Shown piece after piece: positions 1 to 64,000 of a stretch of 64,000 nt of DNA (position 1 is the first letter of the stretch; every line of letters starts with the position of its first letter). Both the position numbers and the translations under genes were made by a program. This DNA comes from Catellatospora sp. KI3. Lineage in GTDB: Bacteria; Actinomycetota; Actinomycetes; Mycobacteriales; Micromonosporaceae. The stretch is taken from NCBI RefSeq assembly GCF_029948125.1, contig NZ_JASAMB010000011.1:186001-250000 (forward strand), read 5' to 3'. The notes beneath the pieces were generated by a model. The model saw nothing but the letters and a program-made list of their open reading frames with translations, did no database searches and was not told where the DNA came from.

Positions 1-1989
1 GCGCAACTGCCCCTGGCCGGGCACGGGTTCGCCGGACGCGGCGTCGAGTTGGCCCGCCTGCACGCGCTGCTGCCCGACGACCCGGACGGCGCCACGACGG
101 TGGTGGCGGTGGTGGGCACCGGCGGCGTCGGCAAGACCACGCTGGCGGTCCACTTCGCGCACCGGGTGGCCCGCCGCTTCCCGGACGGCCAGCTGTACGT
201 GAACCTGCGCGGCTTCGACCCGGGCGGCACGGCGCTGGCGACGGCCGACGCGGTACGCGGATTCCTCGGCGCCCTCGGCGTGCCCGCCGACCGGGTGCCG
301 GCCGACGAGCAGGCCGGCGTCGCGCTGTACCGCAGCCTGCTGGCGGGGCGCCGGATGCTGGTGCTGCTGGACAACGCCCGCGACGCGACCCAGGTGCGGC
401 CGCTGCTGCCCGGCTCGGCGGGCACCATGGTGCTGGTCACCAGCCGCGACCGGCTGGCGGGCCTGGTCGTGGCCGAGGGCGCCCACCCGGTGACCCTCGG
501 CGTGCTGACGGCGGCGGAGTCGCGGGAGGTGCTGGCCAGGCGGCTGGGCCCGCTGCGGCTGGCGGCCGAGCCGGACGCCGTCGCCGAGATCGTCGCCCGG
601 TGTGCCGGGCTGCCGCTGGCGCTGCGGGTCGTCGCCGCGCGTGCCGCGCTGCAGCCGGACTTCCCGCTCCGGCGGATCGCCGGTGACCTGGGCGAGGGCG
701 AGGTGCTGGACGCGCTCGGAGCCGACGACAGCGCCACCGATCCGCGCAGCGTGCTGTCGTGGTCGTACCGGCTGCTGAGCGCGCCCGCCGCGCGGCTGTT
801 CCGGCTCCTGGGCCTGCATCCGGGACCGGACTGGACGCTGGACGCGGCGGCCGCGGCCGCCGGGGTGCCGGTCGACCAGGCGCGGCGGTCGACCGCCGAG
901 CTGGTCGGTGCGCATCTGGTCGTCCAGCATCAGCCCGGGCGCTACACCTGCCACGACCTGCTCCGGGCGTACGCGGCCGAGCTGGCGACGACCGAGCCGG
1001 ACGACCGGCGGCAGGCGGCACGGCAGCGGCTGCTCGACCACTACCTGCACACGGCGTTCGCCGCCGACCGGCTGCTGCTGGCCGGGCGGCGCCCGATCGA
1101 GCTCGCGTCGCCCGGAGCCGGGGTGCCCGTGCGCTCGTTCGACGACATCGAGCAGGCCCAGGCGTGGCTCGACGCCGAGCACGCCGTGCTGGTCGGCGCG
1201 GTGGCGGCCGCCGAGTCCTGGGGCTGCGACGTGCACGTCCGCCAGCTGGCCTGGTCGCTGGCGACGTACCTGCAGCGGCGGGGGCACTGGCGCGACTGGA
1301 CCGCCACGCAGGAGGCGGCGGTGCGCGCCGCGCGGCGCCTGGGCGACCGGGCCGGGCAGGCCGACACGCATCGCGGCCTGGGCCGGGCGCTGGCGCTGCT
1401 CGGGCGCCACGACGGGGCGATGGCGCAGCTGGATGCGGCGCTGGCGCTGTTCGTCGAGCTGGCGGACCCCGTGGGCCAGACCGACACCCATCTGGGTATG
1501 AGCTGGGTCCGCGAGCGGCAGACGCGGCTGCCCGAGGCGGTGTCGCACGCCCGGCAGGCGCTGGCGCTGTCCACGGCCGACGGTTACGTCCGCGGCCAGG
1601 CGAGCGCGCTCAACAGCCTCGGCTGGTACCACACCGTGCTCGGCGACCATGAGCAGGCACTGTCCTGCTGCGAGCAGTCCCTGGCGCTGCACCGGCGCGG
1701 GGGCGACCTGCGCGGGCAGGCCGAGGCGCTGGACAGCGCGGGCTACGCGCACCTGCGTCTGGGCCGCCACGAACGGGCCGTGGACTGCTACGGGCAGGCG
1801 CTGGAGCTGTTCCGGCGGCTCGGGGACCGGTACCTGGAGGCGTACATGCTGGACCGGATCGGCGACGGGCACGCCGAGGCGGGCGCGGCGGTCGAGGCGG
1901 CGCGCTGCTGGCGCGCGGCGGTGGTCATCCTCGCCGAGCTGGGTCACCCGGACGAGGCCGAGACCAGGCGGAAGCTCGATCCGGACTGA
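1..1989 (+). CDS. NB-ARC/TPR regulator of the AfsR type, 5' end missing
   Basis: The reading frame is open from base 1, so the start and any N-terminal DNA-binding domain lie outside the window; 662 residues are visible. The first residues match the linker that precedes the NTPase domain in AfsR-like proteins. The P-loop is GTGGVGKTTL, followed by LVLLDN (Walker B-like), the LVTSR sensor motif and the GLPLALR motif of NB-ARC/STAND ATPases. The C-terminal half is a series of TPR-like repeats. STAND ATPases act as ligand-gated switches; a role as a transcriptional regulator is inferred from the closest architectures. Its closest relative in the window is the gene at 59185. It converges on the cation transporter gene with an 11-bp gap. 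Confidence 0.85.
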   Translation, partial: AQLPLAGHGFAGRGVELARLHALLPDDPDGATTVVAVVGTGGVGKTTLAVHFAHRVARRFPDGQLYVNLRGFDPGGTALATADAVRGFLGALGVPADRVPADEQAGVALYRSLLAGRRMLVLLDNARDATQVRPLLPGSAGTMVLVTSRDRLAGLVVAEGAHPVTLGVLTAAESREVLARRLGPLRLAAEPDAVAEIVARCAGLPLALRVVAARAALQPDFPLRRIAGDLGEGEVLDALGADDSATDPRSVLSWSYRLLSAPAARLFRLLGLHPGPDWTLDAAAAAAGVPVDQARRSTAELVGAHLVVQHQPGRYTCHDLLRAYAAELATTEPDDRRQAARQRLLDHYLHTAFAADRLLLAGRRPIELASPGAGVPVRSFDDIEQAQAWLDAEHAVLVGAVAAAESWGCDVHVRQLAWSLATYLQRRGHWRDWTATQEAAVRAARRLGDRAGQADTHRGLGRALALLGRHDGAMAQLDAALALFVELADPVGQTDTHLGMSWVRERQTRLPEAVSHARQALALSTADGYVRGQASALNSLGWYHTVLGDHEQALSCCEQSLALHRRGGDLRGQAEALDSAGYAHLRLGRHERAVDCYGQALELFRRLGDRYLEAYMLDRIGDGHAEAGAAVEAARCWRAAVVILAELGHPDEAETRRKLDPD

Positions 1990-2000
1990 CCGGTGCGCGG

Positions 2001-3062
2001 CTACCGGTGGTGGTCGAGGGCCTGGTGGGCCTCGGCGCCGCCGGGGTCGGCGTGCACGGTCGCGGCGGACAGGCGCCCGATGGCGTGGATGAGCCGGTGC
2101 TCGGCGTCGACCGCGATCGCGTGCCCGACCCGGACGGGGGCCTCGGGGTCGACCACGATCTCGCACTCGGCCCGCAGCGTGTGCCCGATCCAGCGCATCC
2201 GCACCGCCCCCACCTCGCGTACGCCCGGGGTCTCCCGCAGCGCCTGCTCGGCCGTGGCGACGAGGTCGGGGTCGACGGCGTCCATCAGCCGCCGGTACAC
2301 CTCGCGGGCGGCGTCCTTGAGCACTACCGCGATCGCCAGCGTGATCAGCAGGCCGACGACCGGGTCGGCCCAGGACCAGCCCAGGGCGACCCCGCCCGCG
2401 CCGAGCAGCACGGCCAGCGAGGTGAACCCGTCGGTGCGCGCGTGCAGCCCGTCGGCGACCAGCGCGGCCGAGCCGATCCGCCGGCCGACCACGATCCGGT
2501 ACCGCGCCACGATCTCGTTGCCGAGGAACCCGACGACCGCGGCCGCCGCGACGTACGGCAGGTGCGTGACCTGCTGCGGGTGCAGCAGCCGCGACACGGC
2601 CTCCCATCCGGCCCACACCGCCGACACCGCGATGGTCAGCACGATGAAGATGCCCGCCAGGTCCTCGGCCCGGCCGTAGCCGTAGGTGTAGCGCCGGTCG
2701 GCCGGTCGCCGCCCGACCAGGAACGCGATGCCCAGCGGCACGGCCGTCAGCGCGTCGGCGACGTTGTGCAGCGTGTCGCCGAGCAGCGCCACCGACCCGG
2801 AGAACAGCACCACCACCGCCTGCAGAGCGGCGGTGGCGCCGAGGACCAGCAGCGACACCCACAGCGCCCGGATCCCCTGGCGCGAGGTCTCCATCGCACT
2901 GTCGACCTTGTCCAGGCTGTCGTGCGAATGCGGCGTGACCAGGTGCTTCAGCCGATGCCACCAGCCGTCCGCCCGGTGGTCGTGACCGTGCTCGGCGTGC
3001 GCGTGGCCGTGCTCGTGCTCGGCGTGCGCGTCGGGTGTGCTCGAGGGTTCAGGACGGCGCAT
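2001..3062 (-). CDS. Cation diffusion facilitator (CzcD/ZitB-like) metal exporter
   Basis: 353-residue inner-membrane divalent metal/proton antiporter of the CDF family, which usually exports Zn, Co or Cd. The N-terminus is rich in histidine (HAEHEHGHAHAEHGHDH), typical of metal-binding tails. Six hydrophobic segments follow, with the CDF patterns GDTLHNVAD and ADGLHARTD carrying the metal-site H/D residues, then a C-terminal cytoplasmic domain. The ATG at 3062 is chosen because the open frame further upstream looks non-coding. No Shine-Dalgarno is visible, but a TATCAT hexamer ends 6 nt before the ATG, which suggests a leaderless mRNA. The exact metal cannot be told. Confidence 0.9.
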   Translation of the reverse strand: MRRPEPSSTPDAHAEHEHGHAHAEHGHDHRADGWWHRLKHLVTPHSHDSLDKVDSAMETSRQGIRALWVSLLVLGATAALQAVVVLFSGSVALLGDTLHNVADALTAVPLGIAFLVGRRPADRRYTYGYGRAEDLAGIFIVLTIAVSAVWAGWEAVSRLLHPQQVTHLPYVAAAAVVGFLGNEIVARYRIVVGRRIGSAALVADGLHARTDGFTSLAVLLGAGGVALGWSWADPVVGLLITLAIAVVLKDAAREVYRRLMDAVDPDLVATAEQALRETPGVREVGAVRMRWIGHTLRAECEIVVDPEAPVRVGHAIAVDAEHRLIHAIGRLSAATVHADPGGAEAHQALDHHR

Positions 3063-3068
3063 ACCGGG

Positions 3069-3074
3069 ATGATA
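3069..3074 (-). promoter_or_regulatory. Candidate -10 element of the CDF gene
   Basis: On the minus strand the hexamer TATCAT fits TANNNT and ends 6 nt before the ATG at 3062, which would put the first transcribed base at or next to the start codon. No convincing -35 element is visible. Confidence 0.35.
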
Positions 3075-3239
3075 TGTGCTGCCCAGGTCGGCCCGCTTGG
3101 TCTGCCCGGGGAGTGGGCGCCGGGTGTGGCCGGGCGGCTTCTGGGGCTGGTGATCCCCGCTTGCGGTCATACCACCGATCTGGAGCCTTGGAATTCACCC
3201 AGAACAGCGATCTTGCCCGAAAGCTGCTGAAAGACGTGT

Positions 3240-3269
3240 GCCAGGCAGGGCTGGCGGGCCCTGCCTGGC
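3240..3269 (-). terminator. Terminator hairpin after the protease gene
   Basis: Perfect 12-bp inverted repeat (3240-3251 with 3258-3269, 6-nt loop), 25 nt beyond the stop codon of the S1 protease gene. There is no long T tract, as is usual in GC-rich actinomycetes. Confidence 0.7.
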
Positions 3270-3294
3270 GTCTACGGTTGGGGAGGTAGACGTC

Positions 3295-4773
3295 TTACGG
3301 GTTGGTGAAGCCCATGGTGTAGCTGCCGGAGCCGCTGTAGGCGTGCACCCGGTAGCGGTAGGAGCCGGCGGTGCCCGAGTAGGTCAGGGTCTCGGAGCTG
3401 GACGAGGTCGCGCCCTGGGCCACGACGACCCACGCCGACCCGTTCCACTTCTGCAGGTACAGGTCGTAGTCGGTGCCGGACGGGCCCGCCAGGCAGCCGC
3501 GGTGGGTGCCGGAGGCCGTCGAGGTGTAGTAGCTGTTGTCCGGCTGGTAGGCGCTGGCGCCGCTGGACAGCGAGCCGCTGCGGGTGAACTCGTAGCCCGT
3601 GCAGCCGGTGGTCGGCGGGTTGCTGGGCGGGGTGGTGCCGCTGGTCATCAGCGTCAGGCTGTACGCCTGCAGGATCTCGTTGACCGGCTGGAAGTACGTG
3701 GTGCCGCCGGAGGAGCAGTTGCCCGAACCGCCGGAGGTGACGCCCTGCGCCTGGCTGCCCGCGATGAGCGAGCCGCCCGAGTCGCCCGGCTCGGCGCAGA
3801 CGTTGGTGCGGATGAGCCCGGTGACGGTGCCCTGCGAATAGGTCACCGACGCGCCGCGGGCCTGGATGGTGCCGCAGTGCCAGCCGGTGGTCGAGCCGGA
3901 GCGGCACACCGACGCGCCGACGGCGGCCTCGGTGGAGCCGGCGACGGTCACGTTGCCGCCGGAGTAGTTGTTGACGTACGGGCGCGGGGTGTTGCCCGAG
4001 GCGACCTGGACCCAGGCGTAGTCGTTGCCGGGGAAGCTGGAGCCGCGGAAGGTGCCGCTGGGCTGCGTGGTGGTCGAGCCGGTGGTGCCGCAGTGGCCAG
4101 CGGTGACGAAGCCGCCGACGACCGGGAAGCCGACCGAGCACCGGCTGCCGCCGATGTAGTAGGCGTTGCCGCCGATCACGTCGATGTAGGGCACCGGGCG
4201 CTCGGTGGACGCCTCGACGCGTACGGCACCGGCGTCGATGCCGCTGGCCTTGATGAACGAGGCCGCGTCGCCGCCCGCGTGGGCGAGCACCACGACGCTG
4301 TTGGTGGTGACGTCGACGTACCAGCCGGGGACCGACTTGGGCGCCTTGGCCGCGACCGCGTCGAGCTTGGCCTTGGCCGCGTCGAGCTGGGCCAGGCTGA
4401 GCTTGACCACCTGGGGGGTCGCCCCGGCGGCCTTGACCTGCTCGGCCTGGGCGGCGTTGCTGACCGCCACGGTGAAGGTCTTGGCGTCGGCCGACAGCCA
4501 CGCGCCGCTGTAGCTCGCGCCGAGCGCCTTGCGCAGCTTGAGGTCGGCACCGGCGGCCTTGGCCTCGTTGGCCAGGCGGAGCTGGACGCCCTTGGCGTCG
4601 AGCTTCAGGTCGCGCGACAGAGCCTGGAAGACCTGCGGCGACACACCGGCCGCGATCGCGGCGTCGGTGGTGGCGTCGGGGCGCTGGCCGGCCACGGCCG
4701 GGTACGTCAGCGCTGCGGTGATGCCCAGGGTGAGGGCGGCCACCGCGGAGGTGTAGAGGATTCTCCGGTTCAT
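3295..4773 (-). CDS. Secreted S1-family serine protease (streptogrisin-like) with C-terminal PPC-like domain
   Basis: 492-residue secreted endopeptidase of the alpha-lytic/streptogrisin family. The signal peptide covers about residues 1-28. A pro-region (about 30-195) resembles the alpha-lytic pro-domain that acts as a folding chaperone. The mature protease has the triad His227 (TAGHC), Asp251 (NDYAW) and Ser332 (GDSGG), with cysteines placed as in streptogrisins. After a Thr/Pro linker (about 378-390) comes a domain like the pre-peptidase C-terminal (PPC) fold, with DYDLYL and a YRYRVHAYSGSG stretch. The mature enzyme probably degrades extracellular protein. It is a single gene on the minus strand with its own terminator. 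Confidence 0.93.
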   Translation of the reverse strand: MNRRILYTSAVAALTLGITAALTYPAVAGQRPDATTDAAIAAGVSPQVFQALSRDLKLDAKGVQLRLANEAKAAGADLKLRKALGASYSGAWLSADAKTFTVAVSNAAQAEQVKAAGATPQVVKLSLAQLDAAKAKLDAVAAKAPKSVPGWYVDVTTNSVVVLAHAGGDAASFIKASGIDAGAVRVEASTERPVPYIDVIGGNAYYIGGSRCSVGFPVVGGFVTAGHCGTTGSTTTQPSGTFRGSSFPGNDYAWVQVASGNTPRPYVNNYSGGNVTVAGSTEAAVGASVCRSGSTTGWHCGTIQARGASVTYSQGTVTGLIRTNVCAEPGDSGGSLIAGSQAQGVTSGGSGNCSSGGTTYFQPVNEILQAYSLTLMTSGTTPPSNPPTTGCTGYEFTRSGSLSSGASAYQPDNSYYTSTASGTHRGCLAGPSGTDYDLYLQKWNGSAWVVVAQGATSSSSETLTYSGTAGSYRYRVHAYSGSGSYTMGFTNP

Positions 4774-4830
4774 GCCGGGTAGTCAACCGGCAATCCATTT
4801 ATATGAGTAGATATTGGTTCGGTCATAGCG

Positions 4831-5802
4831 TCATGCGATGGAACCCCGGGCCGCGAAGCGCGGGTTGGCCTCGCGCCACTTGAGGTAGTGCGGGTTGCGG
4901 GCGGCCGACTCCTCGTACGCCGCGGTGGCGTGGGCGAGCATGACGTCGGCGAACTCGGCGGCGGCGCTGCGCGGATGCCAGCCCAGCAGGTGCCGCCAGC
5001 GCAGCGGCCCGCCCGCGATGGGCACGGTGACGATGCCGTCGACCCGCCGGAAGGTGGCCTTGCACAGGCCGACCGCGTGCCCGGCGTGCACCGCGTCCAG
5101 GGCGTTGCCGATGTCCATCTCGTACATGCTGCGCGGGGCGAATCCGGCCCGCGCGCACGCGGCGGTGAAGCAGGCGCCGAAGCAGCCGTCGCCTGGCATG
5201 CTCGCCCACTGCGCCTCGGCCAGGTCCGCCAGGTCGATCTCCCAGCTGCCGGCCAGCGCGTGGTTCTCGGGCAGCATCACGAAGACGGCGTCGGTGGCGA
5301 TCTCGCGCCAGACCAGGCCGTCGTCCGGATCGCCGGGCACGGTGTCGCCGCAGACGCCTACGACGCAGAAGTCGAGCTTGCCCGCGGAGGTCATCTCCGA
5401 CAGGTTGTCGGCCCAGTGCGACGGATGGGTGAGCACCTGCAGGCTGTCGTTCTCGGCCGTGAGCCGGGACATGAGACCGCCCAGGATGGGCCCGTTGACC
5501 GCGCCGATGCGCCACTGGTTGGGCGGCAGCCGGTGGCCCGCCAGCTGGGTGGCGTCCTCCTGCAGGCCCTTCATCGCGGGCAGCACCACCCGGGCGCGGC
5601 TCAGCACCAGCTCGCCCAGCGCGGTCGGGGTGGCGCCGTGGCGGCCCCGCTCGAACAGCGGGCCGCCCAGAGCGCGCTCGATGCGCTGCAACTGCGCGGT
5701 GACGGCGGGCTGGGCCAGCCCGAGCAGGGACGCCGCCTTGGTCACGCTGCCGGTGTCGGCGATCGCGCACACCACCTTGAGGTGGCGAATCTCAAGCTCC
5801 AT
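4831..5802 (-). CDS. LysR-family transcriptional regulator
   Basis: 323 residues. The N-terminal winged helix-turn-helix (about residues 1-60) includes GSVTKAASLLGLAQPAVTAQ, and the rest is the usual periplasmic-binding-like effector domain. The ATG at 5802 is chosen because GGAGG lies 4 nt upstream and the LysR homology begins at once with MELEIRHLK. LysR proteins usually regulate a neighbouring or divergent gene and often themselves. Here both neighbours are on the same strand (protease downstream, chitinase upstream), so the target is not obvious. The ligand is unknown. Confidence 0.9.
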   Translation of the reverse strand: MELEIRHLKVVCAIADTGSVTKAASLLGLAQPAVTAQLQRIERALGGPLFERGRHGATPTALGELVLSRARVVLPAMKGLQEDATQLAGHRLPPNQWRIGAVNGPILGGLMSRLTAENDSLQVLTHPSHWADNLSEMTSAGKLDFCVVGVCGDTVPGDPDDGLVWREIATDAVFVMLPENHALAGSWEIDLADLAEAQWASMPGDGCFGACFTAACARAGFAPRSMYEMDIGNALDAVHAGHAVGLCKATFRRVDGIVTVPIAGGPLRWRHLLGWHPRSAAAEFADVMLAHATAAYEESAARNPHYLKWREANPRFAARGSIA

Positions 5803-5885
5803 GGCCCTCCGGGAGTGCGGTCGGCGCGGTGGTGACCGCGGTTTCGCAATCGCTGGATCAATGTACGGATAGACGGTGGGCGCTG

Positions 5886-5891
5886 AGTATA
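5886..5891 (-). promoter_or_regulatory. Candidate -10 element of the LysR gene
   Basis: TATACT on the minus strand matches TATAAT at 5 of 6 positions, about 84 nt before the LysR start codon. It sits inside an ATGTC...GACAT inverted pair between about 5888 and 5920, so autoregulation is possible. No good -35 is seen. Confidence 0.4.
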
Positions 5892-5926
5892 TGTCAGCCG
5901 TGCGCCGAAACCGACATTTAACAATG

Positions 5927-5965
5927 CGCAGGCGGCGCACCCCCGGAAGGGTTGCGCCGCCTGCG
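5927..5965 (-). terminator. Terminator hairpin after the chitinase gene
   Basis: Perfect 13-bp inverted repeat (5927-5939 with 5953-5965, 13-nt loop) starting 10 nt past the chitinase stop codon. On the minus strand it is followed by an A/T-rich run. It separates the chitinase from the LysR promoter. Confidence 0.8.
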
Positions 5966-5974
5966 TTTCGCGGG

Positions 5975-7282
5975 TCAGTTCAGGCCGTTGTGGATGGCCG
6001 CGGTGAGCTCGCCGGTGGCGGTGTCGCCGTCCAGCGACCACGCCATGCTGCCGCCGAGGCCGTTGGCCTTGATGTAGGCCGTCTTCTGGGCGATGACCTG
6101 CGGAGTGTCGTACGACCAGAACGCGCTCGAGCCGTACTTCCAGGCCGCGCCGGCCACCGGGTCGTAGAAGACGGGGCCCTGCTTGGCGACCACCTTCTTG
6201 TAGTCGTCCACGCCGTCCTCGTAGGTGCCCCGGGCGGGTCCGCTCGCGGCCTGGTAGAGCCCGTTGCCCGTGCTCGCGACCCCGGTCCAGCCGCGGCCGT
6301 AGTACGGGATGCCGACCACGATCTTCGCGGCGGGCACGCCCTGGGCCAGGTAGGTGTCCACGGCCAGGTCCACGCTGAACGGCGAGGACGCGGTCGAGTA
6401 CAGGTTGGACTGATGGCCGGTCTTCGGGTCCCACGCGCCGACCAGGTCGTAGCCCTGCACGTTGCCGAAGTCGAGGTGGTTGAACAGGGCGGGCTCGACC
6501 CCGGCGCTGATCTTCGCCGGGTCGGCGGGCAGGAACGCGGTCAGCTGGAACACCCGGCCCACCTGGGCGCCGTAGGCGGCGAGCTGGCTGCGGAACTCGG
6601 CTGCCAGCAGCGTGAAGTTCTGCTTGTCCTGGGGCCGCACCACGTTGCCGGCGTTGCCCTCCGAACCGGGCCACTCCCAGTCGAGGTCGAACCCGTCGAA
6701 GACCCCGTACGCGCTGCCGGGGCCGCCGTGCGGCGAGGTGCCGATCAGCGGCAGGTTGCCCTTGATGAACAGGTCGATGCAGCTGGCGACCAGCGTCTGC
6801 CGCGAGGCCGGGGTGAGCGCGGCGTCGGAGAAGTACTTCGACCAGGTCCAGCCGCCCAGCGACAGCAGCACCTTCAGGTTCGGGTACATCGCCTTGAGCT
6901 TGCGCAGCTGGTTGAAGTTGCCGGCCAGCGGCTGGGTGACCACGTCGCCGACCCCGTCGACGGACTCACCGGCCTTGAACCGCTTCTGGTAGTCGGCCCA
7001 GGCGTCGCCGACCCCGGCCTCGTTGGCCTCGAAGCAGCGGCCGTCGGCGCCGACGTTGGCGAAGGCGTAGTTGATGTGGGTGAGCTTGGCGGCCATCCCG
7101 GAGGTGTGCAGGTTGCGGACGAGGAAGTTGCGGCGGTAGATGCCCCACTGGACGAAGTAGCCGACCTTGACGTATCCGGTGGCCGCTGCCGCCACCTGGG
7201 CGGAGGCGGCCTGGGCCGGAGCAGGGGCGACGACTGCGGCACCGGCCAGCAGTAGCGCCGCGAGGGCGAGGCGGGTTCTCAT
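5975..7282 (-). CDS. Secreted GH18 chitinase
   Basis: 435-residue secreted endo-acting glycoside hydrolase family 18 enzyme that cuts beta-1,4 links in chitin. The signal peptide is about residues 1-26. SLGGW (141-145) is the conserved substrate-binding motif, and DGFDLDWEW contains the DxxDxDxE catalytic signature with Glu203 as the acid/base. Late motifs include GIPYYGRGW and MAWSLDGD. No separate carbohydrate-binding module is present. It has its own terminator and is probably monocistronic. No DasR-type palindrome was found in the 73-nt gap upstream. Confidence 0.95.
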   Translation of the reverse strand: MRTRLALAALLLAGAAVVAPAPAQAASAQVAAAATGYVKVGYFVQWGIYRRNFLVRNLHTSGMAAKLTHINYAFANVGADGRCFEANEAGVGDAWADYQKRFKAGESVDGVGDVVTQPLAGNFNQLRKLKAMYPNLKVLLSLGGWTWSKYFSDAALTPASRQTLVASCIDLFIKGNLPLIGTSPHGGPGSAYGVFDGFDLDWEWPGSEGNAGNVVRPQDKQNFTLLAAEFRSQLAAYGAQVGRVFQLTAFLPADPAKISAGVEPALFNHLDFGNVQGYDLVGAWDPKTGHQSNLYSTASSPFSVDLAVDTYLAQGVPAAKIVVGIPYYGRGWTGVASTGNGLYQAASGPARGTYEDGVDDYKKVVAKQGPVFYDPVAGAAWKYGSSAFWSYDTPQVIAQKTAYIKANGLGGSMAWSLDGDTATGELTAAIHNGLN

Positions 7283-7355
7283 GCCGCTCGAAGGTAGATC
7301 CGGACATTTTTCACAGCATCAGCCATTCGAAGGAGTCGATGTAGTCGGCGCCCTG

Positions 7356-9143
7356 TCACGTGTACGCGCGCTCCTGCATCGTGTACAGCTCGCGGTACAG
7401 CCCCGGCCGCGACATCAGCTCCTGGTGGGTGCCCTGGTCGGCCACGGTGCCGCCGCTCAGCACGACGATCAGGTCGGCGGCGCGTACGGTCGAGAACCGG
7501 TGCGAGGTGAACAGGGTGATCGCCCCGGCACCCCGGGCGGCCCGGCGCCCCGACGCGGCGAAGCGTCCGAACAGGGCGTCCTCGGCGTGGGCGTCCAGCG
7601 CGGCGGCGGGCTCGTCCAGCGCCAGCAGCAGCGGGGTCGGGCGCAGCAGGGCGCGGGCCAGGCCGATCGACTGCCACTGGCCGCCGGACAGCTCGGTGCC
7701 GTCGGCGTACCCCCGGCCCAGCATGCCGCCCAGGCCGCCCGCCTGCGCCACCACCGCGTCGGCGCGGGCCAGCCGGGCCGCCGCGTGCAGCGCGGTGTCG
7801 TCGGCGGCCAGGGCGAGCTGGCCGATGCCGATGTTGGTACGCACGGACAGGTGCAGCTTCGCGAAGTCCTGGAACAGCATCGCGATCCGGCTGTGCCACT
7901 TCGCGGCCGGGAGGTCGCGCAGGTCCACGCCGTCGACGGTGATCGCGCCGCTGGTCGGCTGGTAGAGCCCGCACAGCAGCTTGACCAGGGTGCTCTTGCC
8001 GGCCCCGTTCTCGCCGACCAGCGCCACGGTCGCCCCGGCCGGGATGGTCAGGTCCACCCCGTGCAGCACCGGCTCGGCCGCGCCCGGGTAGGCGAAGCCG
8101 ACGCCGCGCAGCCGGATCCCGCGCCGCAGCCGCCGGGGCGTCTTGGCCCTGGCCGGTGCGGCAACCGGCACGGCGGCCGCGAGCTCGTCGAACCGCTGGG
8201 CGGTGCGCGCCGCCGCGGCCATGGTCGCGTGCAGCCCGATCGCGCTCGCGACCTGGACGCTGATCTGCACCGCCAGGGTCACCACGAGCACCACCTCGCC
8301 GACGGTCGCGGTGCCGCGCACGGCCTGCTGCAGCACGACCAGGATCGCCCCGCCGTACGCGGCGGCGAACAGCAGCTGCCCCGCGCCGCGCAGCGCGGCC
8401 GCCCGCCACTGCGCGGCCCACAGCGCGTCGGTGGTCTGCCGCCATGCCGACCCGTGCCGGTCGAGCAGGTGCGCGTCGGCACCGGACAGCCGGATCTCCT
8501 TGACGGCGTCGGCGTCGGCGGCCAGCGACAGCAGGTGCGAGGCGAGCCGTCCCGCCTCGGCGGTGCGTTCGCGGGCCCGGTTGGACAGTTCGGCCGCGCG
8601 CCGCGCGATCAGCACCGGCGGCACCGCCGCCAGCGGCAGCAGCGTCAGCCACGGGTTCACCGTGGCCAGCAGCACCACGGTCACCGCGGCGCGCAGCGCC
8701 AGCCCGGCCAGGTGCAGCACGCCCTCCAGCGCGGGCCGGGTCTTGGCGGCGTCCTCGGCGGCCAGCGCCAGGGTGTCGTTGAAGTGCGGATCGTCTAGGT
8801 GGGCGATGCCGCTGCCGCCGCCCGCGAGCGCGGCCAGGCGCCGGTCGAGTTCGGTGCCCGCCTGCTCGCCGACCTCGAAGTAGTACAGGTGGGCGAAGTG
8901 GCCCATCATCAGCTCGAACACCAGCAGCGCCGCCACGCCGACGGCCATGGCGGCGGCGGTCGCGGACTGCCCGCGCAGCGCGGCGTCGGTGAAGTCGCGC
9001 AGCAGGAACCCGACGAACGGGGTGCTCAGGTAGCCGATGAGCAGCAGTGCCACGCCGACGGTCAGCTTGCGCCGGTCGGCGCCCCAGGCCAGGCCGAGCA
9101 CGAAGCGTACGGCCGTGGACAGCGAGGAGTCGGTGTTCTTCAC
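7356..9143 (-). CDS. ABC exporter half-transporter, second gene of pair
   Basis: 595 residues: an N-terminal six-helix exporter membrane domain (about 20-320) and a C-terminal nucleotide-binding domain. Walker A is GENGAGKST, the signature is LSGGQWQSIGLARA, and the Walker B region is LALDEPAAALD. The GTG start at 9143 overlaps the upstream stop by 4 bp (GTGA), so the two half-transporters are translationally coupled and probably form a heterodimer. The pair diverges from the biosynthetic genes starting at 11029 and most likely exports the cluster product. Such pairs also occur beside actinomycete peptide natural-product genes. Confidence 0.92.
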   Translation of the reverse strand: MKNTDSSLSTAVRFVLGLAWGADRRKLTVGVALLLIGYLSTPFVGFLLRDFTDAALRGQSATAAAMAVGVAALLVFELMMGHFAHLYYFEVGEQAGTELDRRLAALAGGGSGIAHLDDPHFNDTLALAAEDAAKTRPALEGVLHLAGLALRAAVTVVLLATVNPWLTLLPLAAVPPVLIARRAAELSNRARERTAEAGRLASHLLSLAADADAVKEIRLSGADAHLLDRHGSAWRQTTDALWAAQWRAAALRGAGQLLFAAAYGGAILVVLQQAVRGTATVGEVVLVVTLAVQISVQVASAIGLHATMAAAARTAQRFDELAAAVPVAAPARAKTPRRLRRGIRLRGVGFAYPGAAEPVLHGVDLTIPAGATVALVGENGAGKSTLVKLLCGLYQPTSGAITVDGVDLRDLPAAKWHSRIAMLFQDFAKLHLSVRTNIGIGQLALAADDTALHAAARLARADAVVAQAGGLGGMLGRGYADGTELSGGQWQSIGLARALLRPTPLLLALDEPAAALDAHAEDALFGRFAASGRRAARGAGAITLFTSHRFSTVRAADLIVVLSGGTVADQGTHQELMSRPGLYRELYTMQERAYT

Positions 9144-10930
9144 GCCGCCACCGCCTCGTGGTCGCGGAACCGGGCGGCCTGGGTCTCGAACAGCCGCGCG
9201 TAGCGGCCCCCCGCGGCGATCAGCTCGTCGTGGCTGCCCTGCTCGGCCACGACCCCGTCGGCCAGCACCACGATCCGGTCGGCGTGGCGCACGGTGGAGA
9301 ACCGGTGCGAGATGATCACGCTGGTGGTGCCCCGGGTCTGGGCCAGGAACCGGTCGAAGAACTCGACCTCGGCCCGTACGTCGAGGGCGGCGGTGGGCTC
9401 GTCCAGCACCAGCAGGGCCGCGCCGCGCGACATCGCGTGCAGGGCGCGGGCCAGCGCGATCCGCTGCCACTGCCCGCCGGACAGGTCCTGGCCGCCGGTG
9501 TAGCGGCTGCTCAGCGGGGTGTCCAGGCCGTCGGCGAGCCCGGCGAGCAGGTCGTCGGCCCCGGCGCGCGCGGCGGCGTGGCGCCAGTCGGCGGGGGTGC
9601 CGGTGCCCAGGCCGATGTTCTCGCCCGCGCTCAGCTCGTACCGGTTGAAGTCCTGGAACACCACGGCCAGCCGCCGCTGCCAGTCGGCCGGGTCCAGCGC
9701 GCGCAGGTCGGTGCCGTCGACCGTGATCGCGCCGGAGTCGGGGTCGTAGCAGCGGGTCAGCAGCTTGACCAGAGTGGTCTTGCCGGCCCCGTTGAGCCCG
9801 ACGATCGCGGTGCACCGCCCGGCCGGGATGGTCAGGTCCAGCTGCTCGAAGACGCGGTGGCCGCCGGGGTAGGCGAAGCCGACCGCCTCGAAGCGGACCG
9901 CGTCGCGCGGCTGCGGCGCCGGCCGGTCGCCCGCGGCCGGTGCGGCGTCGCCGCAGGCCCGCTCGAAGCGGAGCAGCGCGGCGTACGCGCGGCCGCCGAA
10001 CTGGGTCTGCACGTCGGCCTCCGGGAAGTAGACGCCGAACCGCATCGGGATCAGCACCGCCTGCACGGCGATGCCGTAGCCGAGCAGGGTGAGCTGCCCC
10101 TGCGCGGTCGCCTGCGCGATGCCCGCCAGGCTGAGCGCCCCGCCGACCAGCCCGATCAGCGCGAACCCGACGAACGGCCACAGCAGCAGGCGCCGCCGCA
10201 TGGCCCAGAGCGGGTCCAGGTAGCCCCGGTGCTCGCGGTGCAGCCGCCGGGTCAGCCAGCCGAGCAGTCCGAGCACGCGCACCTCCTTGGCCGCCCCGGT
10301 GCCGGTGGCCAGGCCGCGTACGTAGGCCAGGCGCCGCCGCCGCGCCGACAGGGCGTCCCAGTGCGCGCCGAAGCGGCCCAGCGAGCCGCGCTGCCCGAAC
10401 CGGATCACCAGCGCCGTCACCGCCACGATGACGGCGGTGACCGGCGAGAGCACCACCGCGATGAGCACCACCGCGCCGGCGAGCTGGGTGTAGCGGGCCA
10501 GCAGCGCGGGCAGCGCGGCGGCGGCGTCGCCGGGTGACGGGGTGGTCCGGTCCATCGCGGCCCGCACGTCGGCGAGCAGGTCCAGGGTGCCGGGCCGCTC
10601 CAGGGTCGCCACCGGCGCCCGCCGGTACGCCGCGACCAGCGCGCGCCGTACGCAGTGGGCGTCGACGCGGCGGGAGACGAGTTCGGCCAGGGCGGTTTGG
10701 AACGGGCCGAGCAGCTGCTGGACCGCGAGCGCCGCCAGGGTCAGCGCGGCGGTGGCGCCGAGCGCGCCCTCACCCCTGGCCACGGCGGGCACCTGGGCCA
10801 GCAGCTCGCTCATCGCGACGATGAAGGCGATCGGCGCGAGTCCGATCACGATGCTCATCGCCAGGGCGGCGGCCACGGGGCCGGGGCCCGCGTGCGGTAG
10901 CAGTCTCGCCAGTTCGATCCACCGACGCAC
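9140..10930 (-). CDS. ABC exporter half-transporter, first gene of pair
   Basis: 596 residues with the same layout as its partner: membrane domain first, then an ATPase with Walker A GLNGAGKTT, signature LSGGQWQRIALARAL and Walker B LLVLDEPTAALD. The GTG at 10930 is preferred because GGAGG lies 4 nt upstream. The GTG at 10966 would add 12 residues without a visible ribosome-binding site. The nearly equal lengths (596 and 595) and the 4-bp overlap support a heterodimeric exporter. It faces the GT-like gene at 11029 across a 98-bp divergent region. Confidence 0.92.
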   Translation of the reverse strand: MRRWIELARLLPHAGPGPVAAALAMSIVIGLAPIAFIVAMSELLAQVPAVARGEGALGATAALTLAALAVQQLLGPFQTALAELVSRRVDAHCVRRALVAAYRRAPVATLERPGTLDLLADVRAAMDRTTPSPGDAAAALPALLARYTQLAGAVVLIAVVLSPVTAVIVAVTALVIRFGQRGSLGRFGAHWDALSARRRRLAYVRGLATGTGAAKEVRVLGLLGWLTRRLHREHRGYLDPLWAMRRRLLLWPFVGFALIGLVGGALSLAGIAQATAQGQLTLLGYGIAVQAVLIPMRFGVYFPEADVQTQFGGRAYAALLRFERACGDAAPAAGDRPAPQPRDAVRFEAVGFAYPGGHRVFEQLDLTIPAGRCTAIVGLNGAGKTTLVKLLTRCYDPDSGAITVDGTDLRALDPADWQRRLAVVFQDFNRYELSAGENIGLGTGTPADWRHAAARAGADDLLAGLADGLDTPLSSRYTGGQDLSGGQWQRIALARALHAMSRGAALLVLDEPTAALDVRAEVEFFDRFLAQTRGTTSVIISHRFSTVRHADRIVVLADGVVAEQGSHDELIAAGGRYARLFETQAARFRDHEAVAA

Positions 10931-11002
10931 GGCGCCTCCAGACGGCACGGTCGCTTGTCCGGCCACCGGTCGGACACCTCGGTGGCAGCGGCACAGTCAT
11001 CA

Positions 11003-11028
11003 GGGAACTTAACAGTTAAGATACTTAA
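11003..11028. promoter_or_regulatory. Divergent promoter with a CTTAAC/GTTAAG palindrome
   Basis: An AT-rich patch lies between the exporter genes and the plus-strand operon. It holds the perfect 13-nt palindrome CTTAACAGTTAAG at 11008-11020. TAAGAT at 11017-11022 fits a -10 element and ends 6 nt before the ATG at 11029, predicting a leaderless message. The palindrome overlaps this -10, so a dimeric repressor bound there could control both directions. Confidence 0.45.
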
Positions 11029-12147
11029 ATGCACGTGTCCCTGTCGGCCGCCGTGACCGCCCATCCGCGCCGCCGCGCCGCTGCCCGGGCGCTCGCCGAG
11101 AGCGTGCCGGAGCTCGCGTTCGAGGTGGTCGAGGACCCGGTCCCCGACGGTCCGCCCAGTGCCCTGCGGGCCGCGCGGCTGGCGTGGGCGCGGGCCGATC
11201 CGGCCGCCACGCACCGGGTGCTGGTGCAGGACGACATGCGGCTGGCCGACGGGTTCGCCGCCCTCGTGCGCCGGGCCGCGGCCGCCCAGCCCGAGGCGAT
11301 CCTGTGCCTGTTCACCGAGTGGGGTTCGCGCACCTCGCCCGCGGTGCGGCTGGCCGCGCTGACGGGGGCGGGCTGGGCGCCGCTGCTCGACCCGTACGTG
11401 CCGACCACCGCCGTGGTGCTGCCGACGGCGGTGGCGCACGCGCTGGCCGAGTTCCCGGCCGAGCCGGACGAGCCCGACGACGCGCTGCTGCTGCGCTTCG
11501 CCGGCGAGCACGGGCTGAGCCCGTTGGTGAGCTGCCCCAACCTGGCCGAGCACGAGATGGGGGAGTCGCTGGTCGGCAACGACATCCTGCACGGGCCGCG
11601 CCGCGCCGCCCTGTTCGCCGGGCCCGACCTCGGGCCCGCCTTCGCGCCGGGGTCGGTGCTCGCCGCCCGCATGGTGCCGCATCTGCTGCTGTTCGACGGC
11701 ATCGCGATGTGCCAGGTGCGCGACGACGCGGGCTGGCACCTGGTCCGGGCGCACGACTTCCTGGCCCCGTCCGGCGTGACCGTCGCCGACCTGCTCCACT
11801 GGTATGCCGAGCGGGCGCACCGCCATGATCCGGCGGGTCGGGCGCGCCGGGTGGTCGCCGACTCGCTGCTGTTCCAGCTCTGGCTCACCGCGTTCTGCTA
11901 CGGTGTGGCGGCCTCCGATGTGGTCGGTGGATCGGGCGAGCTCGGCCGCGCCCTCCGCTCGCCGCTCGGCGCCGCCGCGTTGCGCACGCTGGCGCCCGGT
12001 GCATTGCGGCGATTCGTGCCGATGCATCGACTGGGGGCTTTGCATCGCTTGCTCTCTCCGCTGCTAAAAGAGACGATTAGCGATGGATTCAGCTATGCTG
12101 AGCAGCACGGACATCTATTCTGGAAAGAACCTTTTCAGTATGAGTAA
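11029..12147 (+). CDS. Putative GT-A-fold glycosyltransferase
   Basis: 372 residues, no signal peptide. A nucleotide-sugar transferase is suspected, not proven: the segment HRVLVQDDM resembles the DxD-type motif of GT-A glycosyltransferases, and CPNLAEHEMGESLVG resembles the P(S/N)LVxH....SLVG stretch seen in related small glycosyltransferases. The C-terminal third (about 260-372) matches nothing I recognise, and its last 100 bp are lower in GC. No Shine-Dalgarno is seen, which fits a leaderless start. It heads the plus-strand cluster, 60 bp before the P450 gene, so it may add a sugar to the cluster product. Confidence 0.6.
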   Translation: MHVSLSAAVTAHPRRRAAARALAESVPELAFEVVEDPVPDGPPSALRAARLAWARADPAATHRVLVQDDMRLADGFAALVRRAAAAQPEAILCLFTEWGSRTSPAVRLAALTGAGWAPLLDPYVPTTAVVLPTAVAHALAEFPAEPDEPDDALLLRFAGEHGLSPLVSCPNLAEHEMGESLVGNDILHGPRRAALFAGPDLGPAFAPGSVLAARMVPHLLLFDGIAMCQVRDDAGWHLVRAHDFLAPSGVTVADLLHWYAERAHRHDPAGRARRVVADSLLFQLWLTAFCYGVAASDVVGGSGELGRALRSPLGAAALRTLAPGALRRFVPMHRLGALHRLLSPLLKETISDGFSYAEQHGHLFWKEPFQYE

Positions 12148-12207
12148 AGCATGCTAATAGTTGTACAGGTACAGATGCCGCGCAGCCGTTGAGACGGGTG
12201 GTCGTCG

Positions 12208-13428
12208 ATGGAGTTGCAAGCACTGCTCAGCCCGGAGGGCCGGTTGGCTCCATTCCGGATATACGCACAGCTGCACGACGCCGGTGACGCCAGCCCCATG
12301 AACCCGCGCCGCGACGGCTACGCCCTCGCCGTGCACGGCCACGACGCCGTCGCCCACGTGCTGCGCGACAGCGGCTTCCGGCAGATCGACATCGATTACC
12401 TCGACCGCAACCGGCCCCGCTGGCGCGACCACGCCTGCCTGCGTACGCTGCGCAACTCGCTGTTCTTCAGCGACGGCCCCGAGCACACCCGGATGCGGCG
12501 CGTCATCGCGTCGTTCTTCACCGCCCGCCGGGTCGCCGCGTTCGAGCCGGAGATGACCAAGGTCATCCACGACCGCATCGACCACCTGGCCCGCGCCGGC
12601 GCCGACGGCACCGTGCTCGACTTCATGACCGAGTTCGCCTACGACGTGCCCAGCCGCATCGTCGGCGACCTGCTCGGCGTGCCGGAGGCCGACCGCGACT
12701 GGTGCCGCCCCCGGGTGACCGCGATCGGCGCCATCTTCGAACTCGACGGCAACACCTGGTCCAACCTGGCCCGTGCCGACCGGGCCGCCACCGAGCTGAC
12801 CGAGTACTTCACCGACCTGGTGCGCCGCCGCGCCGACGATCCGCGCGACGACCTGGCCAGCGAGCTGGTCCGGGTGCAGCAGGAGTCGCCGGGGCGGCTG
12901 AGCTTCGACGAGCTGGTGGCCAACCTGATCACCACGTACAACGCGGGGTTCGTCACCACCACGCACATGTTCGGCAACGGGCTGCGGCTGCTGCTGGAGC
13001 ATCCGCTCCTGCGGGAGCGCGTCACCGCCCGGCCCGAGAGCGTCCCGGCGATCGTGGAGGAGATCCTGCGCCTGGAGCCGCCGGTGCAGTTCACCATCCG
13101 GTACGCCATGGCCGACACCGAGGTGGGCGGCCACCCGGTGCGCGCCGGGGACACGCTGCTGGTGCTGCTCGGCGCGGCCAACCGCGACCCGCGCTTCTTC
13201 CCGGACCCGGACGCGTTCGACCCCGACCGGGCAGCGGGCGCGTCGAGCCTGAGCTTCAGCCTCGGCGGGCACTACTGCCTGGGCGCGACCATGACCCGGA
13301 TGGAGGGCGCGATCGCCTTCCCGGCCCTGTTCGAGCGGCTGCCGCGGCTGCGCCTGGCCGGGCCGCCCGCGCCGCAGACCCAGTTCATGTTCCGCGGCCA
13401 CGACCACCTGCCGGTCCGGGTGGACTGA
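12208..13428 (+). CDS. Cytochrome P450 of the biosynthetic cluster
   Basis: 406-residue soluble bacterial P450. The heme-binding loop is FSLGGHYCLG with Cys357 as the iron ligand; the K-helix ExxR is Glu285-Arg288. In the I-helix the usual AG-x-(E/D)-T-T motif reads AGFVTT (246-251): the acid is replaced by Val249 while both threonines remain. This may alter proton delivery. Its stop overlaps the start of the condensation-domain gene by one base (TGATG), so it is translationally coupled to NRPS genes and probably oxidises the peptide or a carrier-bound intermediate. The redox partner is not encoded nearby. Confidence 0.93.
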   Translation: MELQALLSPEGRLAPFRIYAQLHDAGDASPMNPRRDGYALAVHGHDAVAHVLRDSGFRQIDIDYLDRNRPRWRDHACLRTLRNSLFFSDGPEHTRMRRVIASFFTARRVAAFEPEMTKVIHDRIDHLARAGADGTVLDFMTEFAYDVPSRIVGDLLGVPEADRDWCRPRVTAIGAIFELDGNTWSNLARADRAATELTEYFTDLVRRRADDPRDDLASELVRVQQESPGRLSFDELVANLITTYNAGFVTTTHMFGNGLRLLLEHPLLRERVTARPESVPAIVEEILRLEPPVQFTIRYAMADTEVGGHPVRAGDTLLVLLGAANRDPRFFPDPDAFDPDRAAGASSLSFSLGGHYCLGATMTRMEGAIAFPALFERLPRLRLAGPPAPQTQFMFRGHDHLPVRVD

Positions 13429-14741
13429 TGCAGGTCATCCCGCGTCGCGCCGACACCGCCACCACCGCGCCGCTGTCCCTGCTGCAGCGGCGGATGTGGC
13501 ACCTGTGCACCGCCTACCCGGGCACGGCCTCGCCGATCGTGGCCGTCACCAACCGCATCGCCGGTCCGCTGGACGTGCCCGCGTTCACCGCCGCCGTGGC
13601 GGCCGTCTGCGACCGGCACGACGCGCTGCGCACCGTCTTCGCCCTCGGTGACGACGGTCCGGTGCAGGTCATCGCCCCGCCCGGCGGCACGGAGACCGAA
13701 CTGGTCGAGCTGGGCGGCGCGGCCGACGGCGAGCGGCGCGCCCTCGAACTGGTCGGGCAGCTCACCGGCGCGCTGCTCGACCTCGACGGCGGGCAGCTGG
13801 TCCGCTCGGTGCTGATCCGGCTCGCCGACGACGACCACGTCTGGTGCTTCACCGTGCACCACCTGCTGGCCGACGGCGAGTCCGCGATGGTGATCGCCCG
13901 CGAGGTCGCCGCGCTCTATCGGGGTGCGGCCCTGCCCGATCCGCCGATCGGCTACGCCGACTTCGCCTCCTGGCAGCTGGCCGAGGCCGCCGGCGGCGAC
14001 GACCTGGCGTACTGGGCCGGGCAGCTGTCCGGGGTGCCGGTGCTGGAGCTGCCCTGCGACCTCCCGCGGCCGCCGGTCAAGAGCACCCGCGCCGACCAGG
14101 TCGACCTCCACCTGGACGCGGTGCACGCCGACGCCGTCGACCGGCTCGCCCGCGCCCAGCGCGCCACGCCGTACATGGTGCTGCTGACCGCGCTGCTGAC
14201 GGTGCTGGCGCGGCGGTCGGGGCAGGACGACGTCTGTGTCGGCACGCCCGTGTCCGGGCGCCTGCTGGTCGAGACCGAGGACGCGGTCGGCCTTTTCGGC
14301 AACATGATCGCGCTGCGCGCCGACCTGTCCGGCGCGCCGACGTTCGCCCAGCTGCTGGCCCGGGTCCGGGCGGTCACCATCGCCGGGCTGGGCCGCCAGT
14401 CGGTGCCGTTCGGGCAGGTCGTGGCGGCGGTCGACCCGCCCCGCGACCCGTCGCGCACCCAGGTCTTCCAGGTCATCTTCGCGCTGCACACGCAGACCGC
14501 CGGTCCGGCCGAGCCGGGCCTGGACTGGCGGCCGTTCGGGTCCAGCGCCCCGCAGATCCTGCACGACCTGGTGCTGGACAGCTGGCGCGGACCGTCCGGA
14601 CTGGATCTCACCCTTCGCTACGACACCGGACTGTTCCGGCCCGAGACGGCGGCGGCCATGGCGGAGCAGTTCGCCACGGTGCTGCGGGCGATGGCCGCCG
14701 ACGCCGACCAACCCGTGTTCCCGGTGGTGACCGGTGGGTAG
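13428..14741 (+). CDS. Stand-alone NRPS condensation domain protein
   Basis: 437 residues making one complete condensation domain. The catalytic motif HHLLADG (His144-Gly150) matches HHxxxDG, and late motifs such as GLFGNM and PFGQVV are in place. No adenylation or carrier domain is fused, so it must act in trans, forming an amide or ester with a substrate held on one of the carriers encoded downstream. The start overlaps the P450 stop by one base and the end overlaps the glycosyltransferase start by 8 bases, placing it firmly in the operon. Confidence 0.92.
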   Translation: MQVIPRRADTATTAPLSLLQRRMWHLCTAYPGTASPIVAVTNRIAGPLDVPAFTAAVAAVCDRHDALRTVFALGDDGPVQVIAPPGGTETELVELGGAADGERRALELVGQLTGALLDLDGGQLVRSVLIRLADDDHVWCFTVHHLLADGESAMVIAREVAALYRGAALPDPPIGYADFASWQLAEAAGGDDLAYWAGQLSGVPVLELPCDLPRPPVKSTRADQVDLHLDAVHADAVDRLARAQRATPYMVLLTALLTVLARRSGQDDVCVGTPVSGRLLVETEDAVGLFGNMIALRADLSGAPTFAQLLARVRAVTIAGLGRQSVPFGQVVAAVDPPRDPSRTQVFQVIFALHTQTAGPAEPGLDWRPFGSSAPQILHDLVLDSWRGPSGLDLTLRYDTGLFRPETAAAMAEQFATVLRAMAADADQPVFPVVTGG

Positions 14742-15945
14742 GCGGCGGCACATCGCCTTCTTCAACGTGCCCGCGCTGGGCCACCTGTTCCCGACGCTTG
14801 GGGTGGTCAGGGAACTGGTCCGGCGCGGGCACCTGGTCAGCTACACCGCGACCCCGGACCGCGAGGCGTACGTGCGCGCGGCCGGGGCGCGGGTGGTGCC
14901 GTACCGGTCGACCCGGCCCGGCGACACCGACCCGGACCTGCGCGCCCCCGCCCGCGAGGAGCACGTCGGGCGCAGCATGCTCAACTTCCTCACCGAGGCC
15001 GAGGCGACGCTGCCGCAGTTCGAGCCGGCGTTCGCCGCCGACCCGCCGGACCTGGTGCTGTTCGACCGGATCGCCTTCGCCGGGCACCTGCTGGCGCTGG
15101 CGCACGGCGTCCCGTCGATCCAGCTGTGGCCGATGATGGTGTCGGCGCCGCAGTGGTCCATCGGCGAGGTGGTGCACATCGACGGCACCCACCCGACGCT
15201 GGCCGAGTTCGCCGTACGCGCCGACAAGTTCCTGGCCGAACGCGGCCTCGCCGAGCACGGCCCGCAGCTGTTCCTCACCCCGCAGGTAGCCCACCACCTG
15301 GCCTTCTTCCCGCGCGAGTTCCAGTACGCGGGGGACATGTTCGGCGCCGGGTACAGCTTCGTCGGCCCGTGCACCGTGCCGCGCGCCGGGGACCAGCCGT
15401 GGCACCCGCCCGCCGACGGCTCGCCGGTGGCGCTGGTGTCGCTGGGCACCCTCAACAACCGCTGGCCCGACTTCTACCGCCTGGTCTTCGAGGCGTTCGC
15501 GGACACGCCGTGGCACGTCGTGCTGCCGGTCGGGCGGCGGCTCGACCCGGCCGACCTCGGCCCGGCCCCGGCCAACGTGTCGGTGGTGGCGACGGTGCCG
15601 CAGCTGGCGGTGCTGGCGCACGCCAAGGTGTTCGTGTCCCACGCGGGCATGGGCGGCCTGATGGAGGGCGTGCAGGCGGGCGTGCCGCAGGTCGCCATCG
15701 CCCGGACCCTGGAGCAGGACGTCAACGCTGCCCGGGTCGCCGACACCGGCATCGGTGCGGTGCTGGACGTGCGCACGCTGACGCCGGGTGAGCTGCGGGC
15801 CACTGTGGACCGCGTCGCGGCCGATCCGCAGGTCGCGGCCGGGGTGGCCGCCATGCGCGCGCACGTGCTGGCGGCCGGGGGCGCGGCCCGCGCCGCGGAC
15901 GTCATCGAAGCCTGCCTGCCGGCGGTGGAGGCCGGGGGCGGATAA
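14734..15945 (+). CDS. MGT-family glycosyltransferase (GT1, GT-B fold)
   Basis: 403 residues. The N-terminal half starts HIAFFNVPALGHLFPTLG, typical of macrolide-type glycosyltransferases. The C-terminal half has VALVSLGTL and the nucleotide-sugar site FVSHAGMGGLMEGVQAGVPQ. These enzymes move a sugar from a UDP- or dTDP-donor to a small-molecule hydroxyl. The GTG start lies within the last 8 bases of the condensation-domain gene. No deoxysugar biosynthesis genes are present, so a common cellular nucleotide sugar is the simplest donor. A strong hairpin follows the stop. Confidence 0.92.
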   Translation: MGRRRHIAFFNVPALGHLFPTLGVVRELVRRGHLVSYTATPDREAYVRAAGARVVPYRSTRPGDTDPDLRAPAREEHVGRSMLNFLTEAEATLPQFEPAFAADPPDLVLFDRIAFAGHLLALAHGVPSIQLWPMMVSAPQWSIGEVVHIDGTHPTLAEFAVRADKFLAERGLAEHGPQLFLTPQVAHHLAFFPREFQYAGDMFGAGYSFVGPCTVPRAGDQPWHPPADGSPVALVSLGTLNNRWPDFYRLVFEAFADTPWHVVLPVGRRLDPADLGPAPANVSVVATVPQLAVLAHAKVFVSHAGMGGLMEGVQAGVPQVAIARTLEQDVNAARVADTGIGAVLDVRTLTPGELRATVDRVAADPQVAAGVAAMRAHVLAAGGAARAADVIEACLPAVEAGGG

Positions 15946-15949
15946 GCCG

Positions 15950-15982
15950 ACGGGCCGCCCGGATGCCCCCCGGGCGGCCCGT
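15950..15982 (+). terminator. Hairpin terminator after the glycosyltransferase gene
   Basis: Perfect 13-bp stem (15950-15962 with 15970-15982, 7-nt loop) starting 4 nt after the stop codon. It probably splits the plus-strand cluster into two transcription units, 11029-15945 and 16136-24480. Confidence 0.75.
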
Positions 15983-16135
15983 TCGCCTCATCGATTGATG
16001 GGCCAATTTATATCAGCCGAACCGACATATTTCACCACAGATTTGTATGTAAGGAACTTTACTGATTGCTGGCATCGTGAGCGCGTCACGGCGGCAGATC
16101 GCCACCCCCTCATGGAATCTCTGGAGGTTCCACAC
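15983..16135 (+). promoter_or_regulatory. AT-rich leader of the SGNH esterase/NRPS operon
   Basis: About 150 bp, clearly lower in GC than the surroundings, between the terminator and the esterase start. It should hold the promoter of the second half of the cluster, but no -35/-10 pair can be fixed with confidence. GGAGG at 16123-16127 is the ribosome-binding site. The block TCAGCCG-aa-CCGACAT at about 16014-16029 also occurs, with a wider gap, upstream of the LysR gene. Confidence 0.4.
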
Positions 16136-17386
16136 GTGATCACCGTTTTCCGGCGGCGCGCCCTCATCGGCGTCGCCACCCTGGGTCTGCTGGCGTCCAC
16201 AGTGGTGGGCGCGGCCGGACCCGCGTCGGGCGGCCTGCCCGCCCGCTGGGTGGGGACCTGGGGCACCGCGCTGACCGCCGCCAGCCTCGGCAACACCGGC
16301 AGCTCCCTGGCCGGCTTCAACGACCAGTCGATCCGCCAGGTCGTGCGGATCTCGCTGGGCGGGGAGAAGGTGCGGCTGCGCTTCACCAACGCGTACGGCA
16401 ACCAGCCGCTGTCCATCGGCCACGTCACCGTCGCACTGCCCGCCACCCCCGGCTCGGCCCAGCTCAAGCCGGGCAGCGTCCGCGAGGTCACCTTCGGCGG
16501 CAGCGCCTCGACCACCGTCTACAAGGGCGCCGACGTGCTCAGCGACCCGGTCGACCTGTCCGTCGAGCCCGTCTCCGAGCTGGCCGTCACCATCTACCTG
16601 CCCACCGCCACCGGCCCGGCCTCCTGGCACTGGACCGCGCGGCAGGCGTCGTACATCTACGCCGGCGACCACGCGACCGACGAGACCGGCGCCGCCCCGA
16701 CGGCGACGTACAACAACTTCTTCTACCTGGCCGGGGTCGAGGTGTCGACCAAGACCGGGCTGGGCACCGTCGTCGTGCTCGGCGACTCCGTCAGCGACGG
16801 CTCCGGCGCCACCTTCGGCGCCAACACCCGCTGGCCCGACCAGCTCGCCAACCGCATCAACAGCACGTTCCCGGCGCTGGGCGACCCCGGCGTGATCAAC
16901 GTGAGCCTGGCCGGCAGCGAGGTCACCCGCGACGGCATCGGCCTCAACTCGCCCGCCCTGGGTGAGAGCGCGCTGGCCCGCCTCGACTACGACGTGCTCG
17001 CCCAGCCGGGCGTGCGCAGCGTCATCCTCGAGCTCGGCGTCAACGACATCAGCTTCTTCAACGACCCGGCCGCCCGGATCACCGAAGGGCTGCGCCAGCT
17101 CGCCGTGCAGGCCAAGGCGCGCGGCATTCGGGTGGTCGTGGCCACGATCGGGCCGTTCGAGGGCTACTCGTCGTGGACGGCCGACAAGGAGGCCACCCGG
17201 CAGGCGGTCAACACGTGGCTGCGCGGCAGCGACGCGTTCGACAACCTGCTCGACCTCGACCAGATCGTGCGCGACCCGGCCGCGCCGAGCAAGCTGCTGC
17301 CCGCGTACGACAGCGGCGACCACATCCACCCGAACGACGCGGGTGCCGCCGCCATCGCCGCGGCCATCCCGCTCTGGCAGCTGTAG
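16136..17386 (+). CDS. Secreted SGNH/GDSL esterase
   Basis: 416 residues. The GTG at 16136 is chosen because GGAGG lies 8 nt upstream; the ATG at 16112 has no such site. The N-terminus has arginines then a hydrophobic stretch (about residues 6-30), a secretion signal. An N-terminal beta-rich domain (about 37-200) is followed by the SGNH hydrolase with GDSVSDG (Ser218), GVND and the DHIH pair (Asp395, His398). It probably cuts an ester or acyl group outside the cell. The following NRPS gene starts on the next base, so it belongs to the NRPS operon and may mature or unmask the exported product. Confidence 0.88.
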   Translation: MITVFRRRALIGVATLGLLASTVVGAAGPASGGLPARWVGTWGTALTAASLGNTGSSLAGFNDQSIRQVVRISLGGEKVRLRFTNAYGNQPLSIGHVTVALPATPGSAQLKPGSVREVTFGGSASTTVYKGADVLSDPVDLSVEPVSELAVTIYLPTATGPASWHWTARQASYIYAGDHATDETGAAPTATYNNFFYLAGVEVSTKTGLGTVVVLGDSVSDGSGATFGANTRWPDQLANRINSTFPALGDPGVINVSLAGSEVTRDGIGLNSPALGESALARLDYDVLAQPGVRSVILELGVNDISFFNDPAARITEGLRQLAVQAKARGIRVVVATIGPFEGYSSWTADKEATRQAVNTWLRGSDAFDNLLDLDQIVRDPAAPSKLLPAYDSGDHIHPNDAGAAAIAAAIPLWQL

Positions 17387-20368
17387 GTGACCATGCTCCG
17401 CACCCTGCCCGAACTCCTGGCCGTCCACGCGGCGGCCCGCCCCGACCACACCGCTCTGCGGCTGGCCGGCGGCACCGGGCAGGGTGCGGAGCTCACCGCG
17501 TCCGAGTGGCTGACGCGGTCGCACGCCACCGGGCACGGGCTGCTCGACCGGGGCGTCCGGCCCGGCGACCGGGTCGCGCTGGTCTTCGACGGCTCCGGGT
17601 GGCTGGACTACGCGGTCGCGTACGCGGCCGTCACCGGCGTCGGCGCGGTGGCCGTGCCGCTGTCGGCGAGCCTGCCCGACGCGCGCCTGCGGGAGCTGTA
17701 CGAGCACGCGGGCGTCACCGCGACCGTCGGCACCGGCGGCTGGAGCCTGTCCGCCCTGGACAGTGGCCGAACCGATCCGCCACCGGTCACCGTCGAACCC
17801 GGACAGCTCGCGCAGATCGTCTACACCTCCGGCACCACCGGCACCCCCAAGGGCGTGGCGGCCGCGCACGGCAACCTCACCCACGGCCTCGACCCGGCCC
17901 GCCCGCCGCTGCGGCACTCCCGCCACGCGCTGCACGCGTTCCCGCTGGGCACCAACGCGGCGCAGACCATGCTGGTCATGGCCATGGTCGCGCACCCGAC
18001 CATGGTGGTGCTGCCCGCCTTCGACGCCGCCGACTACGCCCGCGCCGCCGCCGCCCACCGCGCCGGATCACTGTTCCTGGTGCCCGCGATGGCCACCGGG
18101 CTGCTCGAAGCCGGCGCGTTCGACCACCACGGCCTGGACTTCGTGGAACTCGTCTCGTGCACCGCCGCCGCGCTGCCGCCCGCGGTCGCCAAAGCGCTGG
18201 CCGCGGCCCTGCCCGAGGCCGTCATCGTGAACAACTACACCTCCACCGAGGCCGCGCCCGCGCACACCAGCATGGTCTTCGACCCGGACCGCCCCGCCTC
18301 GGTCGGCCGCCCGGCGGGCGGTGCCGACCTGCGCATCCTCGCCGCCGACGGCGAGCCCGCCGCCCCGGGCGAGACCGGCGAGGTGTGGCTGCGCGCCGGT
18401 GACACCGCCCGCGCCTACCACGGCGACGCCGCCGCGACCGCCGCCACCTTCCGCGACGGCTGGGTGCGTATGGGCGACCTCGGCTACCTCGACCCCGACG
18501 GCTACCTCTACCTCGTCGACCGCGAGTCCGACCTGATCAACGCCGGGGCGTGGCGGGTGTCCACGCTGCGCGTCGAGGCGGCCCTGCACGAGCACCCGCA
18601 GGTCGTCACCGCCGCCGCCCTGGGCCTGCCGCACCCGGTGCTCGGCGCCACCGTGGCCGCCGCCGTCGTGCTGCGCGACCCGGCCGCCGCCCCCGACCTG
18701 CGCGCCTTCCTCGCCGACCGCCTCGCCGCGTACGAGCTGCCGACCCGCATCCTGACCGTGCCCGAGCTGCCCCGCAACGCAAGCGGCAAGGTGCTCAAGG
18801 GCGCGCTGCGGGAACTGTTCGCCCAGCGTCCGGCGCGGGTCGCGCCGCGTACCGAGGCGGAGTCGGCGCTGGCCGGGCTGTGGCGCGAGGTGCTCGGCGC
18901 GGCCGAGGTCGGCGTCGGCGACGACTTCTTCGCCCTGGGCGGCGACTCGATGCGCGCCACCCGGCTGGCCGCCGCCGCCACCGCCCGCCTCGGCGTCGAC
19001 GTGCCCGTCTCGCTGGTCTTCGACCACCCGGTGCTGGCCGCGCAGGCGACCCGGCTGGCCGACCTGGCCCCGTCGCGGCGCGACAGCGCCACCGCGGTCG
19101 ACACGGTCCCGCTCAGCTCCACCCAGGAGAGCATGCTGGCGTGGATGTGGGCCACCGGCGAGCCCCGCGACGTCGGCCCGATCAGCATCGGCATCCGGGT
19201 GCGCGACCAGCTCGACCCCGACCTGCTGGAACGGGCGCTGACCGAGGTGATCGGACGGCACGAGTCGCTGCGTACCGTGTTCGAGCGGGACGTGGCGCGG
19301 GTGCTGGACAGCTGCCCGCCGGTGGTGACCCGGGCGGCGGCGCGCGACGCCGGGCACGCGGGGGAGCTGTGCCGCGAGGACCGGGAAGGCGGCTTCGACA
19401 CCACGCGCGGACCGCTGGTGCGGGCCATGGTCGCCAGCGTCGCCGACGACGACCACGTGCTCGGGCTGGCAGTGCACCACCTGGTGTTCGACGGGGCGTC
19501 GATGGGGGTGCTGCTGCGTGAACTCGGACTGGCCTACTCGGCGCTGCGGACCGGGGCGGGGCTGCCGCCGGTGCCCGCGCTGACGGTGCGGGACTTCGTG
19601 TCGTACACCCGGAATCGCTGGCAGACCACGCTGCCGCACTGGCGGGCGGTCCTCGACGGCGCGCCGGCCAACCTGGTGCCGTTCGCCGGGCGCAGGACCG
19701 CCACCCGGCTGCGCAGCGCGCAGCTCGAATGGGCCCTCGACCCGGCGCTGGTCGACGGGCTCCACCGGGCCGCGGCCGCGCACGGCGCCACCCCGTTCAT
19801 GGTGATCGCCTCCTGCTGGGCGGCGGCGCTGGCCGAGCGCACCGGCACCGACGACATCGTGCTGATGTCGCCCGTGCCCGGCCGCACCCTGCCCGGCAGC
19901 GAGGCGCTGATCGGCTGCCTGAGCCAGTCGCTGCTGCTGCGGGTGGACACCTCCGGCCCGCCGAGCGCCCGTGAGCTGCTGCGCCGCACCCGGGCGGCGG
20001 CGCTGGCGGCGCTGGACCACCAGCACTACCCGTTCGTGGAGTTCTACCGCAGGCACCCCGGCGCGGCCTGGCTGCGGGTGGAGAGCTGGGCCGGGCAGGC
20101 GCACTTCCCGGGGCTGGACTCGGAGGCGTTCGAGCTGCCCCGGGCCCTGGACGCCGACTGGCCCACCCCCGGCGGCGAACCCGACCTGCAGGCCCCCGAG
20201 CTGGCCGTGGTGCAGCACCCCGGCGGCCGCGTCGCGGCGCATCTGCTGTGGAACCATCACACGTTCGACCGGTCCACCATGGACGAACTCGCCGACCGGG
20301 TCACCGCCCTGCTCGCGCGGGCGGTCGGCGAACTCGATCCGCAGTCACCAACGTACGAGGAGCAGTGA
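17387..20368 (+). CDS. NRPS loading/elongation protein, A-T-C
   Basis: 993 residues. Adenylation domain about 1-480 (YTSGTTGTPKG at 146-156, GDLGYLDPDGYLY near 363-375, Lys468 in NASGK). Carrier domain about 485-560 with phosphopantetheine Ser521 in LGGDS. Condensation domain about 570-990 with HHLVFDG at 697-703. The adenylation domain lacks the FDxS motif that supplies the aspartate binding an amino acid's alpha-amine; that stretch reads FPLGTN, as in acyl- or aryl-acid ligases, so it probably loads a carboxylic-acid starter. The GTG start is flush with the esterase stop; an ATG two codons on is possible. Confidence 0.9.
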   Translation: MTMLRTLPELLAVHAAARPDHTALRLAGGTGQGAELTASEWLTRSHATGHGLLDRGVRPGDRVALVFDGSGWLDYAVAYAAVTGVGAVAVPLSASLPDARLRELYEHAGVTATVGTGGWSLSALDSGRTDPPPVTVEPGQLAQIVYTSGTTGTPKGVAAAHGNLTHGLDPARPPLRHSRHALHAFPLGTNAAQTMLVMAMVAHPTMVVLPAFDAADYARAAAAHRAGSLFLVPAMATGLLEAGAFDHHGLDFVELVSCTAAALPPAVAKALAAALPEAVIVNNYTSTEAAPAHTSMVFDPDRPASVGRPAGGADLRILAADGEPAAPGETGEVWLRAGDTARAYHGDAAATAATFRDGWVRMGDLGYLDPDGYLYLVDRESDLINAGAWRVSTLRVEAALHEHPQVVTAAALGLPHPVLGATVAAAVVLRDPAAAPDLRAFLADRLAAYELPTRILTVPELPRNASGKVLKGALRELFAQRPARVAPRTEAESALAGLWREVLGAAEVGVGDDFFALGGDSMRATRLAAAATARLGVDVPVSLVFDHPVLAAQATRLADLAPSRRDSATAVDTVPLSSTQESMLAWMWATGEPRDVGPISIGIRVRDQLDPDLLERALTEVIGRHESLRTVFERDVARVLDSCPPVVTRAAARDAGHAGELCREDREGGFDTTRGPLVRAMVASVADDDHVLGLAVHHLVFDGASMGVLLRELGLAYSALRTGAGLPPVPALTVRDFVSYTRNRWQTTLPHWRAVLDGAPANLVPFAGRRTATRLRSAQLEWALDPALVDGLHRAAAAHGATPFMVIASCWAAALAERTGTDDIVLMSPVPGRTLPGSEALIGCLSQSLLLRVDTSGPPSARELLRRTRAAALAALDHQHYPFVEFYRRHPGAAWLRVESWAGQAHFPGLDSEAFELPRALDADWPTPGGEPDLQAPELAVVQHPGGRVAAHLLWNHHTFDRSTMDELADRVTALLARAVGELDPQSPTYEEQ

Positions 20369-23310
20369 TGAGCACCCCCGCGCAGCACGGCATGTGGTTG
20401 ACCGAACGCCTGGGCCTGGCCGCGACGGCCTACCACATGCCGCTGCCGGTACGGCTGCGCGGACCGCTCGACCTCGACCGCCTGGCCTCGGCGGTCGCGG
20501 CCGTGGCGGCCCGGCAGCCGGTGCTCGGCAGCGCTTTCGTGCAGGACGGCGACCGGGTGCGGCTGGTTCCCGCGAACCGGCCGCCGGTGCTGGCGGTGGT
20601 GCCGCCGCCCGGCGACGTCGAGGCGTTCGTCCGCGAGGCCGCGCTCGCCCCGTTCGACCTGGCCGACGGGCCGCTGGTCAGGTTCAGCCTCGCCCCGCTC
20701 GGGCCGGGCGAGCACCTGCTGCTGATCGTGGCGCACCACCTCGTCTTCGACGGCGAGTCCAAGGAGATCCTGCTCGCCGACCTCGCCGACGCCTACTCCG
20801 GCCGCGCCACGGAGCCGGTTCCGGCCTTCGCCGACCTCGCCGACACCCAGGCCGCCGGCATCGAGCAGCTCGTGGGCCCGGCAGCCGAGCACTGGTCGGC
20901 CGCGTACGCGCCCGCCGGTGAGCCGAGCCTGCCCGGACTGCGCGGCCGGGGCGGCGCCGCGGCCACCCCGGGCACCACCGTCGCCGCCGAGTTGGACGCC
21001 GCCGCGCTGCGTACCGCCGCCGACCGGCTCGGCGCGACCGTGTTCGAGGTGGTGCTGGCCGGGCTGCTCACCCTGCTCGACCGGTACGGCGACCCCGCGC
21101 CGACGGTCAGCGTCGACTTCGGCACCCGCCCCCGCGACGGGCACGGCACCGTCGGCCTGTTCGTCAACGAGCTGCCGCTGGCCGTGCCCGCCACCGGCCC
21201 CGACGACCACGGCACCGCGGCCGACCAGGTGGCCCGGGTGCGCGGGCTGCTGCGTGCGGCGTACCCGCTGCGCGCCGTCCCGCTGTCGCGGGCCGTGTCC
21301 GGGCTCAGCCCCCGCGCCGCGCTCAGCCCCGTGTCGGTCAGCTACCGCCGCCGCACCCGCCCCGAACCCGACTTCGCCGGGCTCACCGCGCGGATCGACT
21401 GGACCGCCCACCACCACGCCGCCCGCAACGCGCTGCACGTGCAGCTGCTCGACGACCCGGCCGCCCCGGCGCTGCCGCTGCTGCTGCACTACGACCCGGC
21501 CCGGCTGGACCGCCGCGACGCCGAGCGCATCGCCGGGCACCTGCGGGCGCTGCTGGACGGCTTCGCCCGTACCCCCGACGCGCCGCGCCACGACCTGGAC
21601 CTGCTCGCCGCCGACGAGCGGGACCGCCTGCTGCACACCTGGAACGACACCGCCCGCGAGCTGGACCTGTCCACCACCCTGACCGACCTGGTCGCCGCGC
21701 AGGTCGCGGCGGTCCCGGACGCGGTCGCGGTGATCGCCGCCGACCGCACCCTCAGCTACGCCCAGCTGTCGGCCGAGGCCGACGCCATCGCCGCCGACCT
21801 GGCCGGGCGCGGCGTCGGCCCCGGGGACCTGGTCGCGGTGTGCCTGCCGCGCACCGCGCACCTGCTGCCCGCGCTGCTCGGCGTGCTGCGCACCGGCGCG
21901 GCCTACCTGCCGCTCGACCCGGAGCACCCGCCCGCCCGCCGGGCCGACCTGCTCGCCGACGCCCGCCCGGCGGCGCTGCTGTCCGCACCGGACGGCGCCG
22001 TCGTGATCAGCGGGCCGGAGCACGAGCCGCGCCGGGTCGACCGCGACCTCTGCTACGTCATCTACACCTCCGGCTCCACCGGCCGGCCCAAGGGCGTGCA
22101 GATCAGCCACGCCAACGTGGTGAACCTGCTGCACGCCCTGCCCGAGGTGGCCCCGACCGGCCCCGGCGACGTGTGGCTGGCCGTCGCCCCGGCCGCGTTC
22201 GACATGTCCGTACCGGAGCTCTGGCTGCCGCTGGCCACAGGCGGCACCACCGTGCTGGCCACCGCCGAGCAGTCCCGCGACGGCGAGCGGCTGCTGGCGC
22301 TGCTGCGCGACCGGCGGGTCACCCACGCGCACCTCACCCCGTCGACGTGGCAGCGCCTGGTCGACGCCGGTTACGACCAGCCGCACGTGACGGCGTTCTC
22401 GGGTGCCGAGGCGCTGCCCGAGCCGGTCGCGGCCGAGGTGCGCAAACGGTCGCTGCGCCTGGTCAACCTGTACGGCCCCACCGAGACCACGGTCTGGTCC
22501 ACCGCCGCCGAGATCGTCGACGGGGCGCCCGTCACCATCGGCCGCCCCCTGGCCAACACCACCGCGTACGTGCTGGACAGCGGGCTGCGCCTGGCGCCCG
22601 AGGGCGTCATCGGCGAGCTGTGCCTCGGCGGCGCCGGGGTGGCCCGGGGCTACCTCGACCGGCCGGAGCTGACCGCGGCCCGCTTCGTCGACACCCCGCT
22701 GGGGCGGCTCTACCGTACCGGCGACCGGGTGCGGCAGCTGCCCGACGGCAGCATCGAGTTCCACGGGCGCACCGACGAGCAGGTGAAGGTGCGCGGGTTC
22801 CGGATCGAGCCGGGCGAGGTCGAGGCGCACCTGCGGGCCCTGCCGGCGGTGACCGACGCGGCGGTGGCCGTGGACGGCGACGCGCTGGTGGCGTACCTGG
22901 TGGGGGATCCGGCGCCGGTGCGGCTGCGCGAGCTGCTGGCCGAGCAGCTGCCCGCACACCTGGTGCCGTCGTCGTTCGTACGCGTCGACGAGCTGCCCCG
23001 CAACGCCAACGGCAAGCTGGACCGGGCCGCGCTGGCCGGGCTGGCCGGCACCGTGCTCACCCCGCAGGCCAGCCCGCGCGCCTTCACCGGCCTGTCCCTG
23101 CAGGTGTACGAGATCTGGCGGGAGGTCCTCGGCCACGGCGAGTTCGGCCCCGACGACGACCTGTTCGACCTCGGCGGGCACTCGCTGACCGTCACGAAGA
23201 TCGCCGCCCGGCTGCGCCAGCGCCTCGGCGTCGACCTGCCGCTGCACGTCTTCTTCGACACCCCGACCATCAGCGGCGTCGTCGCGGCGGCCGGGGACGG
23301 CAAGGGGTGA
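20368..23310 (+). CDS. NRPS module, C-A-T
   Basis: 980 residues. Condensation domain about 1-420 with HHLVFDG at 123-129. Amino-acid adenylation domain about 445-900 with YTSGSTGRPKG, FDMSVPEL, YGPTETT and YRTGD, and the A10 lysine in NANGK. Carrier domain at the C-terminus with Ser939 in LGGHS. Aligned by eye to GrsA, the specificity positions read D-M-P-H-A-S-L-V-W-K, partly like serine codes; the substrate is not assignable with confidence. There is no thioesterase or reductase domain, so release must happen in trans. The ATG overlaps the previous stop by one base with GAGGAG 5 nt upstream. Confidence 0.93.
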   Translation: MSTPAQHGMWLTERLGLAATAYHMPLPVRLRGPLDLDRLASAVAAVAARQPVLGSAFVQDGDRVRLVPANRPPVLAVVPPPGDVEAFVREAALAPFDLADGPLVRFSLAPLGPGEHLLLIVAHHLVFDGESKEILLADLADAYSGRATEPVPAFADLADTQAAGIEQLVGPAAEHWSAAYAPAGEPSLPGLRGRGGAAATPGTTVAAELDAAALRTAADRLGATVFEVVLAGLLTLLDRYGDPAPTVSVDFGTRPRDGHGTVGLFVNELPLAVPATGPDDHGTAADQVARVRGLLRAAYPLRAVPLSRAVSGLSPRAALSPVSVSYRRRTRPEPDFAGLTARIDWTAHHHAARNALHVQLLDDPAAPALPLLLHYDPARLDRRDAERIAGHLRALLDGFARTPDAPRHDLDLLAADERDRLLHTWNDTARELDLSTTLTDLVAAQVAAVPDAVAVIAADRTLSYAQLSAEADAIAADLAGRGVGPGDLVAVCLPRTAHLLPALLGVLRTGAAYLPLDPEHPPARRADLLADARPAALLSAPDGAVVISGPEHEPRRVDRDLCYVIYTSGSTGRPKGVQISHANVVNLLHALPEVAPTGPGDVWLAVAPAAFDMSVPELWLPLATGGTTVLATAEQSRDGERLLALLRDRRVTHAHLTPSTWQRLVDAGYDQPHVTAFSGAEALPEPVAAEVRKRSLRLVNLYGPTETTVWSTAAEIVDGAPVTIGRPLANTTAYVLDSGLRLAPEGVIGELCLGGAGVARGYLDRPELTAARFVDTPLGRLYRTGDRVRQLPDGSIEFHGRTDEQVKVRGFRIEPGEVEAHLRALPAVTDAAVAVDGDALVAYLVGDPAPVRLRELLAEQLPAHLVPSSFVRVDELPRNANGKLDRAALAGLAGTVLTPQASPRAFTGLSLQVYEIWREVLGHGEFGPDDDLFDLGGHSLTVTKIAARLRQRLGVDLPLHVFFDTPTISGVVAAAGDGKG

Positions 23311-23358
23311 CGTCGGTCGATACGCTGTGGGACCCGTCGCCGACCCGGAGGGCTGCGC

Positions 23359-24480
23359 ATGTTGGTCGAGGATGATCCAGATCCCGCGTTTCGGCAGGTC
23401 ACGTTCAGCTGGGCCGGTGACGGCGCGGCGGACGTGTTCGTACGCCTGAACACCGTGTCCTACCAGCACCACCTCGACGGCGACCTCAGCCCGCTGCTGA
23501 TGACCCGCCACGACGACGGCGTATGGCGGCTCACGCTGCGCCTGCCCGCCGACCACCGGGGCACGTACATGTTCTGCCCGTCCCCGGTGCCGCTGGCCGG
23601 GCGGCGGCTGTCCGACGCCGAGTGGCAGGCGCTCAACGCCGCCGCCACCGGCGACCCGGCCCACCCGGACACCCTCGGCCCGCTGCCGTACGACCAGACC
23701 GTCCGTCCGGTGCTCGCACTGCCCGCCGCCCCGCCGCAGCCGTGGCTGGCCCCCCGGCCGGGGGTGCCCACCGGCACGCTCACCGAGCAGCTCCATCACA
23801 GCGTCGAGTTCGGCACCGCCCGCCGCCTCTGGACCTACAGCCCGCCCGGGTATGCCGACCTGGCCGACCTGCCGCTGGTGCTGCTGCTCGACGGCGACGA
23901 CTGGTCGCACTGCGGCCTGCCCGCGATCCTGGACAACCTCATCGCCGAGGGTGCCGTCCCGCCCGCGGTCGTCGTCATGATCGACGCGCTGGACACCGGC
24001 ACCCGCACCGCCGAGATGACCGACCACCCGCGCTACCTGCGGTTCCTGCTGGACGAGGTGGTGCCGTGGGCGAGCGGCCAGTGGCGGGTCACCACCGACC
24101 CGGCCCGCACCGTGGTGGCCGGGCAGAGCTTCGGCGGGCTGATGGCCGCGTACGCCGGGCTGCACGCCCCGCACCGCTTCGGCCTGGTGCTGACCCAGTC
24201 CGGCTCGTTCTGGTGGCCCGACTCCGGCGGCGGTGATCCCGACTTCGCGAACCGCCCGCTGCTTCGCGGCTTCGCCGCCGCCGGCCGGCTGCCGCTGCGG
24301 ATCTACCAGGACGTCGGCCTGATCGAGCAGCCCCGCCTGCTGGGCTCCAACCGCCACCTGCGCGACGTGCTCCTGGCCAAGGGCTACCCGCTCGACTACC
24401 GCGAATACCAGGGCGGACACGACCTCGCCTGCTGGCGCGCGAGCCTCCCCACCGCCCTGATCTCCCTCCTTACCCCCTGA
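23359..24480 (+). CDS. Enterochelin-esterase-like hydrolase
   Basis: 373 residues, no signal peptide. An N-terminal Ig-like domain (about 1-125) of the type found in Fes proteins precedes an esterase-D-like alpha/beta hydrolase. The nucleophile elbow is GQSFGG (Ser257), and the late GGHD supplies the probable catalytic His. Fes enzymes hydrolyse ester-linked siderophores, but no dihydroxybenzoate genes are present here. Its place as last gene of the NRPS operon, 48 bp after an NRPS without a thioesterase, suggests either product release or ester cleavage of the product. GGAGGG lies just upstream of the ATG. Confidence 0.85.
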   Translation: MLVEDDPDPAFRQVTFSWAGDGAADVFVRLNTVSYQHHLDGDLSPLLMTRHDDGVWRLTLRLPADHRGTYMFCPSPVPLAGRRLSDAEWQALNAAATGDPAHPDTLGPLPYDQTVRPVLALPAAPPQPWLAPRPGVPTGTLTEQLHHSVEFGTARRLWTYSPPGYADLADLPLVLLLDGDDWSHCGLPAILDNLIAEGAVPPAVVVMIDALDTGTRTAEMTDHPRYLRFLLDEVVPWASGQWRVTTDPARTVVAGQSFGGLMAAYAGLHAPHRFGLVLTQSGSFWWPDSGGGDPDFANRPLLRGFAAAGRLPLRIYQDVGLIEQPRLLGSNRHLRDVLLAKGYPLDYREYQGGHDLACWRASLPTALISLLTP

Positions 24481-24500
24481 CCCGGCGCCGCGCGCCGGGT
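24480..24500 (+). terminator. Hairpin at the end of the NRPS cluster
   Basis: 8-bp stem (24480-24487 with 24493-24500) that begins on the last base of the esterase stop codon. The larger palindromic repeat follows within 10 nt and may reinforce termination. Confidence 0.55.
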
Positions 24501-24508
24501 GGCTCGGC

Positions 24509-24572
24509 GTGCAGTTTCGGGGAGAGTGCTGGAATCTCGGGCTTGATTCGCACACTTTCCCCGAAACTGCAC
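24509..24572. repeat. 64-bp palindromic repeat, copy 1
   Basis: The terminal inverted repeat GTGCAGTTTCGGGGA (24509-24523) pairs with 24558-24572. Inside it GAATC and GATTC pair again around a short loop, so the whole element can fold into one long hairpin. A second copy lies at 63249-63311. Copy 1 sits between converging genes. Confidence 0.85.
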
Positions 24573-24585
24573 ACACCCACAGCCG

Positions 24586-25239
24586 TCAGGCGGGCACGGG
24601 GACGGCGGGCCGCCGCGTGCGGCGCCGGACGACCCACTCGACCACGGCCACGTTGATCAGCCACCCGGCGGCCATCAGCGCGGCGCGCACGTTGCCGGTC
24701 GGGATGCCCACCAGCACCATCCAGGGCAGATGGGTGAACGCCTGGGTGCCCGCGCCCTGCCCGACGGCGTAGCCGCGCATCATCCACACCCGGTGGGTCG
24801 GGAAGTCGCGCCTGCGGGCCGCGAGCAGGCCCAGCAGGATCGACACGGCCATCAGGCTGCCGAACACGAGCCGGAGCACGCGCACCGGCAGGCCGTCGCC
24901 GGGCGCGTCCGGGTACAGCACCGACATCCACAGCCCGGACAGGGCCGCGGCCAGGCCCAGCGGCACCGCGACCCGTCCGGCGGCCCGGTGCCAGCCGCTG
25001 CGGCGCCGCAGCGCGGGTGCGAACTGGAACGCGCCGAGCAGGCAGAACAGGGTCGCGCTGAAGATGTGGATGAGCACCGGGACCGGCGCGGCGAAGAAGC
25101 GCGCGTTCTCCTGGGTCACCTCGGCGCCGCCGAACAGCTGGGCGAGCCGGGCCCCGCCGCCCGCCGCGGGGATCAGGGTCAGCAGCACCAGCCCGGCCGG
25201 GACCAGCCACGGCCGCCTGCGGTGAGGGGAAGTCGTCAT
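24586..25239 (-). CDS. DUF2306-family membrane protein
   Basis: 217 residues, mostly hydrophobic, with about six membrane-spanning segments. The histidine/arginine loops HRAAGRV and THRVWMMR are typical of DUF2306 proteins, whose function is not established. It follows the two-component genes on the same strand and could share a transcript, although a hairpin lies between. It converges on the NRPS cluster, with the palindromic repeat between the two stop codons. Confidence 0.8.
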   Translation of the reverse strand: MTTSPHRRRPWLVPAGLVLLTLIPAAGGGARLAQLFGGAEVTQENARFFAAPVPVLIHIFSATLFCLLGAFQFAPALRRRSGWHRAAGRVAVPLGLAAALSGLWMSVLYPDAPGDGLPVRVLRLVFGSLMAVSILLGLLAARRRDFPTHRVWMMRGYAVGQGAGTQAFTHLPWMVLVGIPTGNVRAALMAAGWLINVAVVEWVVRRRTRRPAVPVPA

Positions 25240-25253
25240 GCGTCGATCGTCGT

Positions 25254-25293
25254 GGTCCGGGCCGGTCGGCCCATCGGTCCGCGGGCCCGGACC
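25254..25293 (-). terminator. Possible terminator after the response regulator
   Basis: 10-bp perfect inverted repeat (25254-25263 with 25284-25293, 20-nt loop) 54 nt past the response-regulator stop. It lies just before the DUF2306 start, so it could equally be a leader structure of that gene. Confidence 0.4.
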
Positions 25294-25346
25294 GGCGCGC
25301 GCGGGGAGGAGGGAATCGGGCGTACTTTCGGCCGGGGCGCTCGTGA

Positions 25347-26015
25347 TCAGGGGGGCGGCTGGCGTCCGATCCGGCCGGTGTCGTACGCCCAGATCGCGGT
25401 CTCGACCCGGTTGCGGGCCCCGAGCTTGGCCATCAGGCTCGCCACGTGGGTCTTCACCGTGCTGAGGCTGATGTAGAGCTGCGCGCCGATCTCCTGGTTG
25501 GTGCGGCCCCGGGCCAGCGCCGCCAGCACCTGCTCCTCGCGGTCGGTGAGCGGTTCGATCGGCTGCCGCGCGGGCGTGTCCGGGGCGGACCGGGCGAACG
25601 CCCGCAGCAGCCGGGTGGTGACATTCGGGGCGATCAGGGCGTCGCCGACGGCGGCGGCGCGGACCGCCTGGGCCAGCAGCGCCGGACCGGCGTCCTTGAG
25701 CAGGAAGCCGCGTGCTCCGGCGCGCAGCGCGGCGTAGACGTACTCATCCAGGTCGAAGGTGGTGATCACCACGACGGCGGGCCGCAGCGGCAGCGCGTCG
25801 ATGCGCCTGGTCGCCTCGATGCCGTCCATGCCCGGCATGCGGATGTCCAGCAGGCACACGTCGGGGCGCAGCCGCGCCGCCAGCTCCACCGCCTGCGCGC
25901 CGTCGGCGGCCTGCGCCACGACCTCGATGCCGGGCTGCGTGCCGAGGATCATCGCCAGCCCGGCGCGGACGATCTCCTGGTCGTCGGCGACCAGCACCCG
26001 GATCGGGTCGCTCAT
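25347..26015 (-). CDS. NarL/FixJ-family response regulator
   Basis: 222 residues. The receiver domain (about 1-120) has the acidic pair in VADDQE, phospho-acceptor Asp in LLDIRMPG and the switch Lys in FLLKDAG. The C-terminal LuxR-type helix-turn-helix (about 155-215) reads LTDREEQVLAALARGRTNQE. The ATG overlaps the sensor kinase stop by 4 bp (ATGA), so both are made from one message. Targets are unknown; the DUF2306 gene downstream is the nearest candidate. Confidence 0.95.
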   Translation of the reverse strand: MSDPIRVLVADDQEIVRAGLAMILGTQPGIEVVAQAADGAQAVELAARLRPDVCLLDIRMPGMDGIEATRRIDALPLRPAVVVITTFDLDEYVYAALRAGARGFLLKDAGPALLAQAVRAAAVGDALIAPNVTTRLLRAFARSAPDTPARQPIEPLTDREEQVLAALARGRTNQEIGAQLYISLSTVKTHVASLMAKLGARNRVETAIWAYDTGRIGRQPPP

Positions 26016-27139
26016 GCCGGAGCGTGCCTCGGCAGGCGCGCGGTCACCAGCCAGCCGTGGACCGGGCCGGGTCCGGCGGTGCAGACGCCGCCGAGCAGGC
26101 GGGCCCGCTCGTACATGCCGACCAGGCCGTAGCCCGCGCCCGGCTGGCCCTGCGCCCGGCCGTCGTCGCTGACCGACAGGTGCACCGCGCTGTCGTCGGC
26201 GGCCACGCTGACGGTGACCTGGGTGGCGTGGCGGGCATGCCGCAGCGCGTTGGTCAGCGACTCCTGGGCCAGCCGGTAGACGGCGGCGTCCACAGCGGAC
26301 GGCAGGCCGACCAGCTCGCCGCTGAGCCGGACGTCGACCACCGGGCCGGAGCCGGACCGGCCGGCCAGCCGGGCCAGATCCCGGATCTGCGGCTGCGGAC
26401 TGAACCCGGCCGGCTCGTCGCGGCGCAGCACCCGCACCATCGAGCGCAGCTCCGCCAGCGCCTTGGCGGCCTCGGCCTCGATCACGTGCAGCGCCTCCAC
26501 GGCCGCCTGCGGCTGCGTCTGCGCCAGCGCCAGCCCGGCCTGCGCCCGGATCGCCATCGCCGACACGTGGTGGGCGACGGTGTCGTGCAGGTCCCGGGCC
26601 AGCTGCTCGCGCTGCCGCAGCCCGATCTGCTCCAGTTCGCGCTGCCGGGCGCGGGCGCGGAAGCGCAGCGCGGTGCCGAGCGTGAAAGCGGCCAGAAGCA
26701 CGGCCCCGCCGCCGATCGCGTCGCCGAGGCGCAACGGGTCCAGGGTGTACGAGACCGCCACGCTCGCCGCGATGAACGCCGCGCCCAGCACGGCGGCGCG
26801 GCCGGACCCCCACCGGAACAGGCTGTACGGCAGGAGCAGCAGGTAGATCGTGGTGACCAGCTCCGCCCGGGTCCCGTCGCCGAGCAGCGGCGCGACCGTG
26901 GTCACGGTGAACGACACGGCGATCATCAGCAGGGGGTGACTGCGGCGCCACAGCAGCGTCGGCAGCAGCCCGACCGTCAGCACCAGCGCGGGCAGCCGGT
27001 TCGGCAGGGTGGCCCGCAGCGCCGCCTCCAGCGCGATCGCCGCCAGCAGCACGCCGATCAGCACCCGGTCGTGTGCCAGGCGGCGCGGCGGCGGTTCGGG
27101 AGCCGGCTCGTGCCAGAGGGAGAGGATCAGACGACGCAC
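26012..27139 (-). CDS. Sensor histidine kinase (HisKA_3 type)
   Basis: 375 residues. Four to six hydrophobic segments (about 20-190) make a membrane sensor without a large outside domain. The dimerisation box RDLHDTVAHHVSAMAI carries the phospho-accepting His, followed by a HATPase with an N-box-like NALRHA and the glycine-rich GYGLVGMYERA. It phosphorylates the regulator encoded next. The start is uncertain: GTG at 27139 has GAGG only 3 nt upstream, but it begins the region that looks coding. The signal is unknown; minimal intramembrane sensors of this class often respond to envelope stress. Confidence 0.92.
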   Translation of the reverse strand: MRRLILSLWHEPAPEPPPRRLAHDRVLIGVLLAAIALEAALRATLPNRLPALVLTVGLLPTLLWRRSHPLLMIAVSFTVTTVAPLLGDGTRAELVTTIYLLLLPYSLFRWGSGRAAVLGAAFIAASVAVSYTLDPLRLGDAIGGGAVLLAAFTLGTALRFRARARQRELEQIGLRQREQLARDLHDTVAHHVSAMAIRAQAGLALAQTQPQAAVEALHVIEAEAAKALAELRSMVRVLRRDEPAGFSPQPQIRDLARLAGRSGSGPVVDVRLSGELVGLPSAVDAAVYRLAQESLTNALRHARHATQVTVSVAADDSAVHLSVSDDGRAQGQPGAGYGLVGMYERARLLGGVCTAGPGPVHGWLVTARLPRHAPA

Positions 27140-27266
27140 CGCCTCATCGTACGAACGCCTGCGCCGTACCAGATCGGCCCAAAGTACGACCGTTTCCGGT
27201 CCTACCTGGACCGTACCGGCGAAAACCGCTCGTGCCCGACCCGGTGCCGCACTACGGTCTCCGCTC
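27140..27266. promoter_or_regulatory. Divergent promoter region of kinase and DUF1152 genes
   Basis: 127 bp between two GTG starts. It contains the palindrome CGTACG and the inverted pair GGTCC-tacct-GGACC near 27215-27230, which could be an operator. No promoter hexamers can be assigned firmly. Confidence 0.3.
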
Positions 27267-28226
27267 GTGACCGCGATCTTCGAACCTCCGCTCTCCCGGC
27301 GCCTGCGGGCGGCCCGGCACGTGCTGATCGCCGGCGCCGGCGGCGGCTTCGACGTGTACGCCGGGCTCCCGCTCGCCCTGGCCCTGCGCAACGCCGGGGT
27401 GCGGACCACCCTGGCCGGCTACTCGGTCAGCGAACTCGGCGCGCTGCCGCCGACCGCCTGGCTGCGCTCCGGCCTGGCCGAGGTCCGCCCGGACAGCCCC
27501 GGCAACGACCGCTACTTCCCGGAGCGGACCCTGGCCCGGTGGCTGGCCACCCAGGGCCACGACCCGGTGGTGTACGCGTTCGACCGCACCGGCGTGCGCC
27601 CCCTGCGCGCCGCCTACCGCGCCCTGGTCGAGAGGCTGGACGTGGACGCGGTCGTGCTCGCCGACGGCGGCACCGACATCCTGATGCGCGGCGACGAGGC
27701 CGGGCTGGGCACGCCGGAGGAGGACGCGACCAGCCTGATCGCCGTCGCGGGCCTGCCGGTGCCGGTGAAGCTCGTGGTCAGCCTGGGCTTCGGCATCGAC
27801 TCCCATCACGGCGTCTGCCACGCCCACGTGCTGGAGAACATCGCCGCGCTGGACCGGGCGGGGGCCTACCTGGGCGCGTTCTCGATCCCGCCCGGCGGAC
27901 CGGAGGCGCGGGCGTACCTCGACGCGGTGGCGCACTCGGTGCGCGAGGCGCCCCGCACCGCCAGCATAGTGAACACGCAGGTGGCCTCGGCGCTGCGCGG
28001 CGGCTTCGGCGACGAGCACGCCACCGGCCGTACCGAGGGCACGGAGCTGTTCGTGAACCCGCTGATGGCGATGTACTTCGGGTTCGACCTGGACGGGCTG
28101 GCCCGGCACCTGCACTACGGCGCGGCGCTGGAGCGCACCCGCTCGCGCACCGAGGTGGCCCTGGCCATCGAGGAGTTCCGCGAGGGCCTGGACCGGCCAC
28201 GGCCCCGGCGCCTCATTCCGCACTGA
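27267..28226 (+). CDS. DUF1152-family protein
   Basis: 319 residues, cytoplasmic. The N-terminus VLIAGAGGGFDVYAGLPLALAL looks like a nucleotide-binding glycine-rich loop, and VLADGGTDILMRGDEAGLGTPEED is the family signature. DUF1152 proteins have no established reaction. The GTG at 27267 is chosen because it is the first start where the family similarity begins; it has no clear Shine-Dalgarno. A hairpin follows the stop, so it is probably transcribed alone, divergently from the kinase gene. Confidence 0.85.
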   Translation: MTAIFEPPLSRRLRAARHVLIAGAGGGFDVYAGLPLALALRNAGVRTTLAGYSVSELGALPPTAWLRSGLAEVRPDSPGNDRYFPERTLARWLATQGHDPVVYAFDRTGVRPLRAAYRALVERLDVDAVVLADGGTDILMRGDEAGLGTPEEDATSLIAVAGLPVPVKLVVSLGFGIDSHHGVCHAHVLENIAALDRAGAYLGAFSIPPGGPEARAYLDAVAHSVREAPRTASIVNTQVASALRGGFGDEHATGRTEGTELFVNPLMAMYFGFDLDGLARHLHYGAALERTRSRTEVALAIEEFREGLDRPRPRRLIPH

Positions 28227-28230
28227 CCGC

Positions 28231-28260
28231 CGCGCCGGCTGGGGTACGCCCCGGCCGGCG
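28231..28260 (+). terminator. Hairpin terminator after the DUF1152 gene
   Basis: An 11-bp stem with one G-U pair (28234-28244 with 28249-28259) starting 7 nt past the stop codon. Confidence 0.6.
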
Positions 28261-28299
28261 CAGGTGTGCTCCGGCGCGCAAACGGGTACTGATCAGGCC

Positions 28300-29277
28300 A
28301 TGGCCAACATCGGATACACGCTCATGTGCGAGCAGCGCGGCCCGCGCGACCTCGTCGACGACGCGGTACGGGCCGAAGCGGCCGGTTTCGACTTCGCCGT
28401 CTGCTCCGACCACTACTACCCCTGGCTGCCCGAGCAGGGCCACGCCCCGTACGCGTGGGCGGTGCTGGGGGCGGCCGCGTACGCGACCGAACGGATCGGG
28501 CTGATGTCGTTCGTGACCTGCCCGATCCAGCGGTACCACCCGGCGGTGGTGGCCCAGAAGGCGGCGACGGTCGGGGTGATGTCCGGCGGCCGGTTCACCC
28601 TGGGCCTGGGCGCGGGCGAGAACCTGAACGAGCACGTCGCGGGCGGCTGGCCGCACACGACCCAGCGGCACCACATGCTCGACGAGGCGCTGGAGATCAT
28701 CCGTCCGCTGCTGGAGGGCAAGACGGTGCACCACAGCGGCGTGTACTTCGACGTACCCGACGCCAAGCTCTGGGACCTGCCCGAGCAGCCCGTACCGATC
28801 GGGGTCGCGGTCTCGGGCCGCTCCTCCTGCGAGCTGGCCGCGCGCCACGCCGATGCCCTGGTGGCGGTCGAGCCCGACCCGAAACTGATCGAGATGTACC
28901 GCGAGGCGGGCGGCCGCGGTCCCTGCTACGGGCAGGTGGCGCTGTGCTACGGCCCGGACGAGCAGGAGTGCGCCCGCATCGCGCACGAGCAGTTCCGCTG
29001 GTTCAACCTCGGCTGGAAGGTGATGGCCGAGCTGCCGCACCCGCGCTCGTTCCACGCCGCGGCGCAGTCGACCACCCCGGACCAGGTGGCCGAGCAGATC
29101 CCGTGCGGCCCGGACCTGGACCGGCACGTCGAGGCGGTGCAGAAGTTCGTCGACGCCGGGTTCACCGACGTGGCGGTGGTCCAGATCGGTGGCGACACCC
29201 AGCCGGAGTTCCTCGACGTTGCGCAAAAGGAACTGCTGCCCGCGCTTAACCGGCTTTCGCCGTCCGCCCGCCCCTAG
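28300..29277 (+). CDS. F420-dependent LLM-class oxidoreductase
   Basis: 325 residues in a TIM-barrel luciferase-like fold. The N-terminus GYTLMCEQRGPRDLVDDAVR matches the F420-dependent glucose-6-phosphate dehydrogenase-like group (TIGR03557-type), with AGFDFAVCSDHYYPW and LGLGAGENLNEHV as further landmarks. It should transfer hydride to or from coenzyme F420; the organic substrate is unknown. The ATG at 28300 starts the homology. The ASCH gene begins 9 bp after its stop, so the two are probably co-transcribed. Confidence 0.88.
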   Translation: MANIGYTLMCEQRGPRDLVDDAVRAEAAGFDFAVCSDHYYPWLPEQGHAPYAWAVLGAAAYATERIGLMSFVTCPIQRYHPAVVAQKAATVGVMSGGRFTLGLGAGENLNEHVAGGWPHTTQRHHMLDEALEIIRPLLEGKTVHHSGVYFDVPDAKLWDLPEQPVPIGVAVSGRSSCELAARHADALVAVEPDPKLIEMYREAGGRGPCYGQVALCYGPDEQECARIAHEQFRWFNLGWKVMAELPHPRSFHAAAQSTTPDQVAEQIPCGPDLDRHVEAVQKFVDAGFTDVAVVQIGGDTQPEFLDVAQKELLPALNRLSPSARP

Positions 29278-29286
29278 TCTGGAGGC

Positions 29287-29694
29287 ATGTTTCCCAGGGT
29301 TGGCGAGCTGCGCGGGATGGAACTGGGCACGCCGGGCGAGCTGCGCGAGCGGCTGAGCTCGCTGGTGCTGGCGGGAACGAAGACCGCCACGGCAGGGCTG
29401 CTCGCCGAGTACCGCGCCCAGCAGGAGCAGCTGGAGCACATCGGCGAGCGGGAGGCGCTGCTCGGCGACGGCGGCCGGGTGCTGGCGATCATCGAGATAA
29501 CCCGGGTCGAGCTGGTGCCCTTCGCCGAGGTCACCTGGGAGTTCGCGCAGGCCGAGGGGGAGGGCTTCACCAGCATCGAGCACTGGGCGCAGGCGCACCG
29601 TCGCTACTGGGAGCGCGAGGGGTACGCCGTGGACGACGACACCGAGGTGGTGTGCCTGTGGCTGCGCGTCGTGCCGAACGCCGACAAGCCGTGA
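29287..29694 (+). CDS. ASCH-domain protein
   Basis: 135 residues, a single ASCH domain (PUA-like beta-barrel). The segment SLVLAGTKTATAGLL is the typical entry to the domain, and AIIEITRVELVPFAEVTWEFA the central strands. ASCH domains bind RNA or modified nucleosides; some have amidohydrolase activity on acetylated cytidine. Its exact role is unknown. It follows the F420 oxidoreductase closely. Confidence 0.85.
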   Translation: MFPRVGELRGMELGTPGELRERLSSLVLAGTKTATAGLLAEYRAQQEQLEHIGEREALLGDGGRVLAIIEITRVELVPFAEVTWEFAQAEGEGFTSIEHWAQAHRRYWEREGYAVDDDTEVVCLWLRVVPNADKP

Positions 29695-30004
29695 CCGCAA
29701 ACTTGCACACCGTTTGCACGATATGGCGGGGTTACAAGTTGATTTAGGAAATGTTTCTGTCGATATCTTGCCGTGCCCCCTCCGTACACATAGGGTCTAG
29801 CCAATCCCCGCCCGGGGATCGCGGTCCCGCTCGCCGCCCGTTCGGTGCCGGACACCCGTCCGGCGACGGAGGGTGACCCCTGGGCATCGGGGCGGCTTCC
29901 CCGTCGCCCGTGCGCCTCCGTCCCGGTGCCACGGTCGACCCCGCCTCCATGCCCGTGCACCGCGCGCCCTCCGTCACACCGGCATGTGATGGAAGGGAAC
30001 TTGC
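29695..30004 (+). promoter_or_regulatory. Promoter and long structured leader of the secreted glycoside hydrolase
   Basis: This 310-bp gap holds a good promoter: TTGCCG at 29768-29773, a 17-bp spacer and TAGGGT at 29791-29796. Transcription from there gives a leader of about 200 nt. The leader contains small hairpins (for example GCCGGAC-ACCC-GTCCGGC) and no convincing short ORF. Upstream, GCAAAC (29697-29702) and GTTTGC (29712-29717) form an inverted pair that may be an operator. A GGAAGG-type ribosome-binding site precedes the ATG. No known riboswitch class is recognised. Confidence 0.55.
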
Positions 30005-32395
30005 ATGGCAATCTCACGCCGGAGGCTCATGGCCTCCACCGCGGCGGGCTCCGCGCTCGCGGCCGCCGCGACGGGGGAGCTGCTCGCGGCCACCGCCGCC
30101 CCGGCCGCCGCGGCGAGCCCGGTCGGCGACGTCGTCGGCAAGATCACCGTCGGGTATCAGGGCTGGTTCGCCGCGATCGGCGACGGGTCACCGCTCAACG
30201 GCTGGTGGCACTGGGCGAACAACTGGGGCCAGCCGCCGTCGCCGGGCAACAACTCGATCGTGTCCTGGCCGGACATGCGCGACTACCCGACGTCGTACCA
30301 GACCGCCTTCAACAACCTGAACAGCGGCCAGCCCGCCCGGCTGTTCTCGCACTTCGACCAGTCGACGGTGAACATCCACTTCCAGTGGATGCAGCAGCAC
30401 GGCTGCGACACCGCGGCGCTGCAGCGGTTCAACCCGACCGGCGGCGAGGGCCCGATCCGCGACGCGATGACGGCCAAGGTGCGCACCGCCGCCGAGGCCA
30501 CCGGCCGCAAGTTCTACATCATGTACGACGTCACCAACTGGACGAACTTCCAGTCGGAGATCAAGGCCGACTGGACCAGCAAGATGTCGGCCTACACCTC
30601 CTCGACCGCGTACGCCCGCCAGAACGGCAAACCGGTCGTCTGCATCTGGGGCTTCGGCTTCAACGACCCCGGCCGCCCGTTCCCCCCGGCGCCGTGCCTG
30701 GAGGTCATCAACTGGTTCAAGGCCCAGGGCTGCTACGTCATCGGCGGCGTGCCGACCTACTGGCGCCAGGGCATCAACGACTCCCGCGCCGGCTTCTTCG
30801 ACGTGTACACGGCGTTCCACATGATCTCGCCGTGGATGGTCGGCCGCACCGGCGACGTCGCCGGCCTGGACTGGTTCTACAACAACGTCAACCTCGGCGA
30901 CCAGGCCGAGTGCAACAACCGCGGCATCGACTACCAGCCGTGCGTCATGCCCGGCGACCTGTCCAACCACGCCCGCGCGCACGGCGACTTCTACTGGCGG
31001 CACTTCTACAACATGATCCGCCTGGGCTGCCAGGGCATCTACATCTCGATGTTCGACGAGTACAACGAGGGCAACCAGATCGCCAAGACGGCCGAGAACG
31101 CCTCCATGATCCCGGCCGGGACCAGCTTCGTCACCCTCGACGAGGACGGCACCGTCTGCTCGTCGGACTACTACCTGCGCATCACCGCCGACGGCGGCAG
31201 GATGCTCAAGGGCCAGATCCCGCTCACCGCGACCCGCCCCACCCAGCCGGTCGTGGGCGGGCAGCCGCCCGTCGACGCCGACCTGGCCCGGGGCAAGGCC
31301 ACCTCGGCCAGCAGCAGCAACGGCGGCTTCGGCACCGGCAACGCCGTCGACGGCAACCAGGGCACGTACTGGGAGAGCGCCAACGGCACCTTCCCGCAGT
31401 GGCTCCAGGTCGACCTGGGCGCCGCCTCGACGGTCAGCCGGGTCGTGCTCAAGCTGCCGACCGGCTGGGGCCAGCGCTTCCAGACCCTGTCCGTCCAGGG
31501 CAGCACCGACGGCAGCGCGTTCACCACCATCGTCAACCCGGCCCAGTACTCGTTCGACCCGAACCAGGCCAACACGGTGACCGTCACCTTCACGGCCCGC
31601 ACCGCCCGCTACGTACGGATCAACATCACCGCCAACACCGGCTGGACGGCCGCGCAGGTGTCCACGCTGGAGGTGTACGGCACCGCCCCGCAGGGCGACA
31701 CCCAGGCGCCCACCGCCCCCGCCAACCTGCGCGTCACCGGCCAGACGGCCAACAGCGTCTCGCTGGCCTGGAACGCCGCCACCGACAACGTGGGCGTCAC
31801 CGGATACCAGCTGCGCCAGAACGGGGCGGTCGTCGCCTCGACGGCCGCGACGTCGTTCACGGTCACCGGCCTGAACCCGTCGACGACCTACAGCTACACG
31901 GTCGCCGCGCAGGACGCCGCGGGCAACGTCTCCGGCCAGTCCAACACGGTCAGCGCCACCACCAGCCCGGCGCCCAGCGGCAACCTGGCCAAGAGCAAGC
32001 CCACCACGGCCAGCAGCTACGTCCAGAACTACGTGCCCCAGAACGCGACCGACGGCGACGCGAACACGTACTGGGAGAGCGCCAACAACGCGTTCCCGCA
32101 GTGGATCCAGGTGGATCTGCAGGCGGCTACGTCGATCAGCCGGATCGTGCTGAAGGTGCCGCCGCCCGCGGCGTGGGGGCAGCGCACCCAGACGATCGCG
32201 ATCCAGGCCAGCAACGACGGCACCACCTGGACGACGCTGGTGGCGCAGGCCGGGTTCGTGTTCAACCCGTCCTCGGGCAACCAGGTGACCATGACGTTCC
32301 CGGCCGGCGCCCGCAGGTACGTGCGCGCCTACTTCTACGGCAACACCGGCTGGCCCGCGGCCCAGCTGTCGGAGTACGAGATCTACGCCTCCTGA
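30005..32395 (+). CDS. Secreted glycoside hydrolase (GH71/GH99-like) with CBM32-FN3-CBM32
   Basis: 796 residues. A twin-arginine signal (SRRRLMAST, about 1-38) leads to a catalytic domain (about 39-415) starting KITVGYQGWF, of a kind often annotated GH71/GH99-like. Aromatic and acidic patches such as MFDEYNEGNQ could be catalytic, but I cannot name the nucleophile. Then come a discoidin/CBM32-like domain (about 425-560), a fibronectin III domain (about 565-655) and a second discoidin/CBM32-like domain (about 660-796). The two discoidin domains share YWESAN, FPQW, QVDL and SR(V/I)VLK, so they arose by duplication. It probably attacks a polysaccharide while anchored by its binding modules. Confidence 0.82.
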   Translation: MAISRRRLMASTAAGSALAAAATGELLAATAAPAAAASPVGDVVGKITVGYQGWFAAIGDGSPLNGWWHWANNWGQPPSPGNNSIVSWPDMRDYPTSYQTAFNNLNSGQPARLFSHFDQSTVNIHFQWMQQHGCDTAALQRFNPTGGEGPIRDAMTAKVRTAAEATGRKFYIMYDVTNWTNFQSEIKADWTSKMSAYTSSTAYARQNGKPVVCIWGFGFNDPGRPFPPAPCLEVINWFKAQGCYVIGGVPTYWRQGINDSRAGFFDVYTAFHMISPWMVGRTGDVAGLDWFYNNVNLGDQAECNNRGIDYQPCVMPGDLSNHARAHGDFYWRHFYNMIRLGCQGIYISMFDEYNEGNQIAKTAENASMIPAGTSFVTLDEDGTVCSSDYYLRITADGGRMLKGQIPLTATRPTQPVVGGQPPVDADLARGKATSASSSNGGFGTGNAVDGNQGTYWESANGTFPQWLQVDLGAASTVSRVVLKLPTGWGQRFQTLSVQGSTDGSAFTTIVNPAQYSFDPNQANTVTVTFTARTARYVRINITANTGWTAAQVSTLEVYGTAPQGDTQAPTAPANLRVTGQTANSVSLAWNAATDNVGVTGYQLRQNGAVVASTAATSFTVTGLNPSTTYSYTVAAQDAAGNVSGQSNTVSATTSPAPSGNLAKSKPTTASSYVQNYVPQNATDGDANTYWESANNAFPQWIQVDLQAATSISRIVLKVPPPAAWGQRTQTIAIQASNDGTTWTTLVAQAGFVFNPSSGNQVTMTFPAGARRYVRAYFYGNTGWPAAQLSEYEIYAS

Positions 32396-32402
32396 CCCGC
32401 CC

Positions 32403-32434
32403 GGCCGCCCCGGTGCCCCACCACCGGGGCGGCC
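32403..32434 (+). terminator. Terminator after the glycoside hydrolase gene
   Basis: Perfect 13-bp stem (32403-32415 with 32422-32434, 6-nt loop) starting 7 nt past the stop codon. Confidence 0.75.
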
Positions 32435-32477
32435 ACCCGCACCGGACCCGCCCCGCCCGCCTGACCCCTCCCTTCTG

Positions 32478-32597
32478 ACATAAACGCTGGCCTATGTGGT
32501 GGGAAGGTCGACGTTCGGGGTCCACTTGGCATCGACGGTGGCCCATCTGGTGGCCCGGCACGCCGAATCCGTCCTCTGGATAGGCCAACGTCAATGT
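32478..32597. repeat. 120-bp element bounded by 18-nt inverted repeats
   Basis: The ends 32478-32495 and 32580-32597 are inverted copies matching at 15 of 18 positions, sharing the core TGGCCTAT. The inside is non-coding. The gap from 32396 to 32722 holds only the terminator, this element and the leader of the next gene. It could be a miniature inverted-repeat element or a pair of regulator sites. No target-site duplication is obvious. Confidence 0.45.
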
Positions 32598-32722
32598 AAA
32601 AGGCAGGCGCCGGGGCGGCCGAATCGGGTTGATTGCGGCTTAACGGCTGGCGTGCGGAGACGGCACGCCGGGTGTCGGGCGGGGGACAGCGCGGCGGCGC
32701 CGCTCGTGCAACCCTGAGCGCG

Positions 32723-33934
32723 ATGCGTACCCACAGCCTTCCCCGGGCCGCCGCCGCCCTGCTCGCGGCGCTGCTGTGCGCGTTCTCCGGCGCCGCACCG
32801 GTCTCCGCCGCGACGATGGCCGCCCCGCTCGGCACGACCGTGCTGCAAAGCCTCGACACCGAGTTCGGCCCCACCCGCGCCCCCCGCCTGTTCACCGCCG
32901 CCTGCGGGCAGGGCGAGGAGCTCCTCAGCGGCGGCTGGGCCGGGTTCAGCCCGTTCGTCGAGGTGCTGGGCAGCTACCCGTCCGACGAGCAGGGCCGGCC
33001 GGTGGCCCCGGGCGGGCGGCCGAGCGCCTGGACCGTCGCGGCGTACAACCGCGGCAAGGACGTGCTCCAGCTCCAGGTCACCGCCGCGTGCCTGGCCGGG
33101 AGTGACGGGCAGCCCGCGGTCGCCGCCGCGACCGACACCCGCGCCGACCAGGCGTTCGCGCTGGCGGTGGCCTGCCCGGACGGGACGGTACGCACCGGCG
33201 GCGGCTTCCGGTCGGAGTGGACGCCGCAGCTCGGCGGCGCCACAGTGCACGGCAGCTTTCCCTCGGGTGACACGGACTGGACCCTCGATGTCCGGCTGAC
33301 GCCGGGCGACCCCGACGTCAAGGCGCGCGCCACGGTGACCGCGTACGCGGTGTGCCTGGCCGGTCCGAAGGCCAGGGCCGAGACGGTGCCCGTCGACCTG
33401 GGCCTGGACAAGGCCGAACCGGTGTGCACGGGCGGCGGCGACATCTTCGCGCCGAAGTGCGTCGTGCCCCGCTCGGGCACCGCGAGCGCGCTGTGCCCGG
33501 CCGGGCTGACCCTGACCGGCGGCGGATACCAGCTACTCGAAGGCGACCTGCCCGGTGACACGGCGGTGCTGGTCGCCACCCCGCTGGACCCGGTCGCCCG
33601 GCGCGGCTGGACCGTCGCCGTACGCGGCGACGCGCCGACCGACGCCCCGATCACGGTCCGGCTCAGCGCCGTCTGCGTCTTCGCCGCGGAGAGACCGGTC
33701 CTGGACACCGGTCCGCCGATCGTCACCCTGCCGAACCCGACCGGGCCGAGCAGGCCGCTGCTGGTAGCGCTGGTCGGGCTGGGCGGGTTGCTGCTGCTCT
33801 TGCTGGTGGCGCTGGCCCTGTGGCGGATGCTGCGCCGCGACCGGGGCGAGCCGGCGGCCGGGGTCGGCGTCGAGGTCGTGGTGCGGTCCGGGCGCAGCGG
33901 CTACCGGCTGGACGGCTTCCGGGAGGACCTGTGA
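32723..33934 (+). CDS. Membrane-anchored surface protein with three Cys-bounded repeats
   Basis: 403 residues. Signal peptide about 1-30. Three repeats follow, each opened and closed by a cysteine: Cys61-Cys123, Cys151-Cys211 and Cys258-Cys318. Each has a GGG or SGGW turn shortly after the first cysteine, a W(T/L)V strand in the second half and a closing A(V/C/A)C. Similar C..GGG....W.V....C repeats are common in secreted actinomycete proteins of unknown function. A hydrophobic segment (about 345-368) with RRDR after it anchors the protein, leaving a short cytoplasmic tail. The stop overlaps the next gene by 4 bp, so the two products probably work together. Confidence 0.75.
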   Translation: MRTHSLPRAAAALLAALLCAFSGAAPVSAATMAAPLGTTVLQSLDTEFGPTRAPRLFTAACGQGEELLSGGWAGFSPFVEVLGSYPSDEQGRPVAPGGRPSAWTVAAYNRGKDVLQLQVTAACLAGSDGQPAVAAATDTRADQAFALAVACPDGTVRTGGGFRSEWTPQLGGATVHGSFPSGDTDWTLDVRLTPGDPDVKARATVTAYAVCLAGPKARAETVPVDLGLDKAEPVCTGGGDIFAPKCVVPRSGTASALCPAGLTLTGGGYQLLEGDLPGDTAVLVATPLDPVARRGWTVAVRGDAPTDAPITVRLSAVCVFAAERPVLDTGPPIVTLPNPTGPSRPLLVALVGLGGLLLLLLVALALWRMLRRDRGEPAAGVGVEVVVRSGRSGYRLDGFREDL

Positions 33935-34578
33935 CGACGGTACGGGAACTGCTGTTCGGCGACGTCGTCGGCGGCAGGGCGGGCGAGGCGGCCGATCGGG
34001 TCGAGCAGGCCGCCGAGCAGCTGGTCGGCGTCGGTGCGCTGCCCGCCGCCGACGAGGCCCCGGCGCTGACGGTGGCCCGCGCGTTCATGACCCGGGTGGC
34101 GCAGCTGCTCGACGTCGAGGTCAGCGACGTACTGGTCGGGGCGTGGCGGACCCGCTCGGCGCTGCTGGACGCCGCCCGCCGCACCCACGCCGCCCCGGGC
34201 ACCAGCGAGCAGGTCGTCATCAAGGCCTACGCCCTGCCCTGGGAGTACGAGACCGAGCTGGACCTCGTCGTCAACGGCCGGACGCTGACCACGGTGACCG
34301 TGCTCGCGCAGGCCGAACTGGAGGTCACCGCGCTCGTGGCGACCGTCGCGGCGGGACGGCTGGCGCGGCTCGGCGGGGGCGACTGCCGGATGACCGCCCG
34401 GTTGCGTGTGCGCGGCGCCGATCCGCAGGCCGACGTGCAGGTCGCCCAGGGCGAGCGCACCTTCGCGGTGCCGTACGAGGTGAAGACCGGCGAGCGCGGC
34501 ATCCCGCTGATCGAGCAGGCCCGCGACGTACCCGCGCAGGCTCCGGCGCCGCAGGCGCAGACCCGCACGCCCGCCTGA
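33931..34578 (+). CDS. Uncharacterised cytoplasmic partner of the repeat protein
   Basis: 215 residues, no signal or membrane segment. I do not recognise the family. The first 90 residues are helical and rich in Ala/Glu (RVEQAAEQL, MTRVAQLLDVEVSDVLVGAW). The middle is beta-rich (YETELDLVVNGRTLTTVTVLAQAELEVTALVA), and the C-terminus is a Pro/Ala/Gln tail. The GTG start overlaps the upstream stop (GTGA), with GGGAGGA a few nt before it. Coupling to a membrane-anchored protein with a short cytoplasmic tail suggests a cytoplasmic partner, which is inference only. Confidence 0.65.
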   Translation: MTTVRELLFGDVVGGRAGEAADRVEQAAEQLVGVGALPAADEAPALTVARAFMTRVAQLLDVEVSDVLVGAWRTRSALLDAARRTHAAPGTSEQVVIKAYALPWEYETELDLVVNGRTLTTVTVLAQAELEVTALVATVAAGRLARLGGGDCRMTARLRVRGADPQADVQVAQGERTFAVPYEVKTGERGIPLIEQARDVPAQAPAPQAQTRTPA

Positions 34579-34658
34579 GCGAGGGGCGGGCGCAACGGTC
34601 GGACATCATGGTCGGGTGGCGCCCGCGGGTCGGCGCCCGGTGATGCGAGGAGGACGCC

Positions 34659-35528
34659 GTGACCGCGCTGGGTGCCGTGTTCGTGCCGATGCTGCCGCCG
34701 GAGCGGCTGCGCCCGATCGTGCGGGCCGCCGACGAGGCCGGGCTGGACGAGCTGTGGCTGTGGGAGGACTGCTTCTTCGAGAGCGGCATCGCCACCGCGG
34801 CGGCGGCGCTGGCGTACAGCGAGCGGCTGGTCGTCGGGGTGGGGCTGCTGCCGGTGCCGCTGCGCAACGTGGCCATCACCGCGATGGAGCTGGCCACCCT
34901 GCACCGGCTGTTCCCGGGCCGGGTGCGCGTCGGCGTCGGCCACGGGGTGCAGGACTGGATGGGCCAGGTCGGGGCCCGGGTGGAGTCCCCGCTGACGCTG
35001 CTGCGCGAGCAGCTGGACGCGCTGCGGGCGCTGCTGCGCGGCGAGGAGGTCAGCTGCCAGGGCCGCTATGTGCGGCTCGACAAGGTCAAGCTGCGCTGGG
35101 CGCCGGAGCAGCCGGTGCCGGTGCTGGCCGGGGCGACCGGGCCGCGCACGCTGCGCCTGGCCGGCGCGGCCGCCGACGGCACGATCCTGACCGGCGGCAC
35201 CACCGTCGAGCAGCTGCGGGCCGCCCGCGTCCAGCTCGACGCGGGGCGCGCCGAGGCGGGCCGCACCGACCCGCACCCGGTCACGGTGTACCTGCACAGC
35301 GCGACCGGACCGGACGCGGCCGCGCGGATGGAGACCGAGCGGGTCGAGTGGCGCTACGACACCATGGCCGGGCGCTCGGCCGTCGGCGACGGGGCCGAGG
35401 TGGCGGCGTCGGCCCGGCAGTGGGTGGAGGCGGGGGCCGACGCGGTGATCCTGCAGCCGACCGCGGACGACCCGGACCCGGAGGGTTTCATGCGGTTCGT
35501 CGCCCAGCAGGTCAAGCCGCTGCTGTAG
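34659..35528 (+). CDS. LLM-class flavin/F420-dependent oxidoreductase
   Basis: 289 residues of the luciferase-like TIM-barrel family. ADEAGLDELWLWEDCF, VGVGLLPVPLRN and RVRVGVGHGVQDWMGQVG match the F420-dependent methylene-H4MPT reductase/monooxygenase-like groups. Cofactor (F420 or FMN) and substrate cannot be decided from sequence alone. The GTG start has GAGGAGG upstream. It is separated from the next gene by 228 bp with a large palindrome. Confidence 0.85.
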   Translation: MTALGAVFVPMLPPERLRPIVRAADEAGLDELWLWEDCFFESGIATAAAALAYSERLVVGVGLLPVPLRNVAITAMELATLHRLFPGRVRVGVGHGVQDWMGQVGARVESPLTLLREQLDALRALLRGEEVSCQGRYVRLDKVKLRWAPEQPVPVLAGATGPRTLRLAGAAADGTILTGGTTVEQLRAARVQLDAGRAEAGRTDPHPVTVYLHSATGPDAAARMETERVEWRYDTMAGRSAVGDGAEVAASARQWVEAGADAVILQPTADDPDPEGFMRFVAQQVKPLL

Positions 35529-35620
35529 ACAGAGGTGCGGGCGAGGCGGCGGTAGCGGAGGTGCGGGCCGCGGCGGCTTCGGCCGCGCGTGCCGCTCGCC
35601 CGGTCCCGGCCACGCCCTGC

Positions 35621-35686
35621 GTGATCCGAAATCGCGGGCGCTGGGTGCTGCTATAACGACACCCAGCGTCCACGATTCCGGATCAC
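35621..35686. repeat. 66-bp imperfect palindrome between LLM and FUSC genes
   Basis: Arms of 27 nt (35621-35647 and 35660-35686) match at 24 of 27 positions around the 12-nt loop CTGCTATAACGA. It is much longer than the terminators nearby and sits 92 nt past the LLM gene stop. It may end that transcript, or be one copy of a dispersed palindromic repeat. Confidence 0.75.
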
Positions 35687-35756
35687 CATCCGGCACCGCG
35701 GCGCGAGGCGGCCGAAATGCGGGCTGGCGGCGGGCAAAGCAGACATATCATTCAAC

Positions 35757-37916
35757 GTGTCGCTGATCTGGTCCGGTCCCGCCGCCGTGCGCGCGGTGCG
35801 GGCCGCCGTACTGGTGCCGGTCGTGTTCGCAGTGCCGCTGCTGGTGCTGCACTCGACCCCGATGGCGACCTACGCGGCGTTCGGCGGATTCGCCAGCCTC
35901 GTCCTGGCCCAGTTCGGCGGCGCCCGCCGGGACCGGGCCGTCGCGCACCTGATGCTCACCGCGGCCGGGGCGGCGCTGGTCGTCGTGGGCACGCTGGCCA
36001 GTACATCGGCGCTGACCGCCGCGCTCGCGACGCTGGTGGTCGCGTTCACGTCCTACTTCGCCGCGGTGATCGGGCCCAACGACGCCTCCGGCGCGGCCGC
36101 CGCAATGCTGCCGTTCATGCTGGCCGCCTCGGCGGCGGCGCCGCCGTCGGTGCTCGGCCCGAGAGTGGGCGGCTGGGTCGCGGCGTCGCTGGTCGGCGGG
36201 CTGGCCGTCGTGCTCACCTCGCCGCGTACCGCCGGACAGCCGCTGCGCGCCTGCGCCGCCGAGCTGTCCGAGGTGCTGGCCGACGAACTCGAGGCGGGGC
36301 TGCGCGGACCGGTCCCCGAGCAGGTGCGCGGGCGGGCGATCGCCGCGCTGCACCAGCTCATCGCGCTGTTCGTGTCCACGCCGTACCGGCCGAACGGGCT
36401 GGTCATCGCCGACCAGGCGATGGCAGGGGTGGTGGGCCAGCTGGAGTGGGCCAAGGGGCTGGTCACCGACGGCCTGGACCGCTCCGGGGACCTGCGGCAG
36501 GCCGACGCCGCCGAGCGGGCCCTGCTCGGCAGCTGCGCGCGGGTGCTGCGGCAGGTCGCCGGGCTGCTGCGCGGCGACGGCGGCGAGCCCGACCTGGACC
36601 GGCTGGAACACGACCGGGCCGCCTGCCTGGCCCGGCTGGACGAGGCGTGCGACGACTCCGGCCCCGGCACCCTGCGCTCGGTGGTGGTGCCGTTCTACGC
36701 GCTGACCACGGCGGTCGCGGTACGCGCGGTGGCGGTCGACGCGCTGATCGCGCAGCGCGGTGCGGACCCGCTGACCGTGGGCGAGAGCCGGCGCGACTGG
36801 GCGGTGCTGCCGCAGGCCGACGTGCCGCCGTCGTGGCGGCTGGCGACGCCCGCCGGGGTCGCCGGAGTCGTGCTGGGCAACGCGAGCCTGCGCTCGGTAT
36901 GGCTGGTCAACGCGCTGCGCGGGGCGGTGGCGCTGGCCGCGGCGGTGATCCTGGTGCAGGTCAGCGATGTGCGCAGTGGCTTCTGGGTGCTGCTCGGGGC
37001 GCTGTCGGTGCTGCGTACCAGTGCGGCCTCGACCGGCACCCAGGCGGTCAAGGCGATCGTCGGCACGGCGGCCGGGGTCGCTGTCGGCGCGGCGCTGCTG
37101 CTGGTGGTGGGCACGTCGACACCCGCGCTGTGGGTGGCGCTGCCGCTGTCGATCCTGGTGGTCGCGTACGCCCCGGGCATCCTGCCCGACGTCGTCGGCC
37201 AGGCCGGGTTCACCGTGGTCATCCTGGTGCTCTACAACATCCTCGCCCCGACCGGCTGGACGCTGGGCCTGGTGCGGCTGCAGGACGTGGCGATCGGCTG
37301 CCTGGTCAGCCTGGTCGCGGGCGTGCTGGTGTGGCCGCGCGGGGCGGGGGACGTGGTGCGCGACAACCTCGCCGACGTGTACCGCCACGGCGGGCGGCGC
37401 CTGACCGAGATGGTCGGCCGCGCGCTGGGCCGCCCGGCCGACGCGCCGCCTCCCGCGTGGCGGCCGGGGGCGTCCATGGTACGGCTGGAGGACGCGCTGC
37501 GCGGCTACCTGGCCGAACCCGGCTCCAAGCGGATGGCCCGGCGCGACCTGTGGCAACTGGTCATGGCGGGGGTACGGCTGCGGCTGACCGCCGACTCGCT
37601 GTCCGGCCTGGTCCCGCGCGCCGCCTCACTCGACGCGCACGGCGACACCCTGGTCGACCACGCGCACGCCCTGGCCGACTTCTACGACGGCATCGCCGGG
37701 CAGCTCGGCCGCCCCGACGGCCGCCCGCCCACGCCGCAGGTGCCGCCCGCGCTGACCGAAGCCGAGATCACCGGCGAGCGCCCCGGTACGCCGCAGCAGC
37801 GCCTGCGCCGCCGCTGGGTCGCCGAGCACCTGCGCCACGTCGAACTGCACCTGGCCGACCTGCTCGGACCCGCCGAGGCGATGGCCGAGCGGCGCCGCCG
37901 CGGCTGGTGGCACTGA
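35757..37916 (+). CDS. FUSC-family membrane transporter
   Basis: 719 residues with two blocks of hydrophobic helices (about 10-160 and 385-540), each followed by a soluble domain, the layout of the FUSC/aromatic-acid-exporter family. FRGALA-like and WVLLGALSVLRTSAASTGTQ segments are typical. Members are thought to export aromatic acids or related compounds; the substrate here is unknown. The GTG start lies in a short AT-rich patch with no strong Shine-Dalgarno. Its stop is 6 bp from that of the converging beta-propeller gene, with no terminator between. Confidence 0.85.
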   Translation: MSLIWSGPAAVRAVRAAVLVPVVFAVPLLVLHSTPMATYAAFGGFASLVLAQFGGARRDRAVAHLMLTAAGAALVVVGTLASTSALTAALATLVVAFTSYFAAVIGPNDASGAAAAMLPFMLAASAAAPPSVLGPRVGGWVAASLVGGLAVVLTSPRTAGQPLRACAAELSEVLADELEAGLRGPVPEQVRGRAIAALHQLIALFVSTPYRPNGLVIADQAMAGVVGQLEWAKGLVTDGLDRSGDLRQADAAERALLGSCARVLRQVAGLLRGDGGEPDLDRLEHDRAACLARLDEACDDSGPGTLRSVVVPFYALTTAVAVRAVAVDALIAQRGADPLTVGESRRDWAVLPQADVPPSWRLATPAGVAGVVLGNASLRSVWLVNALRGAVALAAAVILVQVSDVRSGFWVLLGALSVLRTSAASTGTQAVKAIVGTAAGVAVGAALLLVVGTSTPALWVALPLSILVVAYAPGILPDVVGQAGFTVVILVLYNILAPTGWTLGLVRLQDVAIGCLVSLVAGVLVWPRGAGDVVRDNLADVYRHGGRRLTEMVGRALGRPADAPPPAWRPGASMVRLEDALRGYLAEPGSKRMARRDLWQLVMAGVRLRLTADSLSGLVPRAASLDAHGDTLVDHAHALADFYDGIAGQLGRPDGRPPTPQVPPALTEAEITGERPGTPQQRLRRRWVAEHLRHVELHLADLLGPAEAMAERRRRGWWH

Positions 37917-37922
37917 GCCCCG

Positions 37923-38954
37923 TCACAGCCCGGCGGGCGACTCCGCGTTCGACACCAGCAGCGACGGCTCGCCGGACCCGTCGGCGGGCACCGTCCAGAT
38001 CGACGGCGTGCCGTCGGCGGCGCGCAGCGTGTACGCCACCGTCGCATCGTCCAGCCAGGCCGCCTGGTCGTCGACGCTGCGGGTCTCGGCCAGGTTGGTC
38101 ACCCGCATCGTGTCCAGGTCCAGCCGCGACAGCCGCCACCCGTTGGTCGGCTGGTCGTCGATCGCCTGCTTGAACGCGATGCGCCTGCCGTCGGGCGACA
38201 GCGACGGGCACTCCACGTTGCTCGCCAGCGTCCGCACCGTACGCGCCGCGAAGTCGCCCTCGACCAGGTAGCGCTTGCCGCCGGTGGCCATGGTCGCGTA
38301 GAAGCGGTTGTCGTCGGCGGTGAAGGTGACGCCCCAGAAGTTGACGTCGGCGGCCGTGTGCCGTGCGCCTTCGACCGTGACCGCGAACTCCTCCAGCGAG
38401 TTCACCAGCGCCCCGCCGCGCGTGTCGTAGATCCCGGTGCGGGTGGAGAAGCCGCCGCTGTTGTAGGAGTCGCCGCCCACGAACGTCGTCCACGCCACCA
38501 TCCGGCCGCTGGCCGACACCCGCGCCCGGTTGGGCAGGCCGGGCACGGTGAACTCCTTGGTGGTGCCCAGCTTCGCGTCGAGCACCATCAGCTGGTACGT
38601 CCACGCGTTCACGGGGTGGATGCAGACCCCGGTGCCCGCCGCCGCGTAGGTGCGTACGCACTCCAGCGCGGCCAGCGAGCGCGACCCGTCCGGGTCGGTG
38701 CGGGCCGAGACGGCCAGGTGACGGTCGCTGACGAACAGCAGGCGCGGCCCCGGGTCCAGGGTGACCGGCACCGTGGCGACCGGCGCGGGCTCACCGCGAC
38801 GCCCGGCGAGCACGGTGTACGCCCCGGCAGCCAGCAGCAGCGCCACGCTCGCGGTGACCGCGACCAGGATCCGGCCCCGCCCCGGCGGTGCGCTCGCGGG
38901 GACGTCGGTGCTGGTCGCGTCGGTGCTGCTCGCGTCGGCGGTGCTGGTGCTCAT
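37923..38954 (-). CDS. Membrane-anchored TolB-like beta-propeller protein
   Basis: 343 residues. A Ser/Thr-rich N-terminus (1-25) precedes one membrane helix (about 28-50). The rest is extracellular with WD40/PD40-like blades, for example SLSPDGRRIAFKQ and ASGRMVAWTTF. Propellers of this type bind ligands or proteins rather than catalyse. The ATG overlaps the MFS transporter stop by 4 bp (ATGA), so it is translated with the transporter and may be an accessory binding component. Confidence 0.78.
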   Translation of the reverse strand: MSTSTADASSTDATSTDVPASAPPGRGRILVAVTASVALLLAAGAYTVLAGRRGEPAPVATVPVTLDPGPRLLFVSDRHLAVSARTDPDGSRSLAALECVRTYAAAGTGVCIHPVNAWTYQLMVLDAKLGTTKEFTVPGLPNRARVSASGRMVAWTTFVGGDSYNSGGFSTRTGIYDTRGGALVNSLEEFAVTVEGARHTAADVNFWGVTFTADDNRFYATMATGGKRYLVEGDFAARTVRTLASNVECPSLSPDGRRIAFKQAIDDQPTNGWRLSRLDLDTMRVTNLAETRSVDDQAAWLDDATVAYTLRAADGTPSIWTVPADGSGEPSLLVSNAESPAGL

Positions 38955-40258
38955 CGGGTCGGCTCCACGGGCTGGGTCGGGACGGCGGGGCGGGCGGTGG
39001 CGCGGGTGCGCAGCAGCGCGACCGTGGCCGCGATCGCGACCAGCACGGCCGCGGCGGCGACCCGGCTGGCGGCCTGCGGGCCCCACAGCGTCCAGGCCAG
39101 CCCGAACAGCACCGAGGAGACGAGGTAGGACAGGGCCTGGCCGGTCTGGATCAGGGCGATGCCGGTGGTGCGCAGCCGCTCCGGCAGCACCGGCCCGGCC
39201 AGCGCCATCAGCACCCCGTCGGTGGCGGCGTAGAAGACACCGTACAGCCCGAGGGTCAGCACGAGCAGCGGCCAGCCGCCGACCGGCCCGAACACCAGCA
39301 GGTACGTGACGGCCAGCGCGGCGTACCCGCCGAGCAGCACCGGCAGCCGCCCGACCTTGTCGGCGAGGATGCCGATCGGGGTGGCCACGAGCAGGTAGCC
39401 GAGGCTGGTGCCCGCCGCGAGCAGCGGGAACCAGACGAGGCTCACCTCCTCGCGCCGCTGCAGCATGAGGTAGAGGAAGCCGTCGCCGATGGTGGCCAGG
39501 CCCAGCAGGCAGGCGGCGAGCACCAGGCGGCGGACGGGCGCCTCGGCCAGCAGCGTCGCGGCGTCGCGCAGGCGTACCGGGGCGGCGTCGGGCTTGGCGG
39601 GCAGGGCGCCCCGGTGGTCGCGTACGAACAGGGCCAGCAGCAGCACTCCGACCGCGGCGACGCAGAAGCTGGTGACGAAGACGGCGTCGTAGGACTGCGC
39701 GGCGGCGGCCAGCACCCCCAGCGCGACCAGCGGCCCGAGGAACGCGCCGATGCTGTCCATGGTGCGGTGCACGCCGAAGGCCCGGCCCAGCGCGTGCGGG
39801 GGAGTGGACAGCGTGATCAGGGCGTCGCGGGGCGCGGTGCGCAGCCCTTTGCCGGCTCGGTCGGCGGCGATGACCAGCCCGATCGCCCCGGTGGAGCGCC
39901 CGGCGGCGAGCAGCCCCAGTTTGGCGACCGCCGACAGGCCGTACCCGATCCCGGCCACCAGCTTGCGCCGGTGCGTCCGGTCGGCGAGGTAGCCCCCGGC
40001 CAGGCGCAGCAGCGCGGTGGCGCCGGTGTAGACCCCGTCGATGGCGCCGTAAGCGAGCGGGCTGAGCTGCAGGCCGAGCACCAGGTACAGGGGCAGTACG
40101 GCGGTGACCATCTCGGAGGAGACGTCGGTGACCAGGCTGACCGCGCCGAGGGCGAAGACGTTGGCGCTGACCGCGCCGAACCGGCCGCGCCGCCCGGTGC
40201 GCTCCCCGGTCGGCGGGGCGCCGGTCGGGGTCCCGGACTTGACGGTGGACAGGTACAC
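38951..40258 (-). CDS. Major facilitator superfamily transporter
   Basis: 435 residues with about twelve membrane segments. The loop YLADRTHRRKLVAG is the MFS motif between helices 2 and 3, and IGILADKVGRLPVLLGG the related motif in the second half. Substrate unknown; drug or metabolite efflux is the commonest role for the group. The GTG at 40258 is preferred because AAGGAG lies 9 nt upstream; an ATG at 40294 would add 12 residues without good spacing. It forms an operon with the propeller gene. Confidence 0.85.
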   Translation of the reverse strand: MYLSTVKSGTPTGAPPTGERTGRRGRFGAVSANVFALGAVSLVTDVSSEMVTAVLPLYLVLGLQLSPLAYGAIDGVYTGATALLRLAGGYLADRTHRRKLVAGIGYGLSAVAKLGLLAAGRSTGAIGLVIAADRAGKGLRTAPRDALITLSTPPHALGRAFGVHRTMDSIGAFLGPLVALGVLAAAAQSYDAVFVTSFCVAAVGVLLLALFVRDHRGALPAKPDAAPVRLRDAATLLAEAPVRRLVLAACLLGLATIGDGFLYLMLQRREEVSLVWFPLLAAGTSLGYLLVATPIGILADKVGRLPVLLGGYAALAVTYLLVFGPVGGWPLLVLTLGLYGVFYAATDGVLMALAGPVLPERLRTTGIALIQTGQALSYLVSSVLFGLAWTLWGPQAASRVAAAAVLVAIAATVALLRTRATARPAVPTQPVEPTR

Positions 40259-40515
40259 CGGCTGCGTCTCCTTAGGTGCTGCGTTGCGGCCCATCCTCGG
40301 CCGGTCACGGCAACGCACGGTCGGCACCAGGCACCGGGCGGACGTGCATCCGGTGAACAACCGGTGTCCGCCGTGGACATGGTTCGAGCGTGCACCCCCT
40401 GGCCATCCGAGGCATACACGATGTTCACTTAATGGTGCCCCATCCCCACCGATCAGTCCCCGCATTCCCCGCGCTGGCACCCGATCCAGTGACCCCCCTC
40501 CGAGAAGGGACCGAC
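40259..40515. promoter_or_regulatory. Divergent control region with GTTCAC motifs
   Basis: About 257 bp between the MFS and metallophosphoesterase genes. GTTCACTTAAT at 40423-40433 resembles one half of an actinomycete PHO box. A GTTCAC also lies on the opposite strand at 40353-40358, followed by CGGAT. A full pair of 11-bp direct repeats is not convincing. AAGGGA precedes the ATG at 40516. Confidence 0.3.
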
Positions 40516-41919
40516 ATGCGCAAGGGACGCATCCGCGTCGCGGGTACGGCGGGCACGGCACTCGTGCTCACCGTCGCCGCAGTCACGGCTGTCCTGACGG
40601 CGTCGGCCGACCTGGCCGCCGCCGCCACCGCCACCTTCACCCCGGTGGCCGACACCTACGTCCAGCAGAGCACCGCCTCGACCAACTACGGCACCGCCAC
40701 CCAGTTCATCGTCGACAGCTCACCGGCGCGCCGCAGCTTCCTGCGGTTCACCGTGAGCGGCATCAGCAGCCCGATCACCAGCGTCAAACTGCGCATCAAG
40801 ACCACCTCGGCCCTCGACGCGGGCAGCGCCGCGGGCGGCGTCTTCAAGGCCATGTCGAACAAGACCTGGTCGGAGACCGGCACCACCTGGAACAACCAGC
40901 CCGCCATCGACGGCGCCACGGTCGCGACGCTGGGCGCGGTCGTCCGCAACACCTGGTACGAGATCAACGTGACCTCGATCGTGACCGGCAACGGCACGTT
41001 CAGCTTCGGGGCCAGCTCGTCCAACAGCGACGGTGCGTACTACGACTCGCGCGAGAGCGGAGCCGACTCGCCGCAGCTGGTGGTGACCACGAGCACCACC
41101 CCGTCGCCCAGCCCGTCGGTCTCGGCGCCCGCCGGGGACCCGGTGCTTGTCGGCGCCGGTGACATCGCCAGCGACGGCAAGGGCGACGACGCGACCGCCG
41201 CGCTGCTCGACACGATCCCCGGCACGGTCTTCACCACCGGCGACAACGTCTACACCAGCGGCACGGCCGCCGAGTTCGCGACGTACTACGAGCCGACCTG
41301 GGGCCGGCACAAGGCGCGCACCCGCCCGGCGCCGGGCAACCACGACTACTACACCGCCGGTGCGGCCGACTACTACAGCTACTTCGGCGCGCAGGCCGGG
41401 GCCGCGGGAGTGGGCTACTACTCGTACAACCTGGGCAACTGGCACGTCGTGGCGCTGAACTCCAACATCGCCATGTCGGCGGGCTCGGCGCAGGAGGCGT
41501 GGCTGCGCGGCGACCTGGCCGCCAACACGAGGCCGTGCACCCTGGCGTACTGGCACCATCCGCTGTTCACCTCCGGTGCCAACCACGCCCCCGACACCAC
41601 CACCCGCCCGCTCTACCAGGCGCTGTACGACTACAACGCCGACGTCGTCGTCTGGGGCCACAACCACCAGTACGAGCGGTTCGCGCCGATGAACCCCGCC
41701 GGGGTCCTCGACAACGCCCGGGGGATGCGCTCGTTCGTGGCGGGGATGGGCGGGGCCGACTTCTACGGGTTCGGCACCATCCAGGCCAACAGCCAGGCCC
41801 GCAACAGCGACACCTGGGGGCTGCTCAAGTTCACGCTGCACGCCGGCGGCTACGACTGGCAGTTCGTCCCGGAGGAGGGCGGCACCTACAGCGACAGCGG
41901 CACCGGCACCTGCCACTGA
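40516..41919 (+). CDS. Secreted metallophosphoesterase with N-terminal DNRLRE domain
   Basis: 467 residues. Signal peptide about 1-36. A DNRLRE-type beta-sandwich (about 37-195) begins FTPVADTYVQQSTASTNYG and is expected to bind carbohydrate or the cell surface. A Ser/Pro linker follows, then a calcineurin-like phosphoesterase with the metal motifs GDIAS, TGDNVY, GNHDYY, YWHHPLF and GHNHQYER. It probably releases phosphate from extracellular phosphate esters. A strong terminator follows. GTTCAC motifs upstream could link it to phosphate control, as is common for secreted phosphatases. Confidence 0.9.
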   Translation: MRKGRIRVAGTAGTALVLTVAAVTAVLTASADLAAAATATFTPVADTYVQQSTASTNYGTATQFIVDSSPARRSFLRFTVSGISSPITSVKLRIKTTSALDAGSAAGGVFKAMSNKTWSETGTTWNNQPAIDGATVATLGAVVRNTWYEINVTSIVTGNGTFSFGASSSNSDGAYYDSRESGADSPQLVVTTSTTPSPSPSVSAPAGDPVLVGAGDIASDGKGDDATAALLDTIPGTVFTTGDNVYTSGTAAEFATYYEPTWGRHKARTRPAPGNHDYYTAGAADYYSYFGAQAGAAGVGYYSYNLGNWHVVALNSNIAMSAGSAQEAWLRGDLAANTRPCTLAYWHHPLFTSGANHAPDTTTRPLYQALYDYNADVVVWGHNHQYERFAPMNPAGVLDNARGMRSFVAGMGGADFYGFGTIQANSQARNSDTWGLLKFTLHAGGYDWQFVPEEGGTYSDSGTGTCH

Positions 41920-41929
41920 CGTGCCCGAC

Positions 41930-41965
41930 CGCGGTGCCCGGGTCCGCGCGGACCCGGGCACCGCG
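41930..41965 (+). terminator. Strong terminator after the metallophosphoesterase gene
   Basis: Perfect 17-bp inverted repeat (41930-41946 with 41949-41965), 11 nt past the stop codon. It is the longest perfect stem seen directly after a gene in the window. Confidence 0.85.
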
Positions 41966-42019
41966 CCATGGGCGGCGAGGCTTGTTGCAAACGACTGGCA
42001 ACAAGGGAAGACTTCAGGT

Positions 42020-42490
42020 GTGCCGCCCACCGTCGCCGTCGAAGTCGTCCTGCTGTCCGAGCAGGACGGCCGCCTGTGCTACCGCGACCTGCGCGGGCCG
42101 CTGGTCGACGGGCTGCACCCCGACGACCTGGCCCGGCGCCTGGCCGGGCTGACCCTGTGCGTGCCGGGCGCGCTGCTGCACTCCACCTCGTGGCGGATGG
42201 ACGAGGGCGCGGTGGTGCTCACATACGCCGCGCTGCCCGACCTCGACCCCGGGGCGCGGCCGCGGGCGGTCCGGGTCGATGCCATGTCCGGTGGCGGGCA
42301 CCCGCTGACGCCCAGCCCGCACACCGTCGACCTGGACGCGGTCGCCGTGCACGCGTGCCGCCACCTGGCCATGCTGGCCACCACCGACGAGACCGTCGAG
42401 GGGGTGGTCCCGCTGCTGCCGGGGCTGTGGGAGCTGCTGCGCAAGCTGCCGCCGAGCCCGGCCGGCGCGCTCGGACCCGCTCCGCTCTGA
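42020..42490 (+). CDS. Uncharacterised small protein
   Basis: 156 residues, no signal or membrane segment. I do not recognise it. Beta-rich segments such as VAVEVVLLSEQDGRLCYRDL and GAVVLTYAALPDL in the first half and a helical C-terminus (VHACRHLAMLATTDE) suggest a compact alpha/beta protein. The GTG at 42020 is chosen because a purine-rich AGGGAAG lies about 10 nt upstream; the open frame extends to 41921, but that part runs through the terminator. It is bounded by terminators on both sides, so it is a single-gene unit. Confidence 0.6.
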   Translation: MPPTVAVEVVLLSEQDGRLCYRDLRGPLVDGLHPDDLARRLAGLTLCVPGALLHSTSWRMDEGAVVLTYAALPDLDPGARPRAVRVDAMSGGGHPLTPSPHTVDLDAVAVHACRHLAMLATTDETVEGVVPLLPGLWELLRKLPPSPAGALGPAPL

Positions 42491-42500
42491 CCGGGGCGTC

Positions 42501-42546
42501 CGACCTGCTCGCCGACCGTGCGGTGAAGCGGGCGGCGAGCAGGTCG
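42501..42546. terminator. Bidirectional hairpin between converging genes
   Basis: Perfect 14-bp inverted repeat (42501-42514 with 42533-42546, 18-nt loop) between the small protein gene and the lipoprotein gene, which converge here. Confidence 0.7.
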
Positions 42547-42597
42547 AACAGGGGACCGGCCGCGTCCATGAGCGGTGGGCACGGTCGGCGGCTCGGA

Positions 42598-43350
42598 TCA
42601 GACCGGTGCGTGAGCGGCGAGGAACTCGAAGAACGCCTTACGGGCCAGCGCGTTGGTGTTCGGATTGATCAGCCGGACCCCGTGGCCGTTGTCGGTGACC
42701 AGGACCAGCCTGCGGTCCGCGCTGGCGGTGGTGGCGTCGCTCATCTGCCGCGCCGCCTCGGCGAAGCGGGGTTCGCCGGTGCCGCACAGGTACAGCACGG
42801 GCATGGTCAGCTCGTCGGCGACGTTCAGCACGCTCTTGCCGACCGCCCCGAACGCGAACGGCGCGGAAAGGCTGACCACGGCCACCGGCTTCGGCGTCAG
42901 CTGAGTGGCCGCGACCAGCACCGAAGTGCCGCCCATCGACGCGCCGACCAGCGCCACCGTGGTCGCGCCCTCGGCGCGCAGCAGCTGCACCGCCTCGGCG
43001 ACATCCTCCTCGAATGGCCGGGCGGTCAGTTCAGCGGTGCCGTGACCGTTGAAGTCGAACGACAGGACCCGGTAGCCCTTGTCGCGCAGCTCCAACGCCA
43101 CGGCGGCCCAATAGCACAGGTCGGCGTCGGCCTCGTGCGCGAGCACGACCCCGGCAGCCCCGGTGCCGACGACGACGCCGTCGAGTCCGTGGCCGAACCG
43201 GACCACCTTCCCGGCCGCCGTGAACGCCGGGCAGGCCGCACCCGGCACGGCCACGGTGCTGGTCGGCGTCGGTGCCGCGCTGGGTGAACCGGTCGTGCAG
43301 CCGCTCAGCGCCAGCAGCATCGCCGCGCCGAGCATCATCCGTCGGGACAT
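42598..43350 (-). CDS. Lipoprotein alpha/beta hydrolase
   Basis: 250 residues. The N-terminus MSRRMMLGAAMLLALSGC ends in a lipobox, so Cys18 should be lipidated and the protein held on the outside of the membrane. A short Thr/Pro linker follows. The alpha/beta hydrolase domain has the nucleophile elbow GASMGG, an oxyanion-side FNGHG and a late NGHG that may carry the catalytic His. The substrate is unknown. The ATG at 43350 is chosen because GAGAGGA lies just upstream, whereas the longer frame has none. Confidence 0.85.
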   Translation of the reverse strand: MSRRMMLGAAMLLALSGCTTGSPSAAPTPTSTVAVPGAACPAFTAAGKVVRFGHGLDGVVVGTGAAGVVLAHEADADLCYWAAVALELRDKGYRVLSFDFNGHGTAELTARPFEEDVAEAVQLLRAEGATTVALVGASMGGTSVLVAATQLTPKPVAVVSLSAPFAFGAVGKSVLNVADELTMPVLYLCGTGEPRFAEAARQMSDATTASADRRLVLVTDNGHGVRLINPNTNALARKAFFEFLAAHAPV

Positions 43351-43532
43351 GTCCGTCCTCTCGCCTCTGTCCAATACTTACGAACAGGACGCAAGAAAGC
43401 ATCGTAACGTTGTCAAAAATGAGATTGTCACTGCCTCCGTTGGTCGGGTCGGTCTCCGCGGGTCGCGGCAAAACGGTTGAGCCGGCGGTGTCGGACTGCC
43501 TAGCCTGCGCTCATGCTTGACAGGACAGAAGC
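43351..43532. promoter_or_regulatory. AT-rich divergent promoter region with TTGTCA repeats
   Basis: 182 bp between divergent genes. The direct repeat TTGTCA occurs twice within about 25 nt near 43414-43432. On the minus strand these read TGACAA and fit -35 elements for the lipoprotein gene, but no matching -10 is secure. Confidence 0.35.
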
Positions 43533-44333
43533 GTGAGCGCCCGGCTGGCCGAGATCGGCCGCCGGACCGTGCAGATCGCCGAGGACGGCGAATACACCAA
43601 CCCCTCCGGCGCGACGGTGCAGATCGGCGCCGAGGTGCGGGCGGCGGTGGCCGGCACCCGCCACTACGTGCCCGAGCGGCACGTCGAGCCGGTCGGCCCG
43701 GCAGGTGCCGCGCGGATCGAGGTGACCCGCGAATCCACCCTGGTCGCGGCGCGCCGGACCGGAGCCGACGCGGCGACCCTGGTCTTCGCCTCGGCCAAGA
43801 ACCCGGGCGGCGGCTTCCTCGGCGGGGCCAAGGCGCAGGAGGAGAGCATCGCCCGCTCGTCGGCGCTCTACCCGGCGCTGCTGGCGGCACCGGACTTCTA
43901 CGCGTACCACCGAGCCCAGCGCGACCTGCGCTACAGCGACCGTGTGGTCTACTCGCCCGGGGTGCCCGTGTTCCGCGACGACAAGGGCGGGCTGCTCGAC
44001 GAGCCGTACCGGACGTCGTTCCTGACCGCGGCCGCGCCCAACCTCGGCGCGATCGTGCGCAACCAGCCCGAGCACGCCGCCGACGTGCCCGCGGTGCTGC
44101 GCCGCCGGGCCCGGCGGGTGCTGTCGATCGCGGCCGCGCACGGCCACCGGACGCTCGTGCTCGGTGCCTGGGGCTGCGGGGTGTTCCGCAACGACCCGAC
44201 GGTCGTGGCCGGCGCGTTCGCCGAGGCGCTGCGGGCCGTCGACCGCTTCGACCACGTCATCTTCGCCATCTACGACAACCTGCCGCACACCCCGGTGCAC
44301 GCCGCCTTCGCCCGCGCCTTCACCACCGCCTGA
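43533..44333 (+). CDS. TIGR02452-family protein, bacterial-type poly(ADP-ribose) glycohydrolase
   Basis: 266 residues, macrodomain fold. NPGGGFLGGAKAQEES (90-105) contains the PARG signature GGG-x7-QEE, with Gln102, Glu103 and Glu104 at the catalytic positions. GAWGCGVFRNDP is the second conserved loop. Bacterial-type PARGs remove ADP-ribose polymers or single ADP-ribose from proteins; the partner transferase is not in the window. The GTG start has AGGA about 8 nt upstream. It is transcribed divergently from the lipoprotein gene. Confidence 0.88.
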   Translation: MSARLAEIGRRTVQIAEDGEYTNPSGATVQIGAEVRAAVAGTRHYVPERHVEPVGPAGAARIEVTRESTLVAARRTGADAATLVFASAKNPGGGFLGGAKAQEESIARSSALYPALLAAPDFYAYHRAQRDLRYSDRVVYSPGVPVFRDDKGGLLDEPYRTSFLTAAAPNLGAIVRNQPEHAADVPAVLRRRARRVLSIAAAHGHRTLVLGAWGCGVFRNDPTVVAGAFAEALRAVDRFDHVIFAIYDNLPHTPVHAAFARAFTTA

Positions 44334-44410
44334 GCCGGACCCGGCGCCCTCTGACTCGGAAGCTCGGGCGTGGGCCCGCCCGTTCGCGGGGGATCGCGGT
44401 GGCGAAGTCA

Positions 44411-44446
44411 CACCCTATGTGATGTGGCCACACCGCATAGGGCGTG
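44411..44446. repeat. Imperfect 36-bp palindrome
   Basis: CACCCTATG on the left and CATAGGGCGTG on the right flank the self-palindromic core GTGGCCAC. The short word GGGCGTGGGCCCGC also occurs twice in this gap (near 44366 and 44440). It lies between the PARG and GNAT genes and may be a terminator or operator. Confidence 0.4.
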
Positions 44447-44542
44447 GGCCCGCGCATCGGATGGTCCCGGGCGCCCGGCTGCCGCAGCTGCGGTGGCGGC
44501 AATCCGTTTTCATGGCGCGAGCAGGGTAGGTAGTCTCGCCGC

Positions 44543-45069
44543 GTGATCGAGATTCCTACCGAAAGACTCATCCTGCGCGACTGGCGTGAAACGGACCTGC
44601 CCGCGTGGGCGGCCATCAACGCCGACCCTGAAGTGCGCGAGCACCTCGGGCCGGTGTGGGACGAGGCTCGGTCCGCGGCCTCGATCGCGCACTACCAGGA
44701 GGAGCACCGGCGCAACGGGTTCGGGTTCTGGGCCGTCGAGCAGCGCGACCGCGGCGAACTGATCGGGTTCGCGGGCCTCGACGTGATCGACCCGGACATG
44801 CCGTTCCAGGGCGTCGAGATCGGCTGGCGGCTCGCCCGTTCCGCCTGGGGCCACGGGTACGCCTCCGAGGCCGCCCTGGCCGTGCTGAAGTTCGGATTCG
44901 AGACGGCCGGGCTCGACGAGATCCTGGCGATCACCGTGGCGGCAATGTCCGTTCGCAGGCGGTCATGCGGCGCATCGGCATGACCCACGCCACCGACCTC
45001 GACTTCGACCACCGAGAGACCCCGGACGGCGAACTTCTCCGCCACATCGTGTACCGCAAGCACCGCTGA
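44543..45069 (+). pseudogene. GNAT acetyltransferase with a -1 frameshift
   Basis: The first frame (GTG at 44543) encodes a RimJ/RimL-like GNAT domain: PTERLILRDWRE, then GVEIGWRLARSAWGHGYASE, the acetyl-CoA site. Near 44937-44942 the frame fails: it reads ITVAAMSVRRRS, whereas the +1 frame continues with the expected GNVRSQAVMRRIGM and runs to 45069 with LRHIVYRKHR. Adding one G at this point restores a complete protein of about 175 residues. Either the gene is freshly broken or one G of a GGCGGC run is missing from the assembly. The intact remainder of both halves argues for a recent event or an error. Confidence 0.8.
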
Positions 45070-45102
45070 GCGCTGTCGGAGTGGGCCGTTACGGTCTCGC
45101 CC

Positions 45103-45798
45103 ATGGTCACAGCTGATCTTCAGAAGTTGGACGACGTCGACACGTGGATCTTCGACCTCGACAACACGCTGTATCCGCCCGCATTGGGACTGACCGGGCA
45201 GATGGATGCGCGGATCCGGCAGTTCCTCGCCGAGTTCTTCGGGCTGGACGAGCACGGCGCCCGGGCAAGGCAGGCCGAGTTGTGCCGTGAGCACGGCACG
45301 ACGCTGCGCGGGCTCACCGTCGCCCACGGAGTCGACCCGCATGAGTTCATCGCGCGGGAGTACGAGATCGACTACGACGCCCTGCGTCCGGATGCCGCAC
45401 TTGACGCGGCGCTCGCAAAGCTGTTGCCTGGCCGCCTGCTCGTGCACACCAACAGCGTGGCCGAGCACGCGCGGGTGGTGCTGGACCGGCTCGGCGCGGC
45501 GTCGCGGTTCGAGGCGGTGTTCGATCTGCTCGCCGCCGAACTCGTACCGAAGCCGGATCCGGACGCCTACCGGCGCCTCGTCGAACGGCACGGGATCGAC
45601 CCGACGCGCGCGGTGATGGTCGACGATCTCCGGCACAACCTCGAAGTGCCGCACGCCATGGGTATGCGGACGATCTGGGTCGACCACCACGGCCGCGCGG
45701 ACAGCCTCCCGCCCGCTCATGCGGCCTGGCCCGACCTCGTCACGTCGGACCTGACCGCCCTGCTGACCCAGGTCGCTGCTACGCGGGCGCGGAAGTGA
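45103..45798 (+). CDS. HAD-superfamily hydrolase, pyrimidine 5'-nucleotidase-like
   Basis: 231 residues. FDLDNTLYP (about 17-24) holds the nucleophile and acid/base aspartates, LLVHTNS is motif II, Lys in LVPKPDPDAY motif III and MVDDLRHNL motif IV. The DLDNTLYPP form is typical of the SDT1/pyrimidine 5'-nucleotidase branch, which removes phosphate from UMP or CMP-like molecules and can clean up damaged nucleotides. Substrate not proven. Confidence 0.87.
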   Translation: MVTADLQKLDDVDTWIFDLDNTLYPPALGLTGQMDARIRQFLAEFFGLDEHGARARQAELCREHGTTLRGLTVAHGVDPHEFIAREYEIDYDALRPDAALDAALAKLLPGRLLVHTNSVAEHARVVLDRLGAASRFEAVFDLLAAELVPKPDPDAYRRLVERHGIDPTRAVMVDDLRHNLEVPHAMGMRTIWVDHHGRADSLPPAHAAWPDLVTSDLTALLTQVAATRARK

Positions 45799-45844
45799 GG
45801 GCGAGGTCGCGTCCGGGACGCTCGCCCGAGAGGACGGCGGCCGC

Positions 45845-46237
45845 TCAGGCCGCGTCGAGGTCGTAGTCGAAGGTGTAGCGGTGCTCGCCGTCGACGATGT
45901 CGATCGCGAACGTGCCGCGCAGGCCCGCCAGCTCGCCGGTGCCGGAGTCGGGCACGACGACCACGCTGAGCGTGCCGTCGCCGCGTGACATCAGCCCGCT
46001 GTGCTGGAGCACGAACGTGCCGGTACGGCCGTGCAGGGTGCCGGTGACCTGGTCGATGGCGACGTACCCGGCGGAGTCGGGCACGGTCGAGCCGACCGAC
46101 AGCATCTGCGCGATGGCGGTGGCCTGCAGGTCTCCGCTGATCTCCTTGCTGACCCGCATCCGCCCGATGGCCGGGTCGCCGCTGTCCAGCTGCTCGAAGC
46201 TCACCTTGAACGTGCCCGTGGCCCTGGCGCCCATCAT
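45845..46237 (-). CDS. DUF3224-family protein
   Basis: 130 residues, a single beta-barrel-like domain. The pattern ATGTFKVSFEQL at the start, KEISGDLQATAIAQML in the middle and LAGLRGTFAIDIVDGEHRYTFDY at the end match DUF3224. No enzymatic role is known for the family. The second Met may be the true start. It converges on the HAD gene. Confidence 0.85.
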   Translation of the reverse strand: MMGARATGTFKVSFEQLDSGDPAIGRMRVSKEISGDLQATAIAQMLSVGSTVPDSAGYVAIDQVTGTLHGRTGTFVLQHSGLMSRGDGTLSVVVVPDSGTGELAGLRGTFAIDIVDGEHRYTFDYDLDAA

Positions 46238-46295
46238 CCTGCCCCCTCAGTCGACGACCACCCCATCCCAGCAGACGCCACCGACACCCCGTTAA

Positions 46296-46339
46296 GAAGG
46301 GGCCCTTCCGCTACGTAATGCGATAAGAAGGGCCCCTTC
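46296..46339. repeat. GAAGGGGCCCTTC inverted pair (terminator-like repeat)
   Basis: GAAGGGGCCCTTC at 46296-46308 pairs with its exact inverse complement at 46327-46339, leaving an 18-nt loop. Each arm is also nearly palindromic. It lies between the DUF3224 gene and the repeat array before the protease gene, and probably isolates the protease promoter. Confidence 0.65.
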
Positions 46340-46354
46340 CTTTCGCCTGGGGCG

Positions 46355-46418
46355 CAACCGGCGCACAACCTTGCGGCAGCCCTGGCGCAGCCCTGCGACA
46401 GCCGGTGGGCCGTGCACT
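46355..46418 (+). promoter_or_regulatory. Five 11-bp-spaced direct repeats, candidate SARP site of the M4 protease
   Basis: The pentamer CA(A/G)CC occurs at 46355, 46366, 46377, 46388 and 46399, exactly 11 bp apart. The last three read CAGCCCT, CAGCCCT and CAGCCGG with 4-bp spacers. SARP regulators bind heptameric direct repeats with 11-bp periodicity just upstream of the -10. Here TGCACT at 46413-46418 starts 9 nt after the last pentamer and is a weak -10. The ATG is 34 nt further on. Confidence 0.6.
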
Positions 46419-46451
46419 GGGCTCATGGCGTACACGGAAGGGAGAATCGTC

Positions 46452-48365
46452 ATGAGACGGTGGCGGATGAGCGCCGCGCTCGCGGTCGCGCTGGTCGGCG
46501 GCAGCATGGTGGCGCTGCAGTCGGGTTCGGCGCAGGCGGCGGCGACGCCGGAGGAGACGGCGATCGCGCGGGCCAACGAGGCGATCCGGTCGCACCCGGA
46601 CCTGTTCCAGGTGTCCGAAGGTGACACGTTCACGGTGTGGCGGGCCAACGTGGCGCGCAGCGGGGCCGCGCACGTCCGGTTCACCCGCGAGTTCAAGGGG
46701 CTGCCCGTGCTGGGCGGTGACCTCGTGGTGCACCTGGCCGCCGACGGCGGCCTCGACGGGGCTTCGCTCACGCTGGCCCGGCCGGTCGGCGTGGACGTGG
46801 CGCCGAAGGTCGGCGCCGAAGAGGCCGCCAAGGCCGCGCGGGAGGCGCTGCGGGCCCGGGAGGTCGGTACGCCGCAGCTGGCGGTCGACGCGGTCGGCGG
46901 CACCGGCGTGCTGGCGTGGGAGGTGCCGGTGACGCTGGAGGAGGGCACCGCCGAGGCGGTCGTGTCGGCCGTCGACGGCAGCGTGGTGCGCTCGGCGCGG
47001 CTGGAGCAGGAGGTCGCCGGCACCGGCGACAGCGTCTACTCCGGCACGGTGACCCTGCAGACGACCCTGCAGGGCGGGCAGTACAAGCTGATCGACCCGA
47101 CCCGGGGCAACGCGACCACCTGCAACCTGAACCACGCCATGTCGGGCACCTGTACGACGTTCTCCGACGCTGACAATGTCTGGGGTGACGGGAACCCGGC
47201 CACCGACCAGAGCGCGGCGGTCGACGTGGCGTACGGCGCGGCCAACGCGTTCGACTACTACAAGAACGTGCTGGGCCGCAACGGCGTCTTCGACAACGGC
47301 GTGGGTGTCACCTCCCGGGTGCACCGGGGCGTGGACTGGGTCAACGCCCGCTGGAACAGCACCGCCAAGGTGATGGAGTACGGCGACGGCGAGGGCGGCG
47401 TCCATCCGCTGGTGTCGCTGGACGTGGCCGGCCACGAGATGTCGCACGGCGTGACGCAGGGCGCGGTGCCGCCCGGCGGCCTGGTCTACTCCGGCGAGTC
47501 GGGCGGGCTCAACGAGTCCACCAGCGACATCTTCGGCACGATGACCGAGTTCTACGCCAACAACCCGCAGGACACCCCCGACTACCTGCTCGGGGAGGAG
47601 ATCGACATCTTCGGCAACGGGGACCCGCTGCGCTACATGTACGACCCGGACGCCGACGGCGCCTCGAAGAACTGCTTCTACAACGGTGTGGGCAACCTCG
47701 ACCCGCACTACTCCTCGGGCGTGGCCAACCACATGTTCTTCATGCTGGCCGAGGGCAGCGGGCAGACCGCGTACGGCACCAGCCCGACCTGCGACGGCTC
47801 GTCGGTGGTCGGCATCGGCCGGGACAAGGCCGCCAAGATCTGGTACAACGCGCTGAACAACTACTTCACCTCCGGTGAGACTTTCGCGCAGGCCCGCGAG
47901 GACACCCTCGACTCGGCCAAGGAGCTGTACGGCAAGTGCAGCTCGGCGTACTTCGCGGTGGCCAGGGCCTGGGCGGCGGTGAAGGTCGGCCAGCCGCTGT
48001 CCTGGCTGAGCTGCCTCAAGATCTTCCACATCGTGTGGATCGAGTGGCCGCGCAACCCGATCCCGGACCCGGGCCCGCTGAAGTGGGTCACCAAGGTCCA
48101 GGAGAAGGGCGTCCAGGAGGTCGTCGAGGTGGGCGTGCACGTCAGCCACCCGCGCCGCGGCGACCTGCAGATCGACCTGGTGTCGCCCAGCGGGAGGTCG
48201 TACCGGCTCAAGAGCGCCGACCGCGAGGACCGGGGTGCCGACGTCGACGAGACGTTCCCGGTGCGGCTCGGGCAGGTGCTGGAGCCCGGTGAGTGGACGC
48301 TGGTGGTCGAGGACACCGTCAAGGGGGAGGGCGGCCGGCTGCTCGGCTGGACGCTGCTCTACTGA
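46452..48365 (+). CDS. Secreted M4-family metalloprotease (thermolysin-like) with P/Homo B domain
   Basis: 637 residues. Signal peptide about 1-33, then a fungalysin/thermolysin propeptide and PepSY-like pro-region (about 35-195) that is normally cut off. The zinc site is HEMSH (328-332) with the third ligand Glu in GGLNES. GVANHMFFMLAEGSG fits the M4 C-terminal domain. After it, from about 535, comes a proprotein-convertase P/Homo B beta-sandwich (VSHPRRGDLQIDLVSPSG, GWTLLY). GGGAGAA precedes the ATG. A broad extracellular endoprotease is expected. The upstream repeat array suggests control by the SARP regulator encoded at 48989. Confidence 0.93.
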   Translation: MRRWRMSAALAVALVGGSMVALQSGSAQAAATPEETAIARANEAIRSHPDLFQVSEGDTFTVWRANVARSGAAHVRFTREFKGLPVLGGDLVVHLAADGGLDGASLTLARPVGVDVAPKVGAEEAAKAAREALRAREVGTPQLAVDAVGGTGVLAWEVPVTLEEGTAEAVVSAVDGSVVRSARLEQEVAGTGDSVYSGTVTLQTTLQGGQYKLIDPTRGNATTCNLNHAMSGTCTTFSDADNVWGDGNPATDQSAAVDVAYGAANAFDYYKNVLGRNGVFDNGVGVTSRVHRGVDWVNARWNSTAKVMEYGDGEGGVHPLVSLDVAGHEMSHGVTQGAVPPGGLVYSGESGGLNESTSDIFGTMTEFYANNPQDTPDYLLGEEIDIFGNGDPLRYMYDPDADGASKNCFYNGVGNLDPHYSSGVANHMFFMLAEGSGQTAYGTSPTCDGSSVVGIGRDKAAKIWYNALNNYFTSGETFAQAREDTLDSAKELYGKCSSAYFAVARAWAAVKVGQPLSWLSCLKIFHIVWIEWPRNPIPDPGPLKWVTKVQEKGVQEVVEVGVHVSHPRRGDLQIDLVSPSGRSYRLKSADREDRGADVDETFPVRLGQVLEPGEWTLVVEDTVKGEGGRLLGWTLLY

Positions 48366-48417
48366 TCGATGAACGTCCGTGCCTGGTCGGCGGCCCCACG
48401 GCCGTCGGCCAGGCGCA

Positions 48418-48448
48418 CAACCTTTCCACAACCGTGCCGCCCTAGCGT
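48418..48448 (+). promoter_or_regulatory. Two 11-bp-spaced CACAACC repeats and -10, candidate SARP site
   Basis: CACAACC-tttc-CACAACC (CAACC at 48418 and 48429) has the same 11-bp period and core as the array before the M4 protease gene. TAGCGT at 48443-48448 fits a -10 element and starts 9 nt after the last CAACC, the same spacing as in the other promoter. The start codon follows 54 nt later. Confidence 0.6.
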
Positions 48449-48502
48449 CGTCGGGGTGGCCGTCCTCCCGGCCACACCGTGCTTGAGCTCTGGAGTGGAC
48501 AC

Positions 48503-48940
48503 ATGAGACGCATCGTACGTCGGCTGGGCGCCGCGGCCCTGACCGTGTTGACGACGATCCTGCTGGTCCCGGCCCCGGCGCAGGCGGCGCCTGCCGGGCT
48601 GGCCTGCGGCAGCGACTGCTGGGTGCTGTCCAAGGACGCGATCTGCTGGGAGACCGAGCAGTGCCCGATCGACCTGGTGATCAAGGGCAAGATCGGTAAG
48701 GGCGGCGTCGCGGTCCGGTTCTGGACCGAGGACCTGCGCGCCCAGGCGCCCGACGACTACGAGCCGGTCAAGGAGGGCCTGCTGGAGCTGGTCGAGGGCG
48801 ACACGGAGCGCAGCATCACGCTCCGGCTGGTCGCCGACGGGGTCGCCGAGCGCGACGAGACGCTGCGGGTGTGGCTGACGACCGGGCTCGGCGAGCCGCT
48901 CGCCGTGACGGTGACCATCCTCGACGCCGAGAAGCGCTGA
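48503..48940 (+). CDS. Small secreted Calx-beta-like protein
   Basis: 145 residues. Signal peptide about 1-35 ending APAQAA. The mature part has four cysteines near its start (ACGSDCW, AICWETEQC). The C-terminal half reads DDYEPVKEGLLELVEGDTE, then DGVAERDETLRVWL and VTVTILD, the pattern of a Calx-beta domain, a calcium-binding beta-sandwich. The role is unknown; it may bind a surface or another secreted protein. GGAG lies 8 nt before the ATG. It follows the M4 protease gene by 137 bp and shares its type of promoter. Confidence 0.75.
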   Translation: MRRIVRRLGAAALTVLTTILLVPAPAQAAPAGLACGSDCWVLSKDAICWETEQCPIDLVIKGKIGKGGVAVRFWTEDLRAQAPDDYEPVKEGLLELVEGDTERSITLRLVADGVAERDETLRVWLTTGLGEPLAVTVTILDAEKR

Positions 48941-48954
48941 CAGGGTGCGGGGTG

Positions 48955-48989
48955 GCGGCGGGTCCGGGTCTACCGGGCCCGCCGCTTTT
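48955..48989. terminator. Bidirectional terminator with T tract
   Basis: 13-bp stem with one G-U pair (48955-48967 with 48973-48985, 5-nt loop) followed by TTTT at 48986-48989. It lies between the Calx-like gene and the converging SARP regulator gene. Confidence 0.8.
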
Positions 48990-51900
48990 CAGTCCAGGCC
49001 GGCCAGGGCGTCGGCCTCGGCCAGGGCGTTGGCCTTGCGGTACAGGTCGATCGCGTGCTGCCGGTGCTCGGCGGCCGTGTCGCGGTCACCGGCGAGGTCG
49101 GCCAGCGCGGCCAGGTCGCGCAGGACGCAGGCGGTCTCGTACGGGTCCGGCGCCCGGCTGCGCAGCGCCAGCGCCAGGTGCAGGAACCCGCCCGCGGCCA
49201 CCGGGTCGGGCCGGTGCAGGTGCACCCGCCCGATGCTGGCCAGCGCCACCGACTCCAGGTGCTGGTCGGCCAGCTCCTGGCTGAGCGCCAGCGCCTGCTC
49301 GAACTCGGCCAGTGCCGCGTCGTGGTCGCCGCCGCGCAGGTGCGCGGTGCCGATGGTGGTGCGGGTGTCGGCCTCGTAGCGGCGGTCACCCGCCAGGCGG
49401 CGTACGGCCAGTGCCTGGTGCAGGTATGACAGGGCGTCGGCGAGCTCGCCCCGGGCCAGGCGCGACTGCCCCAGGCTGCTCAGCGCGGCCGCCTCCAGGC
49501 GGGCGTTGGGCAGCTCGCGGCTCAGCGCCAGGGCGCGGGTCAGGTACGCGTCGGACAGCTCCGGGCGGCCCATCCGGACGTAGGCGTCGCCGATGTTGTT
49601 GAGCGACAGCGCGATCCCGAGCCGGTTGTCGATGCCGGTGTGCAGCGCCAGCGCCTGCTGGTACGCCTCGACGGCCTCGTCGAAGCGGCGCAGCCCCGCG
49701 CAGGCCACCGCGATGTTGTTGTGCACGTGCCCCTCGCCGCGCTGGTCGCCGCAGCGGCGCATCAGCGCCAGGGCGCCCTGCAGCGCGTCGATCGCCTCGT
49801 CGTGCCGGTGCGTCTGGATCAGCGCCACCCCGTACGCGCTGCGCATCAGCCCCTCGGCCGCCGGGTCGCCGTCCACCTGCGCGGCCCCCACCGCCTGGCG
49901 GCACAGCAGCACCCGGTCGCCCCAGTGCCCGCGCGAGTCGTAGAAGCCGGTCAGCAGGTAGGTGAGCTGCCAGGCGGCGGTGGCGTGGCCGTGGCGGGCC
50001 GCGTACGACACGACCGGCAGCAGGTTGGGCCGCTCGCCGTCGAGGAACGCCAGCGCCGCGTGGTGGTCGGCGAACTCCGCCGGCCGCGCCACCTGCGGCC
50101 GCACCCGGTCGCGGCCGGGGTCGACGATCCGGTTGGCGGCGTCGGCGACGCCCAGGTACCAGTCCACGATCCGGCCCGCCGCCGCGGTCCGCTCGGCGGC
50201 GCCGTCCTCGGTCTCGGCGCGCTCGCGGGCGTACAGCCGCAGCAGGTCGTGCAGCCGGTGCCGCCCCGGCGCCTCCTCGGTGACCAGGTGCGCGGTGAGC
50301 AGCTCAGCCAGCGCCCGCCGGGCCGGTCCGGGCCGCTCGCCCAGCGCCGCCTGCGCGACCCCCGCGCCGAACACCGGCCCGGGATGCTGCCCGAGCAGCC
50401 GGAACAGGCGGGCCGCGGCGGGCGACAGGGCCCGGTAGGCCCCGGCGAACACGGCGCGCACGCTGCGCGCGTCGCCGGGCACGGCCAGCTCGTCGAGGCG
50501 GTCCTCATCGTTGAGCTCGTTGTTCAGCTCGGCCAGCGCCCGGCCGGGGCGGGCGGCGAGCTTCGCGGCGGCGATGCGCAGCGCCAGCGGCATCCGGTCG
50601 CACAGGTCCGCGAGCTCGGCGGCGGCCTCCGGCTCGGCCCGTACCCGCTGCTCGCCCAGCACCCGCGCCAGCAGCGCCACCGCCTCGTGCCGGTCGAGCG
50701 CGCCGAGGTCCACCGCGCGTACGTCGTGGTGCGTGGCCAGGGCGGTCGGCTGGTGGCGGCTGGTCACCAGCAGCAGGCTCGCGCCACCGGCCGGGACCAG
50801 CGGCAGGACCTGCTCGGCGTCGGCGGCGTCGTCCAGCACGAGCAGCACCCGCCGCTCGTGCACCAGGCCGCGGTAGAGCGCCGCCCGCGCCGCCGGGGCG
50901 GCGGGCAGCCGGTTCTCGGCGACGCCGAGGCTGGTCAGCACATGCGCGAGGGCTTCGGCCGGGTCGAGGGCGCCGACGGGGTCGTGGCCGCCGAGGTCGA
51001 GGAAGATCTGACCGTCGGGGAAGTGCGGGGCGGCCCGGTGCGCCCACTGCACGGCCAGGGCGGACTTGCCCATACCGGCGGGTCCGGCGATGTGGCCGAT
51101 CCGCCGCTGCCCCGCCAGCAGCGTGTCCAACGCCGACAGCTGCGCCTCGCGGCCGGTGAAGTGGCCGGCGAGGGCGGGCAGCTGCGCCGGGCGCGGTCCG
51201 GCGGCGACGGCCGGGACCTGCGGCGCGGCCGCCTGCACCGGCGCTGCCGGGGCGGCCAGCGCCGGGTCCTCGCGCAGGACGGCGGTGTGCAGGCGCTGCA
51301 GGGCCGGGCCGGGGTCGGCGCCGAGCTCGTCGGCCAGGTGCACGCGCAGCCGCCGGTACGCCTCCAGCGCGTCGGCGGGCCGCCCGCACCGGTGCAGCGC
51401 CAGCATGTACAGCTCGACCACCCGTTCGCGGTGCGGATGGTCGACCAGCAGCCGCTCCAGCTCGCCGACGGCCTGCCGGTGGCGGCCCAGCCGCAGCTCG
51501 GCGTCCCACAGCTGCTCGATCGCGCACAGCCGCACCTCGTTGAGGCGGGCGGCCTCGGCGGCGGCCCAGCCGGTCGGCTCGCCGTCGGCCAGCGCGTCGC
51601 CGCGCCACAGCAGCAGGGCCTCGCGCAGCTCGGCCGCGGCCCGGTCGGGGTCGTCGGCGTCCAGGCGCGCCCGCGCCGAGGCGACAGCGGACTCGAACAG
51701 GTGCGCGTCGACCGACTGCGCCGGGATGTCCAGCCGGTAGCCGGTGTGCTGGGTGCTCAGGGCGCCGTTGAGCCCGCACGCGTCCAGCGCCTGGCGTACC
51801 CGGGCGATGTGGCTGTGCAGGGTCTTCACGGCCGTGCGCGGCGGGTCCCAGCCCCACAGCGCGTCGATGAGCCGGGGCTGGTGCACGACGGTGCCCGCGT

Positions 51901-52012
51901 TCATCGCGAGCACCGCCAGCAGCGCCCGCTGCCGGGCCCCGATCAGCGCGGCCGGGCCGCCGGTGCCCGACGCCTCGATCGGGCCGAGCACGCGCACCCG
52001 CGACTCGCTCAC
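48989..52012 (-). CDS. AfsR/SARP-family regulator with NB-ARC and TPR domains
   Basis: 1007 residues, full-length AfsR architecture. The N-terminal OmpR-like winged helix (about 1-90, GARQRALLAVLAMNAG and LWGWDPP) binds DNA. It is followed by the bacterial transcriptional activation domain (about 95-245, GDALADG, ALHRCGRPADALEAYRRLR). The NB-ARC ATPase (about 285-570) has Walker A GPAGMGKSALA and VLLVLDDAADA. TPR repeats fill about 640-1007. The GTG at 52012 has AAGGGG upstream. SARPs activate genes by binding 11-bp-period direct repeats near -10 elements. Two such sites lie next door, before the M4 protease and Calx-like genes, making them likely targets. AfsR itself is controlled by Ser/Thr kinases. 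Confidence 0.93.
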   Translation of the reverse strand: MSESRVRVLGPIEASGTGGPAALIGARQRALLAVLAMNAGTVVHQPRLIDALWGWDPPRTAVKTLHSHIARVRQALDACGLNGALSTQHTGYRLDIPAQSVDAHLFESAVASARARLDADDPDRAAAELREALLLWRGDALADGEPTGWAAAEAARLNEVRLCAIEQLWDAELRLGRHRQAVGELERLLVDHPHRERVVELYMLALHRCGRPADALEAYRRLRVHLADELGADPGPALQRLHTAVLREDPALAAPAAPVQAAAPQVPAVAAGPRPAQLPALAGHFTGREAQLSALDTLLAGQRRIGHIAGPAGMGKSALAVQWAHRAAPHFPDGQIFLDLGGHDPVGALDPAEALAHVLTSLGVAENRLPAAPAARAALYRGLVHERRVLLVLDDAADAEQVLPLVPAGGASLLLVTSRHQPTALATHHDVRAVDLGALDRHEAVALLARVLGEQRVRAEPEAAAELADLCDRMPLALRIAAAKLAARPGRALAELNNELNDEDRLDELAVPGDARSVRAVFAGAYRALSPAAARLFRLLGQHPGPVFGAGVAQAALGERPGPARRALAELLTAHLVTEEAPGRHRLHDLLRLYARERAETEDGAAERTAAAGRIVDWYLGVADAANRIVDPGRDRVRPQVARPAEFADHHAALAFLDGERPNLLPVVSYAARHGHATAAWQLTYLLTGFYDSRGHWGDRVLLCRQAVGAAQVDGDPAAEGLMRSAYGVALIQTHRHDEAIDALQGALALMRRCGDQRGEGHVHNNIAVACAGLRRFDEAVEAYQQALALHTGIDNRLGIALSLNNIGDAYVRMGRPELSDAYLTRALALSRELPNARLEAAALSSLGQSRLARGELADALSYLHQALAVRRLAGDRRYEADTRTTIGTAHLRGGDHDAALAEFEQALALSQELADQHLESVALASIGRVHLHRPDPVAAGGFLHLALALRSRAPDPYETACVLRDLAALADLAGDRDTAAEHRQHAIDLYRKANALAEADALAGLD

Positions 52013-52100
52013 CGCGCACCCCTTTCCGCCGGCTCCCACTCAGACTGGCAAACCATCCGGGGGTACGGCCGCAGACTGTCGCGATGCCGTCGCAGCACGG

Positions 52101-52397
52101 TCAGGCGGTCCAGCCCAGCCACGCCTCCCCGGCGCTGATCACGGCGAACCAGAACGCCGCGGCGACCACCGGCACGGCCAGCACCCACCAGGGGCGGGTG
52201 CGCCACCACATGATGCTCGCGATGAACAGCGCCGCCCAGACGATCATGAGTACGGCGACCGCCCAGCCCGGGGCGAGCAGGCCGCTGGCGGCGTACCAGA
52301 CGGAGATGAGCAGGTGGCCGGCGAGCCCGACCATTCTGGCGATCTTCGCGGCGAGACTCAGCTGCGTCGCCGCCTGCGGCGCCGGTGCCTCGGTCAT
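52101..52397 (-). CDS. Small membrane protein
   Basis: 98 residues with three hydrophobic segments (about 22-42, 45-66 and 70-90). A tryptophan pair (IMWWRTRPWW) lies between the last two. No family recognised. The ATG at 52397 has AAAGGAG upstream. It is divergent from the LAL regulator and lies 88 bp upstream of the SARP gene on the same strand, so it could be co-transcribed with it. Confidence 0.7.
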   Translation of the reverse strand: MTEAPAPQAATQLSLAAKIARMVGLAGHLLISVWYAASGLLAPGWAVAVLMIVWAALFIASIMWWRTRPWWVLAVPVVAAAFWFAVISAGEAWLGWTA

Positions 52398-52513
52398 CCT
52401 CGCTCCTTTCGGCGCGGCCACGTGCCGCGGTTGGCAGCAGCGTGCCAGAGCGGACACCGCGGAGCAATCAACGATGAGTCCGGCGTACGCCCCGGCCGGT
52501 CTAGGCTGGGCAC

Positions 52514-55321
52514 GTGACGGTCGTCATGCCCGTTCTCGCGGGTCGGGACGCGGAGCTGGCCCGACTAGACGCGGCCGCCCGCGCGGCCGCGGCCGGGCAG
52601 GGCGGCATGGTCCTGATCGTCGGCGAGAGCGGCATCGGCAAGACCACCCTGCTCGACGTGGCCGCCGACCGCTGCCGCGACCTGGGCATGCGGGTGCACC
52701 AGGGCGCGGCTGAAGAACTCGAACAGGAGATCCCCTTCGCCACCCTCGCCGCCTGCCTCGGCATCGGACCCGCCAGCACCGACCCGGACCTGGCGCCGCT
52801 GTCGGGCCTGCTGCGCGGCGAGGACGTGTTCGTCCACGGCGTCGCCGCCGCCGACCACGAGTACGCCATCGGCGAGGCCGTGCTGGCCCTGGCCGACACC
52901 TGGACCACCACCCGGCCCCTCGTGCTGATCGTCGACGATCTGCAGTGGGCCGACACCGCCAGCCTGCACGTCCTCGACCGGCTCACCGAGGGCCTGGCGA
53001 GCATGCCGCTGCTGCTCATCCTGGCCAAACGGGCCGCCGACCGCCGCGGCGAGGTGGCCGCCTTCTGGTACTGCCTGCGCGACCGGGGCGCGGCGCAGCT
53101 GCGCCTGGCGTCGCTGTCCGACGACGCCGTCGCCGACCAGGTCACCGCGCTGCTCGGCGCCCCGCCCGGACCGCGGCTGCGCGGCCTGCTCGACGGCGCC
53201 GCGGGCAACCCTCTCTACATCCGCGAACTGGTCACCGCGCTGCGCGACGACCAGTCCGTCCACGTCGCCGACGGCTGCGCCGAACTCGGCGACCGCGCCA
53301 GCGGTGACCTGCCCGGATCACTGGTCGGCGTGATCGGGCGCCGCCTGGACGCCCTGCCCGGATCCACCCGCGACGCCCTGCGTACCGCCGCCGTGCTCGG
53401 CGGCTCGCTCAGCGCGGCCGAACTCGCCGAAGTGCTGGACCGCCCAGCCGAGGACATCGCCGCCGCCCTGGGCATCGCCGCGCGCGGCGGGCTGATCACG
53501 ACCGGACCCCGGACCCGGTTCCGGCACGCGCTGATCTGCGAGGTGCTCGCCGCCCAGGTCCCGGCCACGGTACGGGCCGCGCTGCACCTGCGCGGGGCGA
53601 GGGTGCTGGCGCGCCGGGGCGCCTCGGTCACCCGGGTCGCCGAACAGCTCGCCCAGGGCGCGACGGTCGATCCGGCGATGCGCGACTGGCTGGCCGAGCA
53701 CGCCCGTACCCTCATCGCCCGCGCCAGCGGCCGCGCCGTGCTGCTGCTGCGCCGCGCCCTGTCCACCGGGGACCCGGCCCGCGCCGACGAGCTGCGGCTG
53801 CACCTGGTCCGGGCCCTGCTCTGGCACGGCGAGCTAGACGCCGCCGAGGCGAACGCGCGCCAGGCGCTCACCGCCGCGCCCGCCGCCGACCGCGCCTCGC
53901 TGTACTGGCTCCTCGTGCAGGCCTGCTACCGGCAGGGACGCCTCGACGACGCGCTCGCCGTCGTCCAGACGGCCGTGGCCGACCCCGACGTCGGCGAGGT
54001 GAGACGGGGACGGCTGCACGGGATCGCCGCCGTGGCCAGGATGTTCCAGGTGCGCTTCGACGACGCGGCCGAGCAGGCACGACGTGCCCTGGACAGCGGC
54101 GCGGCCACCGGTGACGAGCACACGCTGGGGCTGGGCGAGCTGGCCATGGCCGCCGTCACGACCATCGGCGGCGACGTGCCCGGCGGGCTGGCCCTGGCCT
54201 GCCGGGCACAGCGGCGGCTCGGGCAGGGAGTGCTGCCGGACCTGCAGGTCGACCCGGACGCGACGGTGGCGTACTGCCTGATCGGCCTCGACCGGCTCGC
54301 CGAGGCCGACGAGGCGCTGGCCGTGGCCGCCGAGCGCAACCGGCGCACCGGCGGGGCGTACCTCGCGTTCACCCACCGGCTGCGCGCCGCCGTGCGGTTC
54401 TTCGACGGCCGCTGGGACGACGCCCTGCTGGAGATCCAGACCGGCCTGGAGACCGCCGACCCGCTGGGCGAAGCAGGGCGGCTGCGCGGGCTCGCCGACG
54501 TCATCCGCGTGCACCGGGGCCGCTGGGCCGAGGTGGGCGCGACCCTGTCCGAGCAGGCCGAATCGGTGTACACAGGCGGTGATCAGAGCTACGCGCGCTG
54601 GGCGTACGCGCTGACCCGGGAGGCGTCGGCCGGGGCGGCCGAGGCGCTGCGGCTGCTGCTGCCGGTGTGGGAGCAGGCGGACGGGATCTTTCCGAGGCGG
54701 GTGGTGTACCGGATCTGCCCGGACCTGGCCCGAATGGCCGCCGCCTGCGGGGAGCGGGAGCGGCTGGCGCGGCTGGTGGCGGAGCTGGACGAGGTCGCGG
54801 GGGAGGAGCCGTGCCCGAGCCTGGGGGCGACCGTGCGGCTGTGCCGGGCGCTGACCGAGGACGACGTCGCGTCGATGCTCGCGGCGGCGGAGTCGTACGC
54901 GCAGGCCGGGTGGCGGCTGTGGGAGGGGTACGCGTACGAGAACGCGGGAGTGCTGCTCGCGCGGGCGGGGCAGGCCGGACCGGCCCGGCAGCAGGTGGAC
55001 CGGGCGCTGGCGATCTACGAGCGGCTCGACGCGGAGTGGGACGCGGGGCGGGCGGGGGCGCGGCTGCGGGAGGCGGGCGTGCGACGCGGGGTGAAGGGGC
55101 GGCGGGGGCGGCCGAGGCACGGCTGGGCGGCGCTGACCGAGACCGAGCGCAGGGTGGCCCTTATGGTGGCCGAGGGGATGTCGAATCCGGAGGTCGCGGC
55201 GCAGATGTTCCTGTCCCGGCGTACGGTGCAGTCGCACGTCTCCAGCATCCTGGCCAAACTGGAGATCAGCTCGCGGGTGGAGCTGGCGGTGCTCGCCACG
55301 CGTGAAGCCGCACTGGACTGA
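52514..55321 (+). CDS. LAL-type LuxR regulator with AAA/STAND ATPase
   Basis: 935 residues. N-terminal ATPase (about 1-330) with Walker A GESGIGKTT and Walker B VLIVDDLQWAD. The central region is a long TPR-like helical solenoid. The C-terminal LuxR helix-turn-helix (about 868-930) reads LTETERRVALMVAEGMSNPE and VSSILAKLEI. Large ATP-binding LuxR regulators often activate antibiotic or sugar-use genes. No target is evident; the NRPS cluster is 28 kb away. The GTG at 52514 or the ATG four codons later could be the start. Confidence 0.9.
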   Translation: MTVVMPVLAGRDAELARLDAAARAAAAGQGGMVLIVGESGIGKTTLLDVAADRCRDLGMRVHQGAAEELEQEIPFATLAACLGIGPASTDPDLAPLSGLLRGEDVFVHGVAAADHEYAIGEAVLALADTWTTTRPLVLIVDDLQWADTASLHVLDRLTEGLASMPLLLILAKRAADRRGEVAAFWYCLRDRGAAQLRLASLSDDAVADQVTALLGAPPGPRLRGLLDGAAGNPLYIRELVTALRDDQSVHVADGCAELGDRASGDLPGSLVGVIGRRLDALPGSTRDALRTAAVLGGSLSAAELAEVLDRPAEDIAAALGIAARGGLITTGPRTRFRHALICEVLAAQVPATVRAALHLRGARVLARRGASVTRVAEQLAQGATVDPAMRDWLAEHARTLIARASGRAVLLLRRALSTGDPARADELRLHLVRALLWHGELDAAEANARQALTAAPAADRASLYWLLVQACYRQGRLDDALAVVQTAVADPDVGEVRRGRLHGIAAVARMFQVRFDDAAEQARRALDSGAATGDEHTLGLGELAMAAVTTIGGDVPGGLALACRAQRRLGQGVLPDLQVDPDATVAYCLIGLDRLAEADEALAVAAERNRRTGGAYLAFTHRLRAAVRFFDGRWDDALLEIQTGLETADPLGEAGRLRGLADVIRVHRGRWAEVGATLSEQAESVYTGGDQSYARWAYALTREASAGAAEALRLLLPVWEQADGIFPRRVVYRICPDLARMAAACGERERLARLVAELDEVAGEEPCPSLGATVRLCRALTEDDVASMLAAAESYAQAGWRLWEGYAYENAGVLLARAGQAGPARQQVDRALAIYERLDAEWDAGRAGARLREAGVRRGVKGRRGRPRHGWAALTETERRVALMVAEGMSNPEVAAQMFLSRRTVQSHVSSILAKLEISSRVELAVLATREAALD

Positions 55322-55329
55322 TTACTCCG

Positions 55330-56502
55330 TCACTGGCGGTGGTCTCCGGCCAAGACTTCGTCCCCGGTCGGGTGAGATCGCTCGACCTGGTTCGACCCCG
55401 CATGATCCGGCTTCCGGGCATAAAACTTGAATCGCATCAGCGTCCACACCCCGAGCCCGCACGCGACCAGTATCGGGATCCCATCGGTCAGCAAGCCTTG
55501 AAGCCTGAACACCGCGAGTCCGAATGTCAGCTGTCCGACGATGGCGGTGATGATGACGGCGCGGACCAGCCGACGGGCGAACTCCGGTTTCGGGGGGCTG
55601 CTCGGTGTGCGCTGATCGACCTGGATGCCTCGTTTGTCGGCCGCCATCGTGGCAGCCCATGTGAGCATGCGGATAACCGCTGTGAACGCTGCCCACAGCA
55701 TCATGATGAGGAAGATCCACCCTCGACTTCCACTATCCCCGTACAGGGCGTTGAGGCTCGTGCTGAACGGGATGGCTACGGCGGTTCCGTAGCCCATCGT
55801 GGACTGCCGTGCGGCCAGGAACCATGATTCGGCAGTGGACTTGAGCTGGCGCTTATTGAGACGCAGCTGCAGCCCTCGGGACCGCCAGAAGAACATCATG
55901 ACGACCGTTGCGGAGGCTACCAGCGCAGAGATCGCGACGACCTCGGAGTACGGGAGGTCATTCCACTTGCCCTGATGCTCAATAAGGATAGGGGCCAGGG
56001 TCGTGGGCGTTATCGTCAGCACATAAATGATGACTGTCGGCCGGACTGCACTGCGCGCCTGGTAGATCGCGTAGATGGACCAGGCTGCTACGACGATTTT
56101 GATGATGAACGAAAGATAGTGGAACTTGGCTTCGCCTTCCGCGATCAGTGCGAGGTCGCTGGCGACCAGGGCACACAGGAACACGGCCAGCAATACCATC
56201 GCGAGGACGCTGGGGAGATCCATGTCTGGTCGCTTGCCCGGATTGAGCGCCCTCTCCACCCGTGCACGCACGGGTGGCTCGATGTATCTCTGAAGCAGGT
56301 AGCGGAGAAACAGTGCAAGCGCGAACACCGCTGCCGTCCGGAGCAGGCCCTTGAACGCGGTGCGAGGGGTGAAACGCTCGCCGCGCTGGCCCGCCAACCA
56401 GTCGATGAACACGTCCAAGACCTTGTCGAAACCCGCGTGCATGATCGCTCGAAAAGAGGTCTCGATGACACCTGTCTGACGTGGAGCACCATTCTCGCTC
56501 AT
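55330..56502 (-). CDS. Uncharacterised polytopic membrane protein
   Basis: 390 residues with about eight hydrophobic segments (between about 45 and 365). The N-terminal 45 residues and the C-terminal 30 are soluble and charged. No family is recognised. Base composition is visibly lower in GC than the flanking genes, and codon choice is less biased (for example ATA, TTT, CGA), which suggests acquisition from elsewhere. GGAGAAGC lies just before the ATG. Its stop is 8 bp from that of the converging LAL gene. Confidence 0.8.
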   Translation of the reverse strand: MSENGAPRQTGVIETSFRAIMHAGFDKVLDVFIDWLAGQRGERFTPRTAFKGLLRTAAVFALALFLRYLLQRYIEPPVRARVERALNPGKRPDMDLPSVLAMVLLAVFLCALVASDLALIAEGEAKFHYLSFIIKIVVAAWSIYAIYQARSAVRPTVIIYVLTITPTTLAPILIEHQGKWNDLPYSEVVAISALVASATVVMMFFWRSRGLQLRLNKRQLKSTAESWFLAARQSTMGYGTAVAIPFSTSLNALYGDSGSRGWIFLIMMLWAAFTAVIRMLTWAATMAADKRGIQVDQRTPSSPPKPEFARRLVRAVIITAIVGQLTFGLAVFRLQGLLTDGIPILVACGLGVWTLMRFKFYARKPDHAGSNQVERSHPTGDEVLAGDHRQ

Positions 56503-57099
56503 GCTTCTCCGGTTGGTTGGGATGCGGCCTTACCGCATCCAGAGCATCTGCATCACAGTCGCATGTGGAGGCACTACTGTCGTCCTACGTACATTGGGAG
56601 CCTTGGAAACTCTTTCCATGAGTGAGTGACAAAGGGTCAGGTTGAGATGTCTGTCCGGGTGACCCCGCAGTCGTGCTCATCTTCAAGGCAAGGATGGCGG
56701 TTGCCGTCGGTGGTCAGCCGACATCGGCCGACGTCGGCTTCCTCGGCACGGCACACTCGACTGCCTACGGGCGATCGCACCGTACGGCTTCGGCTCCGGC
56801 ATCATGCTGAGCGGCGGGACGTGCCGTACCTCGGCTGAAATTCGCTGTTCCGTGGTGTTGGGGACCTGCGAACCTGGGGCGGTGACCACCATCCGCGAGT
56901 CGTCCTGGTCGGCCTGTTCTCGGCCAAGAACCGTCGTGTTCGTCAACGACCTGAACGACCACCGGCGCCGGTCGCTGTCCGCCCGCCTCCGGCGACCGGT
57001 GCTCGCGGCGGTTGACCTGACTGCGGCTGGCTTCACCGACGCACTGCGATCCCAGCGCTCGAAGACCCGGATCTCGAAGACCCGGACAAGGACCTCCCG
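56503..57099. other. Gene-free 597-bp stretch of lower GC
   Basis: No convincing gene in any frame; the short open frames have no ribosome-binding sites or recognisable products. It holds an 8-bp hairpin (56520-56527 with 56533-56540) in the leader of the membrane-protein gene, a GGAAA-CTC-TTTCC palindrome at 56605-56617, and two copies of CTCGAAGACCCGGA at 57058 and 57073 just before the next gene. The middle part may be decayed coding sequence. Confidence 0.5.
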
Positions 57100-58026
57100 A
57101 TGAGTGACACGCCGCGGCTCGGCCCGGCGCCGCAGCGCATCACCGTCGGGGCGGAGCTGGTGGGCCGGCTCGTCGCCGCCCAGTTCCCCCAGTGGTCTGA
57201 CCTGCCGGTACGGCCGGTGGCAAACGGCGGTTGGGACAACCTGACCTTCCATCTCGGCTCGGAGATGTCCGTGCGGCTGCCCACTGCCGCCGAGTACGCC
57301 CAGGCGGTGGCGAAGGAGCACCGGTGGCTGCCGGAGCTGGCCTCCCGCCTGCCGCTGCCCGTCCCCGTGCCGCTGGCCAAGGGCGCGCCTGGTGCGGGCT
57401 ACCCGTACCCGTGGTCGGTCTATGCCTGGCTCGACGGCGAGCCCGCGAGCCGGGCCCGTGTCGGCGACCCGGTCCGGTTCGCCGCCGACCTGGCCGGATT
57501 CCTGGCGGCGCTGCGCCGGGTCGATCCCGCCGACGGCCCGCCTCCCGGCACGCACAACTGGTTCCGGGGCGGCACGCTGCGTACCTTCGACGGGCTGGCC
57601 CGGCGCGCGCTGACGAAACTGGACGGCCACGTCGACACGGACCTGGCCCGCGAGATATGGAAGAACTCGCTGGACGCCCCATGGGACGGGGTGCGGACCT
57701 GGTTCCACGGCGACGTCGCCCAGGGCAATCTGCTGCTCGCCGACGGGGAGCTGGCCGCCGTCATCGACTTCGGGACGTGCGGCGTCGGCGATCCGGCCTG
57801 CGACCTGGCGGTGGCGTGGACGCTGCTGACCGCCGAGGGGCGGCGCGTGTTCCGGCAGCGGCTGTCCGTGGACGGGCCGACGTGGGCGCGCGGACGCGGC
57901 TGGGCGCTCTGGAAGACCCTCAGCAACTGCGCCAACAGCCTGGGCGACACTGACGAAGACGCCGCGAACGCACGGCACGCCCTGGATGAGATCTTCGCCG
58001 AGTATGCCGCGGATGACGGGCACTAG
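57100..58026 (+). CDS. Aminoglycoside phosphotransferase-family kinase
   Basis: 308 residues with the protein-kinase-like APH fold. WDNLTFHLG and MSVRLP are the nucleotide-binding loop and the lysine/arginine strand. WFHGDVAQGNLLL holds the catalytic Asp, and AAVIDFGTCGVGDPACDLA the metal-binding Asp. Members phosphorylate aminoglycosides or macrolides, or small metabolites; the substrate here is unknown and resistance cannot be claimed. The ATG has AAGGA 8 nt upstream, right after a 14-nt direct repeat. Confidence 0.87.
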   Translation: MSDTPRLGPAPQRITVGAELVGRLVAAQFPQWSDLPVRPVANGGWDNLTFHLGSEMSVRLPTAAEYAQAVAKEHRWLPELASRLPLPVPVPLAKGAPGAGYPYPWSVYAWLDGEPASRARVGDPVRFAADLAGFLAALRRVDPADGPPPGTHNWFRGGTLRTFDGLARRALTKLDGHVDTDLAREIWKNSLDAPWDGVRTWFHGDVAQGNLLLADGELAAVIDFGTCGVGDPACDLAVAWTLLTAEGRRVFRQRLSVDGPTWARGRGWALWKTLSNCANSLGDTDEDAANARHALDEIFAEYAADDGH

Positions 58027-58149
58027 CAGGCTCGACGCCTTCAGGTTCCGGCCATCGTGATCATGACATCGCCGCTCATATCCGAATTAGCCTAGTCGAC
58101 GTAATGCCGCCATCTCTCGTAGCCTCTACGCGGCCTCACCTTCTCGAGA

Positions 58150-58168
58150 ATGCGGCTTCAAGCCGCAT
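58150..58168. other. 8-bp hairpin in the leader of gene 58216
   Basis: ATGCGGCT and AGCCGCAT pair around a 3-nt loop, 48 nt before the start codon. A similar ATGCGG/CCGCAT hairpin stands before the membrane-protein gene at 56520-56540. The 189-bp gap from 58027 to 58215 holds nothing else recognisable. Confidence 0.45.
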
Positions 58169-58215
58169 CCGGGCGGGCGGCCGCACACCCCCGAGCCGCT
58201 GTGAAAAGAGAAGGC

Positions 58216-58956
58216 ATGAACGAGTACCCGGCCGCGCCCGGTGAACAGCCCGTGACTCCGTCCCCGAAGCCGCGGCGACTGCTGTGGCCGGTGCTGGCCC
58301 TGGTCGGGGTGCTCGCTGGCGGCGGCGGCGCGGCATACGCGCTGTCGGGCGACGAGACCTCCTCGGACACCACGCCCACGGCGTGGGGCACGCCGCTGGC
58401 ACCGGCGGAGCCGTCCGCGTCTTCGTCCGAGTCGCCGTCAGCCGCGCCGACGGCTTCGGCGTCCCCGTCTGCGAAGCCGTCACCGTCCGTGCAGCCGTCG
58501 CCCACCAAGGCGGCGTTGAAGATCACCCTGCGGGTGCCGTCGACGCTGGGCGGCCTGCCGAAGTCGCCGGAGCGACCGGAGGACCTGCCCGGCATGCGCC
58601 AGCGGTACCCCCAGGCGAAATGGGTGTCCGCGAGCTATGGCAAGCAGGAGGACCTCTCCGCGCCGAGCATCGCCTTCCAGGCGGGCACCTCGTCGAAGCT
58701 CAAGTCACCGGCCCAGGAGGTGGAGTGGCTGTGGAACAACGCGACCGAGGGCGAGTTCAGGGCCCCTTCCTCGGTCTCGACCGGCAGCCTCGGCGGCAAG
58801 GCCGTGTGCGGCAACCACGACGTCCTGAGGACCGCCTGGATGTGCGTATGGGCCGACAGCGGCAGCGTCGGCGTGGTCGTGCTGTGGGCCTACGAGGCGA
58901 GCGAGGCGAAGTCGGAGTTCGTCCGCGCCCGGGCGCAGATCGAACGGCGCGGGTGA
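58216..58956 (+). CDS. Single-pass membrane protein with extracellular domain
   Basis: 246 residues. A proline-rich cytoplasmic N-terminus (1-25) precedes one membrane helix (about 26-46). An extracellular Ser/Pro/Ala linker (about 50-100) leads to a globular domain (about 105-246) with two cysteines (VCGNHD, MCVWADSG) that could form a disulfide. The domain is not recognised; similar secreted domains are common in actinomycetes. GAGAAGG precedes the ATG at 58216. Confidence 0.72.
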   Translation: MNEYPAAPGEQPVTPSPKPRRLLWPVLALVGVLAGGGGAAYALSGDETSSDTTPTAWGTPLAPAEPSASSSESPSAAPTASASPSAKPSPSVQPSPTKAALKITLRVPSTLGGLPKSPERPEDLPGMRQRYPQAKWVSASYGKQEDLSAPSIAFQAGTSSKLKSPAQEVEWLWNNATEGEFRAPSSVSTGSLGGKAVCGNHDVLRTAWMCVWADSGSVGVVVLWAYEASEAKSEFVRARAQIERRG

Positions 58957-59184
58957 TCGACGGGCGGGCGGCCGTCCTGCGCCGTGAGCGGGGTGTCCGC
59001 TGACGGCTGGCACGGCCACCGTCGTCGCAGGTGGAAGTCCGGTTCGGGTGGCCGCGTTTCCGGATGGACAAGCGGTGCCCTCGCCCTCCATGCTGGCCGA
59101 ACTATGGCAGTCGATGCAGGGGTTGCGCGCGCGAGCGATAGGCGGTTCTCCGGCGGACCACACCGGACAACCGCCTACGACCAG

Positions 59185-61695
59185 GTGAACACTGTGGCCG
59201 CGTTGGGCAGTGTGCTGCGTGAACTCCGTCGCCGACACGCCCGTCTGCACGGTGTTCCACCGCTGTCCTATCGCGAGCTGGCCGCCGCCACCGGCTGGTC
59301 GCGCGGCATCATCGGCGAGTACCTGTCCGGCCGCGTGCTGCCGCCCACCGACCGCTTCGACGACCTCGTCCGCCTGCTCGGCGCCACCCCCGCGGAGCAG
59401 GGCGCCCTGGCCACGGCCCGGGACCGCGTCGAAGAGCAGCGCCGCCAGTCCCCCCGCCCGGCGGCCTCCGCGCCGCTCGCCGACCAGAGCCCGCCAGTGC
59501 CCCGACAGCTGCCCGCCGACGTGCCCGGCTTCACCGGCCGCACAGCGCAGCTGTCAGCCCTCGACAACCACGGGGCGACGGTCTCGGCGATCTGCGGCAC
59601 GGCCGGGATCGGCAAGACCGCCCTGGCCGTCCACTGGGCACACGCCACCCGCGACAGCTTCCCCGACGGCCAGCTCTACCTCGACCTGCGCGGCTACGAC
59701 CCCGACCGCCCGGTATCCCCGACGGACGCCCTGGCCACGCTACTGCGCGGCCTCGGCGTGGACGCCCCGGGCATCCCGGCCGACCTGCCGGGCCGAGCCG
59801 CCCTCTACCGGACCCTGCTCACCGGCCGCCGGATCCTGATCCTGCTCGACAACGCGTACGAGGCCGAGCAGGTCCGCCCGCTCCTGCCCGGCAGCGCGCC
59901 CGCGATGGTCGTGGTGACCAGCCGGGACGGCCTGGCGGGCCTGGTCGCCCGCGACGGCGCCCGCCGCGTGGACCTCGACGTCCTCACCCGCGCCGAATCC
60001 GCCCATCTCCTCGGCACCCTGCTCGGCGCACGGGCGGCCGCCGAGCCGGGCGCGATCGCCGAACTGGCCCGCCGCTGCGGCCGCCTGCCGTTGGCGCTGC
60101 GCGTCGCCGCCGAGGCCGCCGCCGCCCACCCCGGCCGCAGCCTCGCCGGCCTGGTCGCCGAGCTGCCCTCCGGAGTGGGCGTACCCGACCTGCTGGACGC
60201 CACCGGCGATCCGCGTACCGAGGTGCGGGCGGTGTTCTCGTGGTCGCTGCGGCAGCTGCCCGAACCGGTGGCGCAGGCGTTCACGCTGCTCGGGCTGTAC
60301 CCGGGCACGCAGTTCGACCGGTACACCCTGGCGGCGCTGGCGTCGACCGACGTCGAGGCCGCAGGCGGCCTGCTGCGGCGCCTGGCCCGCGCGCACCTGG
60401 TCGAGGCGGTCGGACCGGGCCGCTACCGGATGCATGACCTGCTGCGCGCCTACGCGGCCGACCTGACCGCAGGACACGGACCGGCGGCCCGCGCGCACGC
60501 CGTCGACCGACTGCACGCGTACACGGTCGAGTCCGTCGCCGCCGCTCGGGACGTGCTGTTCCCACACGACACCGGCCAGGGCGTGAACCTGGGCGGCGGC
60601 GGGCCGGGGCAGGTCCCGCCGCTGGCCGACGCGCGCCAGGCGCAGCGGTGGCTGGACCGGCAGCGGCCGGACCTGGTCTCGCTGGCCCTGCACGCGGCCC
60701 GCGCCGACCGGTCCCACGTCACCGCCGCGCTGTCCACGCTGCTCTGGCGGTACTTCGAGGTCGGCGGCCACCACCAGGACGCCCTGGCCGTGCACACCGC
60801 CGCGGTCCGGACGGCGGCGAACCCGGCCGTGCTGGCCAACCTCGCCAACGTGCAGTGGTGGCTGGGCTCCTATGCCGACGCCCGTACCCACTTCCAGGCC
60901 GCCGCCGACGGCTTCCGCGCGGCCGCCGACGCCGCCGGGCAGGGGCGGGCGCTGGCGCGCCTGGCCATGGTGCACGAACGGCTCGGCGACTACGGCCCGG
61001 CCCTGGACTGCCTGCGGCAGGCGTTGGCCGTATACCGCACGATCGGTGACCGGCACGGCGAGGCGTCGCAGCTGCTCAACCGAGGTTCGCTGTACCGCCG
61101 CCTGGGCCGACCGGCCCGCGCGCTGGCCCACCACCGCCGCGCGGCGGGGCTGTTCGCGCAGGTCGGCGACAAGCGGCTGGAAGGGTACGCGCTGGGCAAC
61201 CTCGGGGCGACGCTGCTGCACCTGGGCCGAGCGAAGGACGCGCTGGCGCCGCTGCGACGGGCGCTGGTGCACTGCCGTGACGCGGGCGACCCCGCCGGCA
61301 CGGGCAGCGCGCGGGCGACCCTCGGGGCGGCGTACCGTGTCCTCGGCCGTCCGGCCCGCGCCCACGAGCAGCTGGAGCAGGCCCTCGACCTGGCCCGCCG
61401 CACCGGCGACCGGGGCCTGGAGACCGAGACCCTGAACGCCCTCGGCGAGACCCTGCTCGACCTCGACCGCCCCGCCGAAGCGCTCGAACGGCACCGGGCC
61501 GCGTTCGCGCTCACCGCCCGCACCGGCGACCGCGGCGAGCACGCCCGCGCGCTCGACGGCCTGGCCTGCGCCCTGGACGCCTGCGGTGACCCCGCCGCCG
61601 CCCGCGACCACTGGACCCGCGCCCTGGCCGTCTACACCGACCTGGGCCTGCCCGAAGCCGACCGCATCCGCGACCGCCTCGCTCAGCCCGCGTAG
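59185..61695 (+). CDS. HTH/NB-ARC/TPR regulator
   Basis: 836 residues from the GTG at 59185, picked because the helix-turn-helix begins 10 residues later; an ATG at 59104 is an alternative and neither has a clear Shine-Dalgarno. An XRE-like helix-turn-helix (about 8-60, LSYRELAAATGWSRGIIGEYLSG) is followed by an NB-ARC ATPase with Walker A GTAGIGKTALA, ILILLDN, VVTSRDGL and RLPLALR, then TPR repeats (about 520-830). Its ATPase resembles that of the gene at position 1. It probably regulates transcription in response to an unknown signal. It ends 40 bp before the converging CBM2 gene. Confidence 0.88.
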   Translation: MNTVAALGSVLRELRRRHARLHGVPPLSYRELAAATGWSRGIIGEYLSGRVLPPTDRFDDLVRLLGATPAEQGALATARDRVEEQRRQSPRPAASAPLADQSPPVPRQLPADVPGFTGRTAQLSALDNHGATVSAICGTAGIGKTALAVHWAHATRDSFPDGQLYLDLRGYDPDRPVSPTDALATLLRGLGVDAPGIPADLPGRAALYRTLLTGRRILILLDNAYEAEQVRPLLPGSAPAMVVVTSRDGLAGLVARDGARRVDLDVLTRAESAHLLGTLLGARAAAEPGAIAELARRCGRLPLALRVAAEAAAAHPGRSLAGLVAELPSGVGVPDLLDATGDPRTEVRAVFSWSLRQLPEPVAQAFTLLGLYPGTQFDRYTLAALASTDVEAAGGLLRRLARAHLVEAVGPGRYRMHDLLRAYAADLTAGHGPAARAHAVDRLHAYTVESVAAARDVLFPHDTGQGVNLGGGGPGQVPPLADARQAQRWLDRQRPDLVSLALHAARADRSHVTAALSTLLWRYFEVGGHHQDALAVHTAAVRTAANPAVLANLANVQWWLGSYADARTHFQAAADGFRAAADAAGQGRALARLAMVHERLGDYGPALDCLRQALAVYRTIGDRHGEASQLLNRGSLYRRLGRPARALAHHRRAAGLFAQVGDKRLEGYALGNLGATLLHLGRAKDALAPLRRALVHCRDAGDPAGTGSARATLGAAYRVLGRPARAHEQLEQALDLARRTGDRGLETETLNALGETLLDLDRPAEALERHRAAFALTARTGDRGEHARALDGLACALDACGDPAAARDHWTRALAVYTDLGLPEADRIRDRLAQPA

Positions 61696-61735
61696 GGCTC
61701 GGCCAGCCACGCGCTGATGATGGCGTAATCGGTTG

Positions 61736-62113
61736 TCAGCAGGGCGCGCCGTTGAGCGTGATGTCGGTCGGGACGATGGACGTCGCCGCGCGTGCCGTCC
61801 AGCCGAACACGACCCGGCTGCCGGTGGCGATGCTGCTGTTCCACACCACGTTGGTCGCGGTCATCTCCGACGGGGTCGGCTGGGTCATCCGCGCACCCCA
61901 GACGCTGCCCAGCTCGGTGCCCTCGGGCACGCTCCAGCGCAGCGACCAGCCGTCGAGCCGCGGCCCGCTGTTGAGGATGTCGATCGACGCGGTGAACCCG
62001 TACGGATACGAGTTGACGATGTACTGGCAGGTGACCGCCGACGTGGCCGCGGCGGCGGGGCTGGGCAGTGCGACGACCGCGACCAGCGCGGCGACGGCCG
62101 TGATTGCGCGCAT
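61736..62113 (-). CDS. Stand-alone secreted family 2 carbohydrate-binding module
   Basis: 125 residues: signal peptide (about 1-24) and one complete CBM2. The disulfide cysteines are at the two ends (VTCQY and NGAPC), and the usual GFTASIDILNSGP, DGWSLRWSVP, NVVWN and FGWTA strands are present. CBM2 modules bind cellulose or chitin through surface aromatics. No catalytic domain is attached. GGAGG precedes the ATG at 62113. It is divergent from the phosphotransferase gene at 62232. Confidence 0.88.
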   Translation of the reverse strand: MRAITAVAALVAVVALPSPAAAATSAVTCQYIVNSYPYGFTASIDILNSGPRLDGWSLRWSVPEGTELGSVWGARMTQPTPSEMTATNVVWNSSIATGSRVVFGWTARAATSIVPTDITLNGAPC

Positions 62114-62231
62114 CCCTGACCTCCATCGACCGAACGCTGTCCACAGTGTATGGATTCCGCCGCCGACTGTCCGTGCCACCTTCCGCCCGAAACGCGGTTG
62201 CGTCCGCCCTGACCGCGCATACGGTGTCGAT

Positions 62232-63224
62232 GTGCTGACACCTCCGGACGACCTGCCCGACGACCTGCTGCGGGACGTGCTCGCCCGCGAATGGGGTCTG
62301 ACCGCCGCCAGCGCCGACTACCGGCCGGTCGGCTGGGGCAGCCACCACTGGGAGGTACGCGAGCACGACGGCACCCGCTGGTTCGCCACCCTCGACGTGC
62401 TGGCCCAGCAGCGGCTGACCGCCGACGAGCCGACCGGTGCCGCCTTCGGCCGGCTCTCCGGCGCCCTGGCGGCGGTCTGCGCGCTGCGTGCGGGCGGTGC
62501 CGGGTTCGCGATCGCGCCGGTGCCGACCCGGTCCGGGGCGCCGCTGGCCGCCGCGGGCGAGGCCTTCGCCCTCGCGCTGTACGGGTTCGTCGACGGGCGC
62601 AGCTTCCGGTGGGGCGAGTGGGAGTCACCCGGCCACCGCAGGGCCGTGCTCGACCTCGTGGCACGGGTGCACGCCGCACCCGAGCCGGTGCGGCGCCTGG
62701 CGCCGGTGGACGACCTCGCGGTGCCGCACCGCGACGTGCTGGAGGCGGCCCTGGTCGGCGGGCCGGTGCCGGACGTCGGGCCGTACACCCGGGCGGCGGT
62801 CGACCTGGTCGGCGCGCACGCCCCGACCGTCCGGGCGCTGCTCGGACGCTACGACGCGCTGGTGGCGGCGGCGCGGGCGCAGGCCGGGCGGCTGGTGCTC
62901 ACCCACGGCGAGCCGCACCCCGGCAACACGATGCACACCGCCGAGGGCTGGGTGCTGATCGACTGGGACACCGCGCGGTGCGCCCCGCCCGAGCGCGACC
63001 TGTGGAGCCTCGACCCGGGCGACGGCTCGCTGCTGGCCGCGTACGAGCAGGCCACCGGCGTGGCGCCGGATCCGGCGGTGCTGGAGCTGTACCGCGTCCG
63101 CTGGGACCTGTCGGACCTGGCGGTCGACACGGCCCGCTTCCTGCGCCCGCACTCCGGCAACGCCGACGACGCCGAGTCCTGGACGATCCTCACCCGCCTC
63201 CTCACCCACCTCTCCGCCCCCTGA
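62232..63224 (+). CDS. APH-like phosphotransferase
   Basis: 330 residues, kinase-like fold. LTHGEPHPGNTM carries the catalytic region (HGxPHxGN) and WVLIDWDTARCAPPERDLW the metal-binding Asp. The N-terminal lobe has GWGSHHWEV and TRWFATLDV, fitting the nucleotide loop and lysine-strand positions, although the usual Lys is not obvious. Substrate unknown. The GTG at 62232 is chosen because the coding pattern starts there; the upstream frame overlaps the CBM2 gene and its promoter. Confidence 0.83.
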   Translation: MLTPPDDLPDDLLRDVLAREWGLTAASADYRPVGWGSHHWEVREHDGTRWFATLDVLAQQRLTADEPTGAAFGRLSGALAAVCALRAGGAGFAIAPVPTRSGAPLAAAGEAFALALYGFVDGRSFRWGEWESPGHRRAVLDLVARVHAAPEPVRRLAPVDDLAVPHRDVLEAALVGGPVPDVGPYTRAAVDLVGAHAPTVRALLGRYDALVAAARAQAGRLVLTHGEPHPGNTMHTAEGWVLIDWDTARCAPPERDLWSLDPGDGSLLAAYEQATGVAPDPAVLELYRVRWDLSDLAVDTARFLRPHSGNADDAESWTILTRLLTHLSAP

Positions 63225-63623
63225 CGGGCGGGCGCGCGCCGCGGCAGCGTGCAGTTTCGGGGAAACTGCACGAATCCGGGCCAAGATTCCCGCACTTTCC
63301 CCGAAACTGCAGCCCGTCCTGGCGGCACCGCGGCGTCATGTCGTCGACAGCCTGGACGGCCTCTTCCTCGTCGCCCGAGACCGCGCTGCTGCTGCGATAC
63401 CGCCAATGGCGCTTCGTGGCGGTGGTGTGGCCGGGCCGTGCCGCGCGACGGTTGCGAAACCCCTGCCATAGCGGCGTTTCCCGGCTTATCGCCTATCTGG
63501 GAACAATCCCTGGCCGATCGCCACGGCAGATCCGGATTGGATCAAGGTTAACCGTTTTTGCTGAGGGGTGTTTGTTTCCGGCCACAACATTGTTGAGCTG
63601 CTTGGATTTTCCAAACGACCATG
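63225..63623. other. Gene-free region before the LacI regulator
   Basis: Holds the second copy of the palindromic repeat and then about 300 bp in which I find no gene. GC falls towards the LacI promoter. Confidence 0.5.
63249..63311. repeat. 63-bp palindromic repeat, copy 2
   Basis: Same termini as copy 1: GTGCAGTTTCGGGGA (63249-63263) pairs with 63298-63311, and inner GAATC and GATTC pair again. The loop and some stem bases differ from copy 1. It begins 24 nt after the stop codon of the phosphotransferase gene. Confidence 0.85.
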
Positions 63624-63655
63624 GGAGAGCGCTCACCGAAAAGACTGGTATAAAT
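63624..63655 (+). promoter_or_regulatory. LacI-type operator and -10 of a leaderless promoter
   Basis: GGAGAGCGCTCACC at 63624-63637 is a palindrome with one mismatch and the central CG typical of LacI-family operators; it resembles the CebR box. TATAAA at 63649-63654 is a strong -10, ending 7 nt before the ATG at 63662. The palindrome covers the expected -35 position, which fits autorepression. Confidence 0.6.
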
Positions 63656-63661
63656 GACGGC

Positions 63662-64000
63662 ATGACAAGCAAACGGGCCGACCCGCGCTCCCCGACGCTG
63701 GAGCAGGTCGCCGAACGGGCGGGCGTCTCCCGCTCCACGGTCTCCCGCGTCATCAACGGCGTGGCCACCGTGGATCCCGAGCTGCGGCAGATCGTGCAGC
63801 AGGCCATCGAGGCCACGGGATACGTGCCCAACCTCGCGGCGCGGTCGCTGGTGACCCGGCGCACCGACTCGGTCGCCCTGGTCGTGTCCGAAGCGGACGA
63901 CCGGAACACGGCCGACCCGTTCCTGAACCGGATCTTCACCGACCCGTTCCTCGGCCGGATCACCGCCGGGGCGCTGGAGGTGCTGCGCCCGGAGGGCATC
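63662..64000 (+). CDS. LacI-family transcriptional regulator, 3' end missing
   Basis: The first 113 codons lie in the window. The helix-turn-helix TLEQVAERAGVSRSTVSRVI is followed by the hinge helix NLAARSLVTRRTDSVALVV, which inserts in the minor groove at the operator centre, and the start of the sugar-binding domain. The inducer and target genes lie beyond the window; LacI regulators in actinomycetes usually repress sugar-uptake or glycosidase genes. The start has no Shine-Dalgarno and a -10 element just upstream, so the mRNA is probably leaderless. Confidence 0.92.
   Translation, partial: MTSKRADPRSPTLEQVAERAGVSRSTVSRVINGVATVDPELRQIVQQAIEATGYVPNLAARSLVTRRTDSVALVVSEADDRNTADPFLNRIFTDPFLGRITAGALEVLRPEGI

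Follow-up and report, generated by a model that had tools for sequence, protein, structure and literature searches.

SARPs are regulators that are known, and have mainly been studied, as switches of antibiotic genes. SARP operators with two or three heptamers are already known (PMC10972967, PMC3367932), and the AfsR dimer occupies a stretch from about −40 to −19 at the afsS promoter (PMC10936776), where Arg 92 of the protein contacts a base (PMC10936776). Among the response regulators, the PhoP motif TCACAGC occurs in PMC4832192. The window analysed here, a stretch of 64,000 nucleotides from an organism within or near Catellatospora (Micromonosporaceae), contains five direct repeats, flanked by a divergent DUF3224 gene and by the gene of a secreted M4 protease (Table 1). 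As judged from its sequence and that of its relatives, this array is very probably a multi-unit operator of the neighbouring SARP encoded at 48989-52039.

Table 1. Features of the locus, with positions counted from the first letter of the window
Feature	Position	Strand	Remarks
Predicted five-unit SARP operator	46353..46403	+	11-bp-spaced heptamers; conserved in eight relatives
Array heptamers	46353-46359, 46364-46370, 46375-46381, 46386-46392, 46397-46403	+	
−10-like hexamer TGCACT, weak match	46413..46418	+	9 bp past last heptamer; position conserved
Gene of a secreted thermolysin-like (M4) protease that has a propeptide and a P domain	46452..48365	+	Pfam FTP, Peptidase_M4, Peptidase_M4_C, P_proprotein
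Second predicted operator, CACAACC TTTC CACAACC, 9 bp, TAGCGT	48416..48448	+	Conserved in eight M4-bearing relatives and in G001
Small secreted Calx-beta protein gene	48503..48940	+	Pfam Calx-beta; GTG start at 48479 possible
AfsR-type large SARP, proposed activator, convergent with the Calx-beta gene	48989..52039	−	Pfam; AfsR 8hvr, E 1.4e-35
Small membrane-protein gene, possible module member	52101..52457	−	Upstream of the SARP gene; adjoins it in seven of eight relatives

A sequence-only reading of the window had pointed to five CA(A/G)CC words with a period of 11 bp, and these were borne out: CAACC begins at 46355 and 46366 and CAGCC at 46377, 46388 and 46399, with a spacing of exactly 11 over 46355-46403. 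The corresponding heptamers are, in order, CGCAACC, CACAACC, GGCAGCC, CGCAGCC and GACAGCC, three of which agree with CACAACC at just four or five of the seven bases. The array thus shows the direct repeats in steps of 11 bp (or 22 bp) that mark a SARP operator. When the 64 kb window was subjected to 60 second-order Markov shuffles and both strands were searched, runs of two units occurred 2.8 times and runs of three units 0.03 times per shuffle, while runs of four or five units appeared in none of the 60. The scan for the same spacing that had been proposed was carried out over 303 kb of the genome, namely the window and twelve further regions of 20 kb, each surrounding another M4-type or P-domain gene; runs of at least four units at period 11 proved unique to the array, and no run of four was found in this sample at any other period between 6 and 30. 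A general protease promoter was considered and rejected, because no period-11 run of three or more units occurs in the twelve 20-kb stretches around the other M4-type or P-domain genes of the genome. The source genome contains unusually many secreted metalloprotease-type genes, with 21 matches to the M4/P-domain query.

Immediately 5′ of the array (window 46290-46340) there are two near-palindromes, GAAGGGGCCCTTC and GAAGGGCCCCTTC, 31 bp apart. Two are also present in G005 and one in G009, while the six remaining upstream regions of the alignment lack them; the near-palindromes are possibly the terminator of the preceding gene or a mobile repeat of the species group.

Orthologs of the M4 gene were found in nine of the 11 genus genomes searched, and in all nine Catellatospora genomes that carry the gene it is preceded by the array, with three to five units: five in the window, four in G005, four in G009 (one of them deviant, CAGAACC) and three in each of the other six. 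The earlier statement that five repeats exceed the usual two or three is correct for the window but has to be read within this family of promoters, where five is the top of a range since the relatives have three (six genomes) or four (two genomes). The M4, Calx-beta and convergent SARP genes occur together in all eight relatives (20-kb stretches); only the two closest relatives also have the DUF3224 and LAL genes next to the cassette, and a HAD gene adjoins it in one. Named records with SARPs 66-92% identical to that of the window belong to C. tritici, C. bangladeshensis, C. paridis, C. methionotrophica, C. sichuanensis and C. coxensis. Of the two genomes that lack an M4 ortholog, G001 keeps the SARP ortholog, the Calx-beta gene and its site; on the tree its SARP nests inside the others, for which reason the M4 gene was probably lost in this genome. 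The best SARP match of the other, G007, is only 52% identical.

Past the array, the hexamer TGCACT is followed by a purine-rich stretch and then by the ATG at 46452. The repeats had been placed just upstream of a −10, and the position of this element is indeed conserved in the nine orthologous M4 promoters, but TGCACT makes a weak −10. Six of the promoters have TACCCC at this position and three have TGCACT; in all nine the last unit is GACAGCC or GGCAGCC, with the hexamer 9 bp on. In a SARP site some 8 bp are expected between the last repeat and the −10; here the predicted −10 lies 9 bp away with the heptamer as cut, the exact value varying with where the unit is cut. Transcription of the M4 gene would start near 46424; if the hexamer is placed at −12 to −7, the two 11-bp units nearest to it would span about −40 to −19. 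In the clade of the window a higher number of units accompanies weaker promoter-proximal words (five of the nine promoters were tabulated), and it may be speculated that extra units perhaps offset weak proximal words through cooperation.

The SARP gene encodes, in this order, an OmpR-like DNA-binding domain (Trans_reg_C), a BTAD domain, an NB-ARC domain and a TPR region (TPR_12), which is the arrangement of AfsR-type proteins, and the product matches AfsR (the 8hvr match lying within the SARP domain) and EmbR. A full-length AfsR/SARP gene had been announced 2.5 kb from the array; the gene is of the AfsR type, but its frame is 48989-52039, it is convergent, and it is its 3′ end that lies 2.6 kb from the array, the start being 5.6 kb away. 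No biosynthetic genes were found near the SARP gene among seven proteins scanned, and the conserved neighbours are the M4 and Calx-beta genes. Beyond the SARP gene lies a large LuxR-type (LAL) regulator gene (window 52514-55321, + strand).

A second predicted operator, absent from the sequence-only reading, precedes the Calx-beta gene. This promoter reads CACAACC-TTTC-CACAACC in the nine M4-bearing genomes, and the hexamer 9 bp beyond the pair is TAGCGT, TACGGT or TACCGT. The Calx-beta start codon of G001 and of the six remoter relatives is only 7-8 bases past the hexamer, and the mRNA of these genomes is therefore likely to be leaderless. A model of the Calx-beta protein (mean pLDDT 78) matches calcium-binding domain 1 of NCX1 (2dpk, E 1.3e-6); the protein would thus resemble this domain, and calcium binding is a putative property. 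The prediction that the SARP acts on a secreted protease agrees with the presence of the array before every M4 ortholog, but the general predicted target is the Calx-beta gene and the protease is a lineage-specific addition, because G001 retains the SARP, the Calx-beta gene and the site without a protease ortholog.

Catellatospora has four clades of this SARP, comprising 24 genes, and in each clade the SARP gene faces a convergent Calx-beta gene, with another gene in between in c2 of the source genome (G000). The operator word is CACAACC in clades c1 and c2. Clade c3 (six genomes) shows CACAAGC-N4-CACAAGC-N9-GATGAT, the first unit being CACAAGG in L078, and clade c4 (three genomes) has words of the TGCAAG/CACAAG type with CAGGAT, CAGGCT or GAGGAT 9 bp on. 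An earlier look at c3 and c4 had used the CA(A/G)CC word, which gave one unrelated match (L088), and a strict TANNNT rule; the resulting notion that these nine loci are siteless was rejected, the regions upstream of their Calx-beta genes carrying the changed words CACAAGC and TGCAAG. Clade c2 has a second target, a secreted protein of about 350 residues with no Pfam match, whose operator is strict in three of five genomes; in L082 it deviates by one base, and in L084 it is degraded.

The period was assessed in a set of 44 loci whose SARPs are at least 45% identical, 24 of them in the genus and 20 in other genera of the family, by counting pairs of the word (C/T)(A/G)CA(A/G)(C/G)N in the region before the partner gene. 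A pair with period 11 is present in 38 of the 44 loci, compared with 0-3 loci for periods 8-10 and 12-18; on the opposite strand the count is 0-3 at all periods (two at period 11), and inside the SARP gene it is 0-4. Exactly 9 bp past the pair, 33 of the 38 loci have a hexamer NANNNW, any other offset giving at most three, and 20 of 38 have TA, against five at the next best offset. A previous figure of 23 of 26 sites with TA 9 bp on was discounted as proof, several of those sites having been chosen by a T(A/G) rule from which the 38-locus test is free. The six loci with no pair in the scanned region are L079, L183, L223, L224, L225 and L227: L079 and L224 do have a pair, but at a greater distance (2.1 kb in L224), L183 has CACCACC twice, and L223, L225 and L227 have no pair of the tested kind. 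Among five SARPs below 45% identity, a pair was found on the partner strand in none and on the other strand in one.

Comparable sites extend to the Pseudonocardiales, where nine loci (eight from Actinokineospora and one from Saccharothrix) with SARPs 50-53% identical were sampled. Eight of the nine contain CACAACC-N4-(CACAACC or TGCAACC)-N9-TA, three before the convergent partner and five elsewhere in the 15-kb locus; L245 has no such site. Seven of these eight sites, all but the one in L249, precede secreted proteins that look like one another and like Calx-beta proteins. Two such proteins were compared with Pfam Calx-beta: that of L242 passes (55.3 bits) and that of L246 falls just under the cut-off (24.2 versus 27). 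An additional site in L249 precedes a VWA protein that shares 42% identity, across 302 residues, with the second c2 target. In ten loci with SARPs 30-39% identical no site was found in the partner region, and elsewhere there were two weak word pairs without TA.

The secreted domain of about 300 residues is common to L079:7592-8650 (− strand) and L249:4213-5817 (− strand), with 42% identity and no Pfam match in L079; both of its carriers, the Catellatospora protein and the Actinokineospora VWA protein, sit behind SARP-type sites. In G020, a three-unit site on the other side of the SARP gene precedes a GntR/aminotransferase regulator gene (L180:2040-3494, − strand), MocR-like by reading, and G046 has a similar GntR/aminotransferase gene that is partial at a contig end and was judged by eye.

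For the wider search, a profile of 33 positions covering the two heptamers, the spacer, the 9 bp and the hexamer was built from 22 training sites. In the 8.2 Mb genome its top four hits are all at SARP cassettes, two here and two at a paralog on contig 4 that has its own Calx-beta gene, and the next hit has an E value of 0.23. Since the profile had been trained on these four sites among others, the informative point is the lack of further strong sites in the genome; weaker or differing sites could be missed. With a profile made from the sites of the first cassette only, the contig 4 Calx-beta site was the best outside this locus (E 0.018), and the other contig 4 site was not recovered at E up to 5. 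The top 19 hits in the 11 genus genomes, many of them training sites, are all at SARP cassettes, and the 20th (E 0.037) lies elsewhere; in G007, where SARPs of clades c1 and c2 are absent, no hit falls below E 0.127. Across 51 family genomes, eight of the 17 hits at E up to 0.05 are at SARP cassettes, including two in G046 and one in G020, outside the genus, and the other nine, at no known cassette, may be due to chance. Self-control of the SARP was rejected, the genome search having given no strong hit before the gene at 48989-52039.

With residues numbered by alignment to AfsR, the recognition helix (84-95) of the window's SARP is KTLHSHIARVRQ, and Arg 92 is retained. Clade c1 has Lys at position 84 and His at 87, and clade c3 has Gln, Ala or Gly at 84 and Tyr at 87. 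All 14 loci with Tyr 87 show G at base 6 of the distal heptamer, and none of the 24 loci with His or Gln does; in the proximal heptamer, G6 occurs in all 11 loci without Lys or Arg at position 84 and in none of the remaining 27. In the three loci that combine Arg 84 with Tyr 87 the two heptamers differ, one being of each sort, and residues 84 and 87 agree with base 6 of the heptamers in all 38 readable loci, the table omitting L183 and L226, which lack the DNA-binding part, L223, whose helix was unread, and L224, L225 and L227. This agreement reflects just one and two independent changes on the tree, with no significance, and the link between helix and operator is therefore suggestive only.

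Several other explanations of the array were weighed. The short unit and the skewed composition would favour chance repeats in G+C-rich DNA, but none of the 60 shuffles gave four or more units, nine of nine orthologs keep position and spacing, and period 11 stands out over the 44 loci, which leaves this explanation a negligible probability. The repeats could instead be read by an OmpR/PhoB-type response regulator related to PhoP, with the SARP as a bystander. PhoP of M. tuberculosis recognizes direct repeats of a 7-bp motif with a 4-bp spacer (PMC4832192), Streptomyces PhoP recognizes the AfsR site of afsS too (PMC10972967), and the SARP DNA-binding domain is itself distantly PhoP-like (2pmu, E 0.001). 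However, a PhoP-type box would be expected to serve a large regulon unlinked to SARPs, whereas the four strong hits of the genome are all at SARP cassettes (on which the profile was trained) and the genome and genus searches gave no large further set. The way in which operator base 6 tracks the SARP helix residues and the lack of such partner sites for SARPs below 45% identity also speak against a PhoP relative, as may the lack of good sites in G007, and we consider this explanation very improbable.

It is very improbable that the SARP binds but represses, or that regulation in vivo is due to the contig 4 paralog. Cross-talk is possible, since c1 and c2 have CACAACC as their common heptamer and a nearly identical recognition helix, but five to six of the ten c1 genomes (G002, G003, G004, G008 and G010) showed no c2 SARP, or a c1 SARP alone, at E up to 1e-170 and keep the array. 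As for repression, units just before the −10 and a weak hexamer fit AfsR-like activation (PMC10936776). Control of the array by the neighbouring SARP, as the sequence-only reading had predicted, is supported by synteny, the second site, the hits at SARP cassettes, the paralogous and distant loci and the covariation of helix and base. From these data we infer SARP binding, and activation rather than repression. Protomers of the SARP would sit next to one another on the heptamers, each taking up one 11-bp turn of the helix; with the last unit 9 bp before a poor −10, the bound protein could therefore hold RNA polymerase at the M4 gene. The same SARP would act likewise through the two-unit operator at the Calx-beta gene, and its NB-ARC/TPR part may sense a signal.

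A broader reading is offered tentatively, its probability falling somewhat short of even: an old SARP subfamily of Micromonosporaceae and Pseudonocardiales may run a Calx-beta-centred secretome module rather than antibiotic genes, with residues 84 and 87 setting base 6 and with new secreted genes plugged in through heptamer arrays. Examples would be the M4 protease in Catellatospora, the secreted protein of the sister cassette (about 350 residues) and, in Actinokineospora fastidiosa, the VWA protein related to it. The sequences link a conserved SARP lineage to secreted proteins, in contrast to the antibiotic focus of the field. The natural variation of operator and helix would make SARP sequence specificity directly testable with two residues and one base, and a heptamer pair followed after 9 bp by a −10 provides a rule by which large-SARP targets can be sought beyond antibiotic clusters. 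In open-licence PubMed Central, no paper was found that has 'Calx-beta' together with 'SARP', or that combines SARP, metalloprotease, Streptomyces and direct repeats. Within the literature searched, the word CACAAC(C), the presence of up to five units, the secreted-protein targets and the Calx-beta-linked SARP subfamily appear to be new.

Compared with known systems, the locus shares with M. tuberculosis PhoP the 7-bp words and 4-bp spacers (PMC4832192); PhoP, however, is a response regulator, whereas sites of the window's type are tied to SARP genes. The operators of PimR, SanG and PolR also consist of heptamers with 4-bp spacers, and their word CGGCAAG has the CAAG core in common with the operators of the c3 and c4 sister SARPs (PMC3367932); the PimR site has three units and no −35 overlap (PMC3367932). 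These regulators differ in being SARP-LAL proteins encoded in antibiotic clusters, the window's word being CACAAC(C)/CAGCC. AfsR and the afs box of afsS in Streptomyces coelicolor offer a further parallel: a large SARP with NOD and TPR parts, a homologous SARP domain with Arg 92, and two direct repeats of 11 bp immediately ahead of a suboptimal −10 (PMC10936776). The AfsR repeat is nevertheless a different one, CGTT(T/C)ATCGNN (PMC10972967), present in two units against up to five here, and the AfsR targets are afsS and antibiotic control, in place of the secreted protease and the Calx-beta protein of the present locus.
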